Source: Rhodococcus sp. OK519
Lineage (GTDB): Bacteria > Actinomycetota > Actinomycetes > Mycobacteriales > Mycobacteriaceae
Assembly (NCBI RefSeq): GCF_003051005.1
Contig: NZ_QAOW01000005.1
Location: 62,001-126,000 of the forward strand
Reading direction: 5' to 3'
DNA: 64,000 nt
The position numbers and the translations under genes were made by a program. Shown piece by piece: positions 1 to 64,000 of the stretch; position 1 is the first letter of the stretch, and every line of letters starts with the position of its first letter. The notes beneath the pieces were generated by a model that did not search any database, was not told the origin of the DNA, and saw nothing but the letters and a program-made list of their open reading frames with translations.

Positions 1-304
1 GCCGCTGGTCGGTCTGAAGGATCTGGCTCAGATCGAATCCGGTGATGATCTGCTCGAGCAAGAACTTCTGTGCAATCGCGCCGATGACCGAGACGAAGGT
101 GAGGGGCGCGATGAGCGCGGGATGACCCAGATCGCGTGCTGCTTGCTCGTCGTAGTGTGCGGGATGGTCGTTCTGCACTGCGATCGCGTACTCCCGCACC
201 TTCTCCCTGCCGACCTCGTAGTAGTCGGGCATGCGGTAGCTGAAGCCGACCAATCGCTGGGCGCGAGTGGCGCGGTCTTCCGTTGGTTCCGCGGATCGGG
301 TCAC
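1..304 (-). CDS. HadA/HadC-like (3R)-hydroxyacyl-ACP dehydratase subunit, N-terminal part
   Basis: The first 101 codons of a MaoC/hot-dog type dehydratase run off the left edge. The translation contains RMPDYYEVGREKVREYA, AVQNDHPAHY and LIAPLTF, which match the N-terminal 'FAS1-like dehydratase' half of mycobacterial HadA and HadC, the FAS-II subunits that dehydrate 3-hydroxyacyl-ACP during mycolic acid elongation. The GTG at 304 is the most upstream in-frame start I can find; it gives about 20 extra residues before the conserved block, so an internal start is possible. The catalytic half (HadB-type) is not in this polypeptide family and would be a separate gene. It is divergent from the GIY-YIG gene. 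I cannot tell HadA from HadC on this fragment. Confidence 0.8.
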   Translation of the reverse strand, partial: MTRSAEPTEDRATRAQRLVGFSYRMPDYYEVGREKVREYAIAVQNDHPAHYDEQAARDLGHPALIAPLTFVSVIGAIAQKFLLEQIITGFDLSQILQTDQR

Positions 305-456
305 TCGTCGAGTGTGACTTACGATCGGCGCCGGCGGCCGAAATCGGACAGAGATCGCGCCGGTTACGACAAATCGTTTCCCGCGGGAAACATGCCGTCG
401 TCCAGTGGACAGCAAGGCATGCCGCACCGGGTGCGGTGATCGCCTAAAGTCGCGTC

Positions 457-1590
457 ATGGCTACCGTCTGGACCGTTCCCGATGACATCACCCGTGTGCT
501 GCTGGCGGCGCCGGGGATCCGCGACTTCCTCACGAACGACGAGGGGCGGGGAGCGGTCAGCGATCCCAAGGTGCGTCTGGCGGAGTTCGCCGCAGTGGTG
601 GGATCACTCGGAAAGAACGCGGGACGGACGTTCAGCTCGGTACGGGACGCCTCCGGTGTCCTGTTCGAGGGGCAGGCCGTCGGCGGGGTGATGATCTCCG
701 ACGCCCTGCGTCTGGCGGTGATGCGGGTGATCACTGCCGAACCGCGCGAGCGCAAGCCGGCGCCGAATCCGCTCCCGGCCCGGGTGGTCGAGAATCTCGG
801 CCTGTACGTCTATGCGCTGCGCGACCCGCGGGACAAATCGATCTTCTATGTGGGTGTCGGCCGCGGCAACAAGATCTACTCACACGACTGGGATGCGCTG
901 GGGGAGGCCGGCACCCTCGATGCAGAGTCGGTCGGCGAGCCGGATCGGGAGGAGGCGCGCAAGGCATGGATCCAGCGCATCCGCGACATCTACGCTGCCG
1001 GTCATTCCGTGGACCACGTCGTGCTGCGGCATCGGATCGAGGCAGCCCATGACGCGACGGCCGAGGCGCGCGAGGCCATTCATGTCGTCACCGATGCGCT
1101 CCGACTGCTCGAGCGAGGTTCCGGTCGTACCGTTCTGACCAACTTGGTGGGCGAGCCTGCCGACCTCGAACGGCGGGCGATGACGGTGGAGGAACTGGCG
1201 GTCCAGTACTCGGCTCTGCCTGCGCCGGACCTGCCGGTGCCGGGCGCGCTGGTGCGGGTTTCGGCGGCCGCTGATCAGTCGCTGTCTGCCGAGGAAGTGT
1301 ACGAAGCGGCCCGGTGTCCGTGGCCTGCGAGCGCGACCGCGCGGAATATCGCGGGCCTGCCGGTGATCGTGTTCGCCGACAACATTGTTCGTGCGGTTTA
1401 TCGAGTTGGTTCGTGGAGTCAGGTGGGGCCGAACGCCGATCAGCAGTTCCGGTTCACCGGTGAGCCGGATCCTGAACTCGAGGCCGCGTTCGTCGGCACC
1501 CGGGTTACGCCGGATCGGGCGGGGCTCAAGGCGTGGCCCGCGCACGGCTGGGTTCAGCGAATGACGACGGCGCGTCCTCACAAGCGCTGA
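457..1590 (+). CDS. GIY-YIG domain protein (LEM-3-like class), 377 aa
   Basis: The middle of the protein has LYVYALRDPRDKSIFYVGVG followed by GRGN and H, the pattern of the GIY-YIG nuclease fold of the LEM-3/COG3680 type: a YVY strand, a YVG strand, then Arg and His. This family cuts DNA with one metal ion. The N-terminal ~100 residues resemble a small helical domain and the C-terminal ~130 residues form a second domain (AVYRVGSWSQVG) of unknown role. The ATG at 457 lies about 15 bases after an AAAGTCG stretch with no strong SD. It stands alone, with the IdeR-box/viuB gene following on the same strand. A DNA-processing role is inferred from the fold only; the substrate is unknown. Confidence 0.7.
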   Translation: MATVWTVPDDITRVLLAAPGIRDFLTNDEGRGAVSDPKVRLAEFAAVVGSLGKNAGRTFSSVRDASGVLFEGQAVGGVMISDALRLAVMRVITAEPRERKPAPNPLPARVVENLGLYVYALRDPRDKSIFYVGVGRGNKIYSHDWDALGEAGTLDAESVGEPDREEARKAWIQRIRDIYAAGHSVDHVVLRHRIEAAHDATAEAREAIHVVTDALRLLERGSGRTVLTNLVGEPADLERRAMTVEELAVQYSALPAPDLPVPGALVRVSAAADQSLSAEEVYEAARCPWPASATARNIAGLPVIVFADNIVRAVYRVGSWSQVGPNADQQFRFTGEPDPELEAAFVGTRVTPDRAGLKAWPAHGWVQRMTTARPHKR

Positions 1591-1619
1591 CCCTCAGGAC
1601 TCCCGAAGACAGTCTATGG

Positions 1620-1638
1620 TTAGGTAACGCTAACTATG
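1620..1638. promoter_or_regulatory. candidate IdeR/DtxR iron box
   Basis: The 19-mer starting TTAGGTAACGCTAACTA matches 13 of 19 positions of the IdeR consensus TTAGGTTAGGCTAACCTAA. It is embedded in a wider inverted repeat, ATGGTTAG (1616-1623) and CTAACTAT (1630-1637), with 7 of 8 arm positions matching. It sits 30-48 bases before the start of the siderophore-interacting protein gene, which is where an iron-dependent repressor would block transcription. Confidence 0.6.
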
Positions 1639-1667
1639 GGCTGTCTTTGTTTTCGAGGAGTGTTGAA

Positions 1668-2447
1668 GTGGCACGAAATACGTCGACGTTGACAGTGGTA
1701 CGCACCGAGCGGGTTACGCCACACATGGTGCGAGTTGTGCTGGGTGATCCGGGGTTCGACTCCTTCGAGCCCTCCGTTCTCACCGACTCCTACGTCAAGA
1801 TCGAGTTCGAGTCGGGTGACGACACCGTGCTCCGGACGTACACGGTCCGATCCGTGGATCCCGTCGCTCGGGAGATCGCGGTCGACTTCGTCGTCCACGG
1901 AGACGAGGGGGTTGCCGGGCCGTGGGCCGCGACAGTGCAACCCGGTGCGACGGTGACCGTGCGCGGCCCCGGTGGGGCGTATGCGCCGCGGGCGGATGCC
2001 GACTGGCATCTCATCGCGGGCGACGAGTCCGCCCTTCCAGCGATCTCGACGGCCGTCGAGGCATTGGCGCCTGATGCGGTGGCAAAGGTGTTCATCGAGG
2101 TTGCGGGCGCGGACGACGAGATCGAGTTGCCGGCCGGCCCTGGAGTGGAGATCGCGTGGATCCACCGCGGCGCCACCGCCGATACGGCGGGCGACGACCT
2201 CAGCGGTGTGAATTCCCCGTTGGTGGCCGCGGTGCGGGCGGCGGAGTGGCTGCCGGGCGATGTCCACGTCTTCGTGCACGGCGAGGCCGAGGCCGTGATG
2301 CATGGCCTGCGCCCGTACATCCGCAAGGAGCGCGGAGTGCCCGCCGCGTCGGCCTCGATTTCCGGTTACTGGCGTCGCGGTCGCACCGAAGAAGGCTTCC
2401 GCGTGTGGAAATCGGAACTGGCGGCAGTCGAGGCAACTACGAACTGA
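1668..2447 (+). CDS. viuB: siderophore-interacting protein (ViuB-like FAD reductase), 259 aa
   Basis: This is an FAD-binding siderophore-interacting protein of the ViuB/SIP family, which reduces ferric siderophores in the cytosol to free iron. The N-terminal beta-barrel has the flavin-contact motif RTYTVR; the central NAD(P)-type domain carries LIAGDESALPA; the C-terminal family signature GYWRRGRTEEGFR is present. The start is the GTG at 1668 with SD GAGGAG at 1655-1660; an open frame extends further upstream but crosses the IdeR box and the promoter region, so I reject it. The gene lies next to xerC, as viuB (Rv2895c) does next to xerC in M. tuberculosis. The candidate iron box implies derepression under iron limitation. 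Its 3' end overlaps the convergent MFS gene by 11 bases. Confidence 0.88.
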   Translation: MARNTSTLTVVRTERVTPHMVRVVLGDPGFDSFEPSVLTDSYVKIEFESGDDTVLRTYTVRSVDPVAREIAVDFVVHGDEGVAGPWAATVQPGATVTVRGPGGAYAPRADADWHLIAGDESALPAISTAVEALAPDAVAKVFIEVAGADDEIELPAGPGVEIAWIHRGATADTAGDDLSGVNSPLVAAVRAAEWLPGDVHVFVHGEAEAVMHGLRPYIRKERGVPAASASISGYWRRGRTEEGFRVWKSELAAVEATTN

Positions 2448-3642
2448 TCGTCTCCGGGCCCGTGGTCTGCGGACTGCGGGCCAGGATCTTCAGCGCCGTC
2501 ATCGCGACCGTGCCCGAGGCGACGATCGCGATCGCCATCGGCAATGCGGTGCCGCCGATTCCCACCAGTGGAGATACGACAGCGGCGAGCCCGAATTGGC
2601 ACGCGCCCATCAGTGCCGATCCGGTGCCGGCCGCATCCGGAACCTGGCCCTGCGCCAGGGCTGTGGCGTTGCCCATGATGAAGCCGATGCTGGTGACCAC
2701 GCCGAACAGCGTGGGGAGAACCAGCCAGATGCGGGTGTCGCCGATTGTGGTGGCGAGCAGGAGGAGTACGCCCGAGGCGAGCAACAGGGCGACGCCGAAG
2801 GTCAGGAGTTGTCGAGCCTGGTACGTCCCGATGAGCTTGGTGTTGACGATGCTGCCCGCGACGATCCCGGCCGAATTGACCGCGAACACGATCGAGAACT
2901 GGCCGGGGGACAGACCCATCACTTCCTGGACGACGAACGACGACGCCGAGATGTACGAGAACAACGCCCCGAACCCGAACGCGAACGTCAACGCGTAGCC
3001 AACGTAGACGCGGTTGCCCACGACGTACTTCACGTTCCGGGCGAGTGCCGTCAGCCCCCCGCCGTGGCGGCGCTCCTTCGGCAGCGTCTCCGGCACGAGG
3101 AACAGCACACCCAGAAGCATCACGATAGAGGCTCCGGCGAGGACCCAGAAGATGCCGCGCCACCCGATCGGGCCCAGCAGGGCCCCGCCCATCAGGGGCG
3201 CGACGACGGGGGCGACCCCGCCGATGATCATCATGATGCTGAACAGCCTGGCCGCCACGTCACCCTTCGCGCGGTCCGCGATCACCGCACGCGCCAACAC
3301 GATTCCCGCACCGCCACTGAAACCCTGCAGCAGGCGGGCGGCGATGAGGATTTCGATGGTGGGGGCGATCGCGCACAGCACACCGCTGATCGCACACAGC
3401 ACCGTGCCGAGGATCAGCAGCTTGCGCCGACCGAGGCCGTCGGACAGCGGTCCGATGATCAGCTGACCCACGCCGAGACCCGCCATGAAGGTGGCGAGCG
3501 TGAGCTGCACACTCGTGTCGGACGTGCCGAGGCTGCCGGTCATCGATGGCAGCGCCGGCAGATACATGTCGGTGGCGAGGGGAGCGATTGCCGAGAGAAG
3601 GGCCAGAACGCACAGCATGGGGAGGGGAATCGCTCGTTTCAC
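2437..3642 (-). CDS. Bcr/CflA-family MFS drug efflux transporter, 401 aa
   Basis: This is a 12-TM major facilitator of the DHA1 Bcr/CflA type, a proton antiporter that exports drugs or metabolites. Recognisable features are the first helix with [12 protein letters not shown], typical of Bcr/CflA, the loop 2-3 motif [13 protein letters not shown], and the motif-C region [15 protein letters not shown]. The length is usual for the family. The ATG at 3642 begins a short positively charged N-terminus before helix 1. It is convergent with viuB and divergent from xerC, so it is transcribed alone. The substrate cannot be read from the sequence. Confidence 0.85.
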
Positions 3643-3703
3643 GCGAGAACCCTACCGGCGTGCGCACTTGCGAATTCGGTCGGTCGCGGCGACCGTGGAC
3701 GGC

Positions 3704-4645
3704 ATGGAATCCCGGTCGCCGCGCACCCCACTGCCCCCGATGCTGCAGGTGCACCTCGACGACTACGACGAGTTCCTGCGCCTCGAGAGGGGGCGGTCGG
3801 AGCACACGGTGCGCGCGTATCGGGCGGACGTCGCCAGTCTCCTCGGCCACCTTGCGGCAGGCCGGGCGAATGCGGTTCTGGCAGATCTCGATCTGAGGGT
3901 GCTGCGGGCCTGGCTCGCGGGCCAGGCCGCGTCGGGCACCGCTCGGACGACGCTCGCGCGACGGACGTCGTCGGCGAAGGGGTTCACGGCGTGGGCCGAG
4001 CGCACCGGACGGATGCCGGTCGACCCGAGTGTTCGCCTCGTGGCCCCGAAGGCGCACCGGACACTGCCGCCGGTGTTGCGGCAGGAGCAGGCCGCCGAGG
4101 CGATGGTGGCCGCCGAATCCGGTGCCGCCCAGCAGGATCCCGTGGCTCTGCGCGACCGGCTGATCGTCGAGTTGCTGTACTCGACCGGTATTCGCGTCGG
4201 GGAGCTGTGCGGACTGGACGTCGGCGACATCGACCACGATCGGCGTGTGCTGCGGGTGCTGGGCAAGGGTGACAAGGAGCGGGTGGTTCCGTTCGGCAGG
4301 CCCGCCGAGGAAGCGATCGGTGTGTGGCTACGTGCCGGGCGACCGCATCTGGAAAGCGAACGTTCGGGTGAGGCGCTGCTACTCGGACGTCGGGGCGGAC
4401 GGCTCGACCAGCGACAGGCGCGCGAGGTGGTGCACGATGTAGTGCAGGCGGTTCCCGGCGCTCCGGATCTGGCCCCGCACGGTTTACGGCACTCGGCTGC
4501 CACCCACCTCCTCGAAGGAGGCGCGGACCTGCGTGTGGTCCAGGAGTTGCTCGGTCATTCGAGCCTCGCCACGACCCAGCTCTACACGCACGTTTCCGTG
4601 GCGCGACTGCGAGCGGTGCACGACCAAGCTCACCCGCGGGCCTGA
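3704..4645 (+). CDS. xerC: tyrosine recombinase XerC, 313 aa
   Basis: This is a site-specific tyrosine recombinase that resolves chromosome dimers at dif with XerD. The N-terminal SAM-like core-binding domain (about 1-100) is followed by the catalytic domain with the full set of residues: Arg164 in STGIRVGEL, Lys in the [10 protein letters not shown] hairpin, His259 and Arg262 in HGLRH, His285 in LGHSS and the nucleophile Tyr294 in QLYTHV. The ATG at 3704 is chosen because it leaves a normal XerC length; the frame is open upstream but without similarity. A XerC rather than phage-integrase identity is supported by the viuB-xerC-M23-rpsB neighbourhood and the absence of phage genes. The 3' end overlaps the convergent M23 gene by 16 bases. 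Confidence 0.92.
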
Positions 4646-5208
4646 CCGGCGTCTCCGGTCGGTAGCAGCCGTATGGGCACGGCTCGCACCAACGGCAGTG
4701 GGTCGAGATATTCGCGATCGCGTCGCAGCCCCCAGTGCAGGCACGCCGCCGCGGCGCACTCGGGGTGCCCCGACACGACGGTGCCGAGGACGGTTCCGCG
4801 CTCCACGCGTCGGCCCGCAGTGACCGCTGCGTCGACGGGTTCGTAGGTGGTGCGCAGCCCATCGGCATGGTCGACCGAGACGACGGGCTTGCCCGCGACC
4901 GTGCCGGCGAACACGACGATGCCCGCTCCCGCAGCGAGCACGGGCTGGCCCGGTGCCGCCGCGAGGTCGACGCCGCGGTGCCCGGCCAGCCAGTTGCGTT
5001 CCGGCCTGTCGAACGGCCGTGCGATCTGCGGACGGGGGCGTAACGGCCAGTCGAATTGCGGGCGACCCTGGTCGGGCACCGCAGCTGTCGCCGGTGCGGC
5101 GGCTGGTGCGGCGGTCGGTGCGGCTGTCGACGGGGGCGATGTGGCCGGGCTCAGCATCAGTGCGAGCGTGACGCCGACCAAGGCGCGTCCGGCTCTCGTG
5201 TTGTTCAT
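4630..5208 (-). CDS. secreted M23 (LytM-like) metallopeptidase, 192 aa, altered active site
   Basis: An N-terminal signal sequence ([19 protein letters not shown], then an Ala/Pro/Thr-rich stretch) leads into a LytM/M23 domain (about 53-172) that in active members cuts peptidoglycan cross-bridges. The first zinc motif is intact (His77-x3-Asp81, HRGVD). The second motif, normally His-x-His, reads Cys156-Leu-His158 (CLHWGLRR), so the zinc ligand His158 is kept but the catalytic His is replaced by Cys. I recall similar CLHWG motifs in other actinobacterial homologues, so this may be a family trait and not decay. The start could also be the ATG at 5280, which would add 24 residues before the signal sequence. 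It corresponds in position to Rv2891. Confidence 0.8.
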
Positions 5209-5478
5209 GAGACGAGCCAAGCTCACGCGACGGCGGTTGGGGCGGTCGCGGACCGGATTGTGGATGGACGAATCGTTCATCCACAGATTTCGGGGTTCGA
5301 CGGGTGCGCTGACCTGCGGCGGGTGGCCCTGGACGAGCGGGTTAGGTCTCGCAGGGGCGACGCCGTACACTTGTCGAGCGGTCTGTGCTCGCACAGTCCG
5401 ACTTCGCGCGCCCGCGCACATATCCGGCTGTCGGCTGGTCCAGCATTCGTGCAGGTCCGACATCGGGCGGGCGCCAGG

Positions 5479-5499
5479 GCAGGGATCACCGATCCCTGC
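5479..5499 (+). promoter_or_regulatory. hairpin in the rpsB 5' leader
   Basis: The arms GCAGGGATC and GATCCCTGC form a perfect 9-bp stem with an ACC loop, 35 bases before the rpsB start. The stretch 5209-5533 between the divergent M23 gene and rpsB otherwise holds only the promoter region of both genes, and I see no further ORF there. A leader hairpin here could serve autoregulation by S2, but that is inference. Confidence 0.5.
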
Positions 5500-5533
5500 G
5501 ACAACCGGCACTTGAAAGAAGAGGTACACAGCC

Positions 5534-6430
5534 ATGGCTGTTGTGACCATGAGGCAGCTGCTCGACAGCGGCGCACACTTCGGGCACCAGACCCGCCGTT
5601 GGAACCCGAAGATGAAGCGATTCATCTTCACCGACCGCAACGGCATCTACATCATCGACTTGCAGCAGACGCTGACGTACATCGACAAGGCGTACGAATT
5701 CGTCAAGCAGACCGTTGCCCACGGTGGCACGATCCTGTTCGTCGGTACCAAGAAGCAGGCGCAGGAGTCTGTCGCGGGTGAGGCCACTCGCGTCGGAATG
5801 CCCTACGTCAACCAGCGTTGGCTCGGCGGCATGCTCACCAACTTCTCGACCGTCCACAAGCGCCTGCAGCGCCTGAAGGAGCTCGAGGCGATGGAGCAGA
5901 CCGGTGGCTTCGAGGGTCGCACCAAGAAGGAAATCCTCATGCTTACGCGTGAGATGACCAAGCTCGACCGCACCCTCGGCGGCATCCGCGACATGGCCAA
6001 GGTTCCGTCGGCCATCTGGGTCGTCGACACCAACAAGGAGCACATCGCCGTCGGCGAGGCGCGCAAGCTGAACATCCCGGTCATCGCGATCCTGGACACC
6101 AACTGCGACCCCGACCTCGTCGACTACCCGATCCCGGGTAACGACGATGCGATCCGTAGCGCGGCGCTGCTGACCAAGGTCGTGGCCTCCGCTGTCGCCG
6201 AGGGCCTGCAGGCCCGCGCCGGTGCCAGCGCTGACAAGGACGCGAAGCCGGAAGCAGGCACGGGCGAGCCGCTCGCGGAGTGGGAGCAGGAGCTCCTGTC
6301 GCAGGCAGCTCCGGCCGCCGACGTCATCACCGAGGGTGGCCCCGAGTCTCCCCGTGAGGCTGTCGCCGAGGCCGACTCCAAGCTCGCCGAGGCTCCCGCG
6401 GACATCGCGGACGCCGAGCAGCAGGCCTAG
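5534..6430 (+). CDS. rpsB: 30S ribosomal protein S2, 298 aa
   Basis: The N-terminal [21 protein letters not shown] and the following [12 protein letters not shown] and FVGTKKQAQ blocks are diagnostic of ribosomal protein S2, which binds the 30S head near the platform together with S1. The first ~230 residues align along the whole bacterial protein; the last ~65 residues are an Ala/Glu-rich acidic tail typical of actinobacterial S2 and probably disordered. The ATG at 5534 has SD-like AAGAGG at 5519-5524. It heads the rpsB-tsf unit and is followed by a strong hairpin. Confidence 0.98.
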
Positions 6431-6436
6431 TTGATT

Positions 6437-6467
6437 CGGCCCCGACCAGAGAACCTGGTCGGGGCCG
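6437..6467 (+). terminator. intrinsic terminator or attenuator between rpsB and tsf
   Basis: CGGCCCCGACCAG and CTGGTCGGGGCCG form a perfect 13-bp GC-rich stem around an AGAAC loop, followed by TTT. It sits 7 bases after the rpsB stop and 72 bases before tsf. It probably sets the rpsB:tsf mRNA ratio by partial termination. Confidence 0.8.
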
Positions 6468-6538
6468 TTTCACGCCGCTGCTTTTGCCTGGCACCGCTCG
6501 AGTCAGGCATCCGTAACTCATCCGAGGAGGATCGCCCC

Positions 6539-7363
6539 ATGGCGAACTACACCGCCGCCGACGTCAAGCGGCTCCGTGAGCTCACCGGCTCCGGCATGAT
6601 GGACTGCAAGAACGCGCTCACCGAGACCGACGGCGACTTCGACAAGGCTGTCGAGCTGCTTCGCATCAAGGGTGCCAAGGACGTGGGCAAGCGCGCCGAG
6701 CGCACCACGGCCGAGGGCCTGGTTGCGGCCAAGGACGGCGTCATGGTCGAGATCAACGCCGAGACCGACTTCGTCGCGAAGAACGCGGAGTTCCAGGAGC
6801 TGGCCGACAAGGTCGTCGCTGCTGCCGCCGCCGCAAAGCCGGCCGACCTCGAGGCTCTCAAGGCTGTCGACGTCGACGGCAAGACTGTCGACGCCCTGGT
6901 CCAGGAGCTCTCCGCCAAGATCGGCGAGAAGCTCGAGCTGCGTCGTGTCGTCTCCTTCGACGGCCCGGTCGCGACTTACCTGCACAAGCGCGCCTCCGAT
7001 CTGCCCCCGGGCGTCGGCGTGCTCGTCGAGTACACCGGTGAGGGCGAGGCTGCGGCCGATGCAGCTCGCGCCGCCGCGATGCAGGTCGCTGCGCTCAAGG
7101 CCAAGTACGTCACTCGCGACGAGGTCCCCGCGGACATCGTCGAGGCCGAGCGTCGTATCGCCGAGCAGACGGCCAAGGAGGAGGGCAAGCCCGAGGCTGC
7201 GCTCCCGAAGATCGTCGAGGGTCGCGTCAACGGCTACTACAAGGACGTCGTCCTGACCGAGCAGTCCTCGGTCACCGACTCCAAGAAGACCGTCAAGGCC
7301 ATCCTGGACGAGGCCGGCGTCACGATCACCCGCTTCGCGCGGTTCGAGGTCGGCGCCAGCTAG
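6539..7363 (+). CDS. tsf: translation elongation factor Ts, 274 aa
   Basis: EF-Ts recycles EF-Tu by exchanging GDP for GTP. The UBA-like N-terminus ([20 protein letters not shown]) and the core motif [11 protein letters not shown], which contacts EF-Tu, are both present. The ATG at 6539 has a strong SD, GAGGAGG at 6524-6530; an upstream ATG in frame at 6431 lies inside the terminator region and is rejected. It is the normal partner of rpsB. Confidence 0.98.
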
Positions 7364-7372
7364 TCGCACTTC

Positions 7373-7467
7373 CACACATCGGCCCCGCCGGTCGAGTGGT
7401 CGTGGTCGTCGGTTCCCACGGGGACCGGTGATCGCGACCCACTCGATCCGTGCGGGGCCGACGTGTG
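7373..7467. repeat. 95-nt long imperfect hairpin between tsf and pyrH
   Basis: The outer arms 7373-7388 and 7452-7467 (CACACATCGGCCCCGC and its partner) match at 15 of 16 positions, with the exception able to form a G-U pair. Inside them, TCGAGTGG (7391-7398) pairs with CCACTCGA, and an apical CGGTTCCC/GGGGACCG completes an almost continuous stem. There is no T-tract after it. It starts 10 bases after the tsf stop and may be the operon terminator, a processing signal or a palindromic repeat element. Confidence 0.75.
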
Positions 7468-7639
7468 CAACGGGTGGGGTCAACTGGGGCGATTCGCGGT
7501 CGATGAGGCAGGATGAGAGAGTCCGCGACGTCGGACGGCTCGTGAGGCTCGGCCCGACGACATCGCGCCCCGCCCAGCGGGAAACCGCAGTATTTCGTAG
7601 TACTCATAGACGCATGACCTGCAGAACCGAGGGAGAATT

Positions 7640-8368
7640 ATGACCGCACCAGCCGACGAACGTCCTGGATTCCGACGTGTGCTTCTCAAGCTCGGCGGCG
7701 AAATGTTCGGCGGCGGCGGGGTGGGGCTCGATCCTGACGTGGTGACGACCGTTGCCGCGCAGATCGCCGAGGTCGTCCGCTCGGGCGTGCAGGTAGCGGT
7801 GGTGATCGGCGGCGGCAACTTCTTCCGCGGTGCCGAGCTGCAGCAGCGCGGCCTCGACCGGGCCCGCTCGGACTACATGGGCATGCTCGGAACGGTCATG
7901 AACTGCCTTGCACTGCAGGACTTCCTGGAGAAGCAGGGTGTGGACACCCGCGTGCAGACTGCCATCACGATGGGTCAGGTCGCCGAGCCGTACCTGCCGC
8001 TGCGGGCCAGCCGCCACCTGGAGAAGGGGCGCGTCGTGATCTTCGGCGCCGGCATGGGTATGCCGTATTTCTCGACCGACACCACGGCTGCGCAGCGCGC
8101 CCTCGAGATCGGCGCCGAGGTGGTCCTGATGGCCAAGTCCGTCGACGGCGTCTATTCGGCCGATCCGCGCCTGGATCCCGACGCCACGATGTACTCCGAG
8201 ATCACCCATCGTGAGGTGATCGAAAAGGGCCTGAAGGTCGCGGATGCGACAGCGTTCAGCCTGTGCATGGACAATCAGATGCCGATCATGGTGTTCAACC
8301 TCCTCACGCAGGGCAACATCGCTCGTGCGGTGTCCGGTGAGAAGATCGGAACACTGGTCAAGTCATGA
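7640..8368 (+). CDS. pyrH: UMP kinase, 242 aa
   Basis: PyrH phosphorylates UMP to UDP in pyrimidine nucleotide synthesis and is allosterically regulated by GTP and UTP. The amino-acid-kinase fold is shown by the N-terminal VLLKLGGE, the glycine-rich [22 protein letters not shown] and the substrate-binding [11 protein letters not shown] stretch. Length and start are standard, with SD GAGGGAG at 7629-7635. It begins the pyrH-frr-cdsA run that follows tsf in most actinobacteria. Confidence 0.97.
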
Positions 8369-8435
8369 CGACGCGCAATGTGATCATGGATCGCAACGCA
8401 CGTGACCGCGATGGATACGAGACGGAGGAACAGCC

Positions 8436-8993
8436 GTGATTGATGAAGCTCTCTTCGAGGCCGAGGAGAAGATGGAAAAGGCCATCACGGTTGCGAAGGA
8501 CGACCTCGGGTCCATCCGGACCGGTCGCGCCAACCCGGGCATGTTCAACCGCATCGTCGTCGAGTACTACGGCTCGATGACGCCCATCACGCAGCTGGCG
8601 GGCATCAACGTGCCCGAGGCGCGGATGGTCATCATCAAGCCCTACGAGGCTTCGCAGCTCGGACCGATCGAGAACGCGATCCGCAACTCCGACCTGGGTC
8701 TCAATCCCAGCAACGACGGCAGCATCATCCGCATCTCGATCCCGCAGCTCACCGAGGAGCGCCGCCGCGAGTTCGTGAAGCAGGCCAAGGGCAAGGGCGA
8801 GGACGCCAAGGTCTCGATCCGCAACGTCCGACGCAAGACGATGGACGAACTGTCGCGCATCCAGAAGGACGGCGAGGCCGGCGAGGACGAGGTCGGGCGC
8901 GCCGAGAAGGAACTCGACAAGACCACCGCGCGCTACGTCAGCCAGATCGACGAGCTGGTGAAGCACAAGGAAGCCGAATTGATGGAGGTTTAG
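8436..8993 (+). CDS. frr: ribosome recycling factor, 185 aa
   Basis: RRF releases the 70S post-termination complex with EF-G. The coiled-coil domain and hinge motifs are clear: [17 protein letters not shown] near the N-terminus, [15 protein letters not shown] and [14 protein letters not shown] in the C-terminal helix region. The start is the GTG at 8436 with SD GGAGGAA at 8424-8430. It precedes cdsA by 2 bases, so the two are co-transcribed. Confidence 0.97.
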
Positions 8994-8995
8994 CG

Positions 8996-9865
8996 GTGGG
9001 GAAAGCTGACGGCGCCCCCGTAGCGTCGCCGGGTCCGGCCGCGGCACCCTCCAAGGCCGGACGTAACCTTCCTGCCGCGATCGCCGTCGGCGGTGGCCTC
9101 GGCGTCGCGTTGATCGTGATCCTGATCTACGCGCCTCTCGTGTGGATCGGCGTCGTTGCGGTCGCCATGGCGGTCGCGACCTGGGAGGTCGCCAAGCGCC
9201 TGCGCGAGGCCGACATCAACGTCCCGATCATTCCCCTGCTGGTCGGCGGCCAAGCCGTCATCTGGTTGAGCTGGCCGTACGGCACGACCGGCGTGCTGGG
9301 TGCGTTCGCCGGCACGGTGCTGGTGACGATGGTGTGGCGTCTGTTCGATCACGGGCTTGCCGCCACCCCGCGCAATTTCTTGCGCGACACGGCGGTCGCT
9401 GTGTTCGTAACGGCCTGGATCCCGCTGCTCGCGTCGTTTGCCACGCTGATGGTGCTGCAGGACGACGGCGCCGCCCGTGTGCTCTGTCTCATGATCGTCG
9501 TGGTCTGCTCCGACGTCGGTGGCTACGTCGCGGGGGTGTTCTTCGGCAAGCATCCGATGGTGCCGGCGATCAGCCCCAAGAAGTCCTGGGAGGGCTTCGC
9601 GGGCTCGCTCGCGTTCTGCATCGTCGGTGGCGTTCTGACGGTGACGTTCATCCTGGATGCGAACCCACTGGTCGGCGCGCTCCTCGGCGTCGCATTGGTG
9701 TTCACCGCGACGCTGGGCGATCTCATCGAGTCCCAGGTCAAGCGTGAGCTGGGGATCAAGGACATGGGTACGCTGCTGCCCGGCCACGGCGGCATCATGG
9801 ACCGGCTCGACTCGCTTCTGCCGTCCGCCTTCGTCACCTGGCTCGTCCTCACCGTTCTGGTGTGA
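8996..9865 (+). CDS. cdsA: phosphatidate cytidylyltransferase (CDP-diglyceride synthase), 289 aa
   Basis: CdsA converts phosphatidate and CTP to CDP-diacylglycerol, the precursor of phosphatidylinositol, cardiolipin and PIMs. About eight membrane segments follow a short charged Ala/Pro-rich N-terminus. The family signature lies near the C-terminus: DLIESQVKRELGIKDMG followed by LPGHGGIMDRLDSLL, with the Asp residues that bind metal. The GTG start at 8996 is 2 bases after frr. The stop overlaps the next start by 4 bases (GTGA). Confidence 0.95.
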   Translation: MGKADGAPVASPGPAAAPSKAGRNLPAAIAVGGGLGVALIVILIYAPLVWIGVVAVAMAVATWEVAKRLREADINVPIIPLLVGGQAVIWLSWPYGTTGVLGAFAGTVLVTMVWRLFDHGLAATPRNFLRDTAVAVFVTAWIPLLASFATLMVLQDDGAARVLCLMIVVVCSDVGGYVAGVFFGKHPMVPAISPKKSWEGFAGSLAFCIVGGVLTVTFILDANPLVGALLGVALVFTATLGDLIESQVKRELGIKDMGTLLPGHGGIMDRLDSLLPSAFVTWLVLTVLV

Positions 9866-10596
9866 GCCTCATCCGTTCCGGCCGTGGTCGGGCTCGGGGT
9901 CCCATCCCGAGCCCGAACATCTGGCACTGGCCGGACATCTATGAGATCGAGAACCGAGCCCAGGACGTCGACGGTGTGGTGTTCACGGCCCTCGCCGAGC
10001 TGGCAGGCTGGGGTGGGCGCGACGTTCTCGACGTCGGTTGCGGTGCCGGGTTCCATCTGCCGGTCTTCGCCGCCGCCGCACGTTCGGTGGTGGGCGTCGA
10101 GCCTCATCCTCCCCTCGTGGCAGCTGCCCGCGCCCGTGTGGAGGGGCACAGCGCGATCACCGTGCTGCACGGGTCTGCCGAGTCGCTGCCCCTTCCCGAC
10201 GCGTCCGTCGACGTCGTCCACGCGCGTACCGCGTACTTCTTCGGGCCCGGGTGCGGCCCGGGCATCCTCGAGGCGATGCGGGTGCTGCGGCCCGGGGGAG
10301 TGCTCGCGATCGTCGATCTCGACGCCACCGTTTCGCCGTACGGCGACTGGATGCGTGCCGATCTTGCGCACTACGATCCGCGCGCTGTCGAGTCGTTCTT
10401 CGAGGCACAGGGATTCGCGATGCATCGCGTTCGGACGCGCTGGGAGTTCGAGAATCGGGACGGCCTGCGCGCGGTCCTGGGAATCGAATTCACCGAACGC
10501 ACGGCCGCCCGTGCTTTCGCGGAGACCGCGGGTCTGGGTCTCGAGGTCGGCTACCGCATCCATACCCGATCCGTGCCGACGGGGCTGATCCTCTGA
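9862..10596 (+). CDS. class I SAM-dependent methyltransferase, 244 aa
   Basis: A Rossmann methyltransferase with motif I VLDVGCGAGFHLP, acidic motif II VVGVEPHPP, and the post-motif SAESLPLPDASVDVVHAR. A cysteine- and glycine-containing loop GPGCGPGILEAMRVLRPGG follows. The substrate is unknown; UbiE/Methyltransf_11-type members act on small molecules or lipids. It is translationally coupled to cdsA through a GTGA overlap, so a role near phospholipid metabolism is possible but unproven. Confidence 0.8.
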   Translation: MSLIRSGRGRARGPIPSPNIWHWPDIYEIENRAQDVDGVVFTALAELAGWGGRDVLDVGCGAGFHLPVFAAAARSVVGVEPHPPLVAAARARVEGHSAITVLHGSAESLPLPDASVDVVHARTAYFFGPGCGPGILEAMRVLRPGGVLAIVDLDATVSPYGDWMRADLAHYDPRAVESFFEAQGFAMHRVRTRWEFENRDGLRAVLGIEFTERTAARAFAETAGLGLEVGYRIHTRSVPTGLIL

Positions 10597-10617
10597 ACAG
10601 GTAAGTGTTACTCAGAG
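10591..10617. promoter_or_regulatory. candidate operator before the secreted lipase
   Basis: CTCTGA (10591-10596) and TCAGAG (10612-10617) flank an inner perfect palindrome GTAA-GTG-TTAC (10601-10611). A TTGACA at 10620-10625 could be a -35 element. The arrangement resembles TetR-type operators in actinobacteria, but no regulator gene is adjacent. Confidence 0.35.
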
Positions 10618-10656
10618 TATTGACAACGGCTGCTGTCATCGTGTGGGGTGAGTCAC

Positions 10657-11949
10657 ATGCGCATTCTGCGGGGCTTTCGTCGGACGGCAGTGATATTGGG
10701 TGGGTGCCTGGCGGCCGCGACGGCGGTAGGTGTGGCGGAGGCCGCGCCCGCACCTGCGGACTTCTACCAGGTTCCGGCGGAGGGACTCTCGGGTGAGTCG
10801 GGCAGCATCGTGCGCTCGGCCCCGTACGCTCCGCTGCTGTCGATCCCGAATCAGCAGGGTCCGTGGCCGTCGGGCGCGAACCGAATGATGTACCGCACGA
10901 CGGATGCTCACGGTGCGGCGACGGTGGCCACCGCGACGTACTTCGACGCGAGTCTGCCCTGGACGGGCGCCGGTGCGCGCCCGCTCGTCGTCCTCGCGCC
11001 CGGCACACAGGGGCAGGGTGACCAGTGCGCGCCGTCGAAGCTGTTCTCGGACATCGTCCACTACAACGTCCCGCTCGACTTCGCGGTGGAGTACGAGCTG
11101 CTTCAGGTGCACGCGCTGCTCTCGCGCGGCGTCGACGTCGTGGTCGCCGACTATCAGGGCCTCGGGACTGCGGGCATGCACAGCTACACCGACCGGCGCG
11201 CACAGGGCCAGACGATTCTCGACGCCGCCCGGGCTGTGAAGGCGTTGCCTGACAGTCGGATCGCGGCCGACAGCCCGATCGGCTTGTGGGGCTACTCGCA
11301 GGGCGGCGGCGCGGCAGCCTCGGCGGCGGAGATGCAGACGTCGTATGCGCCCGATCTGAATGTCCGCGGTACCTATGCGGGCGGCCCGCCTGCCGATCTG
11401 CGGAAGGTCGCCGCGGCCCTCGATGGTGGTCTCGCGGCGGGGTTGCTCGGCTACGCCGTCAACAGCATCTACGCCGGCTATCCGGAGGCCCGCGCCGAGA
11501 TCGACGGCGCCCTCAACCCGACGGGCCGGCAGGCGCTGGACGCCATCGCGACCCAGTGCGTGCCGGAGACCATCGCGCGATACGGGCTGCACCGGACCGC
11601 GGAGTGGACGAACGACGGACGCTCGATCGCCGAACTCATCGACGGATTGCCGGCGGTCCGGGCGGTCGTCGACGAGCAGCGGATCGGACGGTCGGTGCCG
11701 CACAGCCCCGTGCTGATCGTGCAGGGACGCAACGACGACCTCATTCCGCACGCGCAGGCCGCGCAGTTGGCCGGAGACTGGTGCGGACAGGGGGCGACGG
11801 TGGAATTCCGCACCGAGGAGATCCCGCCGATCGCCCCGGGCTTCGTCGTCGGCCACGGGTTGCCGATGATGTCGGGTCTGCCGTCCGCGCTGGATTGGAT
11901 GACGGATCGATTCAACGGTGTGCCGGCGCCGTCGAACTGCGCCAGGTGA
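10657..11949 (+). CDS. secreted lipase (secretory lipase family), 430 aa
   Basis: The protein has a signal sequence (RRTAVILGGCLAAATAVGVAEA) and an alpha/beta-hydrolase domain of the PF03583 'secretory lipase' type found in many mycolate-containing actinobacteria. The nucleophile elbow is GYSQGG, the acid is in VQGRNDDLIP, and the His is probably in VVGHGLPM near the end. The ATG at 10657 is preferred, with GGGG at 10645-10648 as SD; an in-frame GTG at 10648 adds three residues. It would hydrolyse acyl glycerols or other esters outside the cytoplasm. Two Cys late in the chain may form a disulfide. Confidence 0.85.
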   Translation: MRILRGFRRTAVILGGCLAAATAVGVAEAAPAPADFYQVPAEGLSGESGSIVRSAPYAPLLSIPNQQGPWPSGANRMMYRTTDAHGAATVATATYFDASLPWTGAGARPLVVLAPGTQGQGDQCAPSKLFSDIVHYNVPLDFAVEYELLQVHALLSRGVDVVVADYQGLGTAGMHSYTDRRAQGQTILDAARAVKALPDSRIAADSPIGLWGYSQGGGAAASAAEMQTSYAPDLNVRGTYAGGPPADLRKVAAALDGGLAAGLLGYAVNSIYAGYPEARAEIDGALNPTGRQALDAIATQCVPETIARYGLHRTAEWTNDGRSIAELIDGLPAVRAVVDEQRIGRSVPHSPVLIVQGRNDDLIPHAQAAQLAGDWCGQGATVEFRTEEIPPIAPGFVVGHGLPMMSGLPSALDWMTDRFNGVPAPSNCAR

Positions 11950-11952
11950 CCG

Positions 11953-12795
11953 TCAGGCGAGGCCGAACACCTCGGCGAGGTGCGTGAGCTTCTTGGCTTT
12001 GGCGAGCCGGGGCAGGTCACTGCCGTCCCGCACTCGTTCACCGTCGGTGCCCAGTTCGGCGATCACGTCGTGCGCCCAGGCGATGTCGTGGGGACTCGGG
12101 CTCAGCGTGCGATTCACCGTCTGCGCCTGGTCGGAGTGCAGGCACAGTTTGCCGGTGAGGCCGAGTGACGCCGTCGCTTCGCAGTCGCGTTGCAGGATGG
12201 TGTCGTTCGCGGACACTGTCGGGCCGTCGATCGGGCCGCCCGCGAGGCGGGCCGCGCGGCTCGCGATCACGAGCCGAGAGCGCGGATAGGCCATGGCGAG
12301 CACGTCGTCGCTCATCCCGGTGTCGCGGCGGAAGTCGCCGCTGCCGAACGCGAGACGGAACGTGCCGTCCGCGCGGGCAATCTCCGGCGCTGCCTCCAGG
12401 CCCGCTGCCGACTCGATCAACGTGATGATCCGGGTGCCGTCCGGCAGCCGTTCGCGGGTTGCTTCCACCTGCCCGCCGCTCTCGGTCTTCGCGAGCATGA
12501 CACCGGACAGCCCGGGGAGTTCGGCGAGCGTCTCGAGGTCGTCAGCCCAGAACGGGGTCGTGGCGTCGTTGATGCGCACCCACCCGTCGCCTCCGCCGGT
12601 GAGCCACTCGGTCACCGCGGCCCGCGCGGCCGGCTTGTGATCGGGTGTGACGGCGTCCTCGAGGTCCAGGATCATGGCGTCGGCGTGCCCGGGGCGCACG
12701 AAGCTGTCGGGTCTGGTGGCTGCCGTGAGGAGCCACGAGCGGGCCAGATCGGGATCGATGCCGGCGCGGCCGGACGGCTGCGTGTGAACGGTCAC
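11953..12795 (-). CDS. HpcH/HpaI aldolase / citrate lyase beta (CitE-like) protein, 280 aa
   Basis: CitE-like enzymes are TIM-barrel lyases that cleave or form 3-hydroxyacyl-CoA or malyl/citramalyl-CoA type substrates with Mg2+. Visible family motifs are SWLLTAATRPDSF, MILDLEDAVTPDHK (metal and substrate Asp/Glu), WVRIND, TLIESAAGL and AFGSGDFRRD. The GTG at 12795 follows SD GAGGAG. As a single gene without CitD or CitF partners it is not a citrate lyase subunit; a role in itaconate, citramalyl-CoA or side-chain degradation is typical in actinobacteria but is inferred. It is convergent with the lipase. Confidence 0.85.
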   Translation of the reverse strand: MTVHTQPSGRAGIDPDLARSWLLTAATRPDSFVRPGHADAMILDLEDAVTPDHKPAARAAVTEWLTGGGDGWVRINDATTPFWADDLETLAELPGLSGVMLAKTESGGQVEATRERLPDGTRIITLIESAAGLEAAPEIARADGTFRLAFGSGDFRRDTGMSDDVLAMAYPRSRLVIASRAARLAGGPIDGPTVSANDTILQRDCEATASLGLTGKLCLHSDQAQTVNRTLSPSPHDIAWAHDVIAELGTDGERVRDGSDLPRLAKAKKLTHLAEVFGLA

Positions 12796-12865
12796 GGGGC
12801 GGCTCCTCGTCGTACTGACCGGACTCCTGCGGTTCCTCCATCGTGCCGTGCTGCTGCGCGGTCAG

Positions 12866-13276
12866 CTACCCCGCCGGGTTGGCGTCGGGCGGCGGATTCC
12901 CCGATGCTGCCCGTTTCGCGACACGGCGGATCTGGATGATCCGGACTCCACCGGCCAGCGCCATGATGAGGGCGCCCGCGATCGCCGCCAGGAGGAGGCT
13001 GATGCCTGCGGGGAGACTGAACTCCCACGCGAACAGCTCGAACGTGACGGAGTCCAGGTTCTGCAGAATGAAGATCAGCAGCAGGATCGCGACCACGATC
13101 CCGATGACCAACCCGGTCCACGTCGATGCCGCGCGGGTGCGGCCGAGCTTGTGCGCATCGTGTGACGTCAACGCGCCCGACTCTTCGTGTCGCCCGTGGG
13201 GGGCCGTCGCGTCAAGGGGCGGCTCCACCGGGGTCGCCTGGGCGTCCTCGGGGTCCTCTCGTCGATTCTCGGACAT
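12866..13276 (-). CDS. LapA-domain (DUF1049) membrane protein, 136 aa
   Basis: A hydrophilic Pro/Glu/Asp-rich N-terminus (about 45 residues) is followed by two membrane helices, [20 protein letters not shown] and [20 protein letters not shown], separated by the short [13 protein letters not shown] loop. The spacing and the [11 protein letters not shown] motif fit the LapA/DUF1049 family of small inner-membrane proteins. The ATG at 13276 is preferred over an in-frame GTG at 13294 that lacks an SD. It is divergent from rlmN. Confidence 0.75.
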
Positions 13277-13356
13277 GTGTCGATCATCACCCACTGTGTG
13301 GTGTTCCGCACGCGCATCGGACAGCTCGGTCGAGCAGTGGGAGAATGGCAGGCACT

Positions 13357-14469
13357 ATGACTGTCTCCCTTCCTCTCGTCTTCAATGCGCCGCGCCGCGG
13401 AATGCCGCCGCGTCATCTCGCCGACCTCGACGCCGACGAGCGCAAGGAGGCCGTGAAGGAACTGGGTCTGCCCGGTTTCCGGGCCGATCAACTGGCGCGG
13501 CAGTACTACGGCCGGCTCGAGGCAGATCCGGACAAGATGACCGATCTGCCTGCCGACATGCGCGAGAAGGTGGGTGCCGCGCTGTTCCCGCCGCTCTTGA
13601 CCGCGGTCAAGAATGTCGCGTGTGATGCCGGGCTGACCCGCAAGACTCTGTGGAAGGCCAACGACGGCACCCTGCTCGAGAGTGTGCTGATGCGGTACCC
13701 GGACCGGGCGACGCTGTGTATCTCCAGCCAGGCCGGCTGCGGCATGGCCTGCCCGTTCTGCGCCACCGGCCAGGGCGGTCTGCAGCGGAACCTGTCCACC
13801 GCCGAGATCGTCGACCAGGTGCGCGCGGCCGCCGCGGCGCTGCGCGACGGCGACGTCGAGGGCGGTCCGGGGCGGCTGTCGAACATCGTCTTCATGGGCA
13901 TGGGGGAGCCGCTCGCGAACTACAAGCGCGTCGTCGCGGCAGTCCGTCGGATCACGTCGCCCGCACCGAACGGCCTGGGCATCTCGCAGCGCGCGGTGAC
14001 GGTCTCGACCGTCGGACTGGCGCCTGCGATCCGCAAGCTCGCGGACGAGGAGATGTCGGTGCGCCTGGCGGTCTCGCTGCACACGCCCGACGACGAACTG
14101 CGCGACACTCTCGTCCCGGTCAACAACCGGTGGCCGGTAGCCGAGGTGCTGGACGCGGCCCGTTACTACGCCGACAAGTCCGGTCGGCGCGTGTCGATCG
14201 AGTACGCGCTGATCCGGGACGTCAACGATCAGCCGTGGCGTGCCGACCTGCTCGGCAAGAAGCTGCACAAGGCGCTCGGGCCGCTCGTCCACGTCAACCT
14301 CATCCCGCTCAACCCGACACCGGGCAGCGAGTGGGACGCCAGCCCCAAGCCGGTCGAGCGCGAGTTCGTGCGGCGGGTCCAGGCGCAGGGCGTCTCGTGT
14401 ACCGTCCGCGACACTCGCGGTCAGGAGATCGCCGCCGCCTGCGGCCAGTTGGCGGCGGAGGGTTCCTGA
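13357..14469 (+). CDS. rlmN: dual-specificity rRNA/tRNA adenine-C2 methyltransferase RlmN, 370 aa
   Basis: A radical-SAM methyltransferase that methylates C2 of adenosine 2503 in 23S rRNA and A37 in some tRNAs. The 4Fe-4S cluster motif is Cys128-x3-Cys132-x2-Cys135 (CGMACPFC). The Cys of ATLCISSQ and Cys348 in [12 protein letters not shown] correspond to the methyl-carrying and resolving cysteines of the family. [10 protein letters not shown] is the SAM-contact GEP motif. The ATG at 13357 is used; an in-frame ATG four codons earlier (13345) is equally possible. The stop at 14469 is followed by an inverted repeat. Confidence 0.95.
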
Positions 14470-14522
14470 TCCTCGGGGCCGCCCGGGTCGGGTCGGGTCG
14501 AGTTCGCTGAGCGGACGCTCTC

Positions 14523-14570
14523 AGTTCACCCGAGTTGCGCAAAACCTACACGTGCGCAAACGGGCGAACT
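14523..14570. repeat. inverted repeat upstream of phoD with internal GTGCGCAAA-type motifs
   Basis: AGTTCACCCG (14523-14532) and CGGGCGAACT (14561-14570) pair at 9 of 10 positions. The interior holds two TGCGCAAA direct copies. The left arm contains GTTCACC, the core of the Streptomyces PHO-box repeat, but no second 11-base unit is convincing. It lies between rlmN and phoD and could be a terminator or an operator. Confidence 0.45.
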
Positions 14571-14612
14571 AGGGTCAGCGCCACCCGTGTCCGCGCGAAC
14601 CCGAGGTGGCCC

Positions 14613-16319
14613 ATGTCGTTCCCGATCCGAAACGTCTCTCGCCGTAGCTTTCTCACCGGACTGTCGATGGTCGGCGCCGCGGCCGCGTTTCCGGTCACGG
14701 CCTTCGCGGCTCCGGTCCTGCGCCAGGCGCCAGATGTCGGGCCGGGGCTGATCCGGAACCCGGAGTTCGCGAACGGCGTCATGGCCGGAGTGCCACGCAC
14801 CGACGGCGCGACGCTGTGGACGCGGATCGGTTCGGCCGGCGGGGGCGGTAGCCTCGGTTCCGTCGGTACGGGTTCGGGCACAGGCAGTCTCGGCTCCGGC
14901 GCGCTGGGCAGCGGCGGTACTGCTGCCGGGGAACTGGCGCTGATCGTGTCGACGCGCGAGGACCTGTCCGCGCCGGTGCTGGCCGAGCGGGTCCAGGTCC
15001 GCGAGGATGCCGACGGCACAGTGCATTTCGATGCGACGGGCCTCGTGCCCGGTGAGACCTACTACTACCAGTTTCGTGGCGCCGGGGGAGAGTCGCCGAT
15101 CGGCCGGTTCCGGACGCTGCGGCCTGCGGATTCCGACGAACCGGTCCGCATCGGCTGGTTCACCTGCCAGGGCTTCGAGGAAGGCTACTACGGAGCCCAC
15201 CGTCATCTTGCCGAGGAAGACCTGGACTTCGTCGTGTGCCTCGGTGACTACGTCTACGAATTCACCATGCCCGGGGTTCGGGGAATCGATGCCAACGTGT
15301 TCCCGCAGGGACTCGACAGCATGCGGGACAAGTTTCGCAGGTACCGGTCGGACGCCGACCTACGGATGATGCACAGTCGGCACGCCTTCCTGCCGATCTG
15401 GGATGACCACGAGTTCCGCAACAACTACAGCAAGGACGGCTGGACGTTCCCGGTCATCTCGCCGATCGATGGTGCGATCGGGTTCCAGCAGAAGAAGCAA
15501 TGGGCGTGGCAGGCGTGGTTCGAACACATGCCGGTGCCCCGGTTCGCCGACGACCCGTTGCGCACCTATCGGTCCCTGCGGGTGGGTCGGACGGTGGAGT
15601 TGTTCGCGCCGGACACCCGGCAGTACCGCGACCGTCAGGCGTGCGGCGACTCGCTCGACCACATCGTGTGCGCGGAGGCCGATGCTCCGGGCCGCACCAT
15701 GCTCGGTGCGTCGCAGAAGGATTGGCTGCTCGACGGGCTGACCCACTCGGACGCGACGTGGAAGGTGGTGGCCAACGCAAACATGATGATGGGCATGGTG
15801 GTGGCGGACAACGGCACCCGGGCCTACATGGACACGTGGGACGGATACGGCGCCGAGCGGGCCGAGATCCTCTCCACCGCGGCCCAGTCGGTCGAGAACA
15901 TGGTGCTCGTGACCGGGGACGACCACGACGGGTGGGCGGGTGAGCTGTGGGACACCGGGTTCGCGCCGGGCACATCGAGCGGTGAGCAGGTGAATACGCC
16001 GGGCACCCGGCGGGCGGGTGTCGAGTTCGTGGTTCCGTCGGTCACGTCCACGAACACCGGGGACGGCGGCTACAACCTCGGCAGCAGCGGAGGCGATCCT
16101 GTCGATGCCGCGCGGGCCGAGGAGATCAACCGTCGCGAGCACAACCCGCATGTCAAGCACGTCGACATGGTCAGCCACGGCTACGGGTTGCTCGACGTGG
16201 AGGCTGGTGAGGCGCGGTTCCGCTTCCGTGCGGTCGACAAGCTGAACCCGAACCCGGATGTGACGACGTCGAAATCGTTTCGGACACCCGCCGGCCAGGC
16301 CGTCATCGAACCGGCCTGA
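14613..16319 (+). CDS. phoD: PhoD-type alkaline phosphatase, Tat-exported, 568 aa
   Basis: The N-terminus has a twin-arginine signal (SRRSFLTGLSMVGAAAAF) consistent with Tat export of the folded metalloenzyme. The PhoD N-terminal domain is followed by the catalytic domain with WFTCQGFEEGYYG, VCLGDYVYEF, IWDDHEFRNN and VTGDDHDGW, which carry the Fe3+/Ca2+ ligands. An insert at about 73-108 is almost pure Gly/Ser/Thr (GGGGSLGSVGTGSG and so on), absent from typical PhoD and probably a flexible loop. The ATG at 14613 places the RR motif close to the start; an in-frame start at 14535 would add 26 unrelated residues. It would release phosphate from phosphomonoesters or diesters outside the cell. 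Confidence 0.92.
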   Translation: MSFPIRNVSRRSFLTGLSMVGAAAAFPVTAFAAPVLRQAPDVGPGLIRNPEFANGVMAGVPRTDGATLWTRIGSAGGGGSLGSVGTGSGTGSLGSGALGSGGTAAGELALIVSTREDLSAPVLAERVQVREDADGTVHFDATGLVPGETYYYQFRGAGGESPIGRFRTLRPADSDEPVRIGWFTCQGFEEGYYGAHRHLAEEDLDFVVCLGDYVYEFTMPGVRGIDANVFPQGLDSMRDKFRRYRSDADLRMMHSRHAFLPIWDDHEFRNNYSKDGWTFPVISPIDGAIGFQQKKQWAWQAWFEHMPVPRFADDPLRTYRSLRVGRTVELFAPDTRQYRDRQACGDSLDHIVCAEADAPGRTMLGASQKDWLLDGLTHSDATWKVVANANMMMGMVVADNGTRAYMDTWDGYGAERAEILSTAAQSVENMVLVTGDDHDGWAGELWDTGFAPGTSSGEQVNTPGTRRAGVEFVVPSVTSTNTGDGGYNLGSSGGDPVDAARAEEINRREHNPHVKHVDMVSHGYGLLDVEAGEARFRFRAVDKLNPNPDVTTSKSFRTPAGQAVIEPA

Positions 16320-16360
16320 CCGACGCCCGAACCCGGGAGACGCCTGTCCCAGCTACGACG

Positions 16361-16390
16361 AAGGCCCCGCACCTGCAGGTGCGGGGCCTT
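16361..16390. terminator. bidirectional terminator between phoD and the DUF2631 gene
   Basis: The 30 bases form an exact palindrome starting AAGGCCCCGCACCTG, so the hairpin begins with A and ends with T on either strand. It sits between two convergent genes and serves both. Confidence 0.85.
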
Positions 16391-16414
16391 CGCGGTAAGT
16401 CTGTGCGGTGTCGA

Positions 16415-16684
16415 CTACCGCGGTTTGCGACGCAGGATGATGTCGCGAACCAGGATGAACACGATCGCGCCGGCGAAGCCGACGAGGAACAGGTCCTCGA
16501 CCTTGCCATGGTGGTTGCCGATCATCATCAGCAGCAGGAACGCGGCAAAGAACCAGCCGGCGAAACGGAACAGTCGCGGAGCTTCGCCACTCCAGCCCCA
16601 TGCGGCCGAGGGGACCTCGGCGGTGTCGACGTGCGCTGCGACTACGGGGTCGTTGGAAGTGGGGTCCAACTGGGTACCGGCCAC
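16415..16684 (-). CDS. DUF2631-like small membrane protein, 89 aa
   Basis: A hydrophilic N-terminus (about 45 residues, with AAWGWSGEAPRLFR) is followed by two membrane helices, WFFAAFLLLMMIG and EDLFLVGFAGAIVFILVRDI, and a basic tail RRKPR. This fits the actinobacterial DUF2631 family, whose mycobacterial member (Rv2876) also lies near dxr. Function is unknown. The start is the ATG at 16684, with AGGAGGATCG just upstream on the minus strand. It is divergent from dxr. Confidence 0.75.
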   Translation of the reverse strand: MAGTQLDPTSNDPVVAAHVDTAEVPSAAWGWSGEAPRLFRFAGWFFAAFLLLMMIGNHHGKVEDLFLVGFAGAIVFILVRDIILRRKPR

Positions 16685-16844
16685 GGCTCGATCCTCCTGA
16701 TGTTACGAAAGCGCTTTTCCCGCTTATCGTGGCATACGACCGTGCGTCGTACGAACCTGGGTCCGGGGGTGTCGCGATCCGAGGTGACGACGCGAAGGCC
16801 AATCCTGTGTGATTCTCTCAGCTTCGGTCAGGAACAATGGATCC

Positions 16845-18002
16845 GTGGCTGACACCCAACCGACTCGCGTTCTGCTGCTGGGCAGCACCGGTTCCATCGG
16901 CACCCAGGCCCTCGAGGTCATCGCCGCCAACCCCGACAAGTTCGAGGTGGTGGGGCTCGCGGCTGGGGGCGGGAACATCGACTTGCTCGCCCGCCAGATC
17001 GCGGAAACGGGCGTGACCAGTGTTGCGGTGGCCGACCCGGTCGCGGCAGCTCGCTTGGACGTGCCCGGCGTGCTGTCGGGCCCCGACGCCGTCACCGAAC
17101 TCGTGCGGGCAACAGAGGCGGACGTCGTCCTCAACGCCCTTGTCGGGTCGTTGGGGCTGGAGCCGACGCTGGCGGCGCTGGAGTCCGGTGCGCGCCTGGC
17201 CCTCGCGAACAAGGAATCGCTCGTCGCGGGCGGTCCGCTCGTGACTGCGGCCGCGGCGCCCGGCCAGATCGTGCCCGTCGACTCCGAGCACTCCGCGCTC
17301 GCCCAGTGTCTGCGCGGCGGCCGCGCCGACGAGGTGGACCGACTGGTTCTGACGGCGTCGGGTGGCCCGTTCCGAGGATGGACGGCCGCGGCGCTCGAGG
17401 ACGTCACGCCGGAGCAGGCCGGCGCCCATCCCACGTGGTCGATGGGTCCGATGAACACGCTCAACTCCGCGTCGCTCGTGAACAAGGGGCTCGAGCTGAT
17501 CGAGACACACCTGCTGTTCGGGATCGACTACGACCGCATCGACGTCACGGTGCACCCGCAGTCGGTCGTGCACTCGATGGTGACGTTCACCGACGGTTCG
17601 ACGCTCGCGCAGGCCAGCCCGCCGGACATGAAGCTGCCGATCGCACTCGCGCTCGGCTGGCCGGCACGGGTTCCGGGTGCGGCTGCCCCGTGTGACTTCT
17701 CGACCGCGTCGACGTGGACGTTCGAACCGGTGGACTCCGTGGTGTTCCCGGCGATCGACCTGGCTCGGCAGGCAGGCAAGGCCGGTGGCTGCATGACGGC
17801 GGTCTACAACGCCGCCAACGAGGTCGCGGCGGAGGCGTTCCTGAGCTCTTCACTCCGTTTTCCGGAGATCGTGCGGACCGTCGAGCGTGTTCTCGCGGCA
17901 GGCGGAGAGTGGGCCGCACCTCCCGCTACGGTGGACGACGTGTTGGCCGCCGACGGGTGGGCCCGTGCTCGCGCACGCGAGTTCGTGAAACAGGAGGGCT
18001 AG
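16845..18002 (+). CDS. dxr: 1-deoxy-D-xylulose 5-phosphate reductoisomerase, 385 aa
   Basis: DXR converts DXP to MEP with NADPH, the committed step of the MEP isoprenoid pathway and the target of fosmidomycin. The NADPH site is [15 protein letters not shown]; the metal and substrate site has [18 protein letters not shown] and SASGGPFRG-type blocks (TASGGPFRG here), with [23 protein letters not shown]. The start is the GTG at 16845 with AGGA at 16830-16833; the frame is open 12 codons further upstream without similarity. It is followed after 6 bases by rip1 and then ispG, a standard actinobacterial arrangement. Confidence 0.97.
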
Positions 18003-18008
18003 AACCGC

Positions 18009-19241
18009 ATGGTCTTCGCTATCGGAGTAGTGCTCTTCGCCCTCGGGATCGGTGCCTCCATCGCGCTGCACGAGGCCGGGCACATGTGGACCGCCAAGGC
18101 CCTCGGGATGAAGGTCCGCCGGTACTACATCGGCTTCGGCCCCAAGATCTTCTCGTTCCGCCGCGGTGAGACCGAGTACGGACTCAAGGCCATCCCGGCG
18201 GGCGGCTTCTGCGACATCGCCGGTATGACGGCCGTCGACGAACTCGCACCCGACGAGGTCGACCGCGCCATGTACAAGCAGAAGGCGTGGAAGCGGATCG
18301 TCGTGATGTCCGGTGGCATCGCGATGAACTTCGTCCTCGGCTTCGTGCTGATCGTCGTGCTCGCGGTCGGCTGGGGACTGCCGAAATCCGACACGAGCGC
18401 CGTGGTGGAGAAGACCGCGTGTGTGTCGGCGACGCAGGCAGGTGCAGACGGCGGTTACGCGCTCTCCGAATGCACGGGGGACGGCCCCGCTGCTGCGGCC
18501 GGTATCCGTGCCGGCGACGTGATCACGGCAGTCAACGGCCAGGAGACGTCGACGTTCAGCGACGTCGTGAAGGCGACCCAACCGCTCTCGGGGACGGCCG
18601 AGTTCACCGTCGATCGGGACGGTCAGACACTGGTGCTTCCGGTGCAGATCGAGCAGGCAGAGCGCTACGTCAACAACCCTGAATCGACCGACGCCGACCC
18701 GAAGCCGCCGATCCTCCGCGAGGTCGGAGCGGTCGGCATCCAGGCCGCACCGGGGATCGTGAAGTATTCGGTACTGGGCGCCCTGCCGGCGTCCGTCGAG
18801 TACACCGGTCACCTGTTCGGGCAGACCGTGCACGCGCTGACGCAGCTGCCGTCGAAGGTCGCCGACCTGTGGACTGCGGTCACCGGTGGTGAGCGCGATC
18901 TCGACACCCCGATCAGCGTCGTCGGTGCCTCTGTCATCGGCGGCCAGGTCGCCGAGCAGGGGTTGTGGGAGGTGTTCGTGGGCCTGCTCGCGAGCCTGAA
19001 CTTCTTCCTGGGTGTCTTCAACCTGCTGCCGCTCCTGCCGCTCGACGGCGGGCACATTGCGGTCACGATCTACGAGAAGATCCGGAACTCGATTCGACGG
19101 ATGCGCGGCCTGGCAGCCGGTGGCCCGGTCGACTACATGAAGCTGATGCCCATCACCTACGTCGTGGTGGTGATCGGCGGCGCGTACATGCTGCTGACGC
19201 TGACTGCCGACATCGTCAACCCGATCAAGCTGTTCCCGTGA
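18009..19241 (+). CDS. rseP: site-2 zinc metalloprotease RseP/Rip1, 410 aa
   Basis: An intramembrane protease that cleaves anti-sigma factors after a first extracytoplasmic cut. In M. tuberculosis Rip1 controls SigK, SigL and SigM pathways and cell-envelope composition. The zinc motif HEAGH is at 21-25 in the first membrane segment, the third ligand is in PLDGGH at about 344-349, and a PDZ domain lies between (about 130-230, [13 protein letters not shown]). The ATG at 18009 has SD GGAGGG in the end of dxr. Co-transcribed with dxr and ispG. Confidence 0.95.
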
Positions 19242-19302
19242 CGCCGCGTCCCGACGTGCGCGAACGATAGACTTGCCCCGTACCAACGAAAGAAGGCGAA
19301 AC

Positions 19303-20457
19303 GTGACCAGCCCCGTCGGTTTGGGCATGCCCGATGTACCTGCGGTCCTCGCACCGCGTCGTAAGACCCGTCAGCTGATGGTCGGCAACGTCGGCGTCGG
19401 CAGCGATTACCCGGTGTCCGTGCAGTCGATGTGCACGACCAAGACCCACGACATCAACGCGACGTTGCAGCAGATCGCGGAGCTGACCGCGTCGGGTTGC
19501 GACATCGTCCGCGTCGCGTGCCCGCGTCAGGAGGACGCCGACGCGCTCGCGACGATCGCGAAGAAGAGCCAGATCCCCGTGATCGCCGACATCCACTTCC
19601 AGCCGCGGTACATCTTCGCGGCGATCGATGCCGGGTGTGCCGCGGTGCGCGTGAACCCCGGCAACATCAAGGAGTTCGACGGCCGCGTCAAGGAAGTCGC
19701 GAAGGCGGCCGGCGACGCGGGCATCCCGATCCGCATCGGCGTCAACGCCGGATCGCTCGATCCGCGGCTGATGCAGAAGTACGGCAAAGCCACGCCCGAG
19801 GCGCTCGTCGAATCGGCGCTGTGGGAGGCCGGGCTGTTCGAGGAGCATGGTTTCGGCGACATCAAGATCTCGGTCAAGCACAACGATCCGGTGATCATGG
19901 TAGAGGCCTACCGGCAGCTTGCGTCGCAGTGCGACTACCCGCTGCACCTCGGTGTGACCGAGGCGGGCCCGGCGTTCCAGGGGACCATCAAGTCCGCGGT
20001 CGCGTTCGGTGCACTGCTGTCCGAGGGCATCGGCGACACCATCCGCGTATCGCTGTCGGCCCCGCCCACCGAGGAGATCAAGGTCGGCACGCAGATTCTG
20101 CAGTCGCTGAACCTGCGCCCCCGCAAGCTCGAGATCGTCTCGTGCCCGTCGTGCGGACGCGCGCAGGTGGACGTCTACACCCTCGCCGACGAGGTGAGCG
20201 CCGGACTCGAGGGCATGGAGATCCCGCTGCGCGTCGCCGTCATGGGTTGCGTCGTCAACGGACCGGGCGAGGCCCGCGAAGCCGATCTGGGCGTCGCGTC
20301 GGGCAACGGCAAGGGGCAGATCTTCGTGAAGGGCAAGGTCATCAAGACCGTTCCCGAGGCGCAGATCGTCGAGACGCTGATCGAGGAAGCGATGCGTATC
20401 GCTGACGAGATGGAAGGCGGGGAGGCGAGCGGTGCGCCAGTCGTCACCGTGAGCTGA
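19303..20457 (+). CDS. ispG: 4-hydroxy-3-methylbut-2-en-1-yl diphosphate synthase (GcpE), 384 aa
   Basis: IspG reduces MEcPP to HMBPP with a 4Fe-4S cluster in the MEP pathway. The N-terminal TIM barrel has [17 protein letters not shown] and [12 protein letters not shown]; the C-terminal cluster domain has [11 protein letters not shown] and [11 protein letters not shown], holding three Cys ligands. The GTG at 19303 is chosen, with AGAAGG at 19291-19296. It is the third gene after dxr and rip1. Confidence 0.97.
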
Positions 20458-20492
20458 GAAATCCTCCCACCCCCGCGCAGGTTCATGGCAAT

Positions 20493-21410
20493 GTGGTTAC
20501 CAGATCCGGCGCTGGCAGCTCGACGCTGACAGTCATCATGCCGAGCGGTCCCACGGCACAAGGGGGTGCGTCAGTGCTCAAGCTCCTCGGAGCGCGGCAA
20601 CTGGGTGGTCGGGACACCTCCCAGGTGCTGCGTGTGCTCGAAGCCGATCCTGTCGCCGCCTGCATGGTCGCGGCCCGCGTCCAACAGTCCGGACTCGATC
20701 CGCGAGCCCTCCAGGGCGAGATGTGGAGCCGAGGTGGGCCGACGGAGTCGCTTTGCTTCGCCGGTGCCAACCTGGTGCCGCTACTCGGGGGCACCGACGA
20801 CCTGAGGTCCTTCGCGGACCGGGCCACCAGGTTCCCGCGGATGTGTTCGTCGATTGTCGGCCGGGACTCGCTGGCACTTCCGCTGTGGGAGATGCTCGAG
20901 TCGGAGTGGGGCCCGGGTCGTGAGATACGTTCGGAGCAGCCACTGCTCGCCCTGCGGGGCGACCCGGCCGTGAAACCAGATCCGCGGGTGCGGCAGGTGC
21001 GCATGGACGAGATCGAGGCGTATCTGCCTGCGGCGGTCGCGATGTTCATCGAGGAAGTCGGCATGGACCCCCGGGCCAACGACGGCGGCCGCAATTACCG
21101 GCGTCGCGTTGCGAACCTGATCGCATCGGGCCGGGCATGGGCGCGGTTCGAGAACGGCGAAGTGGTCTTCAAGGCGGAGGTGGGATCGATGTCCGCCGCC
21201 GTGGGCCAGATCCAAGGCGTGTGGGTGAATCCGGAACGCCGAGGCGAGGGCCTCGGGGCCTCGGGTACGGCGGCGGTCGCGGCGGCAGTGGCGGCACTGG
21301 GGCGGGTGCCGAGTCTGTACGTCAACAGCTTCAACGAGCGTGCCCGCCGCACGTATGCGAACGTCGGCTTCACTCAGGTCGCGACGTTCGCGACGGTGCT
21401 GCTCGACTGA
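20493..21410 (+). CDS. GNAT-family N-acetyltransferase (Rv2867c-like), 305 aa
   Basis: The C-terminal ~140 residues form a GNAT domain with the acetyl-CoA pyrophosphate loop VWVNPERRGEGLGASGTAAV and the terminal NSFNERARRTYANVGF. The N-terminal ~150 residues are an extra domain (DUF4081-type, with LEADPVAACMVAARV) typical of the actinobacterial protein that follows ispG. It would acetylate an amine or protein N-terminus; the substrate is unknown. The GTG at 20493 is the most upstream start; a GTG at the VLKLLGARQL block would also give a plausible protein. Close spacing (35 bases) suggests co-transcription with ispG. Confidence 0.85.
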   Translation: MVTRSGAGSSTLTVIMPSGPTAQGGASVLKLLGARQLGGRDTSQVLRVLEADPVAACMVAARVQQSGLDPRALQGEMWSRGGPTESLCFAGANLVPLLGGTDDLRSFADRATRFPRMCSSIVGRDSLALPLWEMLESEWGPGREIRSEQPLLALRGDPAVKPDPRVRQVRMDEIEAYLPAAVAMFIEEVGMDPRANDGGRNYRRRVANLIASGRAWARFENGEVVFKAEVGSMSAAVGQIQGVWVNPERRGEGLGASGTAAVAAAVAALGRVPSLYVNSFNERARRTYANVGFTQVATFATVLLD

Positions 21411-21422
21411 ACAGCGGCGAGG

Positions 21423-22202
21423 TCAGGCCGCGCCCGACCATCGCAGGTAGGCGCGGGCGAGGGGATCCGCTGCCAGGATCGCAACGATGGCTGCCGCAAT
21501 CATGTACGGCCCGAACGGAATTGTCGTGCCGATCCGGCTCCGCCGGCCAGCCAGGAGGATCACGCCGACGACTGCCGCCAGCAGGAACGCCAGGAATGCC
21601 CCGACGAGCAGCGTGCCGTAGGAGATGAACGCCAGGACGGCGCCGATCACGCCCGCCAGCTTGACGTCGCCGAACCCCATGCCGGCCGGATAGATCAGGG
21701 CGAGCACCAAGTAGAACCCGAAGAGAACGATGGCCCCGATCGCTGCTCGAAGCAGCGCGGGCCAGTCGTTCAGGATCACGGAAGCGGCTGTGAGACAAAC
21801 GAACAAGATCGGGTATGCCGGCACGACGAGGAAGTTCGGCAGTCGTTTGCAGTCGATGTCGATAACGGTGAGGGCGACTCCGAGGGCAGCGAAGTAGAGG
21901 TACGCCGGCGCCGCCGGGAGCAGATCGAGGGCGGCGAGGCGCAGCGTCACAGCGACGAACAGCAGTGCCGTGGACAGTTCGACGAGCACGTGGCGGGCGC
22001 TGGTGTCGCGGGGCCTGATGAGCGTGTCCAGCACCGCAATGCGCGCGGATGTCGCCGGCGCGGGGGAGTAGCCGCGTACTTCTTCGGAAGGCTCGTCCGC
22101 TCCCTGTGCCGTCTCGAACCGGACCCGGTCGATCGCCCTGTTCGCGAAGGTGCCGGCGAGGATGCCGAGGATCGCGGCGACGCCGCTCGTCGCGAAGATC
22201 AC
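21423..22202 (-). CDS. A24-family prepilin peptidase, 259 aa
   Basis: A polytopic aspartyl protease of the prepilin peptidase family. The two catalytic aspartates lie in the expected motifs: Asp115 in VIDIDCKRLPN and Asp179 in GMGFGDVKLAG. The N-terminal zinc-binding Cys-x2-Cys domain of classical PilD is missing and replaced by an arginine-rich loop. No pilin, secretion ATPase or pilus gene is visible in the window, so it acts in trans or on Flp/Tad-type pilins encoded elsewhere. The start is the GTG at 22202 with SD AGGTGACC. It is convergent with the GNAT gene. Confidence 0.85.
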   Translation of the reverse strand: MIFATSGVAAILGILAGTFANRAIDRVRFETAQGADEPSEEVRGYSPAPATSARIAVLDTLIRPRDTSARHVLVELSTALLFVAVTLRLAALDLLPAAPAYLYFAALGVALTVIDIDCKRLPNFLVVPAYPILFVCLTAASVILNDWPALLRAAIGAIVLFGFYLVLALIYPAGMGFGDVKLAGVIGAVLAFISYGTLLVGAFLAFLLAAVVGVILLAGRRSRIGTTIPFGPYMIAAAIVAILAADPLARAYLRWSGAA

Positions 22203-22455
22203 CTTTGGTCACCTATGACTGTCAGTTTGCGTTGCGCTTCGGTGACTCCGGCTGTGTGCTGCCGATAGAGGGGCGGTGGCGGTGCGTCGGGTCGCATCAA
22301 ACTCCATTGGGGTGGAGACGATCTCGTGGCGGGGCTTGCTGGAGGTGCACCCAGGCGAGGCGCTATCGAAATGTCGATCGTGATTGAAACGTTACCTGGA
22401 AGGGTGTCCAGTTCTCGGTTTGGGCCCTAAAGTTTCCGATCAGATTACCTGAATA

Positions 22456-22471
22456 AGTGATCCGCCTCACA
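22456..22471. promoter_or_regulatory. candidate CRP/GlxR binding site
   Basis: AGTGATCCGCCTCACA matches the CRP-family consensus TGTGA-N6-TCACA at 9 of 10 specified positions. Its centre is 58 bases before the start of the small Cys-rich ORF. The rest of 22203-22521, between the divergent prepilin peptidase and that ORF, shows no other gene. Confidence 0.55.
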
Positions 22472-22521
22472 GTTGGACTGTTCGATCTGAGATCCTCTCC
22501 CCTACCAAATCAGGAGCTCTC

Positions 22522-22617
22522 ATGAACCCTTTCTGCGTGAAGCGGTACGCCTGTCTGGGCTCCAAGGAACCCGCGGCGCCTGACTCTTGCGCGCTACCGT
22601 GCTGCCGTGCCGGGTGA
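22522..22617 (+). CDS. small Cys-rich ORF, 31 aa
   Basis: The ATG at 22522 follows SD CAGGAG at 22511-22516 with good spacing and opens 31 codons. The peptide starts MNPFCVKRYAC and ends CALPCCRAG, with five cysteines (positions 5, 11, 23, 27, 28). It has no hydrophobic signal sequence and no family I recognise. No gene follows on this strand for over 1 kb, which argues against a simple leader peptide. It could be a small peptide gene, a metal- or redox-binding microprotein, or chance. The CRP-like site upstream and the SD are the main support. Confidence 0.4.
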   Translation: MNPFCVKRYACLGSKEPAAPDSCALPCCRAG

Positions 22618-22808
22618 GTGGTCGACGCGGATCTAGTGGCTATTCTTCTGCGGGCGGATCGTCGAGGCGACCTGTCTGCATGCTGGGTGCGGGTGACGGC
22701 GTCCCCGGCGGCAGTCGGTCAAGGCGGGTAAGCCGCTGCCCCGCAGCAACGTTCGGAAATCTCGGTATTGCACCGCGGCCGTGAATCTTCGGGATCGGGC
22801 ACCTCGCC
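22618..22808. other. gene-free GC-rich stretch with pairing potential
   Basis: I see no gene here. Around 22707-22744 two mutually exclusive stems are possible: GGCAG (22710-22714) with CTGCC (22736-22740), or GCGGG (22724-22728) with CCCGC (22740-22744). This may be an RNA structure downstream of the Cys-rich ORF, but it matches no riboswitch class I recognise. Confidence 0.3.
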
Positions 22809-22809
22809 G

Positions 22810-22854
22810 GGGGGTGAGCATGAGCGATTCGTGGTGGCGCTCACGCTCACCCCC
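22810..22854 (-). terminator. terminator hairpin of the SnoaL-like gene
   Basis: GGGGGTGAGCATGAGCG (22810-22826) pairs with the segment 22838-22854 at 16 of 17 positions. It lies 10 bases beyond the stop of the minus-strand gene at 22865. There is no T-tract. Confidence 0.75.
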
Positions 22855-22864
22855 GGTGTGGGTG

Positions 22865-23665
22865 CTACCCGTACACGACTGCCCGCGTCACCTGCATCGT
22901 CTTGCGGTTCAGATAGCAGAACAGCACCGCGTGCTCGCCGGCGACGGTGCAGGTTGCGGTGACTGCATCACCGGCGGCGATGAGCTTGGTGACGTTCTCG
23001 ACCACCCGGCCACCGAGCAGTTCGACTGCCCTGCTGTCCCCGCGCTTGGCGTCGGCGACGAGGCGTCGAACAGATCGTTTGCCGCGCTCGCCGACGCTGC
23101 GGACGGCGAGTCCGAACGCGAGCGAGCCGCCGAGGCCCTGCAGGCGGAGCATGCGCGCGCTCATGCCTGCTGCGACAGCGAGTTTCGCGCGGTCCACGCC
23201 TGCGACCTGAGCGAACATCGGCGCCACTTCCCAGTGCGCGGCGATGCGCCGGATGCGGGGCGCGCCTTCGTCGAGGGTCGTCTCGTACAACAGGTGCATG
23301 GGAGCCTTGGCTACCACGCCGCCGCCCAGTCGGGTCTCGATCGTCACGTCGCGGATCACGTCGAGGCCGCTGACGATGTCATCGTTCTCGACATGGAAGC
23401 GGATGTCGTTCGGGGCGATGAACGTGTCCCAGAATCGGGCGAGCGCGTCGCGGCCACGCACGTGACTGCGCCGGTCGTACAGGCCACCGAGTACGGGTCG
23501 GCCGCCGACGGGATCCTCGACCACGTGCCGGTCCGCAAACAGTCCCAACCAGGCATTTTTGTCGTGCACTGCGACGGCGGCGGGGGACTGGCGAGCCAGA
23601 TTGAGCAACTCCTGCGTGGTGGTGGTGCGGGTGATCGTGGTCGCCTCGATCGGTGTCGCTGACAT
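22865..23665 (-). CDS. SnoaL/ketosteroid-isomerase-like (NTF2-fold) protein, 266 aa
   Basis: The N-terminal ~140 residues look like an NTF2/SnoaL domain: AWLGLFADRHVVEDPVGGRP, HVRGRDALARFWDTFIAPNDI and MHLLYETTLDEGAPRIRRIAAHWE follow the family's cone-shaped fold pattern, with the Asp after V-E typical of ketosteroid isomerase-like members. The C-terminal ~110 residues (ATCTVAGEHAVLFCYLNRK) may be a second, degenerate copy. The ATG at 23665 is preferred; the frame is open upstream but crosses the KstR-like palindrome. A role in sterol side-chain or ring metabolism is inferred from the operator and the family; the reaction is unknown. Confidence 0.75.
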   Translation of the reverse strand: MSATPIEATTITRTTTTQELLNLARQSPAAVAVHDKNAWLGLFADRHVVEDPVGGRPVLGGLYDRRSHVRGRDALARFWDTFIAPNDIRFHVENDDIVSGLDVIRDVTIETRLGGGVVAKAPMHLLYETTLDEGAPRIRRIAAHWEVAPMFAQVAGVDRAKLAVAAGMSARMLRLQGLGGSLAFGLAVRSVGERGKRSVRRLVADAKRGDSRAVELLGGRVVENVTKLIAAGDAVTATCTVAGEHAVLFCYLNRKTMQVTRAVVYG

Positions 23666-23688
23666 GGCCGCGAGTATGGCACAGGAGG

Positions 23689-23702
23689 TGGAACGTGTTC
23701 CA
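23689..23702. promoter_or_regulatory. candidate KstR operator
   Basis: TGGAACGTGTTCCA has 6-bp arms TGGAAC/GTTCCA with a GT spacer and fits the KstR pattern TNNAACNNGTTNNA; the rhodococcal consensus I recall is TAGAACGTGTTCTA. It lies 24-37 bases before the ATG of the SnoaL-like gene and 44-57 before the divergent CD225-type gene, so it could control either. Confidence 0.65.
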
Positions 23703-23745
23703 GGTTCCGGCGATGTCGGGGCCACCCCGCCGTTAGGCTGCATGA

Positions 23746-24189
23746 ATGACTGATATGTCCAGTTCGGCGGAGGTCGGTGGTTCCGAAGACGACAAGCGCG
23801 CCTCCGTGGAGCAGCGCCCTCCCGTCAACGCTGGATGGGCCGTCGCGGCACTACTCTTCTTCTGGCCGTTGTCGTTCGCGGCCTTCACTCACGCATTCAA
23901 CGTGCACCCGATGTGGTCCGAGGGTGACCACGACGGCGCCCGGAACGCGTCGAAGCGCGTTCGGTGGCTGGGGCAGGTGTCGCTGTGGATCGGCGGGTCG
24001 ATCGCGGTGGTGCTGGTGGCGGTGTACGTCGTGGTTTCGGCCGTGTGGATCGACGGGCACCGCGACCACGGAGCCTCGCCGTCGTTCACCGGTGCCGGCT
24101 ATTGCGATTTCGATGGCGGCTTCTCCAGTGGAGGTGACTTCGGTGGAGGCGACTTCGGTGGAGGCGACTTCGGCAGTTTCGATTGGTAG
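23746..24189 (+). CDS. CD225/dispanin-like membrane protein with Gly-rich tail, 147 aa
   Basis: Two membrane segments (WAVAALLFFWPLSFAAFTHAF and WIGGSIAVVLVAVYVVVSAVW) flank the conserved loop MWSEGDHDGARNASKRVRWLG, the arrangement of actinobacterial CD225/dispanin proteins. The C-terminus is a low-complexity tail made by three 15-base direct repeats (24127-24171) that encode repeated GGDFGGGDFG units. Function is unknown. The ATG at 23746 is the first usable start after a short open stretch; the ATG four bases upstream closes immediately. Confidence 0.75.
   Translation: MTDMSSSAEVGGSEDDKRASVEQRPPVNAGWAVAALLFFWPLSFAAFTHAFNVHPMWSEGDHDGARNASKRVRWLGQVSLWIGGSIAVVLVAVYVVVSAVWIDGHRDHGASPSFTGAGYCDFDGGFSSGGDFGGGDFGGGDFGSFDW
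24127..24171 (+). repeat. three tandem 15-bp repeats
   Basis: The unit GGTGGAGGCGACTTC occurs twice exactly and once with two differences in front, inside the end of the CD225-like gene. It produces the Gly-Asp-Phe rich tail and is a site where strains may vary in copy number. Confidence 0.8.
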
Positions 24190-24218
24190 TTGGGGGCCTA
24201 TCGAGAATCTGCCACCTC

Positions 24219-25085
24219 CTACGGCAGCAGACCCATCCGCCGCGCCGACACGACGGCCTCCCTGCGCGAGTGCGCGTCGAGCTTGCTCATGGCGCTGCGC
24301 AGGTAACTCTTCACCGTCTCGGGCTTGACGGAAAGCCGTTCGGCGATAGCGGCATTCGAGCAACCGAGTGCCGCGTGACTGAGGACGTCGACCTCGCGCG
24401 GCGACAGGATCACGGAGGGTGCGGCGGTTTCGACGCGCCCGCTCCCGATGCCGGCCAGTCTCGCGGACAGCGCCCGCAACTGTTCCTGGAGTGAAGGATC
24501 GCCGACGGTCTGCGCGATGCTGCGCAGCTCGGCGTGGACGTCGCGGATCTCCTCGGTGTCCGCCCCCGAATGCGCGGACTGCTCGGCGGTCGCGGCGTCG
24601 AGGAGTTGGACGCGCCGATCCACCTCGTCGCGGATCGCGATCTCGTTCGCGAGCTTGCGTCCGGCGTGCATCATGACGTCGGTCAGGCGTTCGCCGACCG
24701 GCGACTGTTCGCGGATCGCCGCGTACAGCACCGCGCGTGACCGTCCCCGCACGACGACCGGGACAGCCAGCACCGACCGGAGGCCCTCGGCCAGAACCGG
24801 GCGGTCATAGTGATGGGTGATGCTGTTGTCGCGGCCGTAGTCGTCGACCGAGACGGGATTCTTCCGCTCCACCACTCGGCCGCCCAGCCCCGAGCTTTCC
24901 GGCACCGCGAGGCCGCGCAGGCCGTCGGTGTGGGTGCCGACGAACTCGCCCAGTCGCAGCGTCCGGTCGTCGACCTCGCCGCCGAACACGACGGGCACGA
25001 TGCCGCTGGCCGCAACTTTGCGCAGCTCAGTGCGCAGCGCGTCGCGGTCGCGTGGTCGAAGCAGGGCCGTGCTGTCGGTCGGCAT
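24219..25085 (-). CDS. GAF-domain LuxR-type transcriptional regulator, 288 aa
   Basis: The N-terminal ~150 residues look like a GAF-type sensor domain (VAASGIVPVVFGGEVDD through RSVLAVPVVVRGRSRAVLYAAIR). A helical linker follows, then a C-terminal LuxR helix-turn-helix with LSPREVDVLSHAALGCSNAAIAERL and VKPETVKSYLRSAMSKLDAHSR. The ATG at 25085 is used. The gene is divergent from the acyl-CoA synthetase across about 100 bases, the usual place for a local activator of an acid-catabolism gene. The ligand is unknown. Confidence 0.85.
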   Translation of the reverse strand: MPTDSTALLRPRDRDALRTELRKVAASGIVPVVFGGEVDDRTLRLGEFVGTHTDGLRGLAVPESSGLGGRVVERKNPVSVDDYGRDNSITHHYDRPVLAEGLRSVLAVPVVVRGRSRAVLYAAIREQSPVGERLTDVMMHAGRKLANEIAIRDEVDRRVQLLDAATAEQSAHSGADTEEIRDVHAELRSIAQTVGDPSLQEQLRALSARLAGIGSGRVETAAPSVILSPREVDVLSHAALGCSNAAIAERLSVKPETVKSYLRSAMSKLDAHSRREAVVSARRMGLLP

Positions 25086-25188
25086 CCTCTTCACCCCTTT
25101 CCGGGGGTAGTGGTTCGAGGCTGTGACTTGCAGCATAGGTAGGACGACGGCCCGGCGGTGAATCGGGCCCCGACGACGAGGAGTGACG

Positions 25189-26811
25189 ATGACCGTCGAC
25201 ACCACCACCCGTGTGCGCGAACTCTTGGCGCAGTACGACACCCCGCAGGCCTGTGCGGCGGAGCTGCTGTGCGACCGGCACCCGGCAGATGCCGTGGCGT
25301 TCACCGTCGTCGAATCCGACCTGTCGTCGACGGATCTCACGTACGGCTGGCTGCGTGAGCAGTCCACCCGCTTCGCGGCCGCCCTCGCCGACCTGGGCGT
25401 CGAGCCGGGCGACTGTGTGGCGACGCTGATGGGCAAGTCGGCGGACCTCGTCGTCGCGCTGCTGGGTATCTGGCGCCGCGGCGCCGTCCACGTCCCGCTG
25501 TTCACCGCGTTCGCGCCGCCGGCGATCGCGTTCCGGCTCGAGGCCAGCGGTGCGAAGGTCGTGATCTCCGACGCGAACCAGCTCGACAAGCTCGCCCCGG
25601 GCGACGACATGCCGTCGAACTCGTCGTGGCAGGTCGTCGTGGTGGGCGAGGGTGTGGGCGCACTGCGGTTCGCCGATCTCGTCGCGCAGCATTCGGCCGA
25701 CGACCCGCGCGGTGCGGCCGTGGCGCTCGGCGGAAACGCCCCGATCGTTCGTTTGTTCACCAGCGGCACCACCGGCTCCCCGAAGGGTGTCCCGGTGCCG
25801 ATCCGCGCCCTCGCCGCCTTCCGCTCGTACATCGAGTGGGGACTCGACGTCCGCGAGGACGACGTCTTCTGGAACGCCGCCGACCCGGGGTGGGCGTACG
25901 GGCTGTACTACGCGCTGCTCGGGCCCATGGCGTCGGGCATCCGCAGCATCCTGCTGCACGCCGGGTTCTCCGCACCGCTCACATGGCAGGTGATGGAGCG
26001 CTTCGGCGTCACCAACTTTGCCGCCGCACCCACCGTCTACCGGAGTCTGCGCGCCGACGAGACCCCGGTGCCGGAGTCGGTGAAGCTGCGGCGTGCGTCG
26101 TCGGCCGGTGAGCCGCTGACGCCCGATGTCATCGCGTGGTCGGAAGCCGAGCTGGGCGTGACGGTGCGCGATCAGTACGGGCAGACCGAGCACGGCATGT
26201 TCATCATCAACGCGTGGGCCGACGGGCTGCGCGAGGACGTCGTTGCCGGCTCGATGGGGCGTCCGCTGCCCGGGTGGACCTGCGCCGTCCTGTCCGACGA
26301 CTCCGACGAGATCGCACCGCCGAAGACCCCCGGCCGGGTCGTGATCGACACGACCGCGAGCCCGCTCATGTGGTTCACCGGCTACAGCGACGCGCCCGAG
26401 AAGACCGCGGCCCGTTTCACCGACGACGGCCGCTGGTACATCACGGGGGACGCCGGCCAGGTGGACGAGGAGGGCAGGTTCTTCTTCTCCTCCCGCGACG
26501 ACGACGTGATCATCATGGCGGGCTACCGCATCGGCCCGTTCGACGTCGAGAGCGTGCTCGTGATGCACGACGATGTCGTCGAGTCCGCCGTCGTCGGTAT
26601 GCCCGACCAGTTGCGCGGCGAGGTGCTCGAGGCATTCGTCGTGCTGCGACCGGGCGTCGAGGCCACCGACGCGCTCGAGAAGGAACTGCAGCAGTTGGTG
26701 AAGCGGAAGTTCGCCGCCCACGCCTACCCGCGGACCGTGCACTTCGTGCCGCAGTTGCCCAAGACCCCGAGCGGCAAGGTCCAGCGCTACATCCTGCGTC
26801 AGGGCTCCTGA
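25189..26811 (+). CDS. AMP-forming acyl-CoA synthetase, 540 aa
   Basis: An ANL-superfamily ligase that activates a carboxylate to acyl-AMP and then the CoA thioester. Motifs are RLFTSGTTGSPKGVP (A3 P-loop), WNAADPGWAYGLYYALLGP, DQYGQTEHGM (A5), YITGDAGQVDEEGRFFFSSRDDDVIIMAGYRIGP (A7-A8, hinge Asp/Arg) and the catalytic Lys in TPSGKVQRYIL. The GDAGQVDEEG and WAYG forms resemble acetyl/medium-chain acyl-CoA synthetases. The ATG at 25189 has GAGGAG at 25177-25182 with correct spacing. It is probably controlled by the divergent LuxR protein. Substrate chain length is uncertain. Confidence 0.9.
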   Translation: MTVDTTTRVRELLAQYDTPQACAAELLCDRHPADAVAFTVVESDLSSTDLTYGWLREQSTRFAAALADLGVEPGDCVATLMGKSADLVVALLGIWRRGAVHVPLFTAFAPPAIAFRLEASGAKVVISDANQLDKLAPGDDMPSNSSWQVVVVGEGVGALRFADLVAQHSADDPRGAAVALGGNAPIVRLFTSGTTGSPKGVPVPIRALAAFRSYIEWGLDVREDDVFWNAADPGWAYGLYYALLGPMASGIRSILLHAGFSAPLTWQVMERFGVTNFAAAPTVYRSLRADETPVPESVKLRRASSAGEPLTPDVIAWSEAELGVTVRDQYGQTEHGMFIINAWADGLREDVVAGSMGRPLPGWTCAVLSDDSDEIAPPKTPGRVVIDTTASPLMWFTGYSDAPEKTAARFTDDGRWYITGDAGQVDEEGRFFFSSRDDDVIIMAGYRIGPFDVESVLVMHDDVVESAVVGMPDQLRGEVLEAFVVLRPGVEATDALEKELQQLVKRKFAAHAYPRTVHFVPQLPKTPSGKVQRYILRQGS

Positions 26812-26835
26812 CCGAAATCCGTGCCCCTTCCCCCT

Positions 26836-26898
26836 CGCGTTTTGCGCACTTGTCGCGGTTTTCGAGGCCGAAATTCCGCGATAAGTGCGCAAAACGCG
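26836..26898. repeat. 63-nt near-perfect palindrome (23-bp arms)
   Basis: The arms 26836-26858 and 26876-26898 (CGCGTTTTGCGCACTT at the outside) match at 22 of 23 positions, and the interior TTTCG/CGAAA extends the stem. It lies between the 3' ends of the convergent synthetase and the permease gene. The core TTTTGCGCAC resembles the inverted repeat before phoD, so it may be a dispersed palindromic unit that also works as a terminator. A G-rich tract (26896-26937) follows. Confidence 0.75.
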
Positions 26899-26956
26899 GG
26901 GGTGGAGGTGGAGGTGGGGGTGCGGGAGGGGGCGGGCGCTCAGTCCAGGATCGGGC

Positions 26957-27754
26957 TCAGCGGGCTGCGCCGCGGCCGCGGATGCGTCCGAGGGCGAGGA
27001 GAGCGACGAGGGTGACGAGCAAGAGCAGGGTGGTATTCGCGGCGGCCTGGAACACCTGACCGCGGTCGGTGAGCCCGAAGATGGCCACCGGCAACGTCTT
27101 CCACGTTGCCGGGTACACCATGATCGTCGCACCCAGTTCGCCCATCGACAGCGCGACGGACAGGCCGGCGGCCGCGCCGAGAGCCGGGACCAGCAGCGGA
27201 AGCGTGATTCGGAACAGCACCCGAGCCGGCCCGGCGCCCAGGGATTCGGCGGCCTGCCGGTAGGCGGGGTCGAGGCGGTCCAAAGCGGCCGAGACGGAAC
27301 TGAATGCGAAGGCCAGCACCAGGACTGCGTGCGCGAGGATCACGATCCACTTGGTGCCGCCGAGTAGCAGCGGTCGTTCGTTGAACGCAATGAGCAGGCC
27401 CAGACCGATCGCCACCGACGGCAGCGCCACCGGCAGGTGGAACACCGCATCGGTCACCTTGCGCAGCCACGTCGGGGCCTCCCGGGCGGCCAGCGCCGCC
27501 CAGGTGCCGACGATGAGCGCGAGACCGCCGGCGATGATGGCGGTCTGCAGGCTGACGACCATGCTGGCCTGGTTCTCGTCGGACAACGCAGCCGACAGGT
27601 TCTTCGTCCCCAGGTCCGACGGCAGAGGCCCGTTCCACGCACCGGCGAGGGCAGCCGCGATCACCGTTGCGATCGGTGCGACGAACACGATCGTCACCAC
27701 CGCCGCGAAGAACGCGAGTGTGAGGTACCTAGCGCGTCGGGTCCACAGCAGCAC
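26957..27754 (-). CDS. ABC transporter permease, aminophosphonate-type (PhnV-like), 265 aa
   Basis: A BPD-type inner-membrane permease with six membrane segments and the EAA loop ESLGAGPARVLFRITLPLL. The pattern matches the second permease of 2-aminoethylphosphonate importers of the PhnSTUV type. The GTG at 27754 has SD GGGAGG, and it overlaps the upstream permease by 26 bases, so the two are translationally coupled. It is the last gene of the importer operon. Substrate assignment comes from the neighbouring phosphonate genes. Confidence 0.85.
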   Translation of the reverse strand: MLLWTRRARYLTLAFFAAVVTIVFVAPIATVIAAALAGAWNGPLPSDLGTKNLSAALSDENQASMVVSLQTAIIAGGLALIVGTWAALAAREAPTWLRKVTDAVFHLPVALPSVAIGLGLLIAFNERPLLLGGTKWIVILAHAVLVLAFAFSSVSAALDRLDPAYRQAAESLGAGPARVLFRITLPLLVPALGAAAGLSVALSMGELGATIMVYPATWKTLPVAIFGLTDRGQVFQAAANTTLLLLVTLVALLALGRIRGRGAAR

Positions 27755-28634
27755 GGCTGCCTCCCATCAGTCGGGCGAACAGGAATCGGTACCCGCCGTA
27801 CAGCGCGAGCGACAGGGCCACCTGGACGGTCGCGATCACCGCGGCGCCGGGCAGGTCGAACGTGACGATGCCGTGCGTGTAGATCAGCACCGGCAGGGTC
27901 ATGACGTCCTTCGCGCCGGTGAACAGCACGATGCCGAACTCGTTGAGCGTCAACAGCAGTACCAGCGATCCGCCCGCCATCATCGCGGGCCACGCCTCGG
28001 GCAGCACCACCTGGCGCAGCACCCGCAGCGGCGACGCACCGAGGCTCGCCGCGACGTCGAGTTGATCGCGGGGGATCTGGGAGAACGCGGCCAGCAGTGG
28101 CCGCACGACGAACGGGGTGAAGAACGTGATCTCGGCGGCGATCACACCGAGCGGGGTGTTCAGGAAGTTCAGCGGCCCCTGCTCGGCGCCGGTGATCCGC
28201 ATGATGAGCGCGTTCACCGCGCCCGCCGTGCCGTAGAGGAACGTGAACGCGAGCGTCACCAGAAACGACGGCAGCGACAGGATCGTGTCGATCAGTCGGC
28301 CCACCACCTTCGAGCCCGGGAACGGCACGAACGCGAGTACCAGCGCCAGGAAGGTACCGAGCACGAGGCAGCCCATGGTGGACGCGACCGCCACTTCGAC
28401 GGTGCGCCACAGGGCGTTCCGGAACGACGCCGAGCCGAGGACCTCGGTCCACGTGGACCAGCCGCGGCCGGTGTCGGTGACGGTGGACTCGGCCAGCACC
28501 CGGGCCATGGGGTACACCGCGGACCCGACGACCAGCAGCAGCGGCGGCAGCACCCACAGTCCGGACCTCCACCGGGACGGCGCGCCGCGAACCGGGGGTC
28601 CGTCGAGGACGGGAGGATCGAGGACGGCGGTCAT
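27729..28634 (-). CDS. ABC transporter permease, aminophosphonate-type (PhnU-like), 301 aa
   Basis: A second BPD permease, with a cytoplasmic Pro-rich N-terminus, about six membrane segments and the EAA loop AASLGASPLRVLRQVVLPEAWPA. It pairs with the downstream permease to form the channel. The ATG at 28634 overlaps the ATPase stop by 4 bases. The aminophosphonate assignment follows from the cluster. Confidence 0.85.
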   Translation of the reverse strand: MTAVLDPPVLDGPPVRGAPSRWRSGLWVLPPLLLVVGSAVYPMARVLAESTVTDTGRGWSTWTEVLGSASFRNALWRTVEVAVASTMGCLVLGTFLALVLAFVPFPGSKVVGRLIDTILSLPSFLVTLAFTFLYGTAGAVNALIMRITGAEQGPLNFLNTPLGVIAAEITFFTPFVVRPLLAAFSQIPRDQLDVAASLGASPLRVLRQVVLPEAWPAMMAGGSLVLLLTLNEFGIVLFTGAKDVMTLPVLIYTHGIVTFDLPGAAVIATVQVALSLALYGGYRFLFARLMGGSRAAVDPTR

Positions 28635-29824
28635 GACGCGGCACTCGGAACCGGCACCAGGACGGCGCCGCGCTCGGGGAACCGCATGCCGACCTCGGTC
28701 CCGACCGGGCGCTCGTCATGGCCCGGCACGTCGACGTCGATCGGCGTCTCGGGCAGGCTCGGCAACGCGATGGTCACCCGGGTGGACGCCCCTCGCCACA
28801 CGCTGGCGACGATGCGGGCCGGCAGTGCGCCACGCTCGGCGGGGGAGGTGAGCGTGATCGCGTGGGGCCGCAGGCACAGCAGGGCTCCGGCGTCGGACTC
28901 CCATTCGGTGCGCCCGATCTCGGGCTGCGGGGCGTGCGCGGTGACGGGGGTGCCGCCGACGGATACCAGCGCCGACGTCCCGATCACGCGGGTCACCGTG
29001 CACGGCAACAGGTTCGCGCCACCGAGAAACGCCGCGGTGAAGCTGCTGGGCGGCCGCTTCCACAGGTTCTCGGTGGTATCGACGTCCACGAGTCGCGCGT
29101 CACGCATGACGGCGATCCGGTCCGCGAGCGCGAGGGCCTCGGACTGGTCGTGCGTGACGTAGAGCATCGCGGTGTCCGGCAGAGCGGCGCGCAGTTCCTG
29201 CAGTTCGCTCAGCATGCTCTGGCGCAGTTGGGCGTCGAGCGCCGCGAGGGGTTCGTCGAGCAGGAGCACCCTGGGCCGGATCGCCAGTGCCCGCGCGATG
29301 GCGATGCGTTGCTGCTGTCCGCCCGACAGCTCACGCGGAAAACGCTTGCCGTACGCCGACATCCCGACCATCGCGAGGGCGTCGGACACCCGCCCCGCGA
29401 CCTCGGCGCGCGAAACCCGCTGCGCACGAAGCCCGAACGCGACGTTCTCGGCCACCCGCATGTGCGGGAACAGCGCGTACGACTGCACGACGACGCCGAT
29501 GCCGCGCTTGGCGGGCGGCAGGTCGGTGACGTCCTCGGCGCCGAGACGGACCGTGCCCGACGCGGGACGGGTGAATCCAGCCAGGGCCTTGAGTGCGGTG
29601 GACTTGCCGGAGCCGCTGGGGCCGAGCAGGGCGACGGTCTCGCCGCGGGCGACGCGCAGATTGAAGTCGATCAGGGCCCGGGTGGCCCCGTTTCCCCGCC
29701 CGTAGGAGACGTTGACCCGGTCGAAGGTGATGGCCGGAAGGGAGGTGTCGGCGTTCCGCGAGTTGGTGTCGCGGACCTTGCCGACGGTGGTGCGGAGGGA
29801 CCGCCCGGGCTCGAATCGCGGCAT
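28631..29824 (-). CDS. ABC transporter ATPase, aminophosphonate-type (PhnT-like), 397 aa
   Basis: The nucleotide-binding domain has Walker A LLGPSGSGKSTAL, signature LSGGQQQRIAIARAL, Walker B VLLLDEPLAALD and the switch His in YVTHDQSEALALADR. A C-terminal TOBE domain (about 290-397, VSVGGTPVTAHA and CLRPHAI) is typical of spermidine/putrescine and phosphonate importers. The ATG at 29824 is 1 base after the binding-protein stop; the frame is open upstream but overlaps the binding-protein gene. Confidence 0.9.
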   Translation of the reverse strand: MPRFEPGRSLRTTVGKVRDTNSRNADTSLPAITFDRVNVSYGRGNGATRALIDFNLRVARGETVALLGPSGSGKSTALKALAGFTRPASGTVRLGAEDVTDLPPAKRGIGVVVQSYALFPHMRVAENVAFGLRAQRVSRAEVAGRVSDALAMVGMSAYGKRFPRELSGGQQQRIAIARALAIRPRVLLLDEPLAALDAQLRQSMLSELQELRAALPDTAMLYVTHDQSEALALADRIAVMRDARLVDVDTTENLWKRPPSSFTAAFLGGANLLPCTVTRVIGTSALVSVGGTPVTAHAPQPEIGRTEWESDAGALLCLRPHAITLTSPAERGALPARIVASVWRGASTRVTIALPSLPETPIDVDVPGHDERPVGTEVGMRFPERGAVLVPVPSAAS

Positions 29825-29825
29825 G

Positions 29826-30887
29826 TCAGTTACCGGTTGCCTTCTGGTAGGCGGCGACGTCGGCGTCGAGGGAAGCGAGAACGTCGTTCCAGTTCGGGGT
29901 CCACACCTCGACACCGTTCACCAGGCCGGTGGGCGTCGACGGGTCGGTCGAAGCGCCCGCGGCCTGACGGACGTCGGTGCGGACCGAGACGCCGAGCGCG
30001 TCGGTGGCGACGGTCTTCTGCGCCTTCTCCGACAGCAGGTACTCCATGAGCTTCTTGGCCTCGTCCGAGTGCGGGGCGCCCTTCGCCAGGCCCATCACAT
30101 ACGGCAGGGCGACGGTGGTGCGCTTGCCGCCCGCGGAGGCGGGGAAGAAGATGCCGAACTTGGAGCCGTCGTCCTTGATGGACGCGAGGTTCATCTGGAC
30201 GTCACCGTTGGCGACGAGGAGTTCGCCGTTGCTGACCTTGGGCTGCAGCTTGCCGGTGGACGACGACGGCCCGACGTTGTTGGCATGCAGCTTCGCGAGG
30301 TAGTCGAGCGCGCCTTGCTTACCCATCAGGTGCTGGAGCAGCAGCAGGACGGCGGTGCCGTCACCGGCCTGGCCGGGGGTGGAGTACTGCAGCTTGCCCT
30401 GGAACTGGTCGGTGAGCAGGTCGTCCCAGGTCTTCGGGGCCGGGTTCGCGCCGGGGTTTGCGATGAACGACAGGTAGTTGTCGACGACGGGCACGTACTT
30501 GCCGGCCGGGTCCTGGACGTCGGCGGGGACCGCGGAGGTGTCGATGCCGCTGGGCTGCAGCAGGCCCTGGGCGTCGGCCTTCTGGATGAACGGCGGCAGC
30601 GTCACGACGACGTCGGCCTGCGGGTTGGACTGCTCCTTGTCGACGCGGGAGACGACCTCGCCGGAGCCGGCCTCGACGAGGTTGACGGCGATGCCGGTCT
30701 CCTCGGTGAAGGCGGCGAACTGCGTCTTGTACCAGCGCGCGAGGCCGTCGGCGCTGTAGACGGTCACGGTCTCGCCGCGGGTGCCCGCCGCCGATCCGGT
30801 GCCGCCGCACGCGGTGAGGGTGAGGGCCGCGGTGGTCATGGCGACCGCGGCGATACCGGCGCGGAAAAGCTTGGTGTTCCTGCTCAT
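29826..30887 (-). CDS. phosphonate ABC substrate-binding lipoprotein (PhnS-like), 353 aa
   Basis: A lipoprotein with signal and lipobox LTAC (Cys27) followed by an extracellular solute-binding family 1-type domain: VTVYSADGLARWYKTQFAAFTEETGI, DVVVTLPPFIQKADAQG, and DLLTDQFQGKLQYSTP. The order binding protein-ATPase-permease-permease with the adjacent phosphonatase-like and oxidase genes points to 2-aminoethylphosphonate or a related aminophosphonate. The ATG at 30887 has AGGA upstream. Confidence 0.85.
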   Translation of the reverse strand: MSRNTKLFRAGIAAVAMTTAALTLTACGGTGSAAGTRGETVTVYSADGLARWYKTQFAAFTEETGIAVNLVEAGSGEVVSRVDKEQSNPQADVVVTLPPFIQKADAQGLLQPSGIDTSAVPADVQDPAGKYVPVVDNYLSFIANPGANPAPKTWDDLLTDQFQGKLQYSTPGQAGDGTAVLLLLQHLMGKQGALDYLAKLHANNVGPSSSTGKLQPKVSNGELLVANGDVQMNLASIKDDGSKFGIFFPASAGGKRTTVALPYVMGLAKGAPHSDEAKKLMEYLLSEKAQKTVATDALGVSVRTDVRQAAGASTDPSTPTGLVNGVEVWTPNWNDVLASLDADVAAYQKATGN

Positions 30888-30945
30888 TCGGGAATTCCTG
30901 TCTAGGTGAGGGATTCGAACGGTGACGGAAGAACTCGAGAACAAC

Positions 30946-31623
30946 TCAGTGGGAGAGAACGAGATCGGTGAACTCGCGCACCGACGGCACGACGTGGGTG
31001 GGATCGGCGGTGCGCAACTGCTGCTCGTCGTGGGCGCCGGTGAGGGCGCCGGCGACGATGCTCGCCCCTGCGCGTCGGCCGCTGGTGATGTCGTTGGCGG
31101 TGTCGCCCAGGACCGCAACGTCCTTCACGTCATCGACACCCAGGCGCATGAGTGCGGTGAGGATGAGGTCGGGGTAGGGGCGTCCGCGGCCCGCCTCGGC
31201 GGGGGACAGCGTGAGGTCGGCGAGGGTCTGCCAGCCGAGCGCGGCCAGCAGCCTGTCCTGCGTCGTGCGGCTGAACCCGGTGGTCAGCACCACCCGGACG
31301 CCGGCGTCGCGCAGCGCGGTGATCGACTCCGCGGCACCGGGAATCGCGGTGGCGCCGCCCTCGTCGACGAGGCGGTCGTACTCGGTTTCGAACGCGCGGT
31401 TGGCGGCCTGGGCCCGGTCCTCGCCACCGAAGAGGGCGCGGAACACGACGATCTTGGACTGGCCCATGGTGTCGAGGACGTACTGGCGGGCCGCGTCGGC
31501 CTCGGGTCCCGTCGCAGGGAGTCCCGCAGCGGCTCCGGCGGCGTCGAACGCCCGGAGCACGAGTCCGTCGTCGGCGACGGTGGTGCCGGCCATGTCGAGG
31601 ACGGCGAGCTTGATGGTGGTCAC
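30946..31623 (-). CDS. phosphonatase-like HAD hydrolase, 225 aa
   Basis: A HAD-superfamily enzyme resembling phosphonoacetaldehyde hydrolase (PhnX), which breaks the C-P bond of phosphonoacetaldehyde. The nucleophile is Asp10 in LDMAGTTV, the form typical of phosphonatases. Lys57 in MGQSKIVVFRAL aligns with the Schiff-base Lys of PhnX (MGxxKI). Motif III/IV residues are in GDTANDI. The cap is shorter than in PhnX. It resembles the family I recall as TIGR03351, known only next to phosphonate genes. The GTG at 31623 has AGGAGA upstream. It lies between the binding protein and the FAD oxidase. Confidence 0.85.
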   Translation of the reverse strand: MTTIKLAVLDMAGTTVADDGLVLRAFDAAGAAAGLPATGPEADAARQYVLDTMGQSKIVVFRALFGGEDRAQAANRAFETEYDRLVDEGGATAIPGAAESITALRDAGVRVVLTTGFSRTTQDRLLAALGWQTLADLTLSPAEAGRGRPYPDLILTALMRLGVDDVKDVAVLGDTANDITSGRRAGASIVAGALTGAHDEQQLRTADPTHVVPSVREFTDLVLSH

Positions 31624-31645
31624 GATGTCTCCTGAGATGTCGGGG

Positions 31646-32773
31646 TTACAGGCCCAGCCGGTCGGCGGTCTGTTCGGCGAGCGCGGGTCCGAGGGTCATG
31701 CCGCGGCCGCCGGGACCGGCGACCACCCACACGCAGTCGGCGGGCTGGGCGCGGTGCACGAGCTGTGCGGGGTCGAGACACTGGCTGTAGACGCCGGCCC
31801 ACCGCTTGACGATCGGCGGCAGCGAACGGCCGAGGAGTTCCTCCACGACGCTGGTCAGATGGCGGTACGGGGCCTCGTCGACATCGAAGTCGAACGGCTC
31901 GTCGTACTCGTGGGTGTCGCCGATCGTCAGTCCGCCGTGCAGTCGCTGGACGCACAGCAGCTGCATGCGGTGTTCGGCCGCGGTGGGTTCCTGCGGCTGG
32001 GCGGCGCGCAGGGCGTCGAGCGTCGGACCGGCGAAGGCTGGGTAGTAGCGCATGCTGTCGCCGTCGGCGATCGCGGTGGTGAGCGCCTCGCCCAGCGGTG
32101 CGGTCTGCATCATCTGCAGTCGCACCCGGCGCAGCGGCAGATCGCCGGCCAGATCGCGGGCGAGACCGCCGAGGGTGGCGCCCGGGCAGACGATCACCAG
32201 ATCGACGTCGAACGTCCGGTCGTGGTCGTCGCGAATGCGCACACCGGTGGAACTACTGGCGATCTCTCGGGCCTCCGTGCCGGCATGGAAGGTGTACCGC
32301 CCCGACGCCTCCAGGTGGCGTCGGATCGCGGGCAGCGCGATCCGGGACTCCACCGCGCCGTCGCGGATGCAGTGCAGGCCGGCGAGGAACTTGCCGCGCA
32401 GCGCCGGGTTGACCGCCCGGACCGCGTCGGGCCCGAGGAGGCCGAAACCACGCACCTCGGCGTCGGCGCGGGACACCATGTCCTCGGCGACCGCGACCTC
32501 GTCGGGGGTGCGCAGCAGGGTCATCGATCCGGCGGCGCGGAAGCCGATCTCGGGGACCCGTCGGGCCAGGTCGGCCCACAGCTCACGGGAGCGCAGCGAG
32601 GCGTCGAGTTCGTGCGGGGCACGACCGGAGACCCACACCAATCCGAAGTTGCGTACGGTGGCACCGCGCGCTTCGAGTTCGCGTTCGAGATGGATGACGT
32701 CGTGTCCGCGTCGGACCGCCTCGTCGGCGTGTGCCGTACCGAGGATGCCGCCGCCCACAATTGCAATTCGCAT
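31646..32773 (-). CDS. DAO-family FAD-dependent amine oxidase, phosphonate-associated, 375 aa
   Basis: The N-terminal Rossmann motif IAIVGGGILGTAHADEAVRRG binds FAD, and the C-terminal VVAGPGGRGMTLGPALAE is the second FAD contact. It looks like the DAO-family clade I recall as TIGR03364, syntenic with the TIGR03351 hydrolase and proposed to oxidise an aminophosphonate. No PhnW transaminase is present, so this oxidase may supply phosphonoacetaldehyde or a hydroxylated or N-methylated analogue to the HAD enzyme. The ATG at 32773 is preferred over one at 32791 that lies in the operator. Confidence 0.85.
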   Translation of the reverse strand: MRIAIVGGGILGTAHADEAVRRGHDVIHLERELEARGATVRNFGLVWVSGRAPHELDASLRSRELWADLARRVPEIGFRAAGSMTLLRTPDEVAVAEDMVSRADAEVRGFGLLGPDAVRAVNPALRGKFLAGLHCIRDGAVESRIALPAIRRHLEASGRYTFHAGTEAREIASSSTGVRIRDDHDRTFDVDLVIVCPGATLGGLARDLAGDLPLRRVRLQMMQTAPLGEALTTAIADGDSMRYYPAFAGPTLDALRAAQPQEPTAAEHRMQLLCVQRLHGGLTIGDTHEYDEPFDFDVDEAPYRHLTSVVEELLGRSLPPIVKRWAGVYSQCLDPAQLVHRAQPADCVWVVAGPGGRGMTLGPALAEQTADRLGL

Positions 32774-32791
32774 GGGACACAGCCTGAACAT

Positions 32792-32803
32792 TGGTCTAGA
32801 CCA
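32792..32803. promoter_or_regulatory. PhnF-type operator 1
   Basis: TGGTCTAGACCA is a perfect palindrome, extended to TTGGTCTAGACCAA. It differs by one base from TGGTATAGACCA, which I recall as the M. smegmatis PhnF site. It is 19 bases before the FAD oxidase start. Confidence 0.75.
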
Positions 32804-32838
32804 ACTGGGAGACGCTCGGCGAACGCCAGATGAACAAT

Positions 32839-32850
32839 TGGTATAGACCT
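32839..32850. promoter_or_regulatory. PhnF-type operator 2
   Basis: TGGTATAGACCT matches the recalled PhnF site at 11 of 12 positions. Its centre is 47 bp from operator 1, so the two sites could control the divergent oxidase-importer and regulator units together. Confidence 0.75.
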
Positions 32851-32872
32851 AACTTTGTGTAATCTGGCGGAC

Positions 32873-33091
32873 GTGAACGACGACTCGGCTGCACTCGAAG
32901 AGACTGCTGCGCTGTTGAATTCGCTCCGCGGAGCGTTCGACTGCAAGGCCGTCTGGCCGTCCGGCGCGCACGTAGCGGCCAATGCCGTCCGGTTGCGAGG
33001 CTACGACGACCGCGCGAAAGTACCGGGCGCGCATGCGGTGTCGGTCGGTGACGTTCTCGAGGTCGCGCGCCGTGTGCAGGCGGCGCCATGA
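32873..33091 (+). CDS. small uncharacterised protein, 72 aa
   Basis: I do not recognise this protein. It has an acidic start (NDDSAALEETAALLNSLRGAF), one Cys and the C-terminal segment PGAHAVSVGDVLEVARRV, and no membrane segment. The GTG at 32873 has no clear SD; a TTG 18 bases upstream is an alternative. Its stop overlaps the regulator start by 4 bases, so it is the first gene of the regulator operon. It could be a modulator of the regulator or a metabolite-binding protein. Confidence 0.55.
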   Translation: MNDDSAALEETAALLNSLRGAFDCKAVWPSGAHVAANAVRLRGYDDRAKVPGAHAVSVGDVLEVARRVQAAP

Positions 33092-33789
33092 CCGCCGAGA
33101 ATCTGCCCAAGCACTACCTCGTCCGGACGCACGTGGAGGACCTGCTCGCCGATCTGTCCGAGGGTGATCCGGTGCCCGCCGAGCGGGAGCTGGCCGCTCG
33201 GTGCGGCGTGTCCCGGGAGACGGTGCGGCAGGCGTTGCACGAACTGTTGGTGGCCGGACGGGTGGAGCGCAGGGGGAGGGGAACCGTCGTCGCCCGGCCG
33301 AAGATGGTGCAGCCGCTCTCGCTCGGCTCGTACACCGAGAGCTCGCTCAGTCAGGGCCGGGAGCCGGGCCGGATTCTGGTGCGCTGGGAGGAAGTCGACG
33401 CGCACGAGAAGCTGGCGGCAATTCTCGAGATCGAGATCGGCGACCCGGCGATCCACCTCGAGCGTGTGCTGCTGGCCGACGGTGAGCGCATCGGCCTCGA
33501 GAGCACCTACCTACCGCTGCGCCGGTTTCCGGACCTGGCCGACACGTTCGACCCCGAGACGTCGCTCTACGCGGCGATCCGCTCGAAGGGCATCGAGTTC
33601 ATCACCGCCACCGAACGGATCGAGACCGCCCTGCCCACACCGCGCGAGGCGGGGCTGCTCGATTCGAGCACCGCGATGCCGATGTTGAAGCTGCACCGCG
33701 TCTCCCGCGACACCGACGGCGTGCCGATCGAGCGCGTGCGCTCGCTGTACCGGGGGGACCGGATGGCATTCGTGACGGAGTTGCGCTGA
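33088..33789 (+). CDS. phnF: GntR-family (HutC/PhnF subfamily) regulator, 233 aa
   Basis: The N-terminal winged helix has PVPAERELAARCGVSRETVRQALHELL and GRGTVVARP. The C-terminal UTRA ligand domain (about 80-233) has WEEVDAHEKLAAILEIEIGDPAIHLERV and LKLHRVSRDTDGVPIERVRS. It is of the type that represses phosphonate or phosphate transport genes, and two matching operators lie just upstream. It is coupled to the small protein gene by an ATGA overlap. The expected inducer is an aminophosphonate or its breakdown product. Confidence 0.85.
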   Translation: MTAENLPKHYLVRTHVEDLLADLSEGDPVPAERELAARCGVSRETVRQALHELLVAGRVERRGRGTVVARPKMVQPLSLGSYTESSLSQGREPGRILVRWEEVDAHEKLAAILEIEIGDPAIHLERVLLADGERIGLESTYLPLRRFPDLADTFDPETSLYAAIRSKGIEFITATERIETALPTPREAGLLDSSTAMPMLKLHRVSRDTDGVPIERVRSLYRGDRMAFVTELR

Positions 33790-33810
33790 TCGAACGGCGA
33801 AGTCGTCCGG

Positions 33811-34032
33811 CTACGGTGCCGCGTGCTCGACCACCGGTATCTGTTCGGTGAGGTGCCGCCGGGCGGCCTTCTCCACGAGTAGCGGGACGAAATCACGCAC
33901 CTTGCCGTCGCGGAAGCGCGCGTGAATGTCGCGCACGGTGCGCTCGATCTCCGCGGGTGAGACGGATGGGTGCCGGACGATCAGGCGCTCGATGACCTGG
34001 TCGATCAGAAGCACTTCCTCGACCCCGTTCAT
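33811..34032 (-). CDS. three-helix bundle dimerization domain protein, 73 aa
   Basis: The sequence has the pattern of this small actinobacterial family: VIERLIVRHPSVSPAEIERTVRDIHARFRDGKVRDFVPLLVEKAARRHL. Three helices with the signature RxxHARF and VRDFVPxLVEKxAR are visible. The domain is often found alone or at the end of other proteins and is thought to mediate dimerization; no enzymatic role is known. The ATG at 34032 is used. It is divergent from the PPK2 gene. Confidence 0.75.
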   Translation of the reverse strand: MNGVEEVLLIDQVIERLIVRHPSVSPAEIERTVRDIHARFRDGKVRDFVPLLVEKAARRHLTEQIPVVEHAAP

Positions 34033-34262
34033 TCGACAATCGTCCGATCGCCGACGGCACGCGGTCAATCTCGAAACGGCACCGAAATCGACCCAGTTCG
34101 TACCGCGCGGTTTCGCGCCTTGCCGGCTCGACCCGGATCCGTCGAGCGAACATCGGGTTCCGGCCCGAACCGGCGGGCGACGACGGAGAATGGAAGGCGG
34201 TCGACGAGGATTCGACTCGGGACCGACTGTGAAGCATGGGCATCCGCGATACGGAGGCATCC

Positions 34263-35132
34263 GTGGGAAAGAAGGCGAAGGGCACGAAGTCCGCGCGCAG
34301 CGGACGGCCGCCCGCCGGCACCGGCGAACTGACGGAGGCGGGCGCACCCGAACCCGCTCCGCGGATGTCGAACAAGCACTACCGCCACCGATTGGAGACG
34401 CTTCAGGCCGAACTGGTCGCGATGCAGGAGTGGGTCAGGGCGTCGGGGGCGAAGGTGTGCATCGTCTTCGAGGGCCGGGACACGGCGGGAAAGGGCGGTG
34501 TCATCAAGGCGATCACCGAACGGGTGAGCCCGCGGGTGTTCCGGGTGGTCGCGCTACCGGCACCGACCGAGCGGGAGAAGTCGCAGATGTACGTCCAGCG
34601 ATATCTGCCGCATCTGCCGGCGGCGGGCGAGATCGTCATCTTCGATCGGAGCTGGTACAACCGGGCCGGCATCGAGCGGGTACTGGGCTTCTGCACCGAG
34701 GATCAGGCGAAGCTGTTCCTCCAACTGATCCCGACCGTCGAGCGAGCGATGGTCGAATCGGGTGTCGTCCTGCTGAAGTACTGGCTCGAGGTGAGCGAGG
34801 AACAGCAGACCCTGCGCCTGCAGTCCCGCATCGACGACCCGAGAAAGTACTGGAAGCTGTCGCAGATGGACCTGACGTCGTACAGCCACTGGTACGACTA
34901 TTCGCGGGCCCGCGACGAGATGTTCCGGTTCACCGACACCGGGTGGGCCCCGTGGTATCTGGCACTCAACGACGACAAGCGGCGGGGGCGGCTCAACATC
35001 ATCAGCCACCTGCTGAGCCAGATCCCCTACGAACCGCTGGAGCGCCCCGACGTGACCCTGCCCCGGCGCCAGGACGCCGACGGCTACGCCCCGCCGACCC
35101 AACCGCTGCACTGGATTGCCACACCGTTCTGA
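34263..35132 (+). CDS. ppk2: polyphosphate kinase 2, 289 aa
   Basis: PPK2 enzymes transfer phosphate between polyphosphate and nucleotides (ADP or GDP to ATP or GTP, or AMP to ADP by class). Walker A is VFEGRDTAGKGGVIKAI and Walker B lies in IFDRSWYNRAGIERVLGF, followed by the lid KLSQMDLTSYSHWYDYSRARDEMF. The GTG at 34263 is preferred over an ATG at 34236 because GGAGG at 34252-34256 has correct spacing to it. It is the first of four closely spaced genes (gaps 31, 45 and 8 bases), so it is probably in one operon with the P-type ATPase. Confidence 0.92.
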   Translation: MGKKAKGTKSARSGRPPAGTGELTEAGAPEPAPRMSNKHYRHRLETLQAELVAMQEWVRASGAKVCIVFEGRDTAGKGGVIKAITERVSPRVFRVVALPAPTEREKSQMYVQRYLPHLPAAGEIVIFDRSWYNRAGIERVLGFCTEDQAKLFLQLIPTVERAMVESGVVLLKYWLEVSEEQQTLRLQSRIDDPRKYWKLSQMDLTSYSHWYDYSRARDEMFRFTDTGWAPWYLALNDDKRRGRLNIISHLLSQIPYEPLERPDVTLPRRQDADGYAPPTQPLHWIATPF

Positions 35133-35163
35133 CGCGCTCGAGCCACCCGGCAAGGAGTAGGTC

Positions 35164-37989
35164 ATGGCCACCACCGAACCCGTCCCCGGCCGGACGGGCG
35201 AGTCTGCAGCTTCGGACACCCGACCGGCGTGGCACGGCCGGAACGCGGATGCCGTCGTGTCGGCGCTTGCGTCCGATTCTCGTTCCGGACTGAGTGGTGA
35301 CGATGCCGCCGCGAGGCGGGAACGGTACGGCGTCAACGAGATCGCCGCCGAACCGCCGCCGTCGATCTGGGCGGTCGCGAGCCTGCAGCTGAAGGATCCG
35401 ATGAACCTGATGCTGGTCGCCGTCGTGATCATCAGTCTGGTCATCGGGGAGATCTCGACGGCTCTCGTGGTCGCGGTCCTGGTGGTGGTGAACATCGTCC
35501 TGGGCACGCAGCAGGAACTGAAGGCGCGCGCGAGTGTCGACGCGCTCGCGAAGATGCAGACACCGCAGACCCGGGTGATCCGAGACGGCGCGTTGATCCA
35601 GATTCCCGCAACCGATCTCGTCCCCGGCGACATCGTCGAGCTCGAGGCCGGCGACCTGGTTCCCGCGGACGGTCGCCTCCTGCGTTCGGCCACTCTGGAG
35701 ACCCAGGAGGCCGCACTGACCGGTGAGAGCGCGCCGGTCGCGAAGGATCCGCAGGCTCTCGAGTCGGTGGACGTTTCGCTGGGCGACCGCAGCAACATGG
35801 TGTTTCAGACCACCTCGGTCACTCGGGGGACCGCGACGATGGTGGTGACCGAGACCGGGATGCGCACCGAGATGGGCCGGATCGCGTCCATGCTCTCCGC
35901 GATCGCGCCGAGTACGTCACCGCTGCAACGGGAACTGCATTCGCTGACCAAGGTGCTCGGGGTCATCGCGTGGACCGCGGTGGCAATCATCGTCGTCATC
36001 GGGGTGCTGCGGGGGCAGAGCCTCACCACGGTGATGTTGCTCGGTATCTCGATGGGGGTCTCCGCGATACCTACCGGCTTGCCGACCTTCGTGCAGGCGA
36101 TGTTGGCCTACGGGGCCCGGCAATTGGCCGATGCCAAGGCGATCGTCAAGAACCTCAGCGACGTCGAGACTCTCGGTGCGACCAGCGCGATCAACTCCGA
36201 CAAGACCGGCACCCTGACGATGAACCAGATGACGGTGCGGTCGCTGTACTTCCACGGCCGGTGGTTCGAGGTGGACGGTGAGGGCTACGGCAAGTCCGGC
36301 ACCATCCGACACGTCGCGGGGGAGGACGTCCCCGACTTCACCCTTCTGGCGTACGGATTGTGCCTCGACAGCGACGCCACCGTCTCCGACGGCGGTGAGG
36401 TGGTCGGTGACCCGACGGAGGCCGCCCTGGTGGTGCTCGCGGCCAAGATGGGAGTCGACGCCCCACTCACTCGTCGTACCTACCCGCGCGTGGCCGAGGT
36501 GCCGTTCGATTCCGCCTACAAGTTCATGGCGACGTTCCACCGCCTCCCCGTCGACGGCACGACCCGGTTCGTCGAGTTGGTCAAGGGTGGTCCGGACGTG
36601 GTCCTGGAGAGGTGCCGGTCGGCCTTCCGCCCCGGCAGGGACGAGGTGCCGCTGGACGACATCCGTGACGAGATCGTGGCGGCCAACCGGGTGATGTCGG
36701 AGAAGGGACTTCGCGTGCTGGCGTTCGCGACTCGGATCCTCGACAGCGACGAACCAGCGGTAACGGACGATCCGATGGCCTTCGTCGACGATCTCACGTT
36801 CGTCGGGATGGTCGGCATCATCGACCCGCTGCGGCCGGAAGCGATCGCCGCCGTGCACACCGCGCATGCCGCGGGCATCGAGGTCCGGATGATCACCGGC
36901 GATCATGCGATCACCGCGGCCGCGATCGGTGCCGAACTGGATCTCGGACCGGGCGCGGTCAGCGGGGCCGAACTCGCGGGCATGACCGACGAGGCGCTCG
37001 CCGCGGCGCTACCGGGACTGCACGTCTTCGGCCGTGTCACCCCCGAGGACAAACTGCGCCTGGCCGATGTCATGCAGCGCGGCGGCGCAATCGTCGCGAT
37101 GACCGGCGATGCGGTGAACGATGCTGCCGCGCTGAAGAAGGCCGACATCGGTGTGGCGATGGGTTCGGGGAGCGAGGTGACCAAGCAGGCCGGCCGGATC
37201 ATCCTCACCGACGACAACTTCGGAACGCTGGTCACCGCGATCCACCTGGGCCGCAGCATCTACGACAAGATCGTCGCCTACATCCGCTACCAGATGGCGA
37301 AGCTGTTCTCCCTCGTGCTGCTGTTCCTCGTCGCGAGCGTGTTCGACATCAACGACGGGGTCGCGCTCACGCCACTGATGGTGGTGTTCCAGCACTTCTT
37401 CATCACCCTGTTCCCGGTGATCGTCATCATGCGGGACCCGCCGCCGCCCAACCTGATGGACAAGCCGCCCCGCGATCCGAAACAGCCGATCGCCAACCGG
37501 ACGTCGTTCGTCCAGTGGTTCGCCTACGGCGTCCTGCAGTTCGCGGTGGCTCTCGCGGTGCTGTTGCTGGCTCCGGGCACGATGAGTCCGACGGAACCGA
37601 ACGTGCCGATGACGATGGCCTTCGTCGTCCTGTCCTTCGGCTCGGTTCTCGCCGGGCTGGTCATGCGGCGCGACCCGGAATCCGGTCTCGTTTCACCCAT
37701 CCTCGGCGCGCTCGAGATCCTGTCGATTCCCACGGTCGTCACGGTGCTCGCGGTCGAACTCGGCTTTCTTCAGGACCTCCTCACGACAACGTCCCTGACC
37801 GGGGGACAGTGGCTCGCGTGCCTCGGCTCGTCGCTGATCGTCCCGGTCGTGATCGAGGCGGAGAAGGCGCTGCGACGGCGGCGTCGCCGGAGAGCGTGGC
37901 CGGCACCACCGATTCCCGCGACGGTCGCCGTCGACCCGCAGCGTGCCCGCGCACGCCGACCCGATCGTCGATCCGGTGCATCGATCTGA
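35164..37989 (+). CDS. P-type ATPase with altered ion site, 941 aa
   Basis: A P2-like ATPase: the actuator loop is LTGESAP (about 186), the phosphorylation site is SDKTGTLTMNQ with Asp346, and the nucleotide/phosphatase motifs are VGDPTEAALV, TGDAVNDAAAL. About ten membrane segments are visible. The ion-site motifs differ from Ca2+ pumps: the M4 PEGLP is PTGLP (Thr304), and the M6 N-x-x-T-D-x-x-P block is FQHFFITLFP. The hinge motif is TGDAVNDAAAL in place of TGDGVNDAPAL. The ion therefore cannot be predicted, though export or uptake of a monovalent ion is possible. The C-terminus is a basic tail with an Arg stretch. Confidence 0.85.
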   Translation: MATTEPVPGRTGESAASDTRPAWHGRNADAVVSALASDSRSGLSGDDAAARRERYGVNEIAAEPPPSIWAVASLQLKDPMNLMLVAVVIISLVIGEISTALVVAVLVVVNIVLGTQQELKARASVDALAKMQTPQTRVIRDGALIQIPATDLVPGDIVELEAGDLVPADGRLLRSATLETQEAALTGESAPVAKDPQALESVDVSLGDRSNMVFQTTSVTRGTATMVVTETGMRTEMGRIASMLSAIAPSTSPLQRELHSLTKVLGVIAWTAVAIIVVIGVLRGQSLTTVMLLGISMGVSAIPTGLPTFVQAMLAYGARQLADAKAIVKNLSDVETLGATSAINSDKTGTLTMNQMTVRSLYFHGRWFEVDGEGYGKSGTIRHVAGEDVPDFTLLAYGLCLDSDATVSDGGEVVGDPTEAALVVLAAKMGVDAPLTRRTYPRVAEVPFDSAYKFMATFHRLPVDGTTRFVELVKGGPDVVLERCRSAFRPGRDEVPLDDIRDEIVAANRVMSEKGLRVLAFATRILDSDEPAVTDDPMAFVDDLTFVGMVGIIDPLRPEAIAAVHTAHAAGIEVRMITGDHAITAAAIGAELDLGPGAVSGAELAGMTDEALAAALPGLHVFGRVTPEDKLRLADVMQRGGAIVAMTGDAVNDAAALKKADIGVAMGSGSEVTKQAGRIILTDDNFGTLVTAIHLGRSIYDKIVAYIRYQMAKLFSLVLLFLVASVFDINDGVALTPLMVVFQHFFITLFPVIVIMRDPPPPNLMDKPPRDPKQPIANRTSFVQWFAYGVLQFAVALAVLLLAPGTMSPTEPNVPMTMAFVVLSFGSVLAGLVMRRDPESGLVSPILGALEILSIPTVVTVLAVELGFLQDLLTTTSLTGGQWLACLGSSLIVPVVIEAEKALRRRRRRRAWPAPPIPATVAVDPQRARARRPDRRSGASI

Positions 37990-38034
37990 CCCGAATCCCC
38001 GTGTCAGCGGCCGTCGTCGGACGACAATCCAAGG

Positions 38035-39732
38035 ATGACCTGGACGGAAAGCCTCCGACGGCTGCCCGGCCCGGCGACGGCCCTCGGGTATCGCCGCGAA
38101 TGGTTGCGCACGGACATCGTGGCCGGCCTCGTCCTCACCGCGCTCCTCATCCCTGCCGGGATGGGATACGCCGAGGCTGCCGGTCTGCCCGCGTACGCGG
38201 GCCTGTACGCGACAATCGTCCCGCTCCTCACGTATGCCGTTGTGGGGCCGTCGAAGATCCTCGTGCTGGGGCCGGATTCGTCACTCGCCCCGCTGATTGC
38301 CGCGGCGGTGCTGCCGCTGGCTGCGGTCGGTGATCCGGAGAGTGCCCTCGCCCTGGCGGGTGTCCTCGCGGTTCTGGTCGGGGCGATCCTCATTCTCGGC
38401 GGATTCCTCAACTTGGGCTTCGTCACCGAACTGCTGTCCAAACCGATCCGGCTCGGCTACCTCAATGCGATCGCGCTCATCGTCGTCGTCGGGCAGCTTC
38501 CGAAACTGCTCGGGTTTCCCGTGGAGGCATCCGGTGTCATCGGGGAGACCGTCGAAATCGTCAGGTCGATCTTCACCGGCGCCATCGATCCCGTCGCAAC
38601 TGCGGTGGGCGTCGGCTCACTGGCCGTGATCGTGGCCTTCAGGCTGTGGCTGTCGCGCGTTCCGGGAGTCCTCGTCGCTGTCCTCGGCGCGATCGTACTC
38701 TCGGCAGCGATCGGGCTCGACGACGAGATCGGCATGGTCGGCGCGTTGCCGAAGGGGCTGCCCCTGCCGTCGTTCGGTGGCGTCGACTGGCAGGACGTCG
38801 TCCAGTTGGTCGGTCCGGCTGCCGGCATCGCCCTGATCGCCTTCGCGGACACCGGGGTGCTTTCCCGGACGTTCGCCGCCCGCCGGGGCGAGGATGTGAA
38901 CGGCAGCACAGAGATGAAGGCGATCGGTGCGGCCAACGTGGCGAGCGGACTGTTCGGCGGGTTCCCCATCTCGGCCAGCGGGTCCCGCACCCCGGTGGCC
39001 GAACAGAGCGGAGCCCACACGCAACTGGCGGGGGTGGTCGGCGCGCTCGCGGTCCTGGCGTTCGTGTTGATCGCGCCCGGACTGACGGCGTACCTGCCCG
39101 ACGCCACCCTCGCTGCGGTGGTGATCGTCGCCGCGACGGCGTTGATCGACGTCGACGGAATGGTGCGACTGTGGCAGATGAGCCGGGTGGAAGCAGGGCT
39201 CGCCGTCGCCGCGTTCCTGGGGGTCGCGCTCGTCGGGGTGCTGCAGGGCATCCTGGTCGCGATCGGGCTGTCGTTCGTTGCCGTCGTCGTGCGGGCCTGG
39301 CAGCCGTACCGCACCGAACTGGTCGAGTTGCCCTCCGAGACCGGCTTCCACGACGTCGCCCGGCACCCGGAGGGGCACCGCATCCCGGGACTGGTGCTCA
39401 TTCGGTTCGACGCACCACTCTTCTTCGCGAACGGCGGAATCTTCGACGACTACGTGCGTTCGGTGGTCGCGAAGGAGCAGAACCCGGTCGACTGGGTGGT
39501 GATCGCCGCCGAACCGATCACCGGCCTGGACACCACCGCCGTCGACGAACTGGTCGATCTCGATCGCTACCTCGAGGGCAACGGCATCCGACTGGCGTTC
39601 GCCGAGATGAAGGGGCCGATCAAGGACCGACTCGTCCGATTCGGCCTCGGCGAGCGATTCGATCCCACCCACTTCTATCCGACCATCGACGCGGCGGTGG
39701 ACGCATTCCGGCGTCGCGCGGAAACGAGCTAG
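38035..39732 (+). CDS. SulP-family anion transporter with STAS domain, 565 aa
   Basis: About eleven membrane segments carry the SulP signature AGMGYAEAAGLPAYAGLYATIVP and the conserved FPISASGSRTPVAEQSGAHTQLAG. A C-terminal STAS domain (about 440-565, LVLIRFDAPLFFANGGIF and ITGLDTTAVDELVDL) completes the family architecture. Members move sulfate, bicarbonate or dicarboxylates. It follows the P-type ATPase after 45 bases. The substrate is unknown; the operon with PPK2 is unusual. Confidence 0.92.
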   Translation: MTWTESLRRLPGPATALGYRREWLRTDIVAGLVLTALLIPAGMGYAEAAGLPAYAGLYATIVPLLTYAVVGPSKILVLGPDSSLAPLIAAAVLPLAAVGDPESALALAGVLAVLVGAILILGGFLNLGFVTELLSKPIRLGYLNAIALIVVVGQLPKLLGFPVEASGVIGETVEIVRSIFTGAIDPVATAVGVGSLAVIVAFRLWLSRVPGVLVAVLGAIVLSAAIGLDDEIGMVGALPKGLPLPSFGGVDWQDVVQLVGPAAGIALIAFADTGVLSRTFAARRGEDVNGSTEMKAIGAANVASGLFGGFPISASGSRTPVAEQSGAHTQLAGVVGALAVLAFVLIAPGLTAYLPDATLAAVVIVAATALIDVDGMVRLWQMSRVEAGLAVAAFLGVALVGVLQGILVAIGLSFVAVVVRAWQPYRTELVELPSETGFHDVARHPEGHRIPGLVLIRFDAPLFFANGGIFDDYVRSVVAKEQNPVDWVVIAAEPITGLDTTAVDELVDLDRYLEGNGIRLAFAEMKGPIKDRLVRFGLGERFDPTHFYPTIDAAVDAFRRRAETS

Positions 39733-39740
39733 GGGGCGTC

Positions 39741-41033
39741 GTGGCCGATGGAACGCGCCAGCGCTGGTGGGCACGTTCGGGGTTCGCGGTCGGCGTGTGC
39801 GCTGTGGTTGCTCCGATCGTGTTCGCCGGGCTGCTGAGCACGGTCGCACTCCTCGTCGTTGCGGTGGGCGGTGTCGTCGTGACGGTGGCCGCGGCGTACT
39901 GGTTCCTCAGCAGTCGCGGGGCGGTGCGCGGGTGCTCGGCCGGGCTGGCGGTGCTGGCGCCGGTCGTCGTGCTCGTGCTCTTCGTCCGCGCCGGCCTGCT
40001 GTGGGTGGTGGTGCTCACGTGTGCGCTGCTCGCCGTCGCAATCTTCTGCGCGCACCGGGCACTCGCCGCCGCGAGCACGACGCCGCCGGCGCCCGAGATC
40101 CCGGCGCGGCCGCCTCGTCGACCGTTTCTCGTGATGAATCCCCACTCGGGTGGCGGCAAGGTCGCGAAGTTCGACCTGCATCGCAAGGCAGAGGCGCTCG
40201 GTGCCGAGGTCGTCCTGCTCGACGGCCCGGAGACGATCGATGTCGTCGCGCTGGCGCGAGACGCGGTCGCACGCGGCGCGGACCTGCTCGGTGTGGCCGG
40301 CGGCGACGGCACTCAGGCCTTGGTCGCCGCGGTCGCGGCCGAGCACGGCCTGCCGTTCCTCGTGATCAGTGCGGGAACGCGTAACCATTTCGCACTCGAT
40401 CTCGGCCTGGACCGCGATGATCCCGCCACGTGCCTGGGCGCGCTGCGCGACGGCGTCGACGTGTGGGTCGACCTCGGCATGATGAACGACCGCCCGTTCG
40501 TCAACAACGCCTCGTTCGGCGTCTACGCAGAACTGGTCCAGAGCCCGGCCTACCGCGACGACAAGACGGGCACCGTTCTGCAGATGCTCCCCGACCTATT
40601 GGGCGCACAACGGGATTCGGGTCTGGTCGTCACGATCGACGGCGTCACGGTGCGGGGCCCGCAGGCCGTACTGGTCAGCAACGGCCCGTATCGGACGTCG
40701 GACCTCGTGGGCCTCGGCAGACGCGAGCGGCTGGACGCCGGGGTACTCGGGGTGGTGACGGTGTCGGTGAACAGTGCCCGTCAGGCCGTCGGGCTGCTGC
40801 AGGGCGGACATGCTCGGGGCCTCACGACGTCGCGGACCACAGAAGTCGTCGTCGATTCGGTTCGACCGCTGATCCCCGTCGGCGTCGACGGCGAATCCCT
40901 GATGGTCGAGACCCCGGTGCGATGCACGGTCATGCCCGCGGCCCTGCGGGTCCGTGTCCCACGGGTGCGTCCGGACCTACGCGCGCCGCAGCAGGGACTC
41001 GACCTGGCACGTCTCTACCGGCTGGCCCGCTGA
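39741..41033 (+). CDS. membrane-anchored diacylglycerol-kinase-like protein, 430 aa
   Basis: Three or four N-terminal membrane helices (to about 110) precede a DAGK/YegS-type catalytic domain with MNPHSGGGK, GVAGGDGTQALVA (GGDGT nucleotide motif), VISAGTRNHFALDLG and NNASFGVYAELV. Such enzymes phosphorylate diacylglycerol, sphingosine or similar lipids. The GTG at 39741 has AGGGGG at 39731-39736 and is 8 bases after the SulP stop; a far longer open frame upstream overlaps that gene and is rejected. Confidence 0.85.
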   Translation: MADGTRQRWWARSGFAVGVCAVVAPIVFAGLLSTVALLVVAVGGVVVTVAAAYWFLSSRGAVRGCSAGLAVLAPVVVLVLFVRAGLLWVVVLTCALLAVAIFCAHRALAAASTTPPAPEIPARPPRRPFLVMNPHSGGGKVAKFDLHRKAEALGAEVVLLDGPETIDVVALARDAVARGADLLGVAGGDGTQALVAAVAAEHGLPFLVISAGTRNHFALDLGLDRDDPATCLGALRDGVDVWVDLGMMNDRPFVNNASFGVYAELVQSPAYRDDKTGTVLQMLPDLLGAQRDSGLVVTIDGVTVRGPQAVLVSNGPYRTSDLVGLGRRERLDAGVLGVVTVSVNSARQAVGLLQGGHARGLTTSRTTEVVVDSVRPLIPVGVDGESLMVETPVRCTVMPAALRVRVPRVRPDLRAPQQGLDLARLYRLAR

Positions 41034-41102
41034 CCCGCCTCGCTCGGGACTCGGCAGACCGGGTGCGTCGGGGGTCGCGGCCGGTCGGTCTACGCTGGAT
41101 GC

Positions 41103-41960
41103 ATGTCTGTTCGCACCGCGCTCGTTCCCGGAACCGTCTCGCCCGTCCTCGATGTCCCCAAGAGCATCGAGCGTCCCGAGTACGTGTGGAAGGCGACGGC
41201 CCGTGAGGGCAAGGAGCCGTGGGTGCAGACACCCGAGACCATCGAGAAGATGCGGGTGGCGAGCAAGATCGCCGCGCGGGCACTGCAGGAGGCCGGCAAG
41301 GCCGTCGCGCCGGGCGTCACCACCGACGAGCTGGACCGCATCGCGCACGAGTACATGTGCGATCACGGGGCCTACCCATCGACGCTCGGCTACCGCGGCT
41401 TCCCGAAGTCGTGCTGCACGTCCCTCAACGAGGTGATCTGCCACGGCATCCCCGACTCGACCGTGATCCAGGACGGTGACATCGTGAACATCGACGTCAC
41501 CGCCTACATCGACGGCGTCCACGGCGACACCAACGCGACGTTCCTCGCCGGCGACGTGTCCGAGGAGAACCGCCTGCTGGTCGAGCGCACCCACGAGGCG
41601 ACGATGCGCGCGATCAAGGCCGTCAAGCCGGGCCGCGAACTCAACGTCATCGGCCGCGTCATCGAGTCGTACGCCAACCGCTTCGGTTACGGCGTGGTGC
41701 GCGACTTCACCGGCCACGGCATCGGCGAGACCTTCCACAACGGCCTGGTGATCCTGCACTACGACCAGCCTGACGTCGACACCGTCATCGAGCCCGGCAT
41801 GGTGTTCACGATCGAGCCGATGATCAACCTCGGCACTGTCGACTACGACATCTGGGAGGACGGCTGGACCGTCGTCACCAAGGACCGCAAGTGGACCGCC
41901 CAGTTCGAGCACACCATCGTCGTCACCGACGAGGGCAACGAGATCCTCACCCTGCCGTGA
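41103..41960 (+). CDS. map: methionine aminopeptidase, type I, 285 aa
   Basis: MetAP removes the initiator Met from nascent proteins with two metal ions. The N-terminal extension (about 45 residues) is typical of actinobacterial MapB (Rv2861c). The metal ligands are in [25 protein letters not shown] and TIEPMINLG and FEHTIVVT. The ATG at 41103 lacks a clear SD and may be near-leaderless. Its stop overlaps the cobQ start by 4 bases. Confidence 0.96.
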
Positions 41961-43489
41961 CGGCGGCGCTGAGCGGCGCACTACTGGTCGCCGGCACCAC
42001 GTCCGACGCCGGTAAGAGCGTCCTCGTCGCCGGGCTGTGCCGGATGCTGGCGCGGCGCGGGGTGCGGGTGGCGCCGTTCAAGGCGCAGAACATGTCCAAC
42101 AACTCGGTCGTCACGCTCGACGGTGGGGAGATCGGACGGGCGCAGGCGCTGCAGGCGCGGGCCTGTGGGCTCGAGCCGAGCGTCCGGTTCAACCCGGTGC
42201 TGCTCAAGCCGGGCGGTGACCGGACGTCGCAGCTCGTGGTCCGTGGCAAGGCCGTCACCACCGTCGGCGCGCGTGACTACATCACCCACCGGGAGTGGCT
42301 GCGCGAGATCGTCGCCGATGAGTTGGCCGGGCTGCGCGGCGAATTCGACGTCGTGATCTGCGAGGGCGCCGGCTCGCCCGCCGAGATCAATCTGCGGGCC
42401 ACCGATCTGGCGAACATGGGGCTGGCGCAGGCCGCGCAGCTGCCGGTGATCATCGTCGGTGACATCGACCGCGGGGGAGTGCTCGCGCACCTGTTCGGCA
42501 CCGTCGCCGTGCTCTCGCCCGAGGACCAGGCGCTGATAGCCGGTTTCGTGATCAACAAGTTCCGCGGCGACGTGAGCCTCCTCGAACCCGGACTCGAGCA
42601 ACTGAGGGCCCTCAGCGGGCGCCCCACCCTGGGCGTGATTCCGTTCGCCGAGGGGCTGTGGCTCGACGCCGAGGACTCGCTCGGGGTCGTCGGCGACGCC
42701 CCGGTCGGCCGGCCGGCCGCGCCGATCGGTGACGAGTGGCTGCGCGTCGCCGCGATCCGGCTGCCCCGCATCTCCAATTCGACCGACGTCGAGGCGCTCG
42801 CGTGCGAGCCCGGAGTCTCGGTGCACTGGGTGAGCGAACCGTCGCGGCTGGCCGATGCCGACCTCGTCGTGGTGCCCGGCAGCAAGTCGACGGTCACCGA
42901 CCTGGAGTGGTTGCGGCGCAGTGGTATCGGCGATGCTCTCGTCCGTCGCGCGGACGCGGGCGGGGCGATCCTGGGCATCTGCGGCGGCTACCAGATGCTC
43001 GGCGCCGTCATCGACGACGGTGTCGAATCCGGCGCCGGTAGCGTCCCCGGGCTGGGCCTGCTCGACCTCGAGATCGAGTTCGCCGCCGACAAGGTGCTCG
43101 CGCAGGTGGACGGTGATGCGGACGGAGTTGCCGTGCGGGGCTACGAGATCCATCACGGACGGGTGCGCCGCAACGGCGACGCCGCGCTCCTGACCGCCGC
43201 CGGTGGTACGAAGGAAGGCAGCGTGCGCGGCAGCGTGCGCGGCACCCACTGGCACGGACTGCTCGAGAACGACGAGTTCCGGCGACGGTTCCTCGCCGAG
43301 GTCGCCGCGGCTGCGGGACGGACCGGCTACTCGGTAGCCCCGGACACCGACGTCGCGAAGGTGCGGGAGGCGCAGCTGGATCTGCTGGCGGACCTCGTCG
43401 AACAGCACCTCGACGTCGCCGCGCTCGACGCACTGCTGGGAGGCGGCGCACCGAGCGGGTTGCCGACGATCAGATCGTCGCTCGCCTGA
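41957..43489 (+). CDS. cobQ: adenosylcobyric acid synthase CobQ, 510 aa
   Basis: CobQ amidates adenosylcobyrinate a,c-diamide at four sites using ATP and glutamine. The N-terminal P-loop is [15 protein letters not shown] and the following [22 protein letters not shown] and [14 protein letters not shown] are family blocks. The C-terminal class I glutaminase has the Cys in [11 protein letters not shown] and His in [11 protein letters not shown]. The GTG at 41957 overlaps map. Part of the window's B12 set with cobO, cobB and the chelatase. Confidence 0.95.
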
Positions 43490-43517
43490 GGGCCCCACAC
43501 ACCGGCTCTTCGCCCGT

Positions 43518-45008
43518 TTACGTGCGTTGATACCGAGGTAGGAGTATCGCCGCAATGACGGCGACAACACTGGCACCCAGTGCGGTCGCCGTGGCCCAGA
43601 TGTATCCCGACGCCGACGGCACGCTCAGCGCGGAGCCCGGGACGGGTGAGATGTTGTGCGCCAGAATCATTCCCACCACTGCGGCAGACGTCGCCAGGCC
43701 GATGATGCGCATGAGCGCGTTGAGGCCGTTGGCTTCCCCGGTTTGTTCGACAGGCGTGGCTTCCATGATCAGGGTGGGCAAAGTGGCGTAGGTAATTCCG
43801 ACGGAGGCGCCGACGAGGCACGTTATGCCCACCAAATAGACCGTCGGGAACTCCCATTCGACGGCGAGCGCGATCAACATTGCGGACAAAGCGATGAACA
43901 ACAGGCTGCCGGCGGACACGAGAGTGCGCCGCGCCCCCAGCGATGTGACCATTCGTGCACCGACATTCGAGGACACGAATGCCACCAGTCCTGAGGGGGC
44001 CATGAGCAGTCCTGCCGTCAGCATCGAGGCCCCCAAGCCGTGTGGGGTGGACGTCGGAGCCATCAGCATCTGGATCGGGGCCAGTTCCATTCCGTAAAAC
44101 GCGAACCCTGACATGAGACCGGCAACATTCGCCAGCACAATGACGCGGCGCGACGCGATCCGCAGGTCGAGAAGCGGATTCCTCCGTCGACGTTCATAGG
44201 CCACCCAGCCGAGGAAGGTGAGGACCGACAGCCCGAACAGCGACAGGGTGATCGGCCTCGTCCAACCCCAATCGAGACCCTTGCTCAGCGGAAGCAGCAG
44301 CAACACCAGGACTGTGCCGAGGCCCAGCGCGCCGATCAGATCGAAGCGGCCACCGGTGCGGATGCGGCTGGGCACTATCAGGGCGTGGATGCCGACGAAG
44401 CAGGCCACCGACCCGGCTGCGGACACCCAGAACAAGGCACGCCAGCCGAAAGTCTCCGCAAGGAAGGCGGCAAACGGAAGACCGAGGGCGCCACCGACGG
44501 CCATGGACGAGCTCATCATTCCGACCGCGGCGCCGAGGCTGGCCGAGGGCACGAATTCACGCATCACGCTGATCCCGACCGAGACGAAAGCGACTCCGAG
44601 GCCCTGCAGTCCACGACCCGCGAGGAAAAGCGGAAGGCTTGGAGAGAGCGCACACACCAACGAGCCCACCCCCACCGACGCGATGCACAAGAGTAGGAGG
44701 CGCCGCTTCCCATACATGTCACCGAGACGGCCCACTATCGGCGTGGCCACTGCTCCGACGGCCATCGTCACCGTCACCGCCCACGATGCGTTCCCCGCAC
44801 TGGTGTCGAGCATTGTCGGCAACATCGGGATCAGTGGGACAATCAGGGTATGCGTCAGGGACATTGCGATCCCTGCTGCGCACAGCACGATTACCCCGAT
44901 ACGGGCCTTCCGGGCGGACTCGCCGCCATCCGCCGAGAATCTTGTTTCCTGGTCAGCTTCGTCACGGGGTAACGACTTCGACTCCGGCGGCTCTACTGCT
45001 CGCTGCAT
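43518..45008 (-). CDS. MFS transporter, DHA2 (14-TM) type, 496 aa
   Basis: A long MFS protein with about 14 membrane segments, motif A GRLGDMYGKRRLLLL, motif C LGLPFAAFLAETFGWRALFW, and the DHA2-type loops. Such proteins are proton-coupled drug exporters. The ATG at 45008 has GAGGAAGAG just upstream. It is convergent with cobQ and transcribed alone; no regulator is adjacent. The substrate is unknown. Confidence 0.85.
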   Translation of the reverse strand: MQRAVEPPESKSLPRDEADQETRFSADGGESARKARIGVIVLCAAGIAMSLTHTLIVPLIPMLPTMLDTSAGNASWAVTVTMAVGAVATPIVGRLGDMYGKRRLLLLCIASVGVGSLVCALSPSLPLFLAGRGLQGLGVAFVSVGISVMREFVPSASLGAAVGMMSSSMAVGGALGLPFAAFLAETFGWRALFWVSAAGSVACFVGIHALIVPSRIRTGGRFDLIGALGLGTVLVLLLLPLSKGLDWGWTRPITLSLFGLSVLTFLGWVAYERRRRNPLLDLRIASRRVIVLANVAGLMSGFAFYGMELAPIQMLMAPTSTPHGLGASMLTAGLLMAPSGLVAFVSSNVGARMVTSLGARRTLVSAGSLLFIALSAMLIALAVEWEFPTVYLVGITCLVGASVGITYATLPTLIMEATPVEQTGEANGLNALMRIIGLATSAAVVGMILAHNISPVPGSALSVPSASGYIWATATALGASVVAVIAAILLPRYQRT

Positions 45009-45225
45009 CTGTGCTCTTCCTCGACCTGCAAGTGTGCCGACATCATGGCGGTATACGTTCTCGATCTCGGCTGGACTTTATGCAGTTCGACCGCAGTGAG
45101 CGCAGATTCAGCTGCGCGACCGCGCTGATCGGACTACTACGACGGAAGCGCACGCGGTGGTTTGGCAGGGTTCTCCCTGATCACAGCGCTGATGGGGGAC
45201 GCCCGGTGTCGTTCGAGGAGCGTGA

Positions 45226-45256
45226 CACCGTCTTCCCGATCAGCGGGAAGACGGTG
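45226..45256 (-). terminator. terminator of the GntR-ABC operon
   Basis: CACCGTCTTCCCG and CGGGAAGACGGTG form a perfect 13-bp stem with an ATCAG loop, 27 bases beyond the permease stop on the minus strand. No T-tract follows. The region 45009-45225 holds the MFS promoter and nothing else I can support. Confidence 0.7.
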
Positions 45257-45282
45257 CGTCGACGGCTGATGCCTGTCCACGA

Positions 45283-46032
45283 TCAGGTCGTCGCGCGCCT
45301 GATAACCGACCAGGTCGTGGCGATCGCCGCGACGGCAGCGGCCAGCGGTACCCCGACGAACACCAACCAGCGGGGTGCGTCGACAAACCACGACCCCACG
45401 GCCGGCCACCATTGTGCCCACGTCACGACGACTGCGGCGAGACCCAGCACAGCGATTGTCCCGATTCCCGCGATGAGGAATCCCGGGGTGCGCCAGCGCT
45501 GGTACACCGCTCCGAGGAGCATCGCGATCGCGGTAGTGAGCAGCATGCTCGCGAACAGGGTGATGGATTGCAGCACAGGGGAATCGGTCACATAGCGAAG
45601 TACGCCGAACATGCGCATCCTGACACCCCACCCGTCGGTGGCGGCTTCGATCACCGACAGCGCCTGTAGCGCTGCAGCAAAGGCGATCGACTGGACCACC
45701 GCGACCACGGTGGTGGCGGCGAAGAACTGGCGCCGCGTCACGCTCAGCCCGAGCGCGAACGGATACGTTTGGGTCATCGCCTGTGTGTAGAAGGCGACGA
45801 CGAAGCCGTACAGGGCCAGCACCGCGCCGGTGCCGTGGGTCTCACCCTCGGAGCCGACCAGCGCGAAGACCGTCAGATTGATGGCGAAGGTGACGGCAAG
45901 GATCGCGGCGGGTGCGACCAGCAGCAGTGGCCATGACACCGCGTGCAGTCGGCAGACGGCTGCGAGTCGCGCGATGCCCGTGGGAGAGCGGCGCGGGAGG
46001 AGCCGCGGTGGGGAGACTGTGGCGGCGGTCAT
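45283..46032 (-). CDS. ABC transporter permease, 249 aa
   Basis: A six-helix membrane protein with a short basic N-terminus; helices are seen at LLLVAPAAILAVTFAINLTVFALV, GAVLALYGFVVAFYT, ITLFASMLLTTAIAMLLGAVY, LIAGIGTIAVLGLAAVVVTWAQ and WLVFVGVPLAAAVAAIATTW. It has no binding-protein partner and is coupled to the ATPase by a 4-base overlap, the pattern of an exporter or bacteriocin/antibiotic-response transporter regulated by a YtrA protein. The substrate is unknown. Confidence 0.8.
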   Translation of the reverse strand: MTAATVSPPRLLPRRSPTGIARLAAVCRLHAVSWPLLLVAPAAILAVTFAINLTVFALVGSEGETHGTGAVLALYGFVVAFYTQAMTQTYPFALGLSVTRRQFFAATTVVAVVQSIAFAAALQALSVIEAATDGWGVRMRMFGVLRYVTDSPVLQSITLFASMLLTTAIAMLLGAVYQRWRTPGFLIAGIGTIAVLGLAAVVVTWAQWWPAVGSWFVDAPRWLVFVGVPLAAAVAAIATTWSVIRRATT

Positions 46033-46949
46033 GAGTGGTTCTCCTTGCCTGCGTCGGTGCGGCCGTCGAGAGCGTTGCGAATCGTTATTTGCTGCAGGGA
46101 GATCGGCGACAGTTCGATATCGGATCGCGCTGCTTCGGTGCGGTCTGACGGGGAGAGCGTTCCCTGCACCGTCGCGCGAGAGAGTCCGCCGAGGTTCTCG
46201 CGATGCAGAACCGTTCTGCCTGCCGTGAAGGCGTCGACCGCCGCGGTCCGTCCGCTGGCGAGTACGTATCGGCTGCGCAGGTCGTCCGAATCGGCGTCGA
46301 TGGCGACACGGCCGTTCTCGATCACGATGACGTGCTCGAGGAGGTCGGCCACCTCGTCGATGAGGTGGGTCGACAGCACGATCGTTCGCGGGTGAGCCGC
46401 GTAATCCGTGAGCAGTCGGTCATAGAACAGCTGGCGGGCAACCGCATCGAGACCCAGGTACGGCTCGTCGAACAGCGTCAACGGTGCGCGGGACGCCAGT
46501 CCGATGACGACGCCGAGCGCGGAGGTCATGCCACGCGAGAGCTTCTTGACGCGGCGGCACTCGGGAAGTTGGAAATCATCCATGAGCCGGCCGGCGAACT
46601 CGCCGTCCCATCGAGGCAGCAGTAGTTCCGCGGCCGACAGGACATGCTTGACCTTCAAGTCGTCCGGATACTTCTGGCTCTCCTTGACGAAGCACAGATC
46701 CTGTAGAACGTCCGCGTTCTCGAACGGCGCCCCGCCGAACACGCTCGCCTCTCCACTGCTCGGAAGTTCCTGGCCGGTGAGGATCTTCATCAGGGTGGTC
46801 TTGCCTGCGCCGTTCCGGCCGAGGAGCCCGTAGATCGTCCCCGCTCGCAGATCGAACGAGACGTCGTCGAGAGCGATGACGTCGCCGTACCGTTTCCCGA
46901 TGGCCCGTACCGAAACGACTGTGTCCCGGCCGATGTCCGTGATGGTCAT
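46029..46949 (-). CDS. ABC transporter ATPase (YtrB-like), 306 aa
   Basis: Walker A LLGRNGAGKTTLMKIL, the variant signature LSRGMTSALGVVIGLA, Walker B LTLFDEPYLGLD and the switch LSTHLIDEVADLLEHV. The C-terminal ~80 residues are an extra domain. The ATG at 46949 has GGAGG upstream and overlaps the GntR stop (ATGA). It works with the 45283 permease and is expected to be repressed by the GntR protein. Confidence 0.9.
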   Translation of the reverse strand: MTITDIGRDTVVSVRAIGKRYGDVIALDDVSFDLRAGTIYGLLGRNGAGKTTLMKILTGQELPSSGEASVFGGAPFENADVLQDLCFVKESQKYPDDLKVKHVLSAAELLLPRWDGEFAGRLMDDFQLPECRRVKKLSRGMTSALGVVIGLASRAPLTLFDEPYLGLDAVARQLFYDRLLTDYAAHPRTIVLSTHLIDEVADLLEHVIVIENGRVAIDADSDDLRSRYVLASGRTAAVDAFTAGRTVLHRENLGGLSRATVQGTLSPSDRTEAARSDIELSPISLQQITIRNALDGRTDAGKENHS

Positions 46950-47311
46950 GGACGTTCCTCCCATTGGTCCAGCATGGATTTGAGTTCAGCGATGCTCATT
47001 CCGAGCTTGTCGGCTTCGCGCACGAGCGGTGCCACGTACTGATCGGCGAACTGCTTACGCCTGCGAGACGCGAGGGCGTCTCGCGCGCCGGCGCTGACGA
47101 ACATTCCGATTCCTCTTCTCTTGTAGAGGATCCCGTCGGCGACGAGCTGATTCAGCCCCTTCGCCGCGGTCGCCGGGTTGATCCGGTGGAAGGCCGCCAA
47201 TTCGTTCGTCGACGGTGCCTGTGACTCCTCCGGCAGTGAACCGTCGATGATCGCGTTCTCGACGAGCCCCGCGATCTGCTGGAAGAGGGGCTTGCCCTCC
47301 TCGTTCAGCAC
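46946..47311 (-). CDS. YtrA-subfamily GntR regulator, 121 aa
   Basis: A short GntR protein: winged helix (about 8-75) with EESQAPSTNELAAFHRINPATAAKGLNQLVADGILYKRRGIGMFVS and a small C-terminal dimerization helix pair, the YtrA architecture. Such regulators repress a downstream ABC operon and respond to cell-wall antibiotics. The GTG at 47311 is the start. An inverted repeat lies 28 bases upstream. Confidence 0.9.
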   Translation of the reverse strand: MLNEEGKPLFQQIAGLVENAIIDGSLPEESQAPSTNELAAFHRINPATAAKGLNQLVADGILYKRRGIGMFVSAGARDALASRRRKQFADQYVAPLVREADKLGMSIAELKSMLDQWEERP

Positions 47312-47338
47312 TACGCCCCGCCGTCGGCCGGGCTAACT

Positions 47339-47362
47339 GGTTCGTTACTCATGTAATGAACC
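47339..47362. promoter_or_regulatory. candidate YtrA-type operator
   Basis: GGTTCGTTAC (47339-47348) and GTAATGAACC (47353-47362) match at 9 of 10 positions around a 4-base spacer. It lies upstream of the GntR-ABC operon and of the divergent serine hydrolase, the expected place for autoregulation. Confidence 0.65.
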
Positions 47363-47507
47363 ATAGAAGTGTTGTCGAGGGTCCGTCAACCCATCGCTCT
47401 CGGCGTGCGCTCTTTCCGGTGTTCGCCCCGCAACGCGTGTTCGGCGCGTTTAAGCTGCGGAGCGATGTCAGAAGCCACCACTGGCCCGACGGTGAGGAAG
47501 TGTCGAC

Positions 47508-48764
47508 GTGCGTAGAAGCTTCGGTATCGGAATGGGCGCGCGCCTTGCCGGTGGCTCGATCGTGGTGGCGCTGGCGCTTTCGGGGTGCTCGTCGAACGAG
47601 TCGGACACCGGAACCTCGACGTCGTCCACACCGACCACCACGAGCGCGGCGTCGTCGACGGTGGCGTTGCAGAAGCTCGACCTGGCGACGCTGGACGGCA
47701 TCGTCAAGAGTGTCGCGGAGAACCTGCAGATTCCTGGCGCGGTTGCGATCCTCAAGACGCCGGACGGTGACCTGACAGTCAAGTACGGCACCGGAACTCG
47801 CGGACAGAGCAACCCCGTCGATCCCGCCGAGCACATCCGGATCGGCTCCAACACCAAGACCATGACCGGCACGGTGATCCTGCAACTGGTGCAGGAAGGC
47901 AAGATGGCGCTGACCGATCCGGTCTCGAAGTTCCGGCCCGACGTCCCGAACGGCGACAACATCACCATCGAGCAGTTGCTGGACATGCGCAGCGGGCTCT
48001 TCAACTACACCGAGACCGCCGAGCTCAACCAGGCCCTCGACGACGATCCGCAGAAGCAGTGGAAGCCCGAGGAACTGCTGGCGCTCGGGTTCGCGAACCC
48101 GCCGTACTTCCCGCCGGGGCAGGGCTACCACTACTCGAACACCAACATCGTGCTGCTCGGGCTCATCGCCGAGAGCCTCGACGGCAAACCGCTCTCGCAG
48201 ATCTTCCAGTCCCGGCTGTTCGGTCCGCTGGGGCTGAGCGGGACATCGTTCCCGGCCATCGCCGACAGCTCGATTCCGGCACCCCACTCGCAGGGCTACG
48301 TGTACGGGACGAACATGGACACGCTGACCGACCCGGCGCTGCCCGAGCCGATGCAGGCCGCCGCGAAGGACGGATCCCTCCAGCCGAACGACGTCACCGA
48401 CGTCAATCCGTCCTGGGCCTGGGCCGCGGGCGCTGCCATCTCCACCGCGAACGATCTGGTGACGTGGGTGCAGGCGCTGGTGGGCGGAAACCTGCTCGAC
48501 TCGGATATGCAGGCCAAGCGCCTCGCCAGCGTGCAGCCGACGAGTCCGGACAGCGGATCCGCCCAATACGGTTGGGGCATAGCGAAAATGGGTCCGATGT
48601 TCGGGCATACCGGTGAGCTGCCCGGCTTCAACTCGTTCATGGGCCACGACCCCGTGAACAAGGTGACGTTGGTGGTGTGGGCCAACCTGGCTCCGGCCGC
48701 GAACGGCCAGGACCCCGCGACCACGATGGCCAGGGAGATCATCGGCAAGGTCTACCCCGCATAG
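47508..48764 (+). CDS. beta-lactamase-family serine hydrolase lipoprotein, 418 aa
   Basis: An N-terminal lipobox LSGC (Cys27) and a Ser/Thr-rich linker lead to a class C beta-lactamase/DD-peptidase-like domain. The catalytic set is Ser-x-x-Lys in SNTK (IRIGSNTKTMTG), Tyr-Ser-Asn in YHYSNTN, and HTG in GHTGELPG, which replaces KTG. This is the esterase/D-aminopeptidase branch rather than a classical resistance enzyme. The GTG at 47508 has GAGGAAG upstream. It could trim peptides or esters at the cell surface; the substrate is unknown. Confidence 0.85.
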   Translation: MRRSFGIGMGARLAGGSIVVALALSGCSSNESDTGTSTSSTPTTTSAASSTVALQKLDLATLDGIVKSVAENLQIPGAVAILKTPDGDLTVKYGTGTRGQSNPVDPAEHIRIGSNTKTMTGTVILQLVQEGKMALTDPVSKFRPDVPNGDNITIEQLLDMRSGLFNYTETAELNQALDDDPQKQWKPEELLALGFANPPYFPPGQGYHYSNTNIVLLGLIAESLDGKPLSQIFQSRLFGPLGLSGTSFPAIADSSIPAPHSQGYVYGTNMDTLTDPALPEPMQAAAKDGSLQPNDVTDVNPSWAWAAGAAISTANDLVTWVQALVGGNLLDSDMQAKRLASVQPTSPDSGSAQYGWGIAKMGPMFGHTGELPGFNSFMGHDPVNKVTLVVWANLAPAANGQDPATTMAREIIGKVYPA

Positions 48765-48805
48765 GTGTCCGATTTCGTGACGTCGATCGCGTACCGTTTC
48801 CAGTC

Positions 48806-49372
48806 ATGGAGTCGACGAGCGTTGCCGTGGGAAGTGGGACCGTGACGGTCCGTATCGGGGGACCGGAAAGTCGGCACACCGTGCTGCTGCTCCCCGATGC
48901 CGGCGCTTCCGCCGACGTCTTCGACGCCGTCTGCGCGCGTCTGCACGATTCGGATCTGCGGACCGTCGTTCCCGAGACCATCGACGGGCTCGACCAGCCG
49001 TCGGTGATCGCGATGCTCGACGAGCTGAAGCTGCCGTGGGTCAACCTCGTCGGCGCCGGTGCGGGTGCGGAACTCGCCTGGCAACTCGCTGCCAAGACGT
49101 TCGGCCGTTTCGCGAGTCTCATCGTCGCGGACCGCGGACACCCGGCCGTGCCGGGCGCGGACGGAGCGGTGATCGACGCTGCGTGCCCGGCGGTCGAGTT
49201 GCCCACGACCGTCGTCGTCGGCAGCTCACTGGGGCGACCGTGCGCCGACGCGAGTGGCCGCTACGCGTACTCGGAGTTCCGGATCGTCCAGCTCGACGGT
49301 GTCGACGACGTTCCTGTGAAGGCGGCTGCCGAGCTGGCGACCGAAATCGTCCTGCGCACCGGCTCCTGGTAG
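48806..49372 (+). CDS. alpha/beta-hydrolase-fold protein lacking the nucleophile, 188 aa
   Basis: The fold is recognisable from TVLLLPDAGASADVFDAVCARL (strand 3 and oxyanion loop), MLDELKLPWVNLVG and SLIVADRG, but the nucleophile elbow reads GAGAG with Gly85 at the Ser position. The protein is also short, since the cap and C-terminal His region are reduced. It is probably not a hydrolase, perhaps a binding or regulatory protein. The ATG at 48806 is used; upstream sequence in frame overlaps the previous gene. Confidence 0.7.
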   Translation: MESTSVAVGSGTVTVRIGGPESRHTVLLLPDAGASADVFDAVCARLHDSDLRTVVPETIDGLDQPSVIAMLDELKLPWVNLVGAGAGAELAWQLAAKTFGRFASLIVADRGHPAVPGADGAVIDAACPAVELPTTVVVGSSLGRPCADASGRYAYSEFRIVQLDGVDDVPVKAAAELATEIVLRTGSW

Positions 49373-49428
49373 GCGCCCACCGCCCGGACGATTACATCTC
49401 GGGGACGGGCGGTCCCTAGACTCACCCG

Positions 49429-50913
49429 GTGCACGACACCCTCTCCACCCCGGCCGACACCACGTCCGTCCGCGCCGCGCTGCGTTCTCCCCGCCGACTG
49501 ACGACCGAGGCCCTCGCCGGTCTCGTCACCGCACTCGCGCTCATTCCCGAGGTGATCTCGTTCGCGGTCATCGCGGGCGTCGATCCCAAAGTGGCGCTGT
49601 ATACCTCGTGCATCATGGCGATGACGATCGCGTTCGTCGGCGGCCGTCCGGCGATGGTGTCGGCGGCGGCGGGAGCAACTGCCCTGGTGATCGCGCCACT
49701 CGTTGCATCGCACGGCATCGACTACCTGATCGCCGCGGTGTGGCTGGCCGGTGCGCTGCAGATCCTCTTCGCGGTCGGGGGCCTGGCTCGGCTCGTCCGG
49801 TTCATTCCGCGGTCGGTCATGATCGGGTTCGTCAATGCCCTCGCGATCCTCATCTTCAGTGCCCAGATGCGGCACCTGTTCGACGTCCCGTGGCTTGTGT
49901 ACCCGCTGGTCGTGGCCGGTCTCGCGATGATCGTGGTCGTGCCCAAGCTGACGAAGGCAGTCCCCGCGCCGCTGATCGCGATCGTCGTCCTGACCGGCGT
50001 GGTCGCGCTGTTCGGGCTCGACGTTCCCGACGTCGCCGACCAGGGTGAGCTGCCGTCCGGTCTGCCGACATGGATGATCCCGGACGTCCCGCTCACGTGG
50101 GAGACGCTGACGATCGTCGCGCCGTTCGCGCTGGGCCTGGCACTGGTGGGGCTTCTCGAATCGCTGCTCACCGCAAAGCTCGTCGACGACATCACCGACA
50201 CCCCGTCCGACAAGACCCGCGAGTCCTGGGGTCAGGGCGTCGCGAACATGGCGGGCGCGGCGTTCGGCGGTATGGGTGGTTGCGCGATGATCGGCCAGAC
50301 CATGATCAACGTGAAGGAGGGGCGGGCCCGCACCCGGGTCTCGACGTTCCTCGCCGGCGCGTTCCTGCTGGTGCTGTGTGTGACGGTCGGCGACGTCGTC
50401 GGCTCCATCCCGATGGCCGCGCTGGTCGCGGTGATGCTGGTGATCGCGGTGACGACCTTCGACTGGCGCAGTATCGCGCCCCGCACCCTGCGGCTGATGC
50501 CGCGCAGCGAAACCCTCGTCATGGTGGTCACGGTCGTCGGCACCCTCGCCACCCACAACCTGGCCGTCGGCGTCATCGGTGGTGTGCTGACCGCGATGAT
50601 CGCCTTCGCGCGGCGCGTGGCCCACCTGGCCGGGGTCGACATCGTCGACGAGGCCGGCGAGCGGATCTACCGGGTGTCCGGCCAGCTGTTCTGGGCGTCG
50701 AGCAACGACCTGGTGCACCGGTTCGACTACAGCGACGATCCGGACTCGGTGGTGATCGATCTGTCCGGCGCCGACGTGTGGGACGCGTCCACCGTCGCGA
50801 CCCTCGACGCAGTGCAGGGCAAGTACGCGGCCCGCGGAAAGCGTGTGCGCATCGTCGGCCTCGACGGTGCGAGTCTGGCTCGGATCGAGAAGCTGTCGGG
50901 CCGACTCGGCTGA
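49429..50913 (+). CDS. SulP-family anion transporter with STAS domain, 494 aa
   Basis: A second SulP protein, with about eleven helices (ALIPEVISFAVIAGVDPKVALY, GGRPAMVSAAAGATALVIAPLV) and a short STAS domain at the end (VVIDLSGADVWDASTVATLDAV). The AVSAAAG and GGMGGCAMIGQTMIN blocks place it in the BicA/DauA-like branch moving sulfate, bicarbonate or dicarboxylates. The GTG at 49429 has no clear SD. It has only about 20% identity-level resemblance to the 38035 copy by eye, so it is not a recent duplicate. Confidence 0.9.
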   Translation: MHDTLSTPADTTSVRAALRSPRRLTTEALAGLVTALALIPEVISFAVIAGVDPKVALYTSCIMAMTIAFVGGRPAMVSAAAGATALVIAPLVASHGIDYLIAAVWLAGALQILFAVGGLARLVRFIPRSVMIGFVNALAILIFSAQMRHLFDVPWLVYPLVVAGLAMIVVVPKLTKAVPAPLIAIVVLTGVVALFGLDVPDVADQGELPSGLPTWMIPDVPLTWETLTIVAPFALGLALVGLLESLLTAKLVDDITDTPSDKTRESWGQGVANMAGAAFGGMGGCAMIGQTMINVKEGRARTRVSTFLAGAFLLVLCVTVGDVVGSIPMAALVAVMLVIAVTTFDWRSIAPRTLRLMPRSETLVMVVTVVGTLATHNLAVGVIGGVLTAMIAFARRVAHLAGVDIVDEAGERIYRVSGQLFWASSNDLVHRFDYSDDPDSVVIDLSGADVWDASTVATLDAVQGKYAARGKRVRIVGLDGASLARIEKLSGRLG

Positions 50914-51062
50914 GCGACACCGACCGCTCGTCTCACAGATGTCGCCGTTCGTCGCCGTGCGTATACGTTCGATTTGAACTCGTCGCGGGCATCGCGTTAG
51001 CCTCCAAGCATTGGTGTGTCCGATGTCGGACCGTCACACGAACTCGTCCGGGAAGGTCTCCG

Positions 51063-51131
51063 ATGCGCGGCCCTGCAGCAACCGTCGCCACCACGCTCAT
51101 GCGTGGTTGTTGTTGCATGCGTCAGCGCTGA
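51063..51131 (+). CDS. leader peptide with three consecutive Cys codons, 22 aa
   Basis: The ATG at 51063 follows SD GGAAGG (51051-51056) at a 6-base spacing and opens 22 codons to a TGA at 51129. Codons 16-18 are TGT TGT TGC (Cys-Cys-Cys, 51108-51116), and the C-terminus reads MRGCCCMRQR. Short poly-Cys ORFs in front of sulfur genes act as cysteine-responsive attenuators in mycobacteria. The stem ACCACGC/GCGTGGT (51090-51096 and 51101-51107) lies just before the Cys codons. The remainder of 50914-51259 carries no other gene. Confidence 0.65.
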   Translation: MRGPAATVATTLMRGCCCMRQR

Positions 51132-51192
51132 GACGAGACATCCTGCGCGACGGCACATTCCGTACCGTCCCGCCTCCCCGCGCATTGTCCCT

Positions 51193-51244
51193 CCCAACGG
51201 GCACCCACTCGTCGCAGCGCTAGTCCATCGCAGGTGCCCGTGGG
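51193..51244 (+). promoter_or_regulatory. SD-proximal hairpin of the dioxygenase-met operon
   Basis: ACGGGCACC (51197-51205) pairs exactly with GGTGCCCGT (51233-51241), and CCC (51193-51195) with GGG (51242-51244) across a bulge. The 3' arm runs into the SD GGGGAAAGG (51242-51250) of the gene at 51260. It could hide that SD or terminate transcription, depending on translation of the leader ORF. Confidence 0.6.
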
Positions 51245-51259
51245 GAAAGGACCCGTAGC

Positions 51260-52273
51260 ATGACCGCACAGACTCTCCCGATCATCGATCTGGAGAACCT
51301 CGACGTCGACGCCCTCCGCCAGGTCACGCACGAGATCGGCTTCTTCTACCTGACCGGTCACGGCATCGACCAGCAGCTCACCGACGAGCTGATCGCCGCG
51401 GCGCGGACGTTCTTCGCGCTGCCCGAGGCCGCCAAGCTCGAGATCGAGAACGGCAACTCGCCGCACTTTCGGGGCTACACCCGCGTCGGCGGCGAGCGCA
51501 CCCAGGGCTACATCGACTGGCGGGAGCAGCTCGACATCGGACCCGAGCGCGACGCCGTCGACCCGATCGACCCGGCCCGCCCGTGGGACGTGCTGCACGG
51601 CCCCAACCTCTGGCCCACCGCCGTCCCCGGTCTGCGCGACCTCGCGCTCGGGTGGTCGAGCCAGGCGCAGGATGCCGGGCTGCGACTGATCCGTGGGTGG
51701 GCGCAGTCGCTCGGTGCGCCGGCCGACTTCTTCGACACCGCCTTCGCCGACCCGGACCCACTGCTCAAGATCGCGCGCTACCCGGGCCACGACGGCTCCG
51801 TCACCGGCCAGGGCGTGGGCAGCCACAAGGATGTCGGTGCGTTGACACTGCTCTACCCGGAGCCCGGCAGCACCGGTTTCCAGGTGGAAACAGGCAGCCG
51901 GGGAGGCGGGACTGCCTGGCTGGACGTAGCCCCGATCCGTGGCCATCTGCTGGTCAACATCGGTGAGCTGCTCGAGGTCGCCACCGGCGGATATCTCAAG
52001 GCCACCGTGCACCGCGTGCTGCCGCCGCCGGCCGGCAAGGACAGGGTCTCGTTGCCGTTCTTCCTCAACCCCGGCTACGACCGGGCGTTGCCGACCATCC
52101 CGCTGTCACCCGAGCTCGCGGCCGAGGCGGCCGGGGTCGGACCGGACCAGCACGGCGGCACCCTGCACGCCCGCTACGGCCTCAACGCCCTCAAGTCGCG
52201 CCTGCGCGCGCACCCCAACGTCACCGAGCGGTACCACCGCGATCTGCTCGACCTGCCCGCCCTGCGCGGCTGA
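51260..52273 (+). CDS. isopenicillin-N-synthase-family Fe(II)/2-oxoglutarate oxygenase, 337 aa
   Basis: The DIOX_N region (PIIDLENLDVDAL, IGFFYLTGHGI) and the 2OG-FeII domain are clear. The facial triad is His and Asp in GSHKDVGALTLL and the distal His in KATVHRVLPP; the 2OG-binding Arg is in DRVSLPFFLNP. The ATG at 51260 has the SD GGGGAAAGG. It starts the operon with metQ, metN and metI (30, 0 and overlapping). In this setting it may release sulfur or modify a sulfur amino acid, but the substrate is unknown. Confidence 0.85.
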   Translation: MTAQTLPIIDLENLDVDALRQVTHEIGFFYLTGHGIDQQLTDELIAAARTFFALPEAAKLEIENGNSPHFRGYTRVGGERTQGYIDWREQLDIGPERDAVDPIDPARPWDVLHGPNLWPTAVPGLRDLALGWSSQAQDAGLRLIRGWAQSLGAPADFFDTAFADPDPLLKIARYPGHDGSVTGQGVGSHKDVGALTLLYPEPGSTGFQVETGSRGGGTAWLDVAPIRGHLLVNIGELLEVATGGYLKATVHRVLPPPAGKDRVSLPFFLNPGYDRALPTIPLSPELAAEAAGVGPDQHGGTLHARYGLNALKSRLRAHPNVTERYHRDLLDLPALRG

Positions 52274-52303
52274 CTGTCTCCACACACCGAAAGGCATCTC
52301 TCA

Positions 52304-53137
52304 ATGTTCTTGCGCCGCACCGCTGTTCTCTCCGCTGCTGCCCTGCTCACCGCGGGCCTGGCCGCCTGCTCGTCGGGTAATGACGGGGAGACCCTGGTGA
52401 TCTCCGCATCCAGCACCCCGCACGTCGAGATCCTCGAGCACATCGCCGACTCCGGCGTCCTCGGTGACGTCAAGCTCGACATCAAGCCGGTCACCGGCGA
52501 GATCGACCCCAACGAGCTGCTCGTTGCCGGCGACGTGCAGGCCAACTACTTCCAGCACGCCCCGTACCTCGCGGACTGGCAGAAGCAGAAGGGCGTGAGC
52601 GACCTCGTCTCCGTCGCCGGCGTGCATCTCGAGCCGATGGGCCTGTACTCGGAGAAGATCACCGCCGTCGATCAACTCACCGACGGCTCGACCATCGCGC
52701 TGCCCAAGGACACCACCAACTTCGCGCGTGGCCTCTACCTGCTCGAGTCGGCCGGACTGATCCAGATGGACAAGCCGTTCGCCGACGCCGACCTGTCGGT
52801 CGTCACGCAGAAGAACATCAAGGTCAACCCCAAGAACCTGAAGTTCGTCGAGATCGAGCGCTCGCAGCTCGCCCGCAACCTCGGCGACCCGCAGATCACC
52901 GCCGCGGTCATCAACTCCAACTACGCGATCGAGGCCGGGCTGGTGCCGTCCGAGGACGCGCTGCTGTCGGAGAAGGTCGAGAACAACCCGTTCGCGAACC
53001 TGCTCGTGGTCCGCACCGCCGACGAGAACGATCCCGGCGTGAAGGCGCTCGCGGAGGCGCTCGAGTCCCCGGCAACCGCAACCTGGATCCAGGAGAACTA
53101 CTCCGGTTCCGTCGTCCCGGTCCACCCGGCCGGCTGA
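52304..53137 (+). CDS. metQ: MetQ/NlpA-family binding lipoprotein, 277 aa
   Basis: A signal sequence with lipobox LAAC (Cys22) leads to the NlpA domain, which binds methionine or a related amino acid: HVEILEHIADSGVL, GDVQANYFQHAPYLADW, VAGVHLEPMGLYSEK and DTTNFARGLYLLE match the family blocks. The ATG at 52304 follows AAAGG. It is followed directly by the ATPase gene. The ligand could be methionine or another sulfur compound given the Cys-rich leader upstream. Confidence 0.9.
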   Translation: MFLRRTAVLSAAALLTAGLAACSSGNDGETLVISASSTPHVEILEHIADSGVLGDVKLDIKPVTGEIDPNELLVAGDVQANYFQHAPYLADWQKQKGVSDLVSVAGVHLEPMGLYSEKITAVDQLTDGSTIALPKDTTNFARGLYLLESAGLIQMDKPFADADLSVVTQKNIKVNPKNLKFVEIERSQLARNLGDPQITAAVINSNYAIEAGLVPSEDALLSEKVENNPFANLLVVRTADENDPGVKALAEALESPATATWIQENYSGSVVPVHPAG

Positions 53138-54171
53138 TGATCACCGTCGAGAATCTGGTCAAGACCTTCCCCGCCGCCGGCGGAGCGGGGGAGGTCGCGG
53201 CCCTGCGCGGCGTCGATCTGCAGATCGCCGAGGGCGAGATCTTCGGCATCGTCGGGCCGTCGGGCGCGGGCAAGTCGACGCTGCTGCGGTGCCTGAACCT
53301 GCTCGAGCAGCCCACCAGTGGACGCATCGTCCTCCGCGGCGACGACCTGTCGCAGCTGTCGGGTGCCGGACTGCGTCAGGCGCGGCGCCGCATCGGCACC
53401 GTGTTCCAGCAGTTCAACCTGCTGCACTCGCGAACCGTCCGGGCCAACGTCGAGTTCCCGCTCGAGCTTGCCGGGATGAACCGTAAGCAGCGCCGCGCCC
53501 GTGCCGACGAGCTGATCGAGCTCGTCGGACTCGGCGGCAAGGAAAAGGCGTTCCCGTCGCAGCTGTCCGGCGGGCAGCAGCAGCGTGTCGGCATCGCCCG
53601 CGCGCTGGCATCCGATCCGGACGTGCTGCTGTGTGACGAGGCGACCAGCGCCCTCGACCCCGACACCACCGGACAGGTGCTCGACCTGCTGGCCGAGCTC
53701 AACCGCTCGATCGGCGTCACCGTCATTCTCATCACCCACGAGCTGGGTGTGCTGCGCCGCATCTGCACGTCCGCGGCTCGGCTCGAGGACGGCCGCATCG
53801 CCGAGACCGGACGGATCCTCGATCTGGTCGGCACGCCCGACTCGGTGCTGGGATCGGCGATCGTCCCCGTCGGAGAAGATCCGTCCGCGGGGGACGGCGC
53901 CGACACCGCGCTCGTCACCACGATCGGCGACGAGGCGCACGGGCCGTGGCTCGCGCAGCTCGTCCGCAAGCTCGACGTCGACATCTCGGTGGTCGGCGGC
54001 AGCGTCGAACAGGTCGCCGGCGTCACCGTCGGACGGCTGCGGTTGCGGTTCGGGCCCGACGTGAACCGGGCCGACGTCGACGCCTTCGTGGCCGCCCAGC
54101 CCGGCACCACCCTCGCCTGGGGCGCGGGGCAGGAAACGACCGGCGCATTGGCGCAAGGGGTAACCGCATGA
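53137..54171 (+). CDS. metN: methionine-type ABC importer ATPase MetN, 344 aa
   Basis: Walker A IVGPSGAGKSTLLRCLN, the Q-loop FQQFNLL, signature LSGGQQQRVGIARAL, Walker B VLLCDEATSALDPD and the switch His in ILITHELGVL are all present. A C-terminal NIL regulatory domain (about 265-344) is as in MetN. The start overlaps the metQ stop by one base (TGATGA). It pairs with metI. Confidence 0.93.
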   Translation: MITVENLVKTFPAAGGAGEVAALRGVDLQIAEGEIFGIVGPSGAGKSTLLRCLNLLEQPTSGRIVLRGDDLSQLSGAGLRQARRRIGTVFQQFNLLHSRTVRANVEFPLELAGMNRKQRRARADELIELVGLGGKEKAFPSQLSGGQQQRVGIARALASDPDVLLCDEATSALDPDTTGQVLDLLAELNRSIGVTVILITHELGVLRRICTSAARLEDGRIAETGRILDLVGTPDSVLGSAIVPVGEDPSAGDGADTALVTTIGDEAHGPWLAQLVRKLDVDISVVGGSVEQVAGVTVGRLRLRFGPDVNRADVDAFVAAQPGTTLAWGAGQETTGALAQGVTA

Positions 54172-54836
54172 ACAAGCTGTCCTGGCAGGACTCCCTTCCC
54201 GAGGTGTGGGAGGCGACGCGGGAGACCCTCTACATGGTGGGAATCTCCTTCGTGCTCACCGTGGTCGGCGGTGTGCTGCTCGGCGTGATCCTGCACGTGA
54301 CCTCGCCGAGCGGGTTGTGGCCGCAGCGCGCCGTCAACGCGGTGCTCGGTGCGATCGTCAACGTGTTCCGTTCGCTGCCGTTCCTCATCCTGATGATTGC
54401 GCTGATCAGCACGACCCGGCTGATCGTCGGCACCGCGATCGGCCCGACGGCCGCGATCGTCCCGCTGACGATCGGCGCGATCCCGTTCTACGCGCGCGTC
54501 GTCGAGTCGGCGCTGCGCGAGGTGCCCGTCGGCCGCGTCGAGGCCGCCCAGGCGATGGGCGCGAGCAACGGTCAGATCGTGCGGAAAGTGCTCCTGCCGG
54601 AGTCGGTTTCGGCTCTGATCGCCGGCGCGACACTGACCGTGGTATTGCTCGTGGGCTACTCCGCGATGGCCGGTGTCATCGGTGGCGGCGGGCTGGGTGA
54701 CTTCGCGATCGTCTACGGCTACCAGCGGTTCAACACGCCGGTGCTGTTGGTCGCGGTCGTCGTGCTGATCGTTCTCGTGCAGATCCTGCAGTCCATCGGC
54801 GACGGCGTCGTCCGGGCGTTGAAGCACCGCAAGTAG
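54168..54836 (+). CDS. metI: methionine-type ABC importer permease MetI, 222 aa
   Basis: A short permease with five membrane segments and the EAA loop EAAQAMGASNGQIVRKVLLPES, diagnostic of the MetI type. Family blocks include FRSLPFLILMIALI and VGYSAMAGVIGGGGLGDFAIVYGY. The ATG at 54168 overlaps the metN stop. It ends the operon before a strong hairpin. Confidence 0.93.
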   Translation: MNKLSWQDSLPEVWEATRETLYMVGISFVLTVVGGVLLGVILHVTSPSGLWPQRAVNAVLGAIVNVFRSLPFLILMIALISTTRLIVGTAIGPTAAIVPLTIGAIPFYARVVESALREVPVGRVEAAQAMGASNGQIVRKVLLPESVSALIAGATLTVVLLVGYSAMAGVIGGGGLGDFAIVYGYQRFNTPVLLVAVVVLIVLVQILQSIGDGVVRALKHRK

Positions 54837-54847
54837 AACCACGGACT

Positions 54848-54898
54848 CCGATCCTGAAGGATTCCTCTCGCCAGGCGACAGGAATCCTTCAGGATCGG
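54848..54898 (+). terminator. terminator of the met operon
   Basis: CCGATCCTGAAGGATTCCT (54848-54866) and its exact complement at 54880-54898 form a 19-bp stem, with an inner CGCC/GGCG extension. It lies 11 bases after metI. No T-tract follows. Confidence 0.85.
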
Positions 54899-54917
54899 GA
54901 ATGACTGCTACGCCGTC

Positions 54918-54947
54918 TCGGCATCGGCATCGGCATCGGCATCGGCG
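54918..54947. repeat. tandem GGCATC hexamers
   Basis: The hexamer GGCATC is repeated four times in a row in the leader of the following gene. In one frame it would encode alternating Arg-His, but the SD-supported start lies further on. Confidence 0.6.
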
Positions 54948-55020
54948 TAGTGCGGAGTGTCGCGACGGCCGATCCCGTTGGCGCCTCGTACCGTCGTCCG
55001 CGACGAGGGGAGGCGGGCGC

Positions 55021-55431
55021 ATGCTGAATGCGATTCGGGCGGGGTGGTTTCTGCTGGCGTGGATGTGCGCCGGCCTGGCGGTGCTGGCTGCGACCGGCTC
55101 GATGATGCAGATCACCGAATGTGAACTGGGATATCCGGACGCGGGAATCATGCCCGGCGAGGAATGCGACGAGTCGGTCGCGCGGACCTACGGGCCGGCG
55201 ATCGTCGCCGTGCTGGCGATCCCGGCGCTACTCTGCCTGCTCCCCGCGGCGTTCCCGGAGCGCCTGCTCGCGGGGCTGATCGCAGGCACGCTCGTCGTGG
55301 GTTCGTTCGGCACGTTGTTCGCGTCCGCACCGCTGAGCGTGTTCGTCTACTTCGTTCCCGCTGCGGTGCCGGCAGTGGCTCTGGCGTTGTGGCACTCCTG
55401 GCTGCCCGACAGGCTCGACGCGCTCAGTTAG
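55021..55431 (+). CDS. uncharacterised membrane protein, 136 aa
   Basis: Four hydrophobic segments are visible (GWFLLAWMCAGLAVLAATG, IVAVLAIPALLCLLPAAF, LLAGLIAGTLVVGSFGTLFA, VYFVPAAVPAVALALWHSWL). A loop with two Cys (ITECELGYPDAGIMPGEECDE) lies outside and could form a disulfide. I do not recognise a family. The ATG at 55021 follows GGGGAGG at 55007-55013; an earlier in-frame ATG at 54901 would translate the hexamer repeat and is less likely. It overlaps the convergent lipase by 8 bases. Confidence 0.65.
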   Translation: MLNAIRAGWFLLAWMCAGLAVLAATGSMMQITECELGYPDAGIMPGEECDESVARTYGPAIVAVLAIPALLCLLPAAFPERLLAGLIAGTLVVGSFGTLFASAPLSVFVYFVPAAVPAVALALWHSWLPDRLDALS

Positions 55432-56659
55432 ACCCGAGCGAGCTGAAGGAGCCGAGGGATCCGTTGCCGGAGGCGGGTGCGCACTCGGGGTCGTCCGATT
55501 CGTTCTCACACGCGAACACCTTGGTGATGAACGTGACCGCGTCCGCCTCGTTGGCGTACAAGCTTCCGATGTGATCGGCCGGATAGATTCTGAAGTCGGG
55601 CTGGGTGCCGGCAAGATTCATGTCCGCGATGAGTATGAGCGTCAACGGAAGCGGCACGGTCATGTCCCGAGCCCCTTGCGCGATCATCAGCGGCCGGTCG
55701 TACCCGGTGATCGGCACCCACAGGTAGTCCCGTAACGCCGCCATCAGTGCCGGTACGTCGAGCGAGCGCGAAAGCATCTGGGCCACGGAGACATCCGATG
55801 CAAGCCGGGCGAACTCCGCATAGGGCAGCTCCGGGGCCGCGTCGACCAGCGTGCGTCCGATCGGCGTCAGGAAGCTGTTGACGTCGACCTCGGGATGAAC
55901 GTCGCGGAGTCCGGCGATCACGAAGGTCATGAAGTTGGTCAGCCCGGCGAGACCTTGCGGTGGGAACTCCGGGCCGGCCAGTGGGGCGAATGTCTCGATG
56001 TTCGACGGTACGCCGGCGGCGACCGCACCGCGGTAATCCAGTTCGGGCGCATACTCGGTCGCGGCGCGCGCAGTGAACACCGCCGCCTGCCCGCCCTCGG
56101 AGAGCCCGACGGCCGCCCATCGCGACGAGAGTCGGTCGTCGACGCCACGGGCCGCCCGCACCGAATCGATGACACTGTGCGCGGCGGATTCGCCGTGCAG
56201 GTAGGGCGGGACACCAGGAGTGCCCAGTCCGATGTAGTCGGTCGCGGCGACGGCGTAACCGCGGGCCAGCCAGTTCGTCACATATCGGCTGCTGCCGGAG
56301 TCGACCCCGTTGCGCGACGGGGCATCCGCGTCGGAGTTGCCGATGGTCCCATGCGCCCAGGCGATGACCGGCCAGCCCCCCGGCGGGGGAGTGCCGTCCG
56401 GGACGAACACCATTCCGGTACAGGGTGTTACTCCGCGCGGGCCCGTCGTCAGGTAGGTGATCCGGTACGCGGCGCCGGTGCCCGGCAGCCAGTGCGACCG
56501 GGGCAGCGGGGTGGACTCGAGGACGACCCCGGGTTCGCCGACAGCACGAGTGACGACCGGGACGGCCGACGCTGCGGGCGTGAGGACCTGCGGCGCGCTC
56601 GCGACCAGCGCGACAGCGAGCGCGGTGACGATACGGCGGCCCGTCCGGGAACCCATCAT
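55424..56659 (-). CDS. secreted lipase (secretory lipase family), 411 aa
   Basis: A signal sequence (RRIVTALAVALVASAPQVLTPAASA) precedes a PF03583-type alpha/beta-hydrolase. The nucleophile elbow is GLSEGG, the acid is Asp in GARDMTVPLP and the His is in YPADHIGS. Two Cys in VFACENESDDPECAP may form a disulfide near the Ser-rich C-terminus. It is a distant relative of the lipase at 10657. The ATG at 56659 is used. Confidence 0.85.
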   Translation of the reverse strand: MMGSRTGRRIVTALAVALVASAPQVLTPAASAVPVVTRAVGEPGVVLESTPLPRSHWLPGTGAAYRITYLTTGPRGVTPCTGMVFVPDGTPPPGGWPVIAWAHGTIGNSDADAPSRNGVDSGSSRYVTNWLARGYAVAATDYIGLGTPGVPPYLHGESAAHSVIDSVRAARGVDDRLSSRWAAVGLSEGGQAAVFTARAATEYAPELDYRGAVAAGVPSNIETFAPLAGPEFPPQGLAGLTNFMTFVIAGLRDVHPEVDVNSFLTPIGRTLVDAAPELPYAEFARLASDVSVAQMLSRSLDVPALMAALRDYLWVPITGYDRPLMIAQGARDMTVPLPLTLILIADMNLAGTQPDFRIYPADHIGSLYANEADAVTFITKVFACENESDDPECAPASGNGSLGSFSSLGSN

Positions 56660-56742
56660 TCGCCGAATCTAGCTCAGTGCCAACGAGCGTCGAGGCGGTT
56701 CGGAGAACCCGACGTCCCCTGGACGGGCACGACCGATTCGGC

Positions 56743-58134
56743 TCAGATCTCCAGACCGAGCAGCGCGTTCTCGACCACCTCGGGCAGTGCCGGGTGGATC
56801 CAGTACTGCCCGGTGGCCATGTCGTCGGCGCACAGCCCGAAGCTCATCGCCTGGATCAACGGCTGGATCACGGTGGGCGCCTGGGCGCCGATGACGTGGG
56901 CGCCGAGGAGTCGTCCGGTGCCGCGCTCGGCGATTACCTTGCAGAAGCCCTCGTCGTCCTCCATGGCCCAGCCGTATGCGACGTCGCCGTAGTTCTGGAC
57001 CTTGACGGTGATGTCGAGGCCGGCCTCGCGGGCCTGCTCCTCGGTCATCCCGACATCCGCGATCTGTGGATCGGTGAACACTGCGGCGGGCACGAACCGG
57101 TGATCGGTGCGACGCAAACGTGAGTTCGAGTCGACTGCAGTGTCGTTCCAAGCATCGTGGAGCAGGTTGTGCTGGACCACGCGCATCTCGTGGTTGGCGA
57201 CGTGCTTGAGCTGGTACGGCGACGAGACGTCTCCGAGCGCGAACACCCCCTCGGCGGTGGTGCGCTGGTACTCGTCGACGATCACGCGGGCGGACTCGTC
57301 GACCGCGACGCCACCGAGCGCCGCGTCGAGCCGATCGCCGTTGGGGGTGCGGCCGACCGCGACCAGCAACTCGTCGCCGGCGACGACGGTGCCGTCGGAC
57401 AGTTCGATCTCGATCCCGTTGCCGGACGCGCGGACCGCGATCATCGGATTGCCCAGGTGCACGTCCCACTTGCGCTGCGCGAGTTCGGTGAACCAGTCCG
57501 ACACGTCCCGGTCGAGGTGGCGCAGCAGTCGGTCGCTGCGGCCGATGATCGACACCTGCACGCCGAGCGCCGAGAACACGTGCGCGAATTCCGCTGCGAT
57601 GAAACCGGATCCGAGAATGACGAGGCGCTCGGGCAGCGCCGGCAGTCGCATGATGTCGTCGTTGGTGTGAAAGCGGACGCCGCTCTCGAGGATCTCGTTC
57701 GGGACGATCGGCCGCGAACCGGCGGCGATCACGACCTGATCGGCGGTGATCACCTCGCCGGTCCCGGTGTCGATGGTGCGCGGGCCGACGAAGCGGGCGT
57801 GGCCGCGGAACACCGTCACGTTCGCGCAGTCGTGGGTGCGGTAGCGTTCGCCGCCCGCCGAGATGGGATCGATCCGGCCGAACACGCGCTTGACGATGTC
57901 GGGCCAGCGCACGTCGTCGAGCGTCGCATCGATACCAAGCTTCGACGACTCGGTGATGGTCCGCGCCACCTCGGCGGCGTACACGTACATCTTGGTGGGG
58001 ATGCAGCCCACGTTGAGGCAGGTGCCGCCGAAGGTGCCCTCCTCGAGGATCGCGACCTTCTTGCCGTCGTAGCGGTTGTCGAGGATCGAGTTGCCCGATC
58101 CGGTACCGATGATCGCGATGTCGAAATGCTTCAC
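56743..58134 (-). CDS. mtr: mycothione reductase, 463 aa
   Basis: A flavoprotein disulfide reductase that keeps mycothiol reduced with NADPH. FAD binds [15 protein letters not shown], and the redox Cys pair is Cys39 and Cys44 in [16 protein letters not shown] binds in [13 protein letters not shown]; the C-terminal [14 protein letters not shown] carries the His-Glu base. Start is the GTG at 58134, which overlaps the upstream hydrolase stop by 4 bases. Mycothiol chemistry confirms an actinobacterium. Confidence 0.95.
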
Positions 58135-59156
58135 GCGGGTGCTCCAGTCTGTCGGTCGTCTAGATGGTGCGCGTCGAGCCAGGCCAGCCACAGATCGACC
58201 TCGTGGAAAGCCTCCGCGAGCGGCTTCGCGGTGGACAGGAACACGTCATGGCGGGCGCCCTCGATCGGCACGATCGTGGTGCGGTTACCCAGGCAGCCTG
58301 CCCACCGCGCGATCTGGTCGACGTCGAGGACGGCGTCGGCGGCGTCGACGGTGGGGTTGTAGCGCGATGCGAAGACCGTCCGCTTGGATCGCAGGATCAG
58401 CGACGGCACCCCGATGTCGAGACCGTGGTGCAGATCGGCGTGCCCTCGGCGGATCGCGCGGAGCCACCCGAATCGGATCGGGAACCCGGTCAGCGGCTTC
58501 CACTCGAGGTCGTACTCCCACTCACCGTTCGATCCGACGTGCAGGCTCGAGCCGTAGGTGTCGAGCTTCTGCCCGGGAATCGTGGTCTTGCTCGACACTC
58601 GGCCCAGCGCGTCGATCGCGGCCGACGTGCCGGCGGCGCGTAGGAGCGCCGGGCCCTGCAGGTCGAACCACGGACTGTTCAGGATGAGGCCCGACACACC
58701 AGCGCCCGCGGACCCGCCCGGCTTGCGCTCGAGACGGTCGAGCCACAGCGGCAGGATGAGACCCCCGGTCGAGTGGGCGACGAGGAGCACCTCACCTCCG
58801 CCGACCTGCTCGCGGACCAAGCGCAGCGCCTCGTCCAGTTCGGCGTCGTAGAGCGTCAGGTCCGTTACGAAGTGCGGGGTCTGCCCCGGCCGCCGGGAGC
58901 GCCCGCATTTGCGCAGGTCGAGGGCGAAAAAGGAGTAGCCCTGCTCGGCGAAATGTTCAGCCAGGTGCTGCTGGAAGAAGTAGTCGGTGAACCCGTGGAC
59001 GTACAACACGGCCCGGGGCTCCGGCGTCGGCGAGGGCTGATAGCGGACCAGCGTGGCCGCGACCTCCCCCTCCCCGTCGGGGTCGGTACCCAAAGGGATT
59101 GTCAGCTGCTGGTATCCGTCGCCCAGGACGTCGGGAGCCCAAGTAGTCACGATCAC
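58131..59156 (-). CDS. alpha/beta hydrolase (lysophospholipase-like, Rv2854 position), 341 aa
   Basis: A serine hydrolase with strand-3 [15 protein letters not shown], nucleophile elbow VAHSTGGL (Ser in AHSTGG), Asp in a [10 protein letters not shown]-type position and His in GARHDVFLS. In M. tuberculosis the gene next to mtr is a similar hydrolase, Rv2854. It is coupled to mtr by overlap. The substrate is unknown, probably a lipid ester. The GTG at 59156 is used; another GTG two codons later is equally good. Confidence 0.85.
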
Positions 59157-59247
59157 ACTCTATTGGGCGAACGAAGTCGTTTGCGAGGGGCACAATTGGG
59201 GAAGGTGACGCACAGGTAACCTAAGCGCCACAGGCGCGCGAAAAGCG

Positions 59248-59322
59248 GTCTGTCCACGCGATGTCTCCGAGCGGGCGATGCGTGCGAAACAGGTCGCGTG
59301 TGAACAGACCGTGTGAACAGAC
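59248..59322. repeat. repeated 12-mers upstream of mqo
   Basis: GTGTGAACAGAC occurs twice in tandem at 59298-59309 and 59311-59322 (13-base period), and a related inverted copy, GTCTGTCCACGC, lies at 59248-59259. They end 18 bases before the mqo start and look like binding sites for one regulator. Confidence 0.6.
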
Positions 59323-59340
59323 AAGGAAGTCGATTCTCCA

Positions 59341-60876
59341 GTGTCAGAGCAGAACGTAGTGGCGAAGACCGATGTAGTGCTCGTGGGTGCGGGCATCATG
59401 AGCGCAACGCTCGGCGCGATTCTGCGTCAGCTGCAGCCCGACTGGTCGATCACCACCTTCGAGCGACTCGACGCCGCCGCGGCCGAGAGCAGTGACCCGT
59501 GGAACAACGCGGGTACCGGCCACTCCGCCCTGTGTGAGCTCAACTACACCCCGGCCAAGGGTGACGGCGTCGACATCAGCAAAGCCGTCAACGTCAACGA
59601 GCAGTTCCAGGTCTCGCGCCAGTTCTGGGCGTACGGCGTCGACAATGGGATCCTCACCGATCCCAAGGAGTTCATCAACCCGATTCCGCACGTGAGCTTC
59701 GTGCACGGTGCCGACAACGTGAAGTACCTGCGTGCTCGCTACGAGGCGCTTGCCGCTCACCCGCTGTTCGCCGGCATGGAGTACTCGGAGTCGGAGGACT
59801 TCTTCGCCGAGCGTCTGCCCCTCATGGCGAAGGGCCGCGACTACTCCGACCCGGTCGCCCTCAACTGGACCGAGTCCGGCACGGACGTCGACTTCGGAGC
59901 GCTCACCAAGCAGCTCCTGGGTTACGTCGGTGGGTCCGGCGGCCAGGTGTTCTTCGGTCACGAGGTCCGCAACCTCACCAAGCAGTCCGACGGCAGCTGG
60001 CTGGTCAAGGTCGAGAACCTGCGCACCGGCGCCAAGAAGACCGTCAACGCCAAGTTCGTGTTCGTCGGTGCCGGCGGCGGTGCCCTGCACCTGCTGCAGA
60101 AGTCGGGCATCAAGGAGGCCAAGGGCTTCGGCGGTTTCCCCGTCAGCGGCCAGTTCCTGCGCTGCACCAACCCTGAGCTCATCGCCCAGCACCGCGCCAA
60201 GGTGTACGGCAAGGCCGCCGTCGGTGCGCCTCCCATGTCGGTGCCGCACCTCGATACCCGCGTCATCAACGGCCGGCAGGGACTGCTCTTCGGCCCCTAC
60301 GCCGGCTGGTCGCCCAAGTTCCTCAAGAACGGCAAGGTTACCGACCTGCCCGGCTCGGTCAAGCCCAACAACCTGACGTCGATGCTCGGCGTCGGCCTGA
60401 CGGAGCTGGGCCTGACCAAGTACCTCATCGGTGAACTGATGCAGTCGCCCGCCGACCGCATCGGCACGCTGCGTGAGTTCGTGCCGCGCGCCACCGGTGG
60501 CGACTGGGAGCTGATCACCGCCGGTCAGCGCGTGCAGGTCATCCGCAAGAAGGGCAACGGCGGCGTCCTCGAGTTCGGCACCGCGGTCGTCAACGCGGAG
60601 GACGGCACCATCGCCGGCCTGCTCGGCGCCTCCCCGGGCGCGTCGACCGCCGTGCCCGCGATGCTCGACGTCCTGCAGCGCTGCTTCCCGCGCGAGTTCC
60701 AGACGTGGACGCCCAAGCTGCAGCAGATGGTCCCGTCGCTCGGCCTGAAGCTGTCCGACAACCCCGACCTGTTCCAGCAGGTCTGGGACTGGAGCACCCG
60801 CTCGCTCGAGCTCGGTGAGGTTCCTGCGTCGGTGCCCGCGCATGCGGCGCCGGTCGTCGAGTCCGCCACCGTCTGA
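59341..60876 (+). CDS. mqo: malate:quinone oxidoreductase, 511 aa
   Basis: MQO oxidises malate to oxaloacetate at the membrane and passes electrons to quinone. FAD binds [19 protein letters not shown]; the family blocks [46 protein letters not shown] and [13 protein letters not shown] are present. The GTG at 59341 has AAGGAAG upstream. It is single and ends in a large hairpin. It corresponds to Rv2852c. Confidence 0.97.
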
Positions 60877-60880
60877 CATT

Positions 60881-60932
60881 CAGCACAGCGCCGCGGCCCG
60901 GAGCATCGACTCCGGGCCGCGGCGCTGTGCTG
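60881..60932 (+). terminator. terminator of mqo
   Basis: A perfect 23-bp stem starts CAGCACAGCGCC at 60881-60903 and closes at 60910-60932 around a CATCGA loop, 4 bases after the mqo stop. There is no T-tract. It isolates mqo from the riboswitch-controlled operon. Confidence 0.85.
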
Positions 60933-60947
60933 TGGGCGGCACGGTAG

Positions 60948-61058
60948 GGTGCTGCAGCAGAGAAACGCTGCGGGGAAGTCCTGTGAGAAGCAGGCGCGGT
61001 CCCGCCACTGTGAGGGTGCACGTCGTACACCCGGAGCCAGAATGCCGCAACGTTTCGC
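60948..61058 (+). promoter_or_regulatory. cobalamin riboswitch
   Basis: The segment has the conserved cobalamin-aptamer blocks GGGGAAGTCCTGTGAG, GCGCGGTCCCGCCACTGTGA (at 60996-61013) and the 3' GGAGCCAGAATGCCG. Downstream, CTCGG/CCGAG (61070-61087) can form a hairpin near the SD of the chelatase gene, suggesting control of translation. The exact ends are estimated. Confidence 0.9.
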
Positions 61059-61106
61059 AAGGCCAAGCTCTCGGCGAGGAAACCGAGGAGTGAAGGGATT
61101 CGATCG

Positions 61107-63038
61107 TTGCGTCACAGTCACGACCACGCAGGTAGCGATACCGCCGGTTACCCGTTCAGTGCAATCGTGGGGCAGGACCGCCTGCGGCTGGCGCTGATTC
61201 TCTGCGCCGTCCACCCCGGCATCGGTGGTGTTCTGGTGCGCGGCGAGAAGGGCACCGCCAAGTCCACCGTCGTCCGTGCGCTCACTGCACTTCTACCCGA
61301 GGTGGGTGAGGGCCGCCGCGCCCGACTCGTGGAGCTGCCGGTGGGGGCCACCGAGGATCGCGTCGTCGGATCCATCGATCTCGAGAAGGTGCTCCGCGAC
61401 GGAGAGCGGGCGTTCCAGCCCGGGCTCCTCGCCGACGCGCATCAGGGCGTGCTGTACGTCGACGAGGTCAACCTCCTGCACGACCATCTGGTCGACGTGC
61501 TGCTCGACGCCGCGGCAATGGGCCGCGTGCACGTCGAGCGCGACGGTGTCTCACACTCGCACCCCGCCAAGTTCGTGCTGGTCGGCACCATGAACCCGGA
61601 GGAAGGCGAGCTGCGCCCGCAGCTGCTCGACCGGTTCGGCTTGGCCGTCGACGTGGCCGCGTCCCGAGACGTGGACGTGCGCATGCAGGTCGTGCGCCGA
61701 CGTCTCGATTACGAGCGCGACCCGGATACCTTCGCGGCTCGTTACGCCGAGGAGGACGCCGACCTGGCGCGTCGAATCGCCGACGCCCGCGCCGTCGTGG
61801 ACGCCGTCGAGCTGTCCGACACCGAATTACGCCGCATCGCGTCGGTGTGCGCCTCGTTCGACGTCGAGGGCATGCGCGCCGACCTCGTGCTCGCCCGCAC
61901 GGCGACCGCGCACGCCGCATGGCGAGGCGCCGACACCGTCACCGAGGGGGACGTGCGGGTCGCGGCGGAACTGACTCTGCCGCACCGTCGTCGGCGTGAC
62001 CCGTTCGACGAGCCCGGCCTCGACCCCGAGCAGCTCGACGACGCGATGGACAAGGCCGACGCCGACGCCCGCGCGCACGAGGAGCCCGAGCCGGATCCGG
62101 ACCCCGACGGCCCCGGCAGTGGAGAGAGTCCCGAGGCCGGCGAGAGCCCCGAGTCTGCGAACGAGACCTCGAAAAGCGAATCGCCCGAACCGGATTCGTC
62201 CGCGCCCGGTGCGAGTTCCGGTTCCGAGCGTTCGGCCGGATCTCCGGGACCGCAGTTCCGGGCCCGCCTGCTCGAGATTCCCGGCGTGGGCGACGGAGCG
62301 CCCGGCCGGCGTTCCCGTTCCCGCTCGACCCGTGGCCGCACCGTGCGTTCCACGACCGAACGCGGAACCGGCCTGCATCTGGTGAACACGCTGTTCGCGG
62401 CCGCCGAACACCAGACCGCCCGCGGGCGTGTCGCCGGTCCGATGCGGCTGGGGCCCAGTGACATTCGTGGTGCGATCCGGGAGGGTCGCGAGGGCAATCT
62501 GGTGCTGTTCGTCGTGGACGCGTCCGGTTCGATGGCCGCGCGGGACCGACTGTCGGCGGTGACCGGCGCCGTCGTGTCGTTGCTGCGCGACGCCTACCAG
62601 CGCCGAGACAAGGTTGCCGTGATCACCGTCCGCGGCAAGGACGCCGAACTGGTGCTGCCGCCCACGTCGTCCGTCGATGTCGCGGTGCGGCGTCTGCGGG
62701 CGATGAAGACCGGTGGACGCACCCCGCTCGCCGAGGGGTTCCTGCGGGCGCGGGACGTCGTCCTGCGTGAGCGGGTGCGTGATCCGCGGCGCCGGGCGCT
62801 GGTCGTCTCGCTCACCGACGGCCGCGCGACCGGCGGGGCGGACGCGGTGCGCCGTGCCAAGCGGGCCGCGGGCATGCTCGCGGACACCGGTGTGGCCTCG
62901 ATCGTCGTCGACTGCGAGACCGGGATGGTCCGACTCGGTCTGGCCGCCGAACTGGCGCGGGCCCTGCGTGGCGGCTGTGTGCGCCTGGCCGAGCTGTCGG
63001 CGCAGCAGGTGGCCGGTGTCGTTCGCGCTGCCGCCTGA
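61107..63038 (+). CDS. Mg/Co-chelatase-type fused AAA-VWA subunit, 643 aa
   Basis: The N-terminal ~330 residues are a ChlI-type AAA+ domain ([16 protein letters not shown] Walker [21 protein letters not shown] Walker [20 protein letters not shown]). A Pro/Glu/Ser-rich linker (about 310-400) follows, and the C-terminal ~200 residues are a VWA domain with the [19 protein letters not shown]. This ChlI-ChlD fusion works with CobN in aerobic cobalt insertion in actinobacteria. The start TTG at 61107 follows GAAGGG; no other start is better. It heads the riboswitch-controlled unit. Confidence 0.92.
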
Positions 63039-63080
63039 CCTCTGTGAACTGAATAGGTAAGCCCGAGAAAGGGACTGAAC

Positions 63081-63695
63081 ATGCCTCAGGGCGTACCCGA
63101 GAACGTGCCCGCCGACGGGCTCACCACCCGCCAGCGCCGCAACCTGCCGGTCCTCGCCGTCCACACCGGGCCCGGCAAGGGCAAGTCGACGGCGGCGTTC
63201 GGCATGGCTCTGCGTGCCTGGAACCAGGGCTTCGACATCGGTGTCTTCCAGTTCGTGAAGAGCGCGAAGTGGAAGGTCGGCGAGGAGGCCGCGTTCCGCA
63301 CGCTCGGCGACCTGCACCAGAGCAGTGGCGTCGGCGGCGCCGTGAGCTGGCACAAGATGGGCGAGGGCTGGTCGTGGACCCGTAAGCAGGGGAGTGAAGA
63401 GGACCACGCCGCCGCGGCCCTCGAGGGCTGGCGTGAGATCGCCCGCCGACTCGAGGCCGAGACGCACCGCTTCTACGTGCTCGACGAGTTCACCTACCCG
63501 CTCAAGTGGGGCTGGGTGGACACCGACGAGGTGGTCGAGGTCCTGCGCAACAGGCCGGGCAACCAGCACGTCGTCATCACCGGACGGGACGCGCCGCAGG
63601 CGCTCGTCGATGCCGCCGACCTGGTGACGGAGATGGCCAAGATCAAGCACCCGATGGACGCCGGTCGTAAGGGCCAGCGCGGCATCGAGTGGTGA
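63081..63695 (+). CDS. cobO: cob(I)yrinic acid a,c-diamide adenosyltransferase, 204 aa
   Basis: CobO moves the adenosyl group of ATP to Co(I). The P-loop is [19 protein letters not shown] near the N-terminus, followed by [26 protein letters not shown] and [22 protein letters not shown], all typical of CobO/BtuR. The ATG at 63081 has GAAAGGGA upstream. It is followed after 13 bases by cobB. Confidence 0.96.
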
Positions 63696-63708
63696 CGACG
63701 GTGATTCG

Positions 63709-64000
63709 TTGAGTACCCCCGCCGTCGTCATCGCGGCCCCGGCCTCGGGCAGTGGCAAGACGACCGTCGCGACGGGACTCGTGGGCGCGCTGCGCGCCGC
63801 GGGAGACCGGGTGGCGCCGTTCAAGGTCGGACCCGACTACATCGACCCCGGCTACCACGCACTCGCCGCCGGCCGACCCGGCCGCAATCTCGACTCCGTG
63901 CTCGTGGGCGCCGACCGGATCGGCCCGTTGTTCCGGCACGGCAGCGACGACTGCGACATCGCGGTCGTCGAGGGCGTGATGGGGCTGTTCGACGGCAAGA
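63709..64000 (+). CDS. cobB: cobyrinic acid a,c-diamide synthase, N-terminal part
   Basis: The first 97 codons run to the right edge. The P-loop is [15 protein letters not shown], then [28 protein letters not shown] and [11 protein letters not shown], all diagnostic of CobB, which amidates cobyrinic acid side chains a and c. The start TTG at 63709 is the only good one in this frame; GTG at 63701 closes at once. It follows cobO as in M. tuberculosis (Rv2848c). Confidence 0.92.

Follow-up and report, generated by a model that had tools for sequence, protein, structure and literature searches.

A putative ribosome-read cysteine gauge in the leader of a dioxygenase–metQNI operon of Prescottella

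A tiny gene rich in cysteine codons, lying directly 5′ of an uptake operon in a Prescottella genome (Rhodococcus equi group), is very probably a cysteine gauge that is read by the ribosome and that switches the operon on at cysteine shortage. The gene, here called the leader ORF or uORF, precedes a dioxygenase gene and the three genes of a MetQNI-type importer in the window, the whole 64,000-nt stretch of DNA that was analysed. We propose that the leader controls translation of this operon, a reading to which we assign a probability of about three in four. That the uORF senses cysteine appears highly probable from its codons and their conservation; that a conserved loop pairing then releases the SD of the first gene is held more tentatively, at a little under even odds. 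What is new is the operon under control, the poly-Cys uORF being a type of switch already known from mycobacteria.

With this leader, Prescottella, Rhodococcus and Tomitella, together with an operon that is not usually counted as cysteine metabolism, would join ribosome-read cysteine control. The leader also offers a handle on the substrates of the dioxygenase, as sulfur acquisition is the probable role of an enzyme that cysteine shortage induces, and the two unrelated leader sequences that stand before one operon amount to a natural experiment on the parts that the switch needs.

The leader ORF and its association with metQNI

The features of the region are collected in Table 1. The initial annotation had described a 22-codon ORF with its own SD, Cys-Cys-Cys codons at 51108–51116 and an end 128 bases before the first structural gene, and these coordinates hold, with 128 nt between the uORF stop and the dioxygenase ATG (51260). 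A short ORF with CCC arose in 1 of 1,000 dinucleotide shuffles of 50914–51259, which, with its presence across relatives, argues against a chance origin. A consensus promoter scan of the leader region found no promoter; the candidate promoter in Table 1 lies about 60 nt upstream of the uORF, with TTGA kept in 10 and TAGCCT in 11 of 13 aligned rows, and we infer a transcript start near 51010 and a 5′ UTR of about 50 nt. Just upstream of the putative −35 element, a palindrome, CGTATACG (50960–50967), is kept in 10 of 13 aligned rows (absent from L016, L019 and L020) and may serve as a transcription-factor operator. The leader directly follows a gene for a SulP-family anion transporter with a STAS domain (49429–50913).

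Table 1. Coordinates of the leader elements and operon genes (positions in the window)
Feature	Position	Strand	Basis or remark
Candidate promoter: TTGAAC (50974–50979), 18 nt, TAGCCT (50998–51003)	50974–51003	+	Read from sequence
SD-like GGGAAGG of uORF	51050–51056	+	6 nt before ATG; GGAAGG in 15 of 16 leaders, GGAAAGG in G011
Leader ORF (uORF), 22 codons, MRGPAATVATTLMRGCCCMRQR	51063–51131	+	ATG 51063, TGA 51129–51131
Hairpin P1 (51074–51082 with 51109–51117; 51090–51096 with 51101–51107)	51074–51117	+	3′ arm includes Cys codons
Cys-Cys-Cys codons, TGT TGT TGC	51108–51116	+	
5′ arm of proposed antisequestor, GCGCTGAGACGAG, across uORF stop	51125–51137	+	51132–51138 identical in 16 of 16 leaders
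Hairpin P2	51145–51173	+	Compensatory changes in central pairs
Proposed sequestor hairpin P3 (51187–51205 with 51233–51252), holds SD of first gene	51187–51252	+	Minimum-energy fold
3′ arm of proposed antisequestor, CTCGTCGCAGCGC, in apical loop of P3	51208–51220	+	
SD region of dioxygenase gene, GGGGAAAGG	51242–51250	+	
2OG-Fe(II)-type dioxygenase gene, 337 aa, DIOX_N and 2OG-FeII_Oxy	51260–52273	+	Domain matches
metQ-like lipoprotein gene (NlpA/Lipoprotein_9)	52304–53137	+	Domain matches
metN-like ATPase gene with NIL domain	53137–54171	+	Domain matches
metI-like permease gene	54168–54836	+	

DNA comparison recovered the leader in all 14 genomes of the genus that were compared, and a covariance model search of 401 genomes of the family added two more, those of Rhodococcus tukisamuensis (G098) and Tomitella biformata (G078), giving a set of 16 window-type leaders. 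Four weak matches of the model (G045, G139, G144 and G185; E 5e-4 to 8e-4) had no operon gene at E 1e-15 in any flank and were therefore taken as chance. The frame is intact in all 16 leaders, over a length of 22–24 codons with 2–4 Cys codons, two adjacent ones always being kept (CCC in 11, CC in one, CCRC in four). Between the last Cys codon and the stop lie four codons in 15 leaders and five in one, and the distance from the stop to the gene start runs from 124 to 128 nt in steps that are not of three. Of 23 columns each, 12 vary at codon position 1, 10 at position 2 and 11 at position 3, third positions being no more variable than the others; these counts point to a peptide without protein-level constraint beyond its Cys codons, a pattern to be anticipated where nothing but those codons and the RNA is important.

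For the wider survey, a uORF was defined as an ATG or GTG ORF of 8–45 codons, at most 260 nt upstream of the first gene, whose last 12 residues include CC, and metQNI was called adjacent where a neighbouring metQ of >60% identity was present (G047 and G230 were judged on 1.5 kb downstream). The sample from the 401 family genomes comprised 36 with a dioxygenase match of at least 69% identity and a frameshifted copy in G009, making 37, plus G004 and G011, in which leader and metQNI are kept and the dioxygenase is absent. A Cys-run uORF precedes 29 of the 29 orthologous metQNI operons examined and is found at 0 of 10 dioxygenase orthologues that lack an adjacent metQNI; under a looser uORF rule one of these ten, in G184, has a CC ORF, VPICCPRFPARTGVCTRWT, which we judged to be chance. 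The leaders fall into two groups with unrelated peptides, those of a second Rhodococcus group (MGNTHAQTVSTRARSAVAPACCRCR, MFGNACTQVVSTRLQGVVAPACCCR, MVGTSHAQVVIARVVGTHAPACCCR and MFGMNRAQDMHTRAGVAATSCCCACR) having only the C-terminal Cys run in common with the window peptide. The refutation test named in the initial annotation that asks whether relatives conserve the Cys codons thus came out in its favour, the Cys run being kept in both groups.

Sampling by MetQ identified 24 matching genomes among 151 of the family; the 20 at 70% identity or more all belong to the set of 29, and the remaining four (41–51% identity: three at 51%, one at 41%) had no short ORF with a Cys run close to the start. 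In named records (45 loci, mostly from the same genomes), the uORF occurs at 16 of 16 loci with a close metQNI and at 0 of 5 close orthologues without metQNI. Among the 24 distant loci of the 45 (48–57% identity), three have a poly-Cys uORF of their own and no close metQNI: L133, L139 and L142, which come from metagenome assemblies under the labels Actinomycetales, Microbacterium and Actinomycetota. These uORFs are 11 codons long (example peptide MNALFCCCCCR; L139:4381–4433, L142:4381–4433, L133:4375–4427), each with an inverted repeat, CTAGTTC/GAACTAG, from the uORF stop, and the gene that comes next downstream in L139 and L142 is on the other strand.

At L134, a TTG-start ORF with CC, perhaps due to chance, lies 255 nt upstream. 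At five Corynebacterium loci, a metQ-like gene of 44–46% identity lies close to the dioxygenase gene, which no Cys-run uORF precedes. None of 20 further dioxygenase homologues of the family (50–57% identity, chosen from a longer list) has a uORF ending in a Cys run, G036 alone among them having an ORF with CC, away from the ORF end, and the homologues in G252 and G100 have no ORF with CC. Mostly absent from distant homologues, the Cys uORF thus does not accompany the dioxygenase family in general. In G111 and G123 the dioxygenase gene follows what is, by eye, apparently the same SulP-type gene, with no leader and no metQNI.

RNA structure, proposed switch and alternatives

P1 pairs the Cys codons with the start part of the uORF, its three helices being paired in 88.8–90.6% of cells across the 16 leaders with three pairs changed on both sides. 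In P2, central pairs change from A-U to G-C in two leaders and from C-G to U-A in one; P3 is paired in 88.3% of cells. The SD-proximal stem of the initial annotation is present (51193–51205 with 51233–51245, with one A·G mismatch at 51196/51242), longer in the minimum-energy fold than described, and conserved. Absent from that annotation is a conserved complementarity between the stop region of the uORF and the apical loop of P3, which comprises 12 pairs round one mismatch.

The fold energy gives z scores against shuffles of −2.30 for 51063–51268 and −1.63 for 51138–51268. For P1, P2, P3 and the loop pairing taken together, the share of paired cells is 89.0%, where shuffles give 87.4 ± 0.3 (reached by 0 of 500); eight pairs are changed on both sides against 5.0 ± 1.1 (6 of 500), and further pair types number 27 against 24.7 (53 of 500), figures that relatedness among the leaders can inflate. 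If a position kept in at least 15 of 16 leaders is counted as conserved, the ten better-kept pairs have 8 of their 10 positions in the 27-nt loop of P3 conserved, compared with 1 of 17 others (p 0.00017), a statistic that omits two poorly kept outer pairs; with all twelve pairs the counts are 8 of 12 and 1 of 15 (p 0.0027). An equal 11-base complement appeared in 28 of 2,000 mononucleotide shuffles, the length of 11 having been picked after the match was seen. In the alignment, support for the loop pairing comes from conservation, not covariation: varying pairs go to G-U or break, and the two outermost are broken in 9 and 6 of the 14 leaders with letters there. The cores of the loop pairing and of P3, the conserved SD stem, hardly vary at all, so that covariation is lacking where it matters.

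Two other pairings were rejected as candidates. One, between the 5′ UTR and the block after the stop (51043–51048 with 51132–51137), is at most a possibility, with 96.9% of cells paired, no excess over shuffles and values of 0.00–0.16 in folding; the other, between the uORF start (51063–51070) and 51178–51185, has 74.2% of cells paired.

We propose the following switch. The uORF, short and led by an SD, would be carried on a transcript from about 51010. When Cys-tRNA is plentiful, the ribosome would reach the UGA and cover 51125–51137, and with this segment covered the hairpin at 51187–51252 would form and hide the dioxygenase SD. With Cys-tRNA scarce, the ribosome would stall at 51108–51116, melting P1 and freeing 51125–51137, which could then pair with 51208–51220 in the loop of P3, so that the hairpin is hindered or delayed and the SD becomes usable. 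The operon would be a unit for scavenging at low cysteine, in which an ABC importer of the methionine type is combined with an oxygenase whose probable task is to make an organic sulfur compound usable.

Folding was pseudoknot-free, with the ribosome modelled by masking the RNA that it covers. When the window leader is folded to 51268, placing the ribosome on the first Cys codon gives the loop pairing at 0.84 and P3 at 0.15, and placing it on the stop codon gives 0.00 and 1.00, P3 standing at 0.98 without a ribosome. When the leader is extended to 51290, P3 prevails during a stall at the first Cys codon (0.87), and a stall at the third Cys codon abolishes the loop pairing. At full length, the loop pairing exceeds 0.5 in just 3 of the 16 leaders; before the second arm of P3 is made, it is at least 0.85 in 12 of 16, with 0.43 in G005, 0.23 in G078 and 0.00 in G001 and G021. 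With the ribosome at the stop, P3 is weak in G004 (0.12) and G098 (0.33). SD accessibility, compared between stalling and termination in 30 leaders, shows a clear effect in the window only (1 of 40 shuffles as high), a less clear one in two leaders (5 of 40 each) and differences of −0.12 to +0.06 in the other 27. As general proof of the switch, folding with stalled and terminating ribosomes fails for most relatives. The attenuation reading of the initial annotation is supported by the conservation of the Cys codons and of the SD stem, with the RNA rearrangement predicted for the window and not for most relatives. The mismatch may reflect a kinetic effect, or a loop pairing and stem that coexist as a pseudoknot beyond the energy models, or another target, such as Rho.

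In the last case, the same cysteine uORF would act on transcription, the stalled ribosome keeping Rho off or preventing pausing and termination in the 128-nt spacer, with the SD hairpin incidental or a pause site. Such an explanation would fit the lack of a predicted SD switch in most relatives, and the available text of Seliverstov et al. 2005 proposes Rho, as a weak prediction, for mycobacterial cys leaders (PMC1262725). We nevertheless consider it unlikely: 43 of 50 spacer positions in P2, the SD hairpin and the loop complement are conserved against 13 of 60 others, so that the conserved blocks are mostly elements that Rho does not need, and no intrinsic terminator was found between the uORF and the gene, the sole terminator-like match being P1, inside the uORF.

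Two further explanations shift the weight from the Cys codons to the RNA or to the peptide. The conserved RNA after the uORF might be a riboswitch-like, metabolite-binding pseudoknot to which the uORF is secondary; P3 and the loop pairing could form an H-type pseudoknot, and the last bases of an invariant GACGAGA block are unexplained by the loop pairing. Rfam 15 covariance models run on 50900–51400 returned no family at E up to 5, however, and the second Rhodococcus group keeps the Cys uORF where this RNA is not recognisable, which makes a riboswitch improbable. Still harder to credit is a uORF that encodes a small protein with its own function, for example in metal or thiol binding: the conserved start, frame and Cys run would be expected of such a protein, but third codon positions show no excess variation, the peptides of the two groups are unrelated outside the Cys run and, among the orthologues examined, the uORF was found only with metQNI. 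We retain translational control by a cysteine-sensing uORF as the preferred reading.

Relation to known cysteine leaders

Attenuators of the trp/his type have regulatory codons in a leader ORF and a downstream region with alternative partners. The window leader would resemble them on both counts, alternative partners being predicted for the window sequence and not for most relatives, and differs in having no U-run terminator before the gene, control of translation initiation being the more probable mode. Nearer in kind are the poly-Cys leaderless sORFs of Mycobacterium smegmatis, which are cysteine-responsive attenuators (Canestrari et al. 2020, as cited in the available portions of PMC9094748, PMC9031893 and PMC13236596). 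As far as those portions describe them, they share with the window leader a short ORF, consecutive Cys codons and a position upstream of sulfur genes, and in them ribosome speed at the Cys codons controls the downstream gene at translation, as we propose here. The window leader differs, within the same limits, in being SD-led to judge by its sequence, with a 5′ UTR of about 50 nt, in its dioxygenase–metQNI target and in its conserved loop complement in the spacer. A leaderless transcript begins at the sORF ATG, and that of the window leader would begin upstream of it. Spacing of the leaderless type, with an ATG 8–9 nt after a −10-like hexamer by eye, is seen in Rhodococcus sp. HNM0563, SMB37, L133, L139 and L142.

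In 2005, candidate leader peptides carrying runs of Cys had already been put forward for the cys operons of Mycobacterium and P. acnes, and for B. longum cbs, and, in the available text, these leaders are like that of the window in their Cys-codon runs near the stop and their lack of an intrinsic terminator (PMC1262725). The same text reports no conserved terminator-capable hairpins and leaves the mechanism open, whereas the window leader has a conserved SD hairpin with a loop complement; its main text nowhere names Rhodococcus (PMC1262725). No title among the matches listed in the literature concerned this leader, which is weak evidence of absence, as subscription papers are sparsely covered.

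The operon and a second poly-Cys uORF

The operon proteins match Lipoprotein_9, ABC_tran, NIL and BPD_transp_1 above the Pfam gathering scores, and MetQ, MetN and MetI are the best NCBIfam models for the importer genes, below their cut-offs; the joint presence of MetQ, MetN with a NIL domain and MetI identifies the importer, by these matches, as of the MetQNI type. The dioxygenase matched no NCBIfam family. It had been called IPNS-like, a description that we revise: IPNS shares its DIOX_N and 2OG-FeII_Oxy domains and matches at E 2.6e-14, compared with 3.9e-56 for the best solved match, 9ovh, and by this comparison the protein is nearer to a 2OG-dependent enzyme of the ethylene/succinate-forming type than to IPNS. 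In an eight-row alignment H189, D191, H251, R262 and S264 are invariant, residues that we take to be the iron and cosubstrate ligands.

In R. qingshengii IGTS8, MetQ and MetN, compared with the window importer by name, are among the proteins whose levels on dibenzothiophene exceed those on sulfate more than fourfold, according to the available part of PMC8557817. From the leader and its associations, we infer that the operon serves the scavenging of sulfur compounds, and an uncharacterised sulfur source can reasonably be supposed to lie behind it. A more far-reaching proposal is that a loop-pairing (pseudoknot) element is a dedicated part of this cysteine attenuator, in which a ribosome stalled at the Cys codons frees the uORF stop region to pair into the loop of the SD hairpin; that the leader governs a hitherto uncharacterised cysteine-supply route, in which MetQNI imports and the 2OG-type dioxygenase converts an organic sulfur compound; and that within Actinomycetota the dioxygenase family was brought under the control of cysteine uORFs on more than one occasion; in this full form we regard it as rather doubtful. 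Just after metI is a perfect 18-base inverted repeat, CGATCCTGAAGGATTCCT / AGGAATCCTTCAGGATCG (54849–54897), perhaps the operon terminator, and a short tandem repeat of GGCATC follows the operon at 54920–54946.

The same genome has three loci with sulfate-assimilation genes. One, a sulfite/nitrite reductase–cysH–cysD–cysN cluster (L161), has a poly-Cys uORF, MARMTDSGVRLVARRHVDLKRVCSCCCQPCGV, at L161:8263–8361 (− strand), which ends 116 or 164 nt before candidate reductase starts. This ORF overlaps a long opposite-strand open frame that belongs to a HemN-like gene; as the recognisable domain of that gene begins >200 nt beyond it, the ORF probably lies between two divergent genes. No poly-Cys uORF was seen at the third locus, L163. 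At L162:5625–5693 (− strand), an intergenic ORF, MLLRPSKSQRRQDNCCSDCGSS, lies near a sulfate-assimilation gene.
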